Positions 1 through 32,571 of a stretch of 32,571 bases of DNA are shown piece after piece. Source of the DNA: Candidatus Aridivita willemsiae (GTDB taxonomy: Bacteria > Actinomycetota > CADDZG01 > WHSQ01); NCBI GenBank assembly GCA_013695835.1, contig JACCZU010000161.1, positions 1 to 32,571 of the forward strand. Reading direction: 5' to 3'. The position numbers and the translations under genes are program-made. Numbering within the stretch: position 1 is the stretch's first letter; each line of letters begins with the position of its first letter. The notes beneath the pieces are model-generated. The model had not been told where the DNA came from. It ran no database searches and saw only the letters and a program-made list of their open reading frames with translations.

Positions 1-120
1 GGCGACAACCAGGGGATGGGCGGCGTGCATGAGCAGGGCGCGCGCCCCGCCGATCATGACCGCCGCCTCGCGATGAACGCGCCACGATTCACTGTGGGGG
101 CCGAAGAAGCCGGGATCCAT
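1..120 (-). CDS. MpaB/DUF2236-type oxygenase family protein, N-terminal fragment, truncated by window edge
   Basis: Reverse-strand reading from ATG at 120 gives MDPGFFGPHSESWRVHREAAVMIGGARALLMHAAHPLVVA, resembling the N-terminus of the family (GxFGPxSxxWRVHxxxAVMxGGxRALLxxxxHPL). Confidence 0.65.
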   Translation of the reverse strand, partial: MDPGFFGPHSESWRVHREAAVMIGGARALLMHAAHPLVVA

Positions 121-258
121 GCTCACCCATTATGGGGGTGTGGCCGGACGATCAGTTCCAGTCACACCGAGCCAGAGCTCGAGAAGTTCGGAGACTTTGA
201 CTCCCTCGCTTTGACACCATAGGGTTCGATTGACCGTGCGAGACCCGGTGCGAGATCG

Positions 259-1511
259 GTGACTGGGGGGACGATGTCCTGGATCGGCAAGAAGACCGTC
301 GCCTTCTTTCCGGTAGTTCGCCCCCGCATGGACGCTCTGCCACCTGACTGGGCCGCTCAGATCGAACGCAGGGTCTACTTTGACCCCGACTCCAAGGGCG
401 CTGATGTGTCCCTTCGGACTTACATCCACACCACGTCGTACGGACGGGCGGATCTCGAAGGGGTCGTTCTTCCCATCGTCGAAAAGGATCAGATCGACGT
501 CCGCGTCGACGCGCTCTCTGATCGGACCGATTCGCTGCGCGACCAGGGTTTCGACGCTGCGGCGATCGTCATGCTGGGCGGGCCTGGGGCAGGCTCGGCC
601 GATTGTCCAGGATTCTGGGCGCGCTTCGTGATGCTCGAGAAGGTGGGGGTTTGGGCATGGAGTTGACTCATGCCCTCGCCGGCTACGGTGACCTCTACGC
701 CAACCCGAGGGGCCCCGTAACCGATCACCTCGCTGTCTTCGACAACATGGCTTGCGATTGCGGTACCCATCCGTCGGCGTTCACCAAGCGGGCTCTCGGG
801 TGGCTCGACCCAGCGGCTGTTACTCAGCACAAGGGGAGGCGCTCCCTGTACGGTCTGCACACCGTGGGGCTTGTGCAGCCGCCTCCCGAAGGAAGAAGTA
901 CGGCAGTGCAGGTCGGCGACGACGGCAACTCCTTCATGGTCGAGGCGCGGCAGATGGTCGACCCATTCGACGCGGGCATCGCACGCAAAAATGGCAAGGG
1001 TGGCGAGGGTGTGATCGTGTACGAGGTGGAGACGCCGGACATCAATCGCGACGCGAGTTGCGTTTCTCCGCTGATACACCTGAAAACGCCGGCCGCGCTC
1101 GCGCCGGGCACTACATTCGCGTCGGGCACCGGACTCATCGTGCAGGTGATCAGCGCGCTCCCCGGCGGATACTCCGTCATCATCGATGACACGACACTGC
1201 CGTGGACCAGTGTCTCCGAGGGCGCAAGCACCCCCGGCGCCCCGGTCTCAGCCGTCGTCACCGGCGAGGATCGCGTTGCACTGTTCCTTGCCGATCCCAA
1301 TGGCGGGATCTACACAACCTCGGGCAGCGCCGCCGCCGGCTGGGAGCCGTGGTCGAGTGTCTCAGAGGGCGCAAGCACCCCCGGCGCCCCGGTCTCAGCC
1401 GTCGTCACCGACGAGGACCGCGTCCCGCTGTTCCTTGCCGATCCCAACGGCGGGATCTATACAACCACGAAGTTCCAGCTCCATCAGGGCGACTTTGATT
1501 CCGGGAGCTAG
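259..1511 (+). pseudogene. M6-like metallopeptidase with C-terminal repeats, split by a frameshift
   Basis: Frame of ORF 259..666 ends ...MLEKVGVWAWS*. The frame of ORF 603..1511 continues ...MELTHALAGYGDLYANPRGPVTDHLAVFDNMACDCGTHPSAFTKRALGWLD, the usual HExxH...DLY...M...HPSAxTKxxLGWLD layout. The shift falls at the HExxH codons (about 650-666). Confidence 0.6.
1203..1475 (+). repeat. Two tandem ~147-nt (49-aa) repeats, W(T/S)SVSEGASTPGAPVSAVVT(G/D)EDRV(A/P)LFLADPNGGIYTT
   Basis: TGG codons at 1203 and 1350 begin nearly identical units. The spacing and motif resemble PLL/fucolectin-type beta-propeller blades. Confidence 0.8.
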
Positions 1512-1525
1512 GGAGAAGGCGGGAG

Positions 1526-2179
1526 CTAGGGGGGAGGCGGGAGCTTGATCGTGTCGCCTATCCGGATGTCTCCGGCCTGCCGGATGCCGTTGGCCCTCTT
1601 GATCAGCTTGACGAGCGAAGGGTCGCCGTAATAGTTGGCGGCGATGAGGTTGAGGCTGTCACCGCTTTGCACGGTGTACGTCTCGGCGACCTCCGTGGAG
1701 GAGTCCCCCCCGCCCGAGCCACCGCCACCCGAGGCCCCCGCGGCCGTGTCGCCCGCTTGGGTGCCGGTCCCAGCGGCCTTGTCTCCAGCGTCTTCCTTGG
1801 CGCCGCCCGCTGAGTTCTGGTTCGCTTCAGTCACTGCCTTTCCATCCGCCGCGGGCTCGCCGCCGCCTTGGCTCTCGGCTTGGGCGACCTCGCTGCCCGA
1901 ACTCTCGGTTGAGGCGGCCGCTGCCGGGTCATCGATGGTGCGCTCGAGGGCCGCGATCCTGTCCTGCGCAGCGGCCAGCTCGGTCTCGAGGCGGTCGACC
2001 TCCCCGACGCTTGCGGTAGGCGGCGCCGTGATGCGGCCGACCACGTAGATGCCTATAAGGAGGATCGCGAGGGCCAGAACCCGCCCCCACATCACCCTCA
2101 GCGACGGCTGGTCGTAGTCCCATTCGTAAGGCGGCGGCCTGCGCTCGGTTTCCTCGGCTTGTCTCAGTGCGCTGCTCAT
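1526..2179 (-). CDS. Membrane-anchored LysM domain protein
   Basis: N-terminal TM segment (VLALAILLIGIYVVG), low-complexity Gly/Ala/Ser linker, C-terminal LysM (YTVQSGDSLNLIAANYYGDPSLVKLIKRANGI...IRIGDTIKLPP). Confidence 0.85.
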   Translation of the reverse strand: MSSALRQAEETERRPPPYEWDYDQPSLRVMWGRVLALAILLIGIYVVGRITAPPTASVGEVDRLETELAAAQDRIAALERTIDDPAAAASTESSGSEVAQAESQGGGEPAADGKAVTEANQNSAGGAKEDAGDKAAGTGTQAGDTAAGASGGGGSGGGDSSTEVAETYTVQSGDSLNLIAANYYGDPSLVKLIKRANGIRQAGDIRIGDTIKLPPPP

Positions 2180-2257
2180 CGGTCTCCCTCGAAGCTCACT
2201 CCCCGGAGATGCTAGCGGGACTCTAACCCGCCGGAGCGGATCCCCGCCGAGAAAGGG

Positions 2258-3277
2258 TCAGTGGCGGCGCAGGCGGCGGACGAGGTCGCGCCGCAGAGCC
2301 TTGACGAACGCCTTGGCCGCCCTGCCAGAGCGAACGAGATCCCGGGGGACGAGATTGCGCGGGGTGTCGGAGGGGGAGTGGTAGTTCGGTTCGGGTCCCG
2401 AGTACATGAACCCGGCGGGGATGCCGGCACGCTCGAACGGCCCGTTGTCGGAGCAGTCACACAGGGTGGTGTATCGAGCCTTGATGCCGGCGGCCCTCAC
2501 CCGGCGATAGGCGAGCCTCCCGAGCGCACGCGGGCCGATGCCGAAGCTGCCGACGAGAAGCGGCCTCCCGTCGGCGACCATGTCGATGGACAGCATCCCT
2601 GCGAGCTTGCGCCTGCCCCGTGGTCCCAACCGGGCGACGAAGGACTGTGAGCCGACGTGATGGGCGCCGTTGGCCCCGTACTCCTCGGAGCCGAAGGCGA
2701 CCAGTCTGAGGAAGCGAGCCTGCCGCTTGCCTGCCACCAGCCTTGCCGTCTCGAGCAGCACGGCTACCCCTGAGGCGTTGTCGTTGGCGCCTGGCGCGCC
2801 GGGGACGGTGTCCATGTGGGCCCCCACGACGACCGGATAGCGGCTCGCTCCCGGCCACCATGCCACCACGTTCCTCGATGTCGCCCCGTCGACAGGAAAG
2901 GTCCTGATCTTCGTCCTGTACCCGAGGCGCCTGAACCGGGAGGCGACGTAGAGTGCCGCCCTGCGTTCTCCACGGTGGGCTCGGACCCTCGTGCCGATCC
3001 TTCCCGCCAGGTGGCGGACGTGGCGCATTGCCCGCTTTCTCGAGAATGACCGCAACTTCGGGCCCGCCAACCTCGCGGCCGCACCGGCCGAGTGCTCGCT
3101 CCGTTGTGCGCCGGCCACATCGTCGGCCGCCGGCCTCGTCGATGGCGCGCCGTTGTCAGCGTCATGAGCTGCGGCTCGCTGGGCGCCCAGGGACGGGGAG
3201 GCGGAGGTCGGGGCGCACGCAGCGGTAAGCGTTACGACCAATGCGAGGGCCAAGGCCACTCCTCGAGCACGTTTCAC
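2258..3277 (-). CDS. M28-family aminopeptidase, probable lipoprotein
   Basis: VVVGAHMDTVPGAPGANDNASGVAVLLETAR and FGSEEYGANGAHHVGS metal-site motifs. A GTG start at 3277 gives the signal/lipobox VKRARGVALALALVVTLTAACAP; the longer ORF start at 3409 overlaps the divergent gene. Confidence 0.85.
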   Translation of the reverse strand: MKRARGVALALALVVTLTAACAPTSASPSLGAQRAAAHDADNGAPSTRPAADDVAGAQRSEHSAGAAARLAGPKLRSFSRKRAMRHVRHLAGRIGTRVRAHRGERRAALYVASRFRRLGYRTKIRTFPVDGATSRNVVAWWPGASRYPVVVGAHMDTVPGAPGANDNASGVAVLLETARLVAGKRQARFLRLVAFGSEEYGANGAHHVGSQSFVARLGPRGRRKLAGMLSIDMVADGRPLLVGSFGIGPRALGRLAYRRVRAAGIKARYTTLCDCSDNGPFERAGIPAGFMYSGPEPNYHSPSDTPRNLVPRDLVRSGRAAKAFVKALRRDLVRRLRRH

Positions 3278-3283
3278 GGCACT

Positions 3284-3290
3284 TACACTA
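3284..3290. promoter_or_regulatory. Candidate bidirectional promoter with overlapping -10 hexamers (TACACT on +, TAGTGT on -)
   Basis: Only 22 bp separate the divergent starts at 3277 (-) and 3300 (+). TTACACTA reads as TANNNT on both strands at a distance giving leaderless or near-leaderless transcripts. Confidence 0.45.
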
Positions 3291-3299
3291 CAGACGCCG

Positions 3300-4727
3300 A
3301 TGGCAAACGATCGCAGGAAAGACCCCCTCCCGACCGGGCTCGTGCAGCGCAGCGCCAGGCTTGCGGGCCAGACGGGCAAGTCGGCAGCCCGTTTCGTCGG
3401 GACCCGCATGAAGGCCTTCGCATCGCCGGATCGAGCGCAGGAGTACCTCGACGACTTTCACGAGCAGACTGCCGAGCAGCTCGTCGACATGCTCGGCAAC
3501 ATGAAGGGCGCTGCGATGAAGGTCGGGCAACTTGCTTCCTTCTATGAGCTTGCAGGGCCGGACGAAACCATGTCGACATATCGCGAGAAGCTCACGATGC
3601 TTCAGAGCTCGGCCCCCGCGATGGAACCTGAGGCTTCGCGCAAGGTCATCGAGGACGAGTTCGGGCGCCCGGTCGAGGCTGTGTTCGCCGACTTCGAAGA
3701 GGAGCCGGTGGCGGCGGCTTCAATCGGACAGGTGCACAGGGCACGGCTTCTGTCTGGTGAGACGGTGGCCGTCAAGGTGCAGTATCCGGGCGTCGATCAG
3801 GCGATTCGCAGTGATCTCAAAAACCTCTCGGCGATGATGAAGGTGTCGGTCGCGATGGCACCCAATCTCGATCCCAAAGAGGTGGCCAACGAAGTGCGCG
3901 ATCGCGTTCTCGAAGAGCTCGACTATCGCAGAGAGGCGCGCAACCAGCAGCGCTTCTCCGAGCTCTACGAGGGCCATCCCTTCGTGGTCGTCCCCAAGGT
4001 CTTCCCCGAGTACTGCCGGCGGCGGGTCATCACTCAGGAGTTCATCGTGGGCCGGCCCTTTCAGGAGGCCATGGGCTGGTCGCAGGCGAAGAAGGATCAG
4101 CTTGCCGAGATCTTCTTTCGCTTCTTCTACGGGAGCTTCAACCGATTCAACATCTTTTCCGCCGACCCGCATCCCGGCAACTATCTGCTGCTCGAGCGCG
4201 GGAAGGTCGCGTTCCTCGATTACGGCCTGGTGCGAGAGGTCGATGCCCAGTCTCTGCACCTCCTCCACGAGATTGTCTTTGCGTTGATCGACGACGACAG
4301 GGACAGGTGCAGGAGGGCCCTCGAGGGCATAGGCATCCTCAACCCGAGAACTCCCGAGATAGACGCCATCTGGGAGCATCTCAAGACCATCAACATCCTT
4401 GTGCTCGAGAACAAGCCGCTAACGGTCGACCCGACTCTCGTCCAGAGCATGACGGCGGCAGGCGTTGATCCTCGCTCAAGCGCCTTTCAGACGTTGCGCA
4501 AGGTCGGCGTCCCCGGCGTGGTTGTCACTCTCAACCGGATGTCTTTCGGTGTGGTGTCGCTCCTTGGGCGCCTCGAGGCGACGGCTAACTGGCAGGCGAT
4601 GGCGCGCGAGCTGTGGCTTGGTGATCCGTCGGACACCGAACTCGGTAAGCGGGAGGAGCGCTGGCTGGCAAGGTTCCACCCGGAGCTCGCAGAGTCGCTC
4701 GCCATGAGACGCCGCACAGCCTCATAG
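3300..4727 (+). CDS. AarF/ABC1/UbiB family protein kinase-like protein
   Basis: GNMKGAAMKVGQLAS (KxGQ motif), EEEPVAAASIGQVHRARL, VAVKVQYPGV, FSADPHPGNYLLLERGKVAFLDYGLV. Confidence 0.9.
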   Translation: MANDRRKDPLPTGLVQRSARLAGQTGKSAARFVGTRMKAFASPDRAQEYLDDFHEQTAEQLVDMLGNMKGAAMKVGQLASFYELAGPDETMSTYREKLTMLQSSAPAMEPEASRKVIEDEFGRPVEAVFADFEEEPVAAASIGQVHRARLLSGETVAVKVQYPGVDQAIRSDLKNLSAMMKVSVAMAPNLDPKEVANEVRDRVLEELDYRREARNQQRFSELYEGHPFVVVPKVFPEYCRRRVITQEFIVGRPFQEAMGWSQAKKDQLAEIFFRFFYGSFNRFNIFSADPHPGNYLLLERGKVAFLDYGLVREVDAQSLHLLHEIVFALIDDDRDRCRRALEGIGILNPRTPEIDAIWEHLKTINILVLENKPLTVDPTLVQSMTAAGVDPRSSAFQTLRKVGVPGVVVTLNRMSFGVVSLLGRLEATANWQAMARELWLGDPSDTELGKREERWLARFHPELAESLAMRRRTAS

Positions 4728-4729
4728 GC

Positions 4730-4816
4730 TAAGCATCTCTTGGCGGCGGCTTTGACATCGTGCAGGTAGACAAGGACGTTCGTGTCGAGGATGGTCTGTG
4801 GCCGCGCTTGGCTCAT
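4730..4816 (-). pseudogene. Truncated VapC-like PIN-domain toxin remnant
   Basis: Starts MSQARPQTILDTNVLVYLHDVKAAAKR (PIN N-terminal ILDTNVLVY). The rest of the frame is only antisense to the ubiB-like 3' end, so no PIN body remains. Confidence 0.65.
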
Positions 4817-5094
4817 CGCTTCAGGAGCTTGGCCTCACGTTCCGCGTAGAGCTCGACCCGGTTTAGCCTGCCAATACTGGGCCCGTAGTGGTCGACTATC
4901 GCATCGGCGCCTGCGAAGAACTCTTCCAGCGCAGCCCTCCTGGTGTTCTGCACTGCGAGAGGCTCGGTGTCTGAGGCCAGCGCAGCGTCCAAGGCTCTTC
5001 GCACGAGCTCCGCTTCGCTCATCCCGAGCTGAGCCGCTCGCCGTTTGAGGCGTTGGTCTTGCTCGCTGGTGAGGTACAGCTGCTTCCTAACCAT
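4813..5094 (-). CDS. Ribbon-helix-helix (CopG/VapB-type) antitoxin-like protein
   Basis: MVRKQLYLTSEQDQRLKRRAAQLGMSEAELVRRALDAAL. Stop overlaps the PIN-remnant ATG (ATGA), typical of a TA operon. Confidence 0.75.
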   Translation of the reverse strand: MVRKQLYLTSEQDQRLKRRAAQLGMSEAELVRRALDAALASDTEPLAVQNTRRAALEEFFAGADAIVDHYGPSIGRLNRVELYAEREAKLLKR

Positions 5095-5202
5095 TGGGTT
5101 CCCCTCCATGCGCGAGGTGCGCGTCTTACGATATGTACATCGTTTACATTGCGGAGCGGACGCCCCGGTCCTTATCCGGCCCTCGGCTGGATCTCGGGCG
5201 GG

Positions 5203-6903
5203 TCAGCGGGGGGTTGTTACGGCCCCCGTGGAGGCGCTCGACACCGAGGCTGCGTACTTGGCGAACACGCCGGTCTTGTAGCGCGGCGCCGGCGCCGACC
5301 AGTCGGCAAGGCGCTTGTCGATCTCTTCCTGAGAGGACATCACGTTGAGCTCACGCCTGCCGACGTCGAGCTCGATGATGTCGCCGTCCCTCAGGGCGGC
5401 GATGGGCCCCCCGTGGGCCGCTTCGGGCGAGATGTGGCCCACCATGAGACCGCGCGTTGCGCCGCTGAAGCGGCCGTCGGTGATGAGAGCGACCGAGTCC
5501 CCAAGGCCTTCACCCATGAGCGCTGCGGTGACGGCAAGCATCTCGCGCATACCGGGCCCCCCGGCAGGCCCCTCGTAGCGGATCACAACCACCTCGCCGG
5601 CCTCGATGGCGCCGGCCTTGACGGCCTTGAAGCAGGCCTCCTCCGAGTCGAACACGCGCGCAGGACCGCGCTGGTAGTTACGTTCGTGGCCCGCAAGCTT
5701 CACGACGCATCCCTCGGGCGCGAGGTTTCCTCGAAGGATGGCAAGCCCCCCGGTCGGCTTGAAGGGCGTCTCGATCGGAGCTACGACCCGTTGCTGCCTT
5801 TTCTCATCGGCGCCGGCGCCGATGTCGCCGATCGTCCTTCCATCGATCGTCGGCGCATCAACGTGCAGGAGGTCCCCCTTTGCGAGCTCCCTCATGAGAA
5901 GGGGGACGCCGCCGGCCCTGTAGAGGTCGGTCGCGACGAACTCCCCGCCGGGCTTGAGGCTGGCTATCACCGGCGTGCGCCCCGCGATGATGTCGAAGTC
6001 GTCCATCGAAAGCTCGAGCCCGGCCTCTTGCGCGATCGCCAGGAGGTGCAGCACCCCGTTGGTGGAACCACCCGTTGCCGCGATCGAGGTTATGGCGTTC
6101 TCAAGAGCGTTCCTCGTGATGAAGCGAGACGGCCTTGTGTCCTCCTTGACGAGCTTCATCGCCATGCGGCCGGTCTGCTCGGCCGCCGCGCGCTTGCCGG
6201 GCTCGGTCGCAGGGATGCCGCTGAGGCCGGCCGGGCTGATCCCGAGAAAGTCGATGACGGTCGCCATGGTGTTAGCGGTGAACTGGCCCCCGCACGCGCC
6301 GGCGCCGGGACAGGCGACGTTTTCGAGGCCGTGCAGATCCGCGCTCGAGAGCTTGCCTGCGGCGTGGCCCCCCACGGCTTCGAAGACGTCCTGGAGCGTC
6401 ACGTCCTTCCCGCGCCATCGACCGGGGGCGATCGAGCCGTTGTAGAGCACGGCGCCCGGTATGTCGAGACGGCAAAGCGCCATCACTGCGGCGGGGATGG
6501 TTTTGTCGCACCCCACCAGACACACGATCCCGTCGAAGAGGTGCCCGCGCGCGACCAGCTCTATCGAGTCTGCGATTACCTCCCGGCTGATGAGCGACGC
6601 GCGCATGCCCTCTGTGCCCATCGTTACTCCATCGGAGATGGCCACCGTGTTGAACTCCATGGGCGTGCCGCCCCCGGCCCGGATGCCCGCCTTTACCTCT
6701 TTGGCCAGCTCGCGCTGGTTGTAGTTGCACGGCATGGTCTCGATCCATGTCGTGGCGACACCGACGATGGGCTTGGCGAGATCCTCATCGGTGAAGCCGA
6801 TCGCCTTGAGCATCGATCGGTTCGGCGCCCTGTCGGTGCCGTCGGTGAGTGCTGCGCTCTTACGCTTGGCAGGGTCCGAGGGACGTTCGTAAGGGTCGGT
6901 CAT
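5203..6903 (-). CDS. ilvD: Dihydroxy-acid dehydratase
   Basis: [89 protein letters not shown]. Confidence 0.95.
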
Positions 6904-6952
6904 CGACAGACACTAACCAACTCAAGGGCGCCCCACGGCATAAGGTCTCGTC

Positions 6953-7720
6953 ATGGGTGCGTTCGACGGGCTTGCCTGCATCGTTACCGGTGGCGGCTCC
7001 GGCATCGGGCTGGCGACCGCCCGCCACCTGGCGGCACGGGGGGCGGACGTGGCGGCCCTCGATCTCCGGCCAGGAGGCGGGCACGAAGGCGTCGTTGCGG
7101 TCGAGGCAGACGTCACCGACCAGGCATCGGTCGACGCCGCCGTTGGGACGGTCACGGAGCGCTTCGGCGGCATCGACATCCTCGTGAACAATGCGGGGAT
7201 CGGCGCTGCCGGGACCGTTGAGGACAATCCCGACGACGAGTGGCGCAGTGTCTTCGACGTCAACGTGCTCGGCATGGTGAGGATGGTGCGCACCGCCCTC
7301 CCGCATCTGAGGAGATCAAAGGCGCCTGCGGTCGTGAACACCTGCTCGATCGCGGCCGTCGCCGGCCTTCCCGAGCGAGCCTGCTACAGCGCAAGCAAGG
7401 GAGCGGTGCTCTCGCTGACCCTTGCGATGGCGGCCGACCTCCTCGACGACGGCGTCAGGGTCAACTGCGTGTGCCCTGGCACCATCGATACGCCGTGGGT
7501 GGGCAGGCTTCTCGAGGCGGCCCCCGATCCGGTCGCCGAGCGCGCCGCGCTCGAAGCGCGCCAGCCGATGGGCCGCCTCGGCACCGCGGAGGAGGTGGCC
7601 GACGCGATTGCCTGGCTCGCGGCCCCCGCGTCCGGCTTCGTGACCGGCATCGCCCTCGCCATAGACGGCGGCCTCGGGGGCCTGCGCGTTCCATCCAAGA
7701 GCCGGGGCGCCGGGCCCTGA
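6953..7720 (+). CDS. Short-chain dehydrogenase/reductase
   Basis: TGGGSGIG, NNAG, YSASKGAV, CPGTIDTPW motifs. Confidence 0.93.
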   Translation: MGAFDGLACIVTGGGSGIGLATARHLAARGADVAALDLRPGGGHEGVVAVEADVTDQASVDAAVGTVTERFGGIDILVNNAGIGAAGTVEDNPDDEWRSVFDVNVLGMVRMVRTALPHLRRSKAPAVVNTCSIAAVAGLPERACYSASKGAVLSLTLAMAADLLDDGVRVNCVCPGTIDTPWVGRLLEAAPDPVAERAALEARQPMGRLGTAEEVADAIAWLAAPASGFVTGIALAIDGGLGGLRVPSKSRGAGP

Positions 7721-9207
7721 TGACCGAGCTGCTTCTCGGCTTCGACGTCGGCACCTCGAGCTCGAAGGGGTGCCTCGTCCGTCCCGGCGGTGAGGTCGTG
7801 GCGCGTGCCGAGCGCGCCCATGAGGTCACCCGGCCGCATCCGGGATGGGTCGAGTCCGATCCCGAGAAGGTCTGGTGGGACGACTTCGTGGCCATCTGCA
7901 GGGAGCTCCTCGACGGCGCCGACGATGAGGTAGCAGCGGTCGGCTGTAGTGGGATGGGGCCCTGTCTCGTCGCCGCCGGGGCCGACGGACGGCCCCTTCG
8001 CCCAGCAATCCTGTATGGGATCGACTCACGGGCGTCACGCGAGATCATCGAGCTCACCGAGCGTTATGGAGCCGACGCCATCCTGGCGCGCGGCGGCTCG
8101 CCGCTGACGACTCAGGCGGTCGGCCCCAAGCTTCTGTGGCTGAGGCGCAACGAGCCCGAGGTGTGGAGCAAGACCATCTTCTTCTTCACGGTGAGCTCCT
8201 ATCTGGTGCACAGGCTCACGGGTGAGTACGTCCTCGATCATCACTCAGCGAGCCGCTGCGATCCCCTCTACGACATGAGCGCCAACGCCTGGATAGACGA
8301 GTGGTGCGAGGAGGTTGCTCCCGGGCTCGACTGGCCGTCCCTTTTGTGGTCGACCGAGATCGCAGGGAGCGTGACCGGTGAGGCGGCGGCTGCAACCGGG
8401 CTCAAGGCCGGCACACCGGTAACGGCCGGGACCATGGACACCTGGGCGGAGGCGGCTAGCGTCGATGTGCAGGAGCCCGGTGACATGATGCTCATGTACG
8501 GGACGACGATGTTTTTGATCGAGGTCGCAAGCGAGGCGCGCTCGCACCCCAAGCTGTGGAGCACGGTCAGCTTCTCTCCCGGCACTCACAACCTGGCCGG
8601 AGGAATGGCGACCTCGGGAGCCATTGCCCAGTGGTTCCGCAAGATTGCGAGCGACCCCGACTGGCAGGTGCTCGAAGACGAGGCCTCTGCGGCGCCCCCT
8701 GGGGCCAACGGGCTTGTCGTGCTCCCCTACTTCTCGGGCGAGCGCGCGCCGCTCTTCGATCCCAAAGCGCGCGGCGTCATCTTCGGGCTCACCCTCGGGC
8801 ACGGCCGGGGGCATATCTACCGCGCTCTTCTCGAGGGCACCGGTTACGGCGTCAGGCACATGCTCGACACCATGAAGGAGGCGGGCGGAGGGGCAGGCTC
8901 CAGGCTGGTGGCCGTGGGAGGCGGGACCAAAGGGCCGTTGTGGCCGCAGATCGTCTCGGACATCACCGGCCGAGCGCAGCAGCTGCCCACGGAGACCATA
9001 GGGGCGAGCGCGGGGGACGCTTTCCTTGCCGCAGTGGGCAGCGGTGTGGCCCAACCCGATGATCGCTGGAATGCCATCGGGGGCACCGTGACCCCGAACG
9101 CCTCTGCGCGCTCGACCTATGACGAGCTCTATTCGATCTACAGGGACCTCTACACCGACACGCGCGCCCAGGCACACGCGCTTGCGGACTTACAAACGGA
9201 GGAGTGA
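7720..9207 (+). CDS. FGGY-family carbohydrate kinase (xylulokinase-like)
   Basis: ATG at 7720 overlaps the SDR stop (ATGA). MTELLLGFDVGTSSSKGCLV, PLTTQAVGPKLLWLRRNEPEVW, GERAPLFDPKARGVIFGLTLGH, VAVGGGTKGPLWPQIVSDITG. Confidence 0.92.
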   Translation: MTELLLGFDVGTSSSKGCLVRPGGEVVARAERAHEVTRPHPGWVESDPEKVWWDDFVAICRELLDGADDEVAAVGCSGMGPCLVAAGADGRPLRPAILYGIDSRASREIIELTERYGADAILARGGSPLTTQAVGPKLLWLRRNEPEVWSKTIFFFTVSSYLVHRLTGEYVLDHHSASRCDPLYDMSANAWIDEWCEEVAPGLDWPSLLWSTEIAGSVTGEAAAATGLKAGTPVTAGTMDTWAEAASVDVQEPGDMMLMYGTTMFLIEVASEARSHPKLWSTVSFSPGTHNLAGGMATSGAIAQWFRKIASDPDWQVLEDEASAAPPGANGLVVLPYFSGERAPLFDPKARGVIFGLTLGHGRGHIYRALLEGTGYGVRHMLDTMKEAGGGAGSRLVAVGGGTKGPLWPQIVSDITGRAQQLPTETIGASAGDAFLAAVGSGVAQPDDRWNAIGGTVTPNASARSTYDELYSIYRDLYTDTRAQAHALADLQTEE

Positions 9208-9335
9208 GGCGAGTCGGCGCTTGATCCCACGGTTGTAATTGTCAAGTCGTCGACCTGGCGGCGGAGGAGATCGGTGACGCGGTCCCGACCTTTCGACTGC
9301 GTGATCACGAGCGGCTCGCTGAATGGTCCAGCTGG

Positions 9336-10673
9336 TTACGTCCGGTCGTGGTCCGGCGCTCGTTGATGGCCAAGGGCCAACACCGCGGCCCCGATCAATC
9401 CTGCGGCCAAAGACGCGAACAAGACCCCGACCTTGGCTTCAGCAACGAGCCGGCCATCATCAAACGCGAGCGACCCCACGAAGAGAGAAACCGTGAAACC
9501 GATGCCTGCGACGATGGACGCTCCCACAACGTGCCGCCATTGCACCCCATCGGGAAGACGTCCAAGTCCCAATCTCACAGACAGCCACGTAGCACCCGAG
9601 ATGCCGACGGTCTTGCCCACAATGAGTCCGGCCACGACCCCAACCGCTACGTTCGAACTCAGGGCATCGCCGATGCTGCCTAGGCTCAAGGCAACGCCGG
9701 CATTCGCAAGGGCGAACAGCGGGATCACCAAGTAGCTCGTCCACGGATGGAGAAGGTGCTCGAGTCGCTCGGCCACCGACACAACCTCATTCGATTGCAA
9801 CTGCACCGCTCTGAGACTCTCTGCATCCGGCTCGACCGCCAATGCACTTGTCTCGTCGAGCACATCTGCGAACCCTCGGGGGTCTGTTGGGCGCGCTGGG
9901 GTGAGCAGTCCCAGAGCAGCCCCCGCGATCGTGGCGTGAGCACCGGACTCGAACGTCGCCACCCAGACCCCAACCCCGATGAGCGCGTAGATAGGGGTCC
10001 AGTAGACCCTCAGCCTGCGAAGAAGGATGACCGCGGTCAGAAGACCAGCCGCAGCGAGCAGCCAGCCGACCTCGATGCCGGCGGAGTAGAACAAAGCGAT
10101 AACCAAGATCACTCCGATGTCATCGACGATCGCGAGGCTCAGGAGAAAGACCTTGAGACCCGAAGGGATCCGATTGGACAACAGCGCCAGCACCGCGACC
10201 GCGAAGGCGATGTCTGTCGCCATCGGGATGCCCCACCCGGCGACTCCAGCGCTGCCTGCGTTGAACATGACGTAAACGAGAGCGGGAGCCATCATCCCCC
10301 CGATCGCGGCGGCTACCGGAATCATCGCTTTCCGCACATCATTCAGCTCTCCCAATACGAGCTCACGCTTGATCTCCAGACCGACCACGAAGAAGAAGAG
10401 CGCCATCAAGCCGTCGTTGATCCAATGCCGAATGTCCTGGGCGAGCTCCAGGCTTCCGAGGGCAAACCGCAGCTCCGTTCGCCATAGTGATTCGTAGGAG
10501 TTGGCGAAGGGCGAGTTCGCCCACACAAGCGCCGCCACAGTCGCACCAAGAAGAACGATCCCACCAGCCGCTTCTGTCCTGAGGAACGTCCGCAGCGGGC
10601 GAGCTATCAGACGGGGCAAGACGCGGTCACTCGACAGCCACGAGTTCCGAAGTGGGGACTTTGGGGGCGACAT
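9336..10673 (-). CDS. nhaA: Na+/H+ antiporter NhaA
   Basis: FFVVGLEIKRELVLGEL, PMATDIAFAVAVLALL, FLLSLAIVDDIGVILVIALFY, IGFTVSLFVGSLAF. Start assigned to MSPPKSPLRN at 10673. Confidence 0.95.
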   Translation of the reverse strand: MSPPKSPLRNSWLSSDRVLPRLIARPLRTFLRTEAAGGIVLLGATVAALVWANSPFANSYESLWRTELRFALGSLELAQDIRHWINDGLMALFFFVVGLEIKRELVLGELNDVRKAMIPVAAAIGGMMAPALVYVMFNAGSAGVAGWGIPMATDIAFAVAVLALLSNRIPSGLKVFLLSLAIVDDIGVILVIALFYSAGIEVGWLLAAAGLLTAVILLRRLRVYWTPIYALIGVGVWVATFESGAHATIAGAALGLLTPARPTDPRGFADVLDETSALAVEPDAESLRAVQLQSNEVVSVAERLEHLLHPWTSYLVIPLFALANAGVALSLGSIGDALSSNVAVGVVAGLIVGKTVGISGATWLSVRLGLGRLPDGVQWRHVVGASIVAGIGFTVSLFVGSLAFDDGRLVAEAKVGVLFASLAAGLIGAAVLALGHQRAPDHDRT

Positions 10674-10833
10674 CACATCTCCTGGTCCGCGCCGATACAA
10701 TCGCCGACCAGGCTTCCCGGCACACCTGACATCAGGATAGACGAGTCGGAGCAATCAGGCTTCGTGCCTCGGAAAGTCGGTGCTCACCCTCCGGCCGGCC
10801 GAGAAGTCACCTTCGCATGAGGCGACGAATCCA

Positions 10834-12351
10834 TTAGGAGAAAGCTGGGCGCTCCGACCAGCGGCCCATGTTGGCGAGCACGGGCTCGGGGTTGTCGTAG
10901 GCGTCGACGAGGAGACGGTGATAGAAGCCCTCCTCGGACGAGCGCAACCCGGCCCCTTTGTGGCGTTGACGGTAGTCCCTGAGCTCGCCGGCGCCGGAGC
11001 TCAACCCGGACACCCCGGCCAGGAGATCCACGGTTCCGCTTCCTTCGTCGAACTGCTCCTTGTCGCGCCACACTATGGCGTGGGGGAGCAGGTCCTCGAA
11101 CGCCTGGCGGAGTATCCACTTCCCTTGCGGGTAGTCCTTGGAGAGCTTGAGCTCGGCGGGGACCTTGCGCCCAAGCTCGACCGCCTCGAGATCGAGGAAG
11201 GGCACCCGGCCCTCGATCGAGTGCGCCATCGTCATGCGATCCACGCGCTGAAGGTTGATGTTGTGCAGAGAGCTAACCGAACGGTACAGCTCTTCTTGGA
11301 GCGTGGCCTCGCTTGGGATGCCCTTGTAATAGTCGTACCCGGCGAAGATCTCGTCCGCCCCTTCGCCCGTGAGCACGACCTTGACATGCTCGGCGGCAAG
11401 CCGGGAGGTGAAATAGCACGGGATGGCTGAGCGAACGAGATCTTGATCGAATGACTCGAGGTAGTAGATGATCTCGGGCAGGCAGGCCGCAACCTCGTCT
11501 GGAGTCATCACATACTCGTGATGGATGGTGTCGAGATGGCCTGCGACCACGCGTGCCGCTTCGAGGTCGTTGCTGCCCTCGACGCCAACCGCGAATGTGT
11601 GCAACTCATCGAGCTGGCTGCGCGCCAGCGCTGCGATGATGCTGCTGTCAAGTCCTCCGGACAGAAACGCCCCGACTGGAACGTCGCTCATGAGGTGTTT
11701 GATCACCACCCGCTCGATGGTTTCGCGAACCATTGCCACATAATCGGCGATGGTGCGGCCCTCGGCGTGCTTGGGCGCCGTCGCGCTCGCAAGCGAGTGG
11801 AAGGACGAGAGCCCACTCGCGGAGTCCCACACGTGGCCGGGTGGGAATTCCCTGACCTGGTCGGCCCGCGGGTCGAATGCCTTCAGCTCGGAGGCAAACA
11901 CGGTCGCATCGCCTAGCCGGCCGAGATAGAGGGGTTTGATGCCGATTGGGTCTCTCGCCACAATCAGTCTGTCCTCATCGGCAATGGCGAAGGAGTACAT
12001 GCCCTCGAGATGCCGTCCCAGGTTCGGCCCGTGCTCCTCGAAGAGGTGAAGGATGGCCTCGTTGTCGCTGCTGGTCGAGAATCCGTGGCACTGGGCAAGC
12101 TCAGGCTGGAGGGCGGGGAAGTTGTAGATCTCTCCGTTGGCCACGACCGCCCGCTTGGAGTCGTTGCTGAAGATGGGTTGCGCCCCACCATGCGGGTCCA
12201 CGATGCTGAGCCTGCGATGCCCAAGCGAAGGTGAACCGCCGGGGGCCGAATAAACGGCCTCGTCGTCCGGACCACGATGCGCCAAAGTGTCGATCATGTC
12301 TTGGACTGCGGCACCGCTTACGTCGCCGAATGCCCCCGCTATGCCGCACAA
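10834..12351 (-). CDS. asnB: Asparagine synthetase (glutamine-hydrolysing)
   Basis: MCGIAGAFG with catalytic Cys2 directly after a TTG start codon; LAHRGPDDE, RRLSIVD, NGEIYN, FLSGGLDSSIIAA, LTGEGADEIFAGYDYY. Confidence 0.92.
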   Translation of the reverse strand: MCGIAGAFGDVSGAAVQDMIDTLAHRGPDDEAVYSAPGGSPSLGHRRLSIVDPHGGAQPIFSNDSKRAVVANGEIYNFPALQPELAQCHGFSTSSDNEAILHLFEEHGPNLGRHLEGMYSFAIADEDRLIVARDPIGIKPLYLGRLGDATVFASELKAFDPRADQVREFPPGHVWDSASGLSSFHSLASATAPKHAEGRTIADYVAMVRETIERVVIKHLMSDVPVGAFLSGGLDSSIIAALARSQLDELHTFAVGVEGSNDLEAARVVAGHLDTIHHEYVMTPDEVAACLPEIIYYLESFDQDLVRSAIPCYFTSRLAAEHVKVVLTGEGADEIFAGYDYYKGIPSEATLQEELYRSVSSLHNINLQRVDRMTMAHSIEGRVPFLDLEAVELGRKVPAELKLSKDYPQGKWILRQAFEDLLPHAIVWRDKEQFDEGSGTVDLLAGVSGLSSGAGELRDYRQRHKGAGLRSSEEGFYHRLLVDAYDNPEPVLANMGRWSERPAFS

Positions 12352-12433
12352 GGTCGAGTCACCTTCTCTTTCTTCTGCCGGATGAAAAAACCTGAGGCCA
12401 AGCCTACAGGAGGGGTGGGACTGGGCCGTGTGG

Positions 12434-13273
12434 TTAGAGGTCGCCGCCTTCGTAGATGAGGCGCTCGAGCTCCTTGCGAAGCAGGCCGAGGCGCGCCTCC
12501 TTGATGAGGGGGAGCTGCCATCGCTCGCGCCGCACGCGCGTCATGTCGACATCGACTACAAGCAGGTCTTCCTCATACCTCGGAGATTCTGCGACGACCT
12601 CTCCGGAGGGATCAACGACATGCGAGCCGCCCCAGAACGACAGGCCATCTTCGGTCCCCACCCTGTTGGCGAAAACGACGTAGCACTGAAACATCACGGC
12701 GTAGAAGCGCGTTATCTCGCGCCAGTGCCGGTCGAGGTCGGCCATTCCTGGGACCTCGCCCAGGGCGCTGCTTGCCGGTATGATCAAGATCTCGGCGCCG
12801 TCTTGCACACCGACGAAGGGCAGGCTCGGCTGCCAGGCATCGTTGCAGATCAGAAGCGCCATGCGGCCCACGAGGCTGTCGAAGGCCCGCATTGACTGGC
12901 CTGGGCTAAAGTGCTTTCTCTCCTCGAAGACGCCGTAGGTCGGTAGGTAGAGCTTGCGGTGCACCTGTGCAACCCCGCCACCCTCGACGTACGCCGCGCT
13001 GTTGTAGGTCCGTAAGGAGCTGCCCTCGAGGAAGCCGAGCACGCTCGCCATGCCCGAGGTCTCGGCGGCGTAGGTCCGAAAGCGCTGGTCCTCCGGCTCC
13101 ATGTAGACGTGGTGGCCGATGCGCCCGAGCGAATAGCCGGTGAGGCTGAGCTCAGGAAAGACCACAATGGAAGCGCCCCCGGCCCGCGCCTCGAGCGCCA
13201 CCTCGGCGGCCCGGGCGAAGTTCTTGTCGAGCTCGCCGAGGGCAGGGTTGGTCTGAGCTAAAGCGATCTTCAT
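12434..13273 (-). CDS. Carbon-nitrogen hydrolase (nitrilase superfamily)
   Basis: VVFPELSLTGYS (Glu), HRKLYLPTYGVFEE (Lys), LLICNDAWQPSLP (Cys), GGSHVVDPSGEVVAES. Confidence 0.88.
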   Translation of the reverse strand: MKIALAQTNPALGELDKNFARAAEVALEARAGGASIVVFPELSLTGYSLGRIGHHVYMEPEDQRFRTYAAETSGMASVLGFLEGSSLRTYNSAAYVEGGGVAQVHRKLYLPTYGVFEERKHFSPGQSMRAFDSLVGRMALLICNDAWQPSLPFVGVQDGAEILIIPASSALGEVPGMADLDRHWREITRFYAVMFQCYVVFANRVGTEDGLSFWGGSHVVDPSGEVVAESPRYEEDLLVVDVDMTRVRRERWQLPLIKEARLGLLRKELERLIYEGGDL

Positions 13274-13384
13274 TGCGAGGTTCCCGTTAGGTGGGCTAGG
13301 TGGGCTCGTGGACGGCCGACCCGCTCAACTCGGGCGGCGTGGTCATCATACAGACCCCACCGGCGTCCCAAGGGAAGCGAGCTT

Positions 13385-13433
13385 GCTAATATGGCAACCA
13401 TAGTTGCGAATAACGCTACACAGTGATAGGGAT
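13385..13433. promoter_or_regulatory. Operator/promoter element A: GCTAATAtGGCAAC-cata-GTTGCgaataacGCTACA...ATAGGG
   Basis: Inverted repeat GGCAAC(13393-13398)-CATA-GTTGCG(13403-13408) between the divergent nitrilase and DmdA-like genes. Shares order and spacing with element C at 27072. Confidence 0.6.
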
Positions 13434-13473
13434 AAAACGCAAGTCCAACCGGCCACAGGCAAGGAGTAAAGCA

Positions 13474-14658
13474 GTGCGAGTTCCATACGACAGCCCCAGG
13501 ATCCACCTCTACACGCGCATCCGGAAGTCTCCGTATTTCTATGCGTCGCGCCGCCACGGTGTGCAGTCCTACTCGGTCTGCAACCGCATGTACCACCCCC
13601 GCCACTACGACGACCCCATCGCCGAGTACTGGAAGCTCGTGAACGACGTCACGCTGTGGGACGTCGGAGTTGAGCGCCAGGTCGAGATCACCGGGCCCGA
13701 TGCCTTCGCCCTCACCAACATGCTGACCCCGCGCGACCTCCACAAATGTGCCGTCGGCCAGTGCAAGTTCGTTCTTAACACCGACGGCGACGGCGGGATC
13801 ATCAACAACCCGGTGCTGCTTCGCCTCGGGGAGAATCATTTCTGGCTGTCCGTCGCCGACGGTGACGTGCTCCTGTGGGCCAAGGCCGTCGCCGCCGTCT
13901 CGGGCCTCAACGTAGACATCAAGGAGCCCGATGTGGCGCCCGTGCAGGTTCAGGGACCGAAGTCCAAGGACACCATGGTCGACCTCTTTGGCGACGGGAT
14001 CCTCGACCTCCGCTACTACTGGATGAGTGAGTTCGAGCTCGATGGGCTCGACGTCGTCGTGTCGCGCACCGGTTACACCGGCGAGGTCGGCTACGAGATT
14101 TACCTCCGCAACGCAAGCCGGGACGCGCTCACGCTGTGGGACAAAGTGCTCGAGGCGGGTCGGCCCCACGGGATCGCGGTGATCGGGCCGTGCCAGATCC
14201 GGCGGGTCGAGGCTGGCATCCTCAGCTACGGCTCGGACATTGCGGTGGACAACAACAAGCTCAACAACTACGGGTTCCTAAACCCCTACGAGGTCGGGCT
14301 CGATTACACGGTGAACCTCGACCAAGAGGCGGACTTCATCGGCAAAGAGGCGCTGAAGCGCATCGCCGCCGAGGGTGTTAGCCGCAAAGTGGTGGGGATC
14401 GAGCTCGAGGGGGATCCAATCATCGGCTACATCGAGGACTATCTCGCAGTGATGGACGACGCCGACGACCTCATCGGCCAGGTCTCGAGCGTCTTCTACT
14501 CGCCCAGGCTCGAGCGAAACATCGGTTATGCGCTGGTTCCGAGTGCGTACGCCGAGCTCGGCTCGAAGCTGAAGGTCAGGTCGGCCAAGGGCGACTACAC
14601 GGCGCTCGTGGTGGAGAAGCCCTTCATTGATCCACGCAAGGAGACGCCCAAGATCTGA
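13474..14658 (+). CDS. GcvT/aminomethyltransferase-family protein, DmdA-like (THF-dependent demethylase candidate)
   Basis: GTG start at 13474 with AAGGAG 7 nt upstream. LWDVGVERQVEITGPDAFALTNMLTPRDLHKCAVGQCKFVLNTDGDGGIINNPVLLRLGENHFWLSVADGDV; VQGPKSKDTM; SRTGYTGEVGYEIYL. Confidence 0.85.
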   Translation: MRVPYDSPRIHLYTRIRKSPYFYASRRHGVQSYSVCNRMYHPRHYDDPIAEYWKLVNDVTLWDVGVERQVEITGPDAFALTNMLTPRDLHKCAVGQCKFVLNTDGDGGIINNPVLLRLGENHFWLSVADGDVLLWAKAVAAVSGLNVDIKEPDVAPVQVQGPKSKDTMVDLFGDGILDLRYYWMSEFELDGLDVVVSRTGYTGEVGYEIYLRNASRDALTLWDKVLEAGRPHGIAVIGPCQIRRVEAGILSYGSDIAVDNNKLNNYGFLNPYEVGLDYTVNLDQEADFIGKEALKRIAAEGVSRKVVGIELEGDPIIGYIEDYLAVMDDADDLIGQVSSVFYSPRLERNIGYALVPSAYAELGSKLKVRSAKGDYTALVVEKPFIDPRKETPKI

Positions 14659-14671
14659 ACCGCCCGGCGCC

Positions 14672-14723
14672 GGCGGCGGTCACAGGGCCGCCACTCTGCC
14701 TGCGACGGTCACAAGACCGTCGC
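14672..14723. terminator. Two consecutive hairpins between convergent genes (candidate bidirectional terminator)
   Basis: GGCGGC-N9-GCCGCC (14672-14692) and perfect GCGACGGTC-acaa-GACCGTCGC (14702-14723). No U-tract. Confidence 0.4.
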
Positions 14724-15284
14724 GGTCGCCCGCTCGGCGGCGGTGGATGCGGTCGACGCATAGGCTTTGCCCTGCGCGCTGCGCCCGTCATCGTCGCCGG
14801 GGCCGAGGTTGATGGCAACGAGAACCGCAGCGCTGCGAGCCCCCGCCGCCGCGAGCAGAGCCGCAGCGACGGCGTCTCCCCGCAGGTTCGGGTTGCCGTT
14901 CTCGGCAAGCACGGCCGCCATGGGGCCGAGCTCGGCCGCCGCCTCTGCGACTGCAAGCGGCACGTCGGCCGCCGCCGACAACGCGGCGCCGATCAACTCT
15001 GCGCGCCGCTCTGAAGGCAGGTCCTTAAGGGGCCGGTTGGCGGCGAGAACGCGCGTGTACGCCTCTGCATCTGCTTGCGCAAGGGGTGCGGTCCTTGCTC
15101 TCAAGTCCTCGGCCCGCGCCACGAGCTCGGCCGCCCCGTCCATGTGCTCGAGGGAAAGGCGCGCGGCCATCGCGACAAGCGCCGCAGCCATGCTCACAGA
15201 TGCGGCTGTCGCCGCACCTCCGCCCGGCGCAGGCTCCCCGGACGCGATGCGGTCGAGGAAGGCGCCGAGGCTCCCGTCAAGCAA
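14709..15284 (-). CDS. fchA: Methenyltetrahydrofolate cyclohydrolase / formiminotransferase-cyclodeaminase family
   Basis: LLDGSLGAFLDRIASGEPAPGGGAATAASVSMAAALVAMAARLS, the family signature. Start uncertain (TTG at 15284 or a non-ATG start just upstream overlapping the fhs stop). Confidence 0.85.
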   Translation of the reverse strand: MLDGSLGAFLDRIASGEPAPGGGAATAASVSMAAALVAMAARLSLEHMDGAAELVARAEDLRARTAPLAQADAEAYTRVLAANRPLKDLPSERRAELIGAALSAAADVPLAVAEAAAELGPMAAVLAENGNPNLRGDAVAAALLAAAGARSAAVLVAINLGPGDDDGRSAQGKAYASTASTAAERATATVL

Positions 15285-15301
15285 GTCCGGGCCCTTTCTC
15301 G

Positions 15302-16999
15302 TCAGTAAAGCCCCACTACCTCACCGTTTTCGTCGATGTCGATCGATTCGGCGGCGGGGTGGGAGCTGAGGCCCGGCATCGTGCGCATGTCGCCCGAGAT
15401 CAGGTACACGAAGCCTGCGCCGGCCGCTGCACGCGCCTCACGCACCGGCAACGTCCATCCCGTTGGCGCTCCCTTTAGGGACGGGTCCGAGGAGATGGAG
15501 AGATGGGTCTTGGCGATACACACAGGGAGACGTCCGAGGCCCATTCGCTCGTAGGCCTCGAGGCCCCTGGCCGCCCCCGTGCTGTAATCGACCGAGCCTG
15601 CCCCGTAGACCTTGGTGCCGACGGTCTCGATCTTGTGCCGCAGGGTTGCCTCGTCCGGGTAAAGCAGCCGAAAGTCGCGCGGCTGCTCGACCGCCTCGGC
15701 GACGGCTTCTGCAAGCTCGACTGCTCCCTTGCCCCCGTCGGTGAAGTGAGTGCATACGGCCGCGCGCGTCCCCATGGTGGCGGCGATCTCCCTGACGGCG
15801 TCGTGCTCGCTTGGGTGGTCGTCGGGAAAGGCATTGATCGCTATGACCGGCTCGACCCCGTGCAGACGAATGTTTTCGATCTGCTTGCGCAAGTTGTCGG
15901 CGCCGGCGTGCACATCATCGGGGCTCTCGGCAAGAAGCCCTTCGGGAAGCGGTCTCCCGGCCGCCACGCGGTGCCGGCCCGAGTGAACCTTGAGGGCGCG
16001 CACCGTGGCAACGAGGACCGCAGCGTCGGGCTGCAGGCCCGATGCACGGCACTTGATGTTGAAGAATCGTTCGGCCCCCATGTCGGCGCCGAAGCCCGCC
16101 TCCGTGATCAAAAAGTCTCCCGTGCCCGAGCCGATGAGGTCCGCAACGATGGAGGAGTTGCCGTGGGCGATGTTTCCGAACGGCCCGGCGTGCACGAGCA
16201 CGGGGGTGTTCTCGATGGTTTGCAGGAGGTTCGGCTTGAGCGCGTCGAGCATGATCACCGTCATTGCGCCCGCTGCTTTGAGCTGCTCGGCTGTAACCGG
16301 CTCGCCGTCCATCGTCGTTCCGACGATGATGCGACCGAGGCGCGCTCGCATGTCGTCGAGTGAGGTTGCAAGGGCAAGGATGGCCATGACCTCGGATGCG
16401 GCGGTGATGTCGAAGCCCGTGGCCCGAGGGTCGCCGTCGGCGCGTCCCCCGAGGCCGGCGACGATGTTTCTCAAGTTCCGATCGTTGACGTCCATGACCC
16501 TGCGCCAGGTGATGCTGTGGGGATCGATGCCGAGATCGTTGCCCTTGTGGATGTGGTTGTCGACCATGGCGGCGAGCAGGTTGTGGGCCGCCGCAACCGC
16601 GTGCATGTCCCCTGTGAGATGGAGGTTCACCTTCTCGAAGGGCACGACCTGGCTGAAGCCGCCGCCCGCAGCCCCGCCCTTGATGCCGAAGGTCGGTCCC
16701 ATCGACGCCTGACGGATGGCGACTGTTGCGCGCTTGCCGATGTGGCTGAAGGCCTGACCAAGGCCGATGGTGGTCGTCGTCTTGCCCTCGCCAAGGGGCG
16801 TTGGAGTGATTGCAGACACGACCACGTAACGGGCGCGCGGCGCCTCGGCCGGCTCGCCGATGGCGTCGAGGGAGATCTTGGCGACGCCGTTGCCGTGCGG
16901 CTCGAGGAAGCGCTCGGCTATCCCCATGTCGCGCGCGACCTCGTTTATCGGTTTGAGCGATGCGACCCGCGCAATCTCAAGACTCGATGGAAGTGCCAT
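15302..16999 (-). CDS. fhs: Formate--tetrahydrofolate ligase
   Basis: TPLGEGKTTTTIGLGQAFSHIGKRATVAIRQASMGPTFGIKGGAAGGGFSQVVPFEKVNLHLTGDMHAV. Confidence 0.97.
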   Translation of the reverse strand: MALPSSLEIARVASLKPINEVARDMGIAERFLEPHGNGVAKISLDAIGEPAEAPRARYVVVSAITPTPLGEGKTTTTIGLGQAFSHIGKRATVAIRQASMGPTFGIKGGAAGGGFSQVVPFEKVNLHLTGDMHAVAAAHNLLAAMVDNHIHKGNDLGIDPHSITWRRVMDVNDRNLRNIVAGLGGRADGDPRATGFDITAASEVMAILALATSLDDMRARLGRIIVGTTMDGEPVTAEQLKAAGAMTVIMLDALKPNLLQTIENTPVLVHAGPFGNIAHGNSSIVADLIGSGTGDFLITEAGFGADMGAERFFNIKCRASGLQPDAAVLVATVRALKVHSGRHRVAAGRPLPEGLLAESPDDVHAGADNLRKQIENIRLHGVEPVIAINAFPDDHPSEHDAVREIAATMGTRAAVCTHFTDGGKGAVELAEAVAEAVEQPRDFRLLYPDEATLRHKIETVGTKVYGAGSVDYSTGAARGLEAYERMGLGRLPVCIAKTHLSISSDPSLKGAPTGWTLPVREARAAAGAGFVYLISGDMRTMPGLSSHPAAESIDIDENGEVVGLY

Positions 17000-17638
17000 C
17001 TAAACCCCTCTCATTTCTGTAGATGTGTAACCGTCCACCTCAATGCCGAACTCGGCGCCCGCATCGAGCAACGCGCCGAACAAATAGCTTCCATATGACC
17101 GCTCGCAGTGCACGAGGTAGGAAGGCACACCACTTCTGTCGTCCCTTACGACGTCGGTGATTACCTTTGCCACCGAGCTGCGAAAGACGGCGCTGTTGGG
17201 CGACACGGCGTTGCCGAGATCGACGGCACAGAGCTTCGAAAGCAGAGGCCGAGCCGCTGCCCCCGTAAGCCGCATAAGTGTCCGTCCGTGGGTCACATCG
17301 AGCGCGCTGACGAGCTCCCGCTCGCCGCTAAGGTCTTCGACGGCGCCGACGAGGGCCCGCCCGCTTCCATGGGGCCCGAACAGCGTCCACTCGTCCGGGC
17401 CAGAACCGGTCACGAGCACCCCATCGGGGTTGGTACCGGCGCGCCCGAACGGGGTGCCGAGCCACCGCCCCACCGCCCCGTCCGGAGCGGCACGGACAAG
17501 GATCTTGGCAAGCGGCATGCAGTCGACGAGTGTCAGCCCGGCGCCGCTCCTGCGGCCGCTCACCTCCCAGCCGTCCACGACACTCGGTGGCTCGGCGGGG
17601 GTGATGGGGCTCCTTGCGATGACGGCGGGCTCAGCCAT
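17000..17638 (-). CDS. soxG: Sarcosine oxidase gamma subunit
   Basis: Position downstream of soxA; SGPDEWTLFGP, ALDVTHGRTLMRLTGAAARPLLSKLCAVDL, DRSGVPSYLVHCERSYGSYLFGALLDAGAEFG. Confidence 0.88.
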   Translation of the reverse strand: MAEPAVIARSPITPAEPPSVVDGWEVSGRRSGAGLTLVDCMPLAKILVRAAPDGAVGRWLGTPFGRAGTNPDGVLVTGSGPDEWTLFGPHGSGRALVGAVEDLSGERELVSALDVTHGRTLMRLTGAAARPLLSKLCAVDLGNAVSPNSAVFRSSVAKVITDVVRDDRSGVPSYLVHCERSYGSYLFGALLDAGAEFGIEVDGYTSTEMRGV

Positions 17639-20441
17639 GGAGGCGCTCCCCCTTGGGATCGACCTGTGCGAGCTGCGGCGTCACGACCGCTGGGACCCGG
17701 CTCCCGTCGGGAGCCACGATTGAGATGGCCGAGCCAGGCTCGGCCAGGTGGGGGGCGACGAAGCCCATACAGATGGAACGGCCAAGGGTCGGGGACATCC
17801 GGCTCGAGGTGATGCGGCCTACGATGATTCCTGCCTCGACGATCTGGCTGCCCTCGGCGGGCACGGCGGTCCCCTCGAGTGGGCGCAGGCCAACGAGTCG
17901 CAGGAAGTCGTCGCGGCCCTCTTGCCAGCCGAGCTCCGGTTTGCCCGCGAAGTCCTCCTTGTCGAGCTTCACCGCCCAGTCGAGGCCGGCCCCGTAGGCG
18001 CGCGTGAGCCCGTCTGTGTCCTGGCCAACGATGAGGTGTCCCTTCTCAAGCCGGAGGATGCGCTGGGCCTCGACGCCGAAAGGCTTTACGCCGAGATCGG
18101 CGCCTCGCTCCAACAGCGTCTCCCAGACCCCGAGCCCATAAGAAGCTGGAACGTGGATCTCATAGCTCAGCTCACCGGTGAAGCCGATGCGCCACATGAA
18201 CGAGCCGTCGATCCCGGCGATGGATCCCGACCGCACCCGCATGTAGGGAAACTCCTCGGGGCCGAGGGCGACGTCGTCAACGACCAGCGACAGCAGGTCG
18301 CGCGCACGCGGCCCTGCGATGTTGATGCTTGCGAAGTCGGAGGTGACCCTCGCGACGTGGACGCGCCATTCGGGATGCTCGGTCTGCAGCCAGCTCTCGA
18401 TCCACTCCCACACGGTCTCGGCGCCCGACGATGTGGCGGTCATGAGGTAGTGGTCGTCACCAAGCCGTCCGGTGACGCCGTCGTCGAGGACGACGCCATC
18501 CTCGGCGCACATGACCCCGTAGCGGACCGATCCGAGCGCAAGCTTCGACCACTTGTTGATGTAGAGCTGGTTGAGAAGCTTCGGCACGTCGGGCCCCCTG
18601 AGGTCGAATTTCCCGAGCGGGGTGACGTCGATGAGCCCGACGCCCGAGCGCACCGAGCGAACCTCGGCGGCCGGGTCGCCGTAATGATCGGGGCGGATCC
18701 ACTGTCCGGCAACAAGCGGCTTCGCGCCGTGCGCCTCGTGCCACGGCTGCATGGGCGAGTACCTGACCGGCTCGAAGGAGCGCCCTGCAAGGGCGCCGAG
18801 GGTCACGGGGCTGTAGGGGGGCCGCCACACGGTCGTACCCGTCGCCGCGATCGTGGCGCCGGTCGCGGCCGCGACCACGGCTACGGCATTGACGCTCTCG
18901 AGCTTTCCCTGCGCAGGTCCCATCGTGGCCGTCGTGTAGCGCTTGGCAAGCTCTATCGAGTCGTAGCCCTCGGCCACGGCCTCCTCGAGCTCTTTTGACG
19001 AGACGTCCTCGGAGAAGTCGACGAAGCCGTGGGTCCGGGCCTTGAACAGCGCGGGGTGGGCCTCCACCGGCAGGCTCGGTATCTCGGTGGTGGCCGAGAC
19101 CTCGTGAGCGCGGCGCGCGGCGGCCCGCCCGACGGCGCTCCCGTGGTCTATTAGCTGCTCGAGCGAGCCGTCCCCCGCGATGCCCCCGGTTGCAAGCACG
19201 TCGTCGTGACCCCCGCCGGGAAAGAAGCGGGCGGCGCGCTCGTTGTAAACGGGCCTGTCCCCGGCCATGTTGAGCAGCGACGTCGGCGCTGTCCATCCCA
19301 CAGCGGTGACGAGGAGGTCGCACTCGACGGTGGTGCCGTCGGCGCACTCGACCGCGCGCAACGTTCTCCCGCCCTTCGCCCGCACGACGTCTTCGCCGCT
19401 GCGGGCGTCCACGATCTTTAGGACATCGACTCCAGCGTCGGCGAGGTCACAGACGGCCGCGTCTCCGCTCGAGTTGGCGGTGAGGACGACGGCGCGCTCG
19501 CCGGGCTTGACCGCCCACAGATTGATGAGGCGCCGCGCGCCCGTCGACAGCATGACGCCCGGGATGTCGTTGCCTGAGAACACGTAGGGCCTCTCGATGA
19601 GGCCGGGAGCGGCGACGAGGACCCCGGCCCTTGCCTTGATCAAACGCTCGACCACTCCGGGCGCACTCCTTTGCACGACTGCCACCCAGTTCCCGTCGTA
19701 GCGCCCGGTCACGACCGAGTCGGTGAGCACCTCGATGCCGCCGGTAGCTGCGACGGCTCGCCGCAGGTCGCCGAGAGCGGCGAGCTCCGGGGCCGCGCCC
19801 CAGCGCAAGTGCCCTCCAAGCTCGGGCTCCCCCTCGACCAGCATCACCGCAGCGCCCGCAGCCGCGGCGGCAACGGCCGCTGCCATGCCTGCCGGCCCCC
19901 CTCCCGCAACGACGACGTCGGGATGCGCGTAGCGCTTGTCGTAGTAGTCGTGGGCGGCCTCAGGGCTCACGGCGCCGCCAGGGGAGAAGCCGCGGAGCAC
20001 CCTCTCGTAAGCGGGCCAGAGGCGCTTGGGCCGCATGAAGGTCTTGTAATAGAAGCCGGCCGAAAGAAAGGGGGCAAGCGCCCCGTTGGCCGACTTGACG
20101 TCGTAACGCAGCGACGGCCACGCGTTCTGAGGTCGCGCCGACATACCCGGCTCGACCATGCGGTGCGACGCGCGCACGTTTGGCTCGTCGCCAACCTGGA
20201 CGAGGCAGCCCGGGTCAAGGTAGCTCGTGGTCATGACTCCGCGCGGCCTGTGGTACTTGAAAGAGCGGGACATAACCCTCACCCCCGCCGCCGCAAGCGC
20301 AGAGGTGATCGTGTCGCCCCTGTAGGCGGGATAGGTGTCACCGTCCCATGTAAAGGTCAGGCCCCGGCTTCGGTCGATGATCTCGCCGGGCCGGGGGCCG
20401 AGCCGCATGTCCACCCCGGTCGCTTGAGCTTTGCGCCTCAC
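17631..20441 (-). CDS. soxA: Sarcosine oxidase alpha subunit
   Basis: RGLTFTWDGDTYPAYRGDTITSALAAAGVRVMSRSFKYHRPRG, NAD/FAD domain VVVAGGGPAGMAAAVAAAAAGA, C-terminal GcvT-like domain. GTG at 20441 overlaps the soxD stop (GTGA); the ORF-track start at 20735 is an over-extension. Confidence 0.93.
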   Translation of the reverse strand: MRRKAQATGVDMRLGPRPGEIIDRSRGLTFTWDGDTYPAYRGDTITSALAAAGVRVMSRSFKYHRPRGVMTTSYLDPGCLVQVGDEPNVRASHRMVEPGMSARPQNAWPSLRYDVKSANGALAPFLSAGFYYKTFMRPKRLWPAYERVLRGFSPGGAVSPEAAHDYYDKRYAHPDVVVAGGGPAGMAAAVAAAAAGAAVMLVEGEPELGGHLRWGAAPELAALGDLRRAVAATGGIEVLTDSVVTGRYDGNWVAVVQRSAPGVVERLIKARAGVLVAAPGLIERPYVFSGNDIPGVMLSTGARRLINLWAVKPGERAVVLTANSSGDAAVCDLADAGVDVLKIVDARSGEDVVRAKGGRTLRAVECADGTTVECDLLVTAVGWTAPTSLLNMAGDRPVYNERAARFFPGGGHDDVLATGGIAGDGSLEQLIDHGSAVGRAAARRAHEVSATTEIPSLPVEAHPALFKARTHGFVDFSEDVSSKELEEAVAEGYDSIELAKRYTTATMGPAQGKLESVNAVAVVAAATGATIAATGTTVWRPPYSPVTLGALAGRSFEPVRYSPMQPWHEAHGAKPLVAGQWIRPDHYGDPAAEVRSVRSGVGLIDVTPLGKFDLRGPDVPKLLNQLYINKWSKLALGSVRYGVMCAEDGVVLDDGVTGRLGDDHYLMTATSSGAETVWEWIESWLQTEHPEWRVHVARVTSDFASINIAGPRARDLLSLVVDDVALGPEEFPYMRVRSGSIAGIDGSFMWRIGFTGELSYEIHVPASYGLGVWETLLERGADLGVKPFGVEAQRILRLEKGHLIVGQDTDGLTRAYGAGLDWAVKLDKEDFAGKPELGWQEGRDDFLRLVGLRPLEGTAVPAEGSQIVEAGIIVGRITSSRMSPTLGRSICMGFVAPHLAEPGSAISIVAPDGSRVPAVVTPQLAQVDPKGERLHG

Positions 20442-20707
20442 GGCTGTGGCCCGCCGCGGCCCGGGAGGGTGACCGAAGTGACCTCGTTGGTCACCGTGTC
20501 GCGTTCGACCTTTAGATAACGCCTGCAACCTGCCCTGTGGAACCAGCTCTCCACAGTGGGGCCGGCGGGATTGCTGCGTAGATACAGATAGGAGCGCCAC
20601 TGCTCGGGGTCGACGCCATCCGGGTTCGGCCTCGTGAGGGCTTCGCCCACGTATTGGAACTCCGAGACGTTGCGCTCCCCGCAATGGGGGCACGGGATCA
20701 GGATCAC
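20438..20707 (-). CDS. soxD: Sarcosine oxidase delta subunit
   Basis: MILIPCPHCGERNVSEFQYVGEALTRPNPDGVDPEQWRSYLYLRSNPAGPTVESWFHRAGCRRYLKVERDT. Confidence 0.95.
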   Translation of the reverse strand: MILIPCPHCGERNVSEFQYVGEALTRPNPDGVDPEQWRSYLYLRSNPAGPTVESWFHRAGCRRYLKVERDTVTNEVTSVTLPGRGGPQP

Positions 20708-20752
20708 GCTTCCGGTCCTCCAGCCCCCGGGACATGGGCGGTGGCGGCGTCC

Positions 20753-22030
20753 TCAGTGCCCAACTGCCGCCGCCCCCTTCTCGCCGAGCAGCTCGCCCCG
20801 CATGAACCTGTCGAGGGAGAAGCCCGCGATCAGCTCGGGAGTCTTTCCTTCTGCGATGAGCTGAGCCATGGCCTCACCGGCCACGGGCCCTGCCTTGAAG
20901 CCGTAGGTGCCCCAGCCCACGTCCACGAGAAAGCCCTCGACGGGGGTTTGTCCCATGATTGGGGAGTAGTCGGGGGTCATGTCGCACAGCCCCGCCCACT
21001 GCCGCAGGACCCTCATCTTCGCCAAGGAAGGCATCAGCTCGAGGACGTGACCGGCCAGGCTCTCGATGAAATCGAGCGAGCCCCGCATCGAATAGGAGGG
21101 GAAGGGGTCGACCGCCGAGCCGAACACAAGCTCGCCGCGATCGGTCTGGCTCAGATAGACGTGCAGGCTGCCGGACACGATCACCGGGCCCAGAAACGGT
21201 CTCACGGGCTCAGTGACCGCGGCCTGCAGCGGGGAGGTCGTGATCGGCATTGCCACCCCGGCCATGTCCGAGATCAAGGTCGCCCATCCGGCGGTGGCGT
21301 TGACCACCACGGGGGTCGCCACTTTTCCCCCGCTCGTGGCAACGCCGCGCACGGCGCCCCCAGCGACGTCGATGCCGAGCACCTCGGTGTTCTGGTGGAT
21401 GTGCACTCCGCGGGAATCGGCGGCGCGCGCGTACCCCCAGACCACTGCATCGTGGCGGATGATGCCGCCCGGCGGGTGATAAAGCGCCCCGAGCACCGGA
21501 TAGCGAGCCTCGGACGACGTGTCGAGGTAGGGCACAAGCTCCTTGACCTGGGCGGTCGAGATCACTTCGGAGTCGATGCCCTCGAGCTTGTTGACCTCGG
21601 CGCGCCAGCGCATGGTTCTGAGCGAGCTGTCGTTGTGCGCAAGCGTGAGGTGTCCCCGTTGCGAGAACATCACGTTGAAGTTGAGCTCCGTCGACAGGGA
21701 CTCGTAGAGCTTGAGCGAGCGGTCGTAGAAGCGAACGCCCTCGGGGGTCAGGTAGTTCGAGCGGATGATCGCGGTGTTGCGCCCCGAGCCGCCGCTGCCG
21801 ATGTATCCCTTCTCGAGCACTGCGACGTTCGAGATCCCGTGGCGGGCGGCCAGGTAGTAGGCGGTGGCGAGCCCGTGCACGCCGCCGCCGACCACAACCA
21901 CGTCGTATGCCCTCCTGAGATCGTGGTTGTGCCACGCGCGCGGCCAGCCGTTCCTCGCCACGCCGTGGCGCGCGAGGTCGAAGGCCGAGTAGCGTCCCAT
22001 CCTGCGCGCTCCGTTTTTGACCGGCTTCAT
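20753..22030 (-). CDS. soxB: Sarcosine oxidase beta subunit
   Basis: MKPVKNGARRMGRYSAFDLARHG...YDVVVVGGGVHGLATAYYLAARHGISNVAVLEKGYIGSGGSGRNTAIIRSNYL. ATG at 22030 overlaps the iclR stop (ATGA). Confidence 0.95.
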   Translation of the reverse strand: MKPVKNGARRMGRYSAFDLARHGVARNGWPRAWHNHDLRRAYDVVVVGGGVHGLATAYYLAARHGISNVAVLEKGYIGSGGSGRNTAIIRSNYLTPEGVRFYDRSLKLYESLSTELNFNVMFSQRGHLTLAHNDSSLRTMRWRAEVNKLEGIDSEVISTAQVKELVPYLDTSSEARYPVLGALYHPPGGIIRHDAVVWGYARAADSRGVHIHQNTEVLGIDVAGGAVRGVATSGGKVATPVVVNATAGWATLISDMAGVAMPITTSPLQAAVTEPVRPFLGPVIVSGSLHVYLSQTDRGELVFGSAVDPFPSYSMRGSLDFIESLAGHVLELMPSLAKMRVLRQWAGLCDMTPDYSPIMGQTPVEGFLVDVGWGTYGFKAGPVAGEAMAQLIAEGKTPELIAGFSLDRFMRGELLGEKGAAAVGH

Positions 22031-22836
22031 CTCGAGCGGCCGTCCGATGACACTCGGTCGCCGGCGCGCGCCGGCGGCGTGCCGCCGACCTCGGCGGACA
22101 GGCTGTGGGCGCACTCGAGGAGCAGCGGCAGGGCTTCGTCCATCGCCTCGGCGTCGAAGCGTCCGCTTGGCCCCTGCAGACCCACGATTCCAAGGAGCTC
22201 GCCGCGCGCTCCTGCGACGGGGGCAGCGATGGCGCTCAAGTCGGGCTCTCGCTCGCGCGCGGCTTGAGCCCACCCGCGCCGGCGCGTCAGGTCCGCCTCC
22301 TCGGCGATCTCCTTGCGGCCGGTGACGGTCCACTCGGTATAGCGGGGCGGCTCTCCCGGGGGGAGCTTGCCGCCGTAGGCGAGGAACACCTTGCCAACGG
22401 CGGTCGCATGCGCAACGCTTGGGCGTCCCACCCGGGCGATGCTCTGGATCGAGGACTCGCCCTGGACGAAATCCACCGTCATCGCCTCGTCCTCGCCGGG
22501 CGCCGACAGGGTTGCGGTCTCCCCTGTGGTCGTCATGAGCCTCGTCAGATAGACGCGGGCGGCGTCCCTCAGGTCGAAGCGTGCGAGCGCTGCATTGCCG
22601 AGCTGGAGGACGCGCAGACCGAGGCGGTAGCGGCCGGTCTCGGCGGTCTGGCCGACAAACCCCCGCGCCGAGAGCGTTCCGAGGATCCTGGACACGGAGC
22701 TTGGGTTGATCCCCGTGCGCCTAGAGATCTCGTTGGTCCCGAGGTCCCGGTCCGACTCCGCCAACGCTTCGAGGACTGTGAGGGCGCGTTCGACGGAGCC
22801 CACGTGCCGCACGGTGGTGGGGTTGGTCCTCGGCAT
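22027..22836 (-). CDS. IclR-family transcriptional regulator, first gene of the sox operon
   Basis: N-terminal wHTH (SVERALTVLEALAESDRDLGTNEISRRTGINPSSVSRILGTLSARGFVGQ) and IclR effector domain (RVGRPSVAHATAVGKVFLAYG). Confidence 0.92.
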   Translation of the reverse strand: MPRTNPTTVRHVGSVERALTVLEALAESDRDLGTNEISRRTGINPSSVSRILGTLSARGFVGQTAETGRYRLGLRVLQLGNAALARFDLRDAARVYLTRLMTTTGETATLSAPGEDEAMTVDFVQGESSIQSIARVGRPSVAHATAVGKVFLAYGGKLPPGEPPRYTEWTVTGRKEIAEEADLTRRRGWAQAAREREPDLSAIAAPVAGARGELLGIVGLQGPSGRFDAEAMDEALPLLLECAHSLSAEVGGTPPARAGDRVSSDGRSR

Positions 22837-22852
22837 AGGGGCGTATGATACA

Positions 22853-22881
22853 CGCTACGGGCAACACCGTTGCCTGTAGCG
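22853..22881. promoter_or_regulatory. Operator B: perfect extended palindrome CGCTAC-g-GGCAAC-acc-GTTGCC-t-GTAGCG
   Basis: 29-nt palindrome read directly, in the divergent intergenic region of iclR (start 22836) and the FAD oxidoreductase (start 22955). Confidence 0.75.
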
Positions 22882-22954
22882 CAATATGAGCCGAGCGTCA
22901 TTGGGCGCTGCCGTGGCCTCGGCGGAGGACCAACGCTAAGGAAAGGAGTGGCGC

Positions 22955-24286
22955 GTGTCGCTTGAGGGCGCCAAGTACGTGGTAATCGGGGCAGGGGTCC
23001 ACGGCCTTTCGACCGCGTGGCACCTCGCCGGGGAGCTCAAGGCGACGGGCGCAGGCGACGGGCGCGACATCGCGGTGATCGACAAGCGCGATATTGCGGC
23101 GGGGGCCTCGGGGATCGCCTGCGGGGTGATCCGCAACAACTACTTCCAGCCCGCCATGCGCGAGCTGATGGCGCATTCCGTTTCGGTGTGGGAGTCGGAC
23201 CCGGCCGCTTTCGCCTATCACCCGGTCGGCTACATGCAAATCTCCCCCGAGGTCATGCACGCCGACGTGGCCCGGATCCACGAGGAGCAGAAGGCAATCG
23301 GCTATCCCTCGACCTTCATCGAGGGGGCGCAGGAGAGCCAGTCCTATATGCAGGACATGTTCTTCGACTGGCAGGCCGGAGGCATTACCAGCATCCTGCA
23401 TGAGCACAGGGGTGGCTACGCAAACAACAGGAAGTCGATGCTCGGGTTGGCCGGCAAGGCGGCCGCCGAGGGGGTCCGGATGCACCTCGGCGCAAAGGTC
23501 ACAGGTCTGCGGCGAGAGGGTGGCGCCGTCACCGCGGTGGAGACCGACTCAGGGACGGTGGCCTGCGACCACGTTGTGATCGCCGTCGGACCATGGATCC
23601 GCGATCTGTGGGCGATGCTCGACCTGCCGAGAACGATCCCGGTCGCTGCACCGGACCGCAGCCACTCCGTCGAGCGCGACATGTGGACCTACTGGGCGCT
23701 GCAGGAAGGCACGCTCGAGGTCGACCCGGGGTCCTTCACCGACAACAGGGGCCACATGCCGCCCGTCGTCCACGTCGACACTGACGCACCGCTCTACGAC
23801 GAGGCTGGCGCGCTCGTGACCGATGAGCTGTGGGGCATCTACTACAAGCCGGACTTCAACTTCGGTGGAGTGCAGGGAGGCGCCGCCCCCTACAGGGTCG
23901 ATCGCCCCACGGACGACGTCGCCGTCGACCCCTACGGGCCCGCAAGCCCCGACTTCGTCGTCGGCCAAGACTTCGCGCGCATGTGGACCGCGGCCCTCGC
24001 CCATTGCCACAAGCGCCTCGCCGGCACTTCGCACCTGTTCTCGAAAGAGCCGTCCGGCGGCATCGGGTGCTTTACCCCCGACAGCTTTCCCGTGTTCGAT
24101 GTCTTTTCCGACAACGCATACGTGATCGCCGACTCCAACCATGGCTACAAGATGCTGGGCGTCGGGGCGCTGGTGGCCAAGGAGCTCCTTGGGGAGAAAC
24201 AAGCCCTTCTCGAGCCCTTCCGGTTCTCCCGCTACGCAACCGGCAACCTCCACCCGGTGAGCCACTCGCCCTTCCCGTGGAGCTGA
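22955..24286 (+). CDS. FAD-dependent oxidoreductase, DAO family (sarcosine/dimethylglycine oxidase SoxB-like)
   Basis: GTG start preceded by AAGGAAAGGAG. KYVVIGAGVHGLSTAWHLAGELK, AAGASGIACGVIRNNYF, GIGCFTPDSFPVFDVFSDNAYVIADSNHGYKMLGVGALVAKELLG. Confidence 0.9.
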   Translation: MSLEGAKYVVIGAGVHGLSTAWHLAGELKATGAGDGRDIAVIDKRDIAAGASGIACGVIRNNYFQPAMRELMAHSVSVWESDPAAFAYHPVGYMQISPEVMHADVARIHEEQKAIGYPSTFIEGAQESQSYMQDMFFDWQAGGITSILHEHRGGYANNRKSMLGLAGKAAAEGVRMHLGAKVTGLRREGGAVTAVETDSGTVACDHVVIAVGPWIRDLWAMLDLPRTIPVAAPDRSHSVERDMWTYWALQEGTLEVDPGSFTDNRGHMPPVVHVDTDAPLYDEAGALVTDELWGIYYKPDFNFGGVQGGAAPYRVDRPTDDVAVDPYGPASPDFVVGQDFARMWTAALAHCHKRLAGTSHLFSKEPSGGIGCFTPDSFPVFDVFSDNAYVIADSNHGYKMLGVGALVAKELLGEKQALLEPFRFSRYATGNLHPVSHSPFPWS

Positions 24287-24288
24287 CC

Positions 24289-25137
24289 GTGCCCGATGCA
24301 ACGCTCGAGCTGTCGCAAACGGTTGAGCTTCCAGAGGGCGTCATCGCCTGGGACGTCTACGGCCACGGCCCTCCGGTCGTGCTCGTGCACGGGACTCCGA
24401 CAAGCTCTTATCTGTGGCGGCGCGTGGCCCCCGTGCTCAGTGAGACCTTTTCCGTCTACATCTTCGACCTCTTGGGCTACGGACGATCGAGAGCTCAAGC
24501 GCAGGCCGATGTCTCACTTCCCGTGCAGGGCTCCATCGTGACCGGGCTGCTCGACCACTGGGGCGTTCAGGGCGCCGGGGTGGTGGGTCACGACATCGGA
24601 GGCGCCGCCGTGCTCAGGGCGCACCTGATCGACGGCGTGCCGTTTGCATGCGCCGCGTTGCTCGATGCCGTCGTCACGCGTCCGTGGATCACCGCCACGA
24701 CGCGGCACGTCCAAGCGCATCTCGATGCCTACAAGACGATGCCGGGGCACGTCTACAAACAGATCGTCGCCACCCATTTGCGCACAGCGGTTCACGGCAC
24801 GATCGACGATGCCACCCTCGAGGCCTATTTGTCCCAGTGGACCGGAGCGGACGGGCAGGCGGCTTATCTGCGGAAGGTGGAGCTCTTCGATGAGGACCAC
24901 ACCACCGCCATCGAAGCGCGCCTCGGCGAGGTGAAGGTTCCGGTGCAGGTCATCTGGGGGCAACACGACGCATGGCTCCCGATCGAGGCCGCCGAGCGCG
25001 TCGTGGCTCGGGTACCGACGGCTCGCCTGACGACCGTGCCCGACGCCGGCCACTTCGTAATGGAGGATCAGCCACAAGAAGTCGCGCGGCTGTTGCACGA
25101 GTTCTTCGCGTCCTGCTTGATCGGGGACGCCGCATGA
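24289..25137 (+). CDS. Alpha/beta hydrolase with haloalkane dehalogenase/epoxide-hydrolase-like Asp nucleophile
   Basis: VVLVHGTPTSSYLWRRVAP, VVGHDIGGAA (Asp at the nucleophile elbow), WGQHDAWLP, DAGHFVMEDQP. Start could also be GTG at 24277. Confidence 0.85.
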   Translation: MPDATLELSQTVELPEGVIAWDVYGHGPPVVLVHGTPTSSYLWRRVAPVLSETFSVYIFDLLGYGRSRAQAQADVSLPVQGSIVTGLLDHWGVQGAGVVGHDIGGAAVLRAHLIDGVPFACAALLDAVVTRPWITATTRHVQAHLDAYKTMPGHVYKQIVATHLRTAVHGTIDDATLEAYLSQWTGADGQAAYLRKVELFDEDHTTAIEARLGEVKVPVQVIWGQHDAWLPIEAAERVVARVPTARLTTVPDAGHFVMEDQPQEVARLLHEFFASCLIGDAA

Positions 25138-26180
25138 CCGCGCCCGGAGGCAACGGGCTCCTCGAGCGGCTTGCTGCCGGTCCCGTCATCTGTGCGGAGG
25201 GTTATCTGTTTGAGCTCGAGCGGCGCGGGTACGTGCAGGCGGGCGCGTTCGTCCCCGAGGTCGTGCTCCAGCATCCCGAGGAGGTGACTCAGCTACACCG
25301 TGAGTTCGTGCACGCCGGCTCCGACGTTGTGGAGGCGTTTACCTATTACGGGCACAGAGAGAAGCTCAGGACGATCGGCAAGGAGGACATCCTCGAGGAG
25401 CTCAACCGCACGGCCCTATCACTTGCCGGTGAGGTCGCGCGCACGAGCGGCACCCTGCTTGCGGGAAACATCTGCAACACGAACCTGTGGGACCCCGGCG
25501 ACGATGGCAGCCTTCCAGCGGTCCGCACGATGTTCGAGGAACAGGTGGGCTGGGCCGTAGAAGCCGGCGTCGATCTCGTCATCGGGGAGACCTTCAGCTA
25601 TGCCGAGGAGTCTCTGGCCGCCCTCGAGGTCATCAAGTCGGCAGGTCTAGCCTCAGTGATCATGCTCGCCATACACAAGGAGGGGACGCCGCGCGAGGGC
25701 AGGCCGGTCGCAGAGGCGTGCAAACGATTGTCCGATGCGGGGGCCGACGTCGTGGGGCTCAACTGCATAAGGGGCCCCGAGACGATGCTTCCCCTCATCA
25801 AGGCCATCGTCCCGGCCGTTGATTCCTATGTTGCTGCGCTGCCGGTTCCCTACCGAACCACAGAGGCGCAGCCGACCTTTCAGTCGCTGAGGGACCCGGT
25901 GCTCGAGGGTGTGAGGGATCGGCCCTTCCCGACCGCACTCGACCCCTTCACCTGCTCGCGCTACGAGATCGCCGACTTCACCGTCAGAGCGCAGGCGCTC
26001 GGCGTCGGCTATTTCGGAGTTTGCTGCGGCGCGGGGCCCCATCACATCCGAAGCATGGCCGAGGCCCTCGGCCGAACCCCTCCCGCTAGCCGTTACTCGC
26101 CGGACATGGCCAAGCACGCTTTTCTCGGTGCAGACGCCCGTCTGCGCCCCCACAACCTGGTCTTCAGGGAAAGCCTCTAA
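25134..26180 (+). CDS. Homocysteine S-methyltransferase, betaine--homocysteine methyltransferase (BHMT)-like
   Basis: GLLERLAAGPVICAEGYLFELERRGYVQAGAFVPEVVLQHPEEVTQLHREFVHAGSDVVEAFTYYGHREKL; Zn-ligand motifs VGLNC and GVCCGAGPHHIR. ATGA overlap with the upstream hydrolase. Confidence 0.88.
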   Translation: MTAPGGNGLLERLAAGPVICAEGYLFELERRGYVQAGAFVPEVVLQHPEEVTQLHREFVHAGSDVVEAFTYYGHREKLRTIGKEDILEELNRTALSLAGEVARTSGTLLAGNICNTNLWDPGDDGSLPAVRTMFEEQVGWAVEAGVDLVIGETFSYAEESLAALEVIKSAGLASVIMLAIHKEGTPREGRPVAEACKRLSDAGADVVGLNCIRGPETMLPLIKAIVPAVDSYVAALPVPYRTTEAQPTFQSLRDPVLEGVRDRPFPTALDPFTCSRYEIADFTVRAQALGVGYFGVCCGAGPHHIRSMAEALGRTPPASRYSPDMAKHAFLGADARLRPHNLVFRESL

Positions 26181-27037
26181 GGGGCGGCCTCGAGCGCCCG
26201 CCGCCTCCACTCTTCCGTGGCCTCGACCTGGTTGAAGGTGTAGAAGTGGTAGCCGGCGATGTCGTCGGCGCCCGTTCGCCGGCTCAGCTCGGCGATGAGG
26301 GGGCCGGGGCTGTAGGCCCTCCGGCCGAGCAGTCCCGCCATCAGGTTCCTGTTCTTTGACACGAAGCGGCTCGAGTCCCCGACGCCGATTCGAAGCGCAA
26401 GACGAATCAGCCGCGCGCGCTCGACGACCCCGGCGATGCCAACGTGGACGGGCAGTGTGACGTCGTGCGCACGGGCGTTTCTGATCCACGCCGCTATCGC
26501 GCCCGCCTCGAAGCACAGCTGCGTGACCGCATAGGTCGCCCAGCGTTGCTTTAGGCGCAGCTCATGCCACAGAGTGGCGTCGTCGACGGTGGGGTGACCC
26601 TCAGGGTAAGAGGCGACTCCCACTTGATCGAAGGTGAAGCCGCCCTCGGCGAAGAAGTTGAGGAGCGACGCTGCTGAAGGAAAGGGCCCGGCCGGCTGCT
26701 TGACGTCGCCGCCGATGACGAAGATGTGTCCGATCCCGAGGCGGGCGAGCCTCGCGCCTATGCGTTGTGCGTGCGCCCGATCGACGACGAGGCGGGCAGA
26801 GAGGTGCGGCGTCACATCGATGCCCGCATCGATCAGGCGCTCGGCGAGGTCGAGGGTGGCCCCGATGCCCCTCCGAGGAGAGCAGGTGATTGCAATGCTT
26901 GCGGGCCGCGTCCGGGCTACCCTTGCTGCGATGCCTTCGACGGGAAAGATCTCAATTGTTGGGCGCGCAAGGAGATGCGGCCGGGCACCGATCGCGCGAT
27001 CGGGCGCGTTTTCAAGCGGGGCGGCAGGCTCCTGCAG
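26177..27037 (-). CDS. metF: Methylenetetrahydrofolate reductase family protein, probable CTG start
   Basis: Reading upstream of the track start (26815) in the same frame continues homology: LQEPAAPLENAPDRAIGARPHLLARPTIEIFPVEGIAARVARTRPASIAITCSPRRGIGATLDLAERLIDAGIDVTPHLSARLV...GHIFVIGGDVKQPAGPF. AGGAGG lies 9 nt before the CTG at 27037. Confidence 0.8.
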   Translation of the reverse strand: MQEPAAPLENAPDRAIGARPHLLARPTIEIFPVEGIAARVARTRPASIAITCSPRRGIGATLDLAERLIDAGIDVTPHLSARLVVDRAHAQRIGARLARLGIGHIFVIGGDVKQPAGPFPSAASLLNFFAEGGFTFDQVGVASYPEGHPTVDDATLWHELRLKQRWATYAVTQLCFEAGAIAAWIRNARAHDVTLPVHVGIAGVVERARLIRLALRIGVGDSSRFVSKNRNLMAGLLGRRAYSPGPLIAELSRRTGADDIAGYHFYTFNQVEATEEWRRRALEAAP

Positions 27038-27071
27038 CGGGATCGTCCTCCTTCAGATTCCTTGTCGTTAT

Positions 27072-27117
27072 GCTAATAGGGCAACTTCGGTTGCCATTGT
27101 TGCTACAACTATAGGGT
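27072..27117. promoter_or_regulatory. Operator/promoter element C: GCTAATAgGGCAAC-ttcg-GTTGCCattgttGCTACAACTATAGGGT
   Basis: Perfect inverted repeat 27080-27095 (GGCAAC-TTCG-GTTGCC), second palindrome GTTG-CTA-CAAC 27099-27109, and TAGGGT 7 nt before the iclR2 ATG. Lies between divergent metF and iclR2. Confidence 0.65.
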
Positions 27118-27124
27118 AAATACC

Positions 27125-27913
27125 ATGCCTGGGACGACGGGAACAAGTCTTCGGCGGGGAATAGCAGTCCTTTTGGCCCTTGCATCCGACGACGCAAGGG
27201 CAGGGGGACTCGGGGTGACGAGGATCGCCGCGCTCACGGGACATGAAAAGAGCCAGATCTCCCGGACCCTCAAGACCCTGGCGGAGCTCGGGCTCGTTGA
27301 CCGGGACCCCTCGACGCTTGCATACAGGCTGGGGTGGCAGCTGTTCGCCCTTGCCTCACACGCAGGCGATCAGCCCTTGCTTGCGGCCGCCTCACCACTG
27401 CTCGACAGCTTGGTGAGCGGGCTCGGCGAGGGGGCTCACCTGTCCGTCCTCCAGGGGACCGACGTGCTCACCGTGCTTTCGAAGTCCTCGGAGCGAGCCG
27501 TCAGGGCCGTCGGCTGGGTCGGCCACACCGTTCCCGCCTACTGCACGTCGTCGGGACGGGCGCTCCTGCTCGACCATTCGATCGAAGACCTCAAGGTCTT
27601 GTGGCCGGGCCGGCGGTTCGAGCGAGCGGGGCCGAGGTCGCCGAGTCACCTTGCCGAGCTTCACGAACGAATCGAGGTGGCGAGGGCGCTTGGCTACAGC
27701 GTCGCCGACGAAGAGCTCGAGCAGGGACTCGTCGGCGTGGCCGCCCCGGTGAGGGATCTGCGGGGCAGAATTGTGGCGGCCATCGACGTCTCGGCACCGA
27801 AGTTCCGGCTGGCCGACACTCTGGACGACGCCGCACGCAAGGTCAGGGCGGCCGCCGACGAGCTCTCCTACATCGTCGACTGGAACACCGCAAGGGGCGA
27901 AGGCACGGCTTGA
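27125..27913 (+). CDS. IclR-family transcriptional regulator
   Basis: SLRRGIAVLLALASDDARAGGLGVTRIAALTGHEKSQISRTLKTLAELGLVDRD; effector domain ...VGHTVPAYCTSSGRALLLDHS..., EELEQGLVGVAAPVRD. Confidence 0.92.
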   Translation: MPGTTGTSLRRGIAVLLALASDDARAGGLGVTRIAALTGHEKSQISRTLKTLAELGLVDRDPSTLAYRLGWQLFALASHAGDQPLLAAASPLLDSLVSGLGEGAHLSVLQGTDVLTVLSKSSERAVRAVGWVGHTVPAYCTSSGRALLLDHSIEDLKVLWPGRRFERAGPRSPSHLAELHERIEVARALGYSVADEELEQGLVGVAAPVRDLRGRIVAAIDVSAPKFRLADTLDDAARKVRAAADELSYIVDWNTARGEGTA

Positions 27914-28003
27914 ATGCCTTATGAGCAACGCCATGTCCTCTAAGGCAATCATGCGAAGCAGTGGCCCAAAAGGCTCCGGCCGGCCCGAAAGTGCTAGTCT
28001 TGG

Positions 28004-28016
28004 CGTTGCTGCAACG
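28004..28016. promoter_or_regulatory. Operator candidate D: CGTTGC-T-GCAACG upstream of the transporter operon
   Basis: 13-nt palindrome. GTTGCTGCAAC matches 10/11 to GTTGCTACAAC in element C. Confidence 0.45.
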
Positions 28017-28067
28017 GCTGGGTTATTGACTACCTCACATGTAGGAGTGGCGGGGGAGGGGTTCTGA

Positions 28068-28094
28068 ATGAAGCTTCGCGCCGGGCGTAACTGA
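28068..28094 (+). other. Possible 8-codon mini-ORF (MKLRAGRN*) overlapping the permease start
   Basis: ATG at 28068 preceded by GGGGGAGGGG; its TGA (28092-28094) overlaps the permease ATG (28094) as TGATG. Confidence 0.3.
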
Positions 28095-28747
28095 TGGATA
28101 TCTTCATCACCTATCTTAGGTTCGCCATTCCGGACCATCTCATCGCGGCTTCCGGAGCACACGCGGCTGCGGTGGGGATCTCGGTTCTGCTGTCCTCGAT
28201 CATCGGCATCACCCTTGGGTGCTTCGCCTATCGGAGACGGCGCCTTGCCGACATCTCACTGGCGGTCGCCGGCACCATCATCACGATTCCATCGTTTGCC
28301 CTGTTTGCCCTTCTGGTCCCGTTTCTGGGATTCGGGTGGCCGCCGACCATCGTCGCACTGACCGCCTACGGCGTGCTCCCCATCCTGCGCAACACGATCA
28401 CCGGCTTGCAGGGCGTCGACTCCGCGGTCACGGACTCGGCTCAGGGAGTGGGGTTGAGCAGCAGGCAACGGTTGTTCCGCATCGAGCTGCCGCTGGCGTC
28501 GCCGGTGATCATCGCCGGCGTTCGGGTGTCCACCCTCATCCTGCTGGGGATCGCCGCCATTGCCGCCATCGTGGCCGGTCCCGGCCTTGGCGAAGACATC
28601 TTTTCCGGCTTGGCCCGCTTGGGAAGCGCCACGGCCCTCTATCTCGTGCTCAGCAGCGTGATGTTCATCGTCATGCTTGCGATCGCTTTCGACATTGCAT
28701 TCCTGCTCTTTAGGAAGTTCGCCATCTCCAAGGGCATCAGACAGTAG
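28094..28747 (+). CDS. Osmoprotectant (glycine betaine/choline/carnitine-type) ABC transporter permease
   Basis: TIITIPSFALFALLVPFLGFGWPPTIVALTAYGVLPILRNTITGLQGVDSAVTDSAQGVGLSSRQRLFRIELPLASPVIIAGVR (OpuCB/OpuBB-like). Confidence 0.92.
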   Translation: MDIFITYLRFAIPDHLIAASGAHAAAVGISVLLSSIIGITLGCFAYRRRRLADISLAVAGTIITIPSFALFALLVPFLGFGWPPTIVALTAYGVLPILRNTITGLQGVDSAVTDSAQGVGLSSRQRLFRIELPLASPVIIAGVRVSTLILLGIAAIAAIVAGPGLGEDIFSGLARLGSATALYLVLSSVMFIVMLAIAFDIAFLLFRKFAISKGIRQ

Positions 28748-28784
28748 GACCGATGCCGAGGACTGCGCACCGAGGAGGCCCAAT

Positions 28785-29987
28785 ATGATCACGTTAGAGA
28801 ATCTCACCAAGACCTTCGCAGGTCAGAAAGAGCCCGCCGTTAAGGATCTGTCGATGGAGGTGCCCGAGGGCGAGATCGTCGTGCTCGTTGGTCCGTCCGG
28901 GTGCGGGAAGACCACGACCATGCGTTTGGTGAACCGTTTGATCGAGCCCGACTCCGGCAAGATCTACCTCGAGGGTGAGGACGTCACCTCGGTCGACTCC
29001 GACCAGCTGCGCCGGCGCATCGGCTACGTCATCCAGCAGATAGGCCTGTTTCCGCACATGACGATTGGCGAGAATATTGCAACCGTTCCCCACCTCGTTG
29101 GGTGGGACAACAAGAAGACGTCCGACCGGATCGACGAGCTGCTCAACATGGTGGGTATGGACCCGACCGATTACCGGAATCGTTATCCCAAAGAGCTGTC
29201 CGGAGGGCAGAAGCAACGGATCGGCGTGGCGCGCGCGATGGCCGCCGACCCTTCTGTGATGCTCATGGACGAGCCCTTCGGCGCAGTCGATCCCATCACG
29301 CGCTCGAAACTGCAAAACGAGTTCTTGCGCCTGCAGGAAGGCATCAAGAAGACGATCATTTTCGTCACCCACGACATCGACGAAGCCATCAAGATGGGGG
29401 ACCGGATCGCAATTCTCCGGGACCACTCGACGATCGCCCAATATGACAAGCCGGAGAACATCCTCCTCAATCCGGCAGACGACTTCGTAGCCAGCTTCAT
29501 TGGGACGGGGGCATCGCTGAAGCGCCTCAATCTCGCCAAGCTCGGCGATGTCGAGCTCGTGGACTGGCCGACCGCGAAGCTCGAAGCCGGCGCCGACGAG
29601 GCGCGCGCGGTGCTTGATCGCTCAGACAAAGAGTGGGTCCTGTTGCTCGACGAGCAGAGGCATCCGCAGCGCTGGGTCAACGGCGACCACCTTGCGCAGG
29701 GCAACGGGGCGCTCGAGGACTCCGGCGTCCCTGCAACCTCGACCGCCATCATGGACACCACGCTCTCGAGCGCCCTCGCCGACATGCTCACGTCGGAGAA
29801 CTCCACCGTCATCGTGATCGACTCCGACGGCGCCTATCAAGGTGTCGCAGACCTCCCCACGATCACCAAGGCTACGAAGGCCATGCGCGTCGAGGCGCAC
29901 GGAGGAGAAGGCCACGATGCGATTGAGGAGCATGGAGAGGACAAAGAGGATGCCTCAGCGGGGCGCCTGAAGGACGCTGAGGCGTAG
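28785..29987 (+). CDS. Osmoprotectant ABC transporter ATP-binding protein with CBS-like C-terminus
   Basis: LVGPSGCGKTTTMRLVNRLIEPDSGKIYLEGEDV, YVIQQIGLFPHMTIGENIATVP, LSGGQKQRIGVARAMAADPSVMLMDEPFGAVDP. Confidence 0.93.
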   Translation: MITLENLTKTFAGQKEPAVKDLSMEVPEGEIVVLVGPSGCGKTTTMRLVNRLIEPDSGKIYLEGEDVTSVDSDQLRRRIGYVIQQIGLFPHMTIGENIATVPHLVGWDNKKTSDRIDELLNMVGMDPTDYRNRYPKELSGGQKQRIGVARAMAADPSVMLMDEPFGAVDPITRSKLQNEFLRLQEGIKKTIIFVTHDIDEAIKMGDRIAILRDHSTIAQYDKPENILLNPADDFVASFIGTGASLKRLNLAKLGDVELVDWPTAKLEAGADEARAVLDRSDKEWVLLLDEQRHPQRWVNGDHLAQGNGALEDSGVPATSTAIMDTTLSSALADMLTSENSTVIVIDSDGAYQGVADLPTITKATKAMRVEAHGGEGHDAIEEHGEDKEDASAGRLKDAEA

Positions 29988-30775
29988 TGGCGAGCCTCCA
30001 GGAGCAGGCGGCAACCCTGCTCGAACCGGCGCCGGGGCGAGGGGCGAGGGCGGCCCGGGCACTGCCACACTATTTGGCGCTTCCCGCCCTGGTGGCGCTG
30101 GTGCTCGCGGCGCTCTACTTCTACGTCAACAGCCAGGAGCTCGACACGATCGAGGCGCGTTCGATCAGCTTTCCAATCATCCAGCAACGCACGCTCGAGC
30201 ACATTGGGATTACTGCGGCCTCCACCATCGCCGTGATCATTATCGCCGTCCCGCTTGGCATCCTGCTGACGCGGCCCCGCGCGAGGTTCATCACGCCCGT
30301 ATTCCTGGCGGTGGCGAACACCGGGCAGGCCACTCCTTCCATCGGCGTGCTTGCCCTCATAGCGATCGTCTGGAGGATCGGTTTCGGGCCCGCAGTCGTC
30401 GGCCTCGTCGCCTATGCGGTGTTGCCCATCCTGCGCAACACGATGGTGGGCCTCGATGGGGTGGACCGGTCCATGATCGAGGCGGGCCGAGGCATGGGCA
30501 TGTCCAAGACGAAGGCCTTGACCGGCATTGAGATTCCACTTGCCGTTCCCGTGATACTGGCCGGGATCCGTACGGCCCTCGTCATCAATGTGGGCACGGC
30601 TGCGCTGGCGTGGTCCATAGACGGCGGGGGGCTCGGCGACATCATCCAAACCGGACTGTCGTTGAATCGAGACGTGGTGGTGATCACCGGAGCCGTGCTG
30701 ACGTCGGCGCTGGCTCTGCTCATCGACTGGTTGGGAGGCATCGTCGAGGATGTGTTGAGGCCCAAGGGATTGTGA
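29987..30775 (+). CDS. Osmoprotectant ABC transporter permease (second)
   Basis: NTGQATPSIGVLALIAIVWRIGFGPAVVGLVAYAVLPILRNTMVGLDGVDRSMIEAGRGMGMSKTKALTGIEIPLAVPVILAGIRTALVINVGTAALAW. GTG overlaps the upstream stop. Confidence 0.92.
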   Translation: MASLQEQAATLLEPAPGRGARAARALPHYLALPALVALVLAALYFYVNSQELDTIEARSISFPIIQQRTLEHIGITAASTIAVIIIAVPLGILLTRPRARFITPVFLAVANTGQATPSIGVLALIAIVWRIGFGPAVVGLVAYAVLPILRNTMVGLDGVDRSMIEAGRGMGMSKTKALTGIEIPLAVPVILAGIRTALVINVGTAALAWSIDGGGLGDIIQTGLSLNRDVVVITGAVLTSALALLIDWLGGIVEDVLRPKGL

Positions 30776-30824
30776 ATCGATTGCAAGTGCGTGGTGCGGA
30801 ACTCAGAGAGGAAGGGAGCCTGTG

Positions 30825-31793
30825 ATGGTGATCGGGAACATGAGGAAGAGACTGGTAGGAGCGGCGTTGATCGTTGCCTTGCTCGGCGCGGCCTGCGGCA
30901 GCGACGAGGGTGGCGGAACGGCCCCGTCAGGCGGTGCTGGGGAAGCCGATCTCTCCGGGGCCGAATTCACGGTCGGCTCAAAGGAGTTCACCGAGCAGCT
31001 CGTCCTCTCTCAGATCGCCATTCAGGTGCTCGAGGGCGCAGGGGCCACGGTTGAGGACAAGACCAAGCTGCCGGGGAGTGTTCAGGCGCGCAGCGCGCTC
31101 GAGAACGGCCAGATCGACATGTACTGGGAGTACACGGGGACCGGCTGGATCGTCTATCTCAAGCACACCAAACCCATCCTCGATGCCCAGAAGCAGTTCG
31201 ATGCGGTGGCCGAGGAAGACATGCAGAAGAACGGTGTCGCGTGGCTCGACCCTGCGCCCGCCGACAACACCTACGCGATCGCCGCAAGCAACGAGACGAT
31301 CGAACAGGATGGCGCCAAAACGCTCACCGAGCTCACCCAGCTCATCGAGGAGGACCCAAGCGCCGCCTCGCTATGTGTAGGGACCGAGTTCGCGGTGCGC
31401 GACGACGGGTTGCCCGGCCTCGAGCAGCATTACGGCTTCCAGTGGCCGACCGACCAGATCTCGAAGGTCGGAGAAGGCCTCATTTATGAACAGGTCGACA
31501 CGGCGGACACGTGCTCCTACGGAGAGGTCTTTGCCACCGACGGGCGCATCAAAGGGCTTGATCTGACGGTGCTCGAGGACGACAAGCAGTTCTTCGCCAT
31601 CTACAACCCGGCGCTGACGATCAACGAGGACGCCTTCAAGGAGTACGGTCCCGAGCTCGAGCAGATCTTCGAGCCCATTTCCGACAAGCTCACGACCGAG
31701 GAGCTCCAGGCTCTGAACGCCCAGGTCGACGTCGACGGGCTCCCAGAAGAGCAGGTGGCCCAGATGTGGCTGAGCGAGAACGGATTCATCTAG
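30825..31793 (+). CDS. Osmoprotectant ABC transporter substrate-binding lipoprotein (OpuBC/OpuCC-like)
   Basis: Lipobox LLGAACGSDEGG; FTVGSKEFTEQLVLSQIAIQVLEGAGATVEDKTKLPGSVQARSALENGQIDMYWEYTGTGW. Confidence 0.93.
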   Translation: MVIGNMRKRLVGAALIVALLGAACGSDEGGGTAPSGGAGEADLSGAEFTVGSKEFTEQLVLSQIAIQVLEGAGATVEDKTKLPGSVQARSALENGQIDMYWEYTGTGWIVYLKHTKPILDAQKQFDAVAEEDMQKNGVAWLDPAPADNTYAIAASNETIEQDGAKTLTELTQLIEEDPSAASLCVGTEFAVRDDGLPGLEQHYGFQWPTDQISKVGEGLIYEQVDTADTCSYGEVFATDGRIKGLDLTVLEDDKQFFAIYNPALTINEDAFKEYGPELEQIFEPISDKLTTEELQALNAQVDVDGLPEEQVAQMWLSENGFI

Positions 31794-31809
31794 GAATCAC
31801 CCAGGCACG

Positions 31810-31839
31810 GCGGCGGCCCCCGATCGGGGGCTCGCCGCC
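31810..31839 (+). terminator. GC-rich hairpin downstream of the transporter operon
   Basis: GGCGGCggCCCCCGATCGGGGGctcGCCGCC, followed by TCGTCGTTT (weak U-tract). Confidence 0.55.
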
Positions 31840-31846
31840 TCGTCGT

Positions 31847-31874
31847 TTGACAGGGTGCGGCGACTGCCTATACT
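31847..31874 (+). promoter_or_regulatory. Sigma70-type promoter TTGACA-N16-TATACT for the ilv leader
   Basis: TTGACA at 31847-31852 and TATACT at 31869-31874, upstream of the leader peptide. Confidence 0.65.
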
Positions 31875-31951
31875 TGCGCGCCACGCCCTGCGACGGTGCA
31901 GGGAGTTAGGGTAGACCGAGTCTTGACAAGCCGAACAACCGGAAAGTCATT

Positions 31952-32029
31952 ATGAAGCAAGCGGCAGACATCACCACGAAGAAGGCGACGGAGTCGCTTT
32001 TCCTTCTCAACCTCGTACTTATTCGCTAG
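31952..32029 (+). CDS. Branched-chain amino acid biosynthesis leader peptide, MKQAADITTKKATESLFLLNLVLIR
   Basis: 25-aa ORF with C-terminal LFLLNLVLI cluster (5 Leu, 1 Val, 1 Ile), upstream of a terminator and ilvB. Confidence 0.75.
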   Translation: MKQAADITTKKATESLFLLNLVLIR

Positions 32030-32038
32030 CGCGCGCCC

Positions 32039-32056
32039 TCGGCCCCCCCGGGCCGA
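32039..32056 (+). promoter_or_regulatory. Hairpin after the leader peptide (TCGGCCC-cccc-GGGCCGA)
   Basis: 7-bp stem, tetraloop, 9 nt after the leader stop codon. Candidate pause or alternative-pairing element. Confidence 0.45.
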
Positions 32057-32070
32057 TCGGTGTGCGCTGA

Positions 32071-32097
32071 CCCTCCGGCATGCGGGGGGTTTTTTTG
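32071..32097 (+). terminator. Rho-independent attenuator (CCCTCCG-gcatg-CGGGGGG-TTTTTTT)
   Basis: Stem with one T-G pair followed by 7 T; lies between the Leu-rich leader peptide and the downstream coding genes. Confidence 0.75.
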
Positions 32098-32202
32098 TTG
32101 CCGGAGAACCAAGGAGGTACCCCCGCACAGGCCCACAACGAGTCCTTCAAGCCATCAAGCCAGTAGAGAGAGAAATCGCCAGAGACACCCTAAGGAGGAA
32201 CG

Positions 32203-32490
32203 ATGAAGCTCCAGATCAACAACGGAAGCCTTGTAGGGACCGCCGAGTGGCAGGCGCCGGGCCGGGTTGCTGTGGACGTCGCGGACGCAGGCGAGCGGCA
32301 CTTTTTCGAGAGCTACTTCAGGGCAGAAGACTCATTCCTGACGGGTGCGGTCGGCGACGCCGAGATGTCTTCAGAGCGCCCGGACTCCTCTCCGGAGGCC
32401 TTCATGCGCGCGGCATTCCGGCTGGCGCGCTACCGCTACACGGGCGCCCTCGGCGGCGCCGATACCCGCGAGGGGGCCGACTATCCATGA
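32203..32490 (+). CDS. Uncharacterised 95-aa protein in the ilv leader region
   Basis: MKLQINNGSLVGTAEWQAPGRVAVDVADAGERHFFESYFRAEDSFLTG... with strong SD (AAGGAGGAACG) before the ATG. Confidence 0.7.
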   Translation: MKLQINNGSLVGTAEWQAPGRVAVDVADAGERHFFESYFRAEDSFLTGAVGDAEMSSERPDSSPEAFMRAAFRLARYRYTGALGGADTREGADYP

Positions 32491-32549
32491 AGCAGATCCG
32501 TGTAAGAAAAGGGAGGCCGCCGCGGCCCGCCTCAGGGGGGCGGTCATGA
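32487..32549 (+). CDS. Possible 20-aa ORF (MKQIRVRKGRPPRPASGGRS), overlapping both neighbours by ATGA
   Basis: ATG at 32487 inside the stop of the 95-aa ORF; its TGA overlaps the ilvB ATG. Confidence 0.35.
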   Translation: MKQIRVRKGRPPRPASGGRS

Positions 32550-32571
32550 AGGTCACCGGCGCTCAGTCGCT
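32546..32571 (+). CDS. ilvB: Acetolactate synthase large subunit, N-terminal fragment cut by window edge
   Basis: MKVTGAQS... matches the typical acetolactate synthase start (MKVTGAQSLIRAL...), and the upstream BCAA attenuator supports it. Confidence 0.65.

Follow-up and report, generated by a model that had tools for sequence, protein, structure and literature searches.

A conserved three-box element as predicted operator of the IclR-family regulator IclR1 in Candidatus Aridivita willemsiae

Results

A three-box element is conserved upstream of iclR1

The inverted repeat between the IclR-family gene iclR1 and a divergent FAD oxidoreductase gene in Candidatus Aridivita willemsiae contains two boxes of a conserved three-box element (site B), and we consider it highly probable that this element is an operator through which the adjacent regulator, IclR1, would control both iclR1 and the divergent operon in response to a ligand. 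Features are listed in Table 1, numbered by the window, i.e. the whole 32,571 nt stretch of DNA that was analysed.

Table 1. Predicted sites and neighbouring genes in the window
Feature	Position	Strand	Basis or remark
Site B, predicted three-box operator: ATTGCG-ctaca-GGCAAC-ggt-GTTGCC (IclR strand)	22860-22885	-	best matrix match in window
Site B, box 1: ATTGCG on IclR strand (CGCAAT on +)	22880-22885	-	orthologues keep RTTGCC at N5 from box 2
Site B, box 2: GGCAAC on IclR strand (GTTGCC on +)	22869-22874	-	orthologue conservation
Site B, box 3: GTTGCC on IclR strand (GGCAAC on +)	22860-22865	-	orthologue conservation; N3 in 32 loci
Site B, possible degenerate box 4: TACACG	22849-22854	.	weak, inferred; matching + strand match 5.5 bits
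Inverted repeat CGCTAC-g-GGCAAC-acc-GTTGCC-t-GTAGCG = CGCTACGGGCAACACCGTTGCCTGTAGCG	22853-22881	.	direct read; 12/13 arm positions pair
TATCAT, -10-like hexamer of iclR1	22845-22850	-	sequence; 8 nt before ATG
iclR1, IclR-family regulator, 269 aa	22027-22836	-	Pfam HTH_IclR and IclR_C above cut-off
soxB-soxA-soxG, sarcosine oxidase family	17000-22333	-	downstream of iclR1
Divergent FAD oxidoreductase, alpha/beta hydrolase and homocysteine S-methyltransferase genes	22955-26180	+	FAD gene divergent from IclR relative in 27 loci
Site D, second IclR1-type site: AATGCC-ttatg-AGCAAC-gcc-ATGTCC	27913-27938	+	21.0 bits, orthologue-derived matrix
Site D, possible box 4: GGCAAT	27944-27949
iclR2, second IclR-family regulator	27125-27913	+	32% identical to IclR1
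Site A, IclR2-type: CTTGCT-aatat-GGCAAC-cata-GTTGCG-aataa-CGCTAC	13382-13419	.	N4 between inner boxes
Site C, IclR2-type: TATGCT-aatag-GGCAAC-ttcg-GTTGCC-attgt-TGCTAC	27069-27106	.	N4; upstream of iclR2

The repeat lies between iclR1 on the minus strand and the FAD gene, which starts at 22955 on the plus strand. The preliminary description placed it 17 nt upstream of the iclR1 ATG (22836, minus strand), next to a TATCAT hexamer, and the sequence bears this out, with TATCAT (minus strand, 22850-22845) falling between repeat and start codon. The same description called the repeat a perfect 29-nt palindrome, but g22859 stands unpaired opposite t22875 and the ACC spacer is asymmetric. A repeat search of the surrounding stretch did not list it. 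For random sequence of the same length and dinucleotide make-up, about 0.65 inverted repeats of any sequence (13-nt arms mismatched at one position at most, spacer 0-10 nt) are expected per window by chance, so the length and pairing of the repeat are not evidence of function. The core itself, GGCAAC-N2-6-GTTGCC, occurs twice in the window and was absent from 100 shuffles; GGCAAC-N3-4-GTTGCC has three occurrences in the entire genome (2.5 Mb) versus none for the reversed pattern, the third match lying within an apparent hydantoinase-B coding sequence. Judged from sequence comparison, it is conservation, not length, that makes the element real.

IclR1 relatives with 60-65% identity and a divergent FAD gene are encoded in G011, G009 and G015, all genomes of the same family, and more were found further away. 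In G011 the core GGCAACACCGTTGCC is identical and the outer arm absent, while G009 and G015 have GTTGCC-N5-GGCAAC or nearly so; setting the upstream regions of the relatives side by side reconciled these patterns as parts of one shared element, which on the IclR strand reads RTTGCC-N5-GGCAAY-N3-RTKKCM, three boxes of alternating direction. The GGCAAC-acc-GTTGCC motif first drawn thus comprises boxes 2 and 3 only. It overlooked box 1, which overlaps the right arm of the repeat and runs past its end, and the "extra CGCTAC/GTAGCG arm" consists of spacer and a portion of box 1 and shows no conservation (CCGTAC / ATCGTG in G011, the nearest orthologue).

Phylogenetic footprinting, which the preliminary description had itself proposed as a test, found the element upstream in 46 of 75 loci encoding IclR1 relatives (44-100% identity, several actinobacterial families), typically with some 45-50 nt between it and the start codon; we called the element at a matrix score above 12, the null distribution having its 99.9% point at 6.5 and its maximum at 10.6. 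Spacing is nearly invariant, with RTTGC-N7-GCAAY in 31 loci, GCAAY-N3-RTKBC in 32 and any other spacing in at most one. Mean conservation is 0.97 bits per column within the element and 0.10 and 0.22 in its flanks; boxes 1 and 2 (RTTGCC-N5-GGCAAY) are at least as conserved among the relatives as boxes 2 and 3, and box 3 tolerates the most variation. With the orthologue-derived matrix, site B scores 23.8 bits, the top score in the window, and the highest score in 2.5 Mb of simulated sequence was 15.9. When its own family (f1) was excluded from the matrix, site B still scored 19.6 bits and the G011 site 12.6, against a maximum of 10.6 over 3,800 shuffles. Since the shuffles keep nothing but base composition, and the loci share ancestry rather than being independent, these figures describe strong conservation and not exact probabilities. 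Within its kind, site B is a relatively weak member, box 1 being ATTGCG and its genome E-value only 0.006.

All 27 loci with a divergent FAD gene have it, versus 19 of the 48 without (Fisher p = 3.5e-8), and none of the 29 loci that lack the element has a divergent FAD gene. On the tree, proteins whose genes carry the motif are scattered among many branches (11 label changes). In some relatives (G015, G126) just a few nucleotides separate box 1 from the FAD start codon, which means that element and FAD promoter must overlap in those genomes.

Exact scans of 25 related genomes for GGCAAC-N-GTTGCC and GTTGCC-N-GGCAAC gave matches in most and were mostly uninformative, the counts for GTTGCC-N-GGCAAC being about equal to those of the reversed control. 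One scan of related contigs returned a single relative, L004; its contig and that of L008 have the same length and are apparently one and the same. We rejected an identical GGCAACACCGTTGCC in G007 as an operator, since it lies within an apparent coding sequence. A subgroup of loci (L130, L134 and L136), counted here as lacking the motif, has ATTGCC-N5-GGCAAC or similar over the presumed start codon of the IclR relative (ACCATTGCCGTCATGGCAAC), with the first two boxes placed differently.

Predicted regulon of IclR1

IclR1 belongs to the IclR family, with an N-terminal HTH_IclR domain (61.5 bits) and a C-terminal IclR_C domain (97.9 bits), both above cut-off. Lying behind iclR1 on the same strand, the sox genes may share a transcript with it, so that a single operator could serve iclR1-sox as well as the FAD operon. 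As listed, the soxB open reading frame (20753-22333, minus) shares ~300 nt with the 3' part of iclR1; given this overlap and a family match that begins at residue 114, its true start is probably later. A methylenetetrahydrofolate-reductase-like open reading frame (26177-26815, minus) matches only profile positions 88-281 of 287; either its true start may lie further upstream or the gene may be truncated.

Run against the organism's own genome, a sequence-only model of this element gave only two matches at E up to 1, both in this cluster: site B, which was in the training set of the model, as the best (18.5 bits, E 0.006), and site D (27915-27938; 14.9 bits, E 0.09), which was outside it. Site D starts at the iclR2 stop codon, 156 nt before a permease gene at 28094, where a set of glycine-betaine-type transporter genes begins (28094-31793). 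Among the orthologue contigs searched, we found no counterpart of site D. In G011, an IclR1-type site (L163:1500-1525; G011:C61:10521-10545) lies at the start codon of an apparent FAD/NAD(P)-binding oxidoreductase gene, a possible further member of the regulon.

Box spacing differs between the two IclR regulators

Sites A and C are similar four-box elements that share a 4-nt inner spacing and a common TGCTAATA-N-GGCAAC, and are therefore probably IclR2 sites. Site A precedes a GcvT-like gene (GTG 13474) by ~55 nt, with a nitrilase-like gene in the divergent direction. Of 10 loci encoding IclR2 or a relative, 7 have an upstream inner spacing of 4 nt and none has 3 nt; scored with the same strict third box, IclR1 relatives have 3 nt at 12 loci and never 4 nt (Fisher p = 2e-5). 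In one further locus with an IclR2 relative (L158), a 4-nt site lies near the other end of the gene. The G015 orthologue of IclR2 (59%) lacks a box pair close to its start, and a wider search for IclR2 in one class added no loci. The earlier suggestion that a 3- versus 4-nt spacer separates the two regulators is thus supported by phylogenetic footprinting of both protein groups.

Discussion

We propose that IclR1 would bind the 26-nt ATTGCG-N5-GGCAAC-N3-GTTGCC just upstream of the -10-like hexamer of its own gene. The boxes lie immediately upstream of TATCAT, at the -35 location, so binding should exclude RNA polymerase from the iclR1 promoter. The divergent start is close by, so one site plausibly serves both directions and would also block the promoter of the FAD/hydrolase/methyltransferase operon. 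A pathway metabolite would then release IclR1 or convert it to an activator; the gene content suggests a methylated glycine, and sarcosine or dimethylglycine would be our guess. Site D, in front of the glycine-betaine transporter genes, would couple uptake to breakdown. Autorepression together with control of the divergent operon had been suggested before. Joint control is well supported by conservation across orthologues, while IclR1 binding, its sign (repression or activation) and the ligand are things that we infer. Repression is the likeliest sign for iclR1, and either repression or ligand-dependent activation is possible for the catabolic operons. A scan for sigma-70 consensus promoters found none on either strand.

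If boxes 2 and 3, extended by CGCTAC/GTAGCG, were the whole operator for one IclR dimer, we would understand why both boxes are perfect here and in G011, and "group 2" IclR motifs with that layout are known (PMC8222616). The relatives make this reading quite improbable, however, given the relaxed box 3, the conservation of boxes 1 and 2 and the unconserved outer arm. It is likewise unlikely that site B is bound by IclR2, or by both IclR proteins: its inner boxes match exactly those of site C beside iclR2, but the relatives of IclR2 have 4-nt and never 3-nt spacing, and those of IclR1 the reverse. We think it possible, though short of an even chance, that spacing acts as a code, with the same box sequence used by both regulators and cross-talk avoided by 3 nt at the IclR1 sites (B and D) versus 4 nt at the IclR2 sites (A and C). 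Flanking differences between the two motifs could also carry specificity. With both 3-nt and 4-nt sites present, the cluster is a clean natural setting in which to ask whether IclR specificity is set by spacing alone.

Two further explanations seem to us barely tenable. The 13-bp arm could fold in RNA as a terminator, attenuator or riboswitch, but we rejected such a reading: a scan found no terminator-like site, the window has no Rfam match, the outer arm is unconserved, the conserved three-box layout does not form one hairpin, and transcription of iclR1 probably starts downstream of the element. A functionless chance repeat would be in keeping with the number of repeats of equal length and mismatch level expected per window, but not with position-specific conservation in 46 loci alongside the regulator, nor with the scores obtained when the site's own family was left out. 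The reading that best accounts for these observations is a three-box operator for IclR1. By sequence comparison, this would assign an operator and a small regulon (the FAD/methyltransferase operon, probably sox and probably the glycine-betaine transporter) to an uncharacterised group of IclR proteins linked with sarcosine-type catabolism in Actinomycetota. Among the papers searched for IclR in combination with either sarcosine oxidase or glycine betaine plus dimethylglycine, no study devoted to such a regulator was listed.

Operators of this kind are known. A survey of the IclR family describes sites of three alternating boxes in 32 orthologous groups, one neighbouring pair having the group 1 layout and the other that of group 2 (Suvorova and Gelfand, 2021; PMC8222616). 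Site B resembles these in its alternating boxes near an IclR-family gene and close to the gene start, in having one pair with group 1 spacing (N5) and the other with group 2 spacing (N3, where 3-4 nt is the inner spacing), and in its conservation upstream of orthologous regulators. It differs from the sites as described there in its box sequence (RTTGCC/GGCAAY rather than GTTYC/GRAAC) and in its sarcosine/FAD/methyltransferase regulon. The operators of PcaU, PobR and HmgR are described there as a palindrome plus an extra box, as at site B, the extra box being required for PcaU binding; PcaU is an activator, according to the survey's reference list (PMC8222616). Site B differs from these operators in box sequence and pathway, and IclR1 falls outside the PcaR/PcaU/PobR family (NCBIfam TIGR02431; 119.3 bits, cut-off 284.75). 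Its best NCBIfam match is the IclR-family regulator BhcR (NF045644), a likeness by protein profile alone and below the cut-off (145.7 bits versus 350). Tandem IclR sites described in the same source have centres 18-22 nt apart (PMC8222616). Box 4 of site B could possibly complete such a pair, its two 17-nt palindromes then having centres 20 nt apart, but the score of box 4 (5.5 bits) does not support it. Three-box IclR operators have thus already been described, and it is well supported by sequence features, with the 32 groups compared through their published description, that site B is a new example. The element is real, conserved and ordinary in kind, with an unusually clean contrast in spacing, and most likely serves as a docking site that would switch iclR1 and the divergent methylamine-degradation genes.
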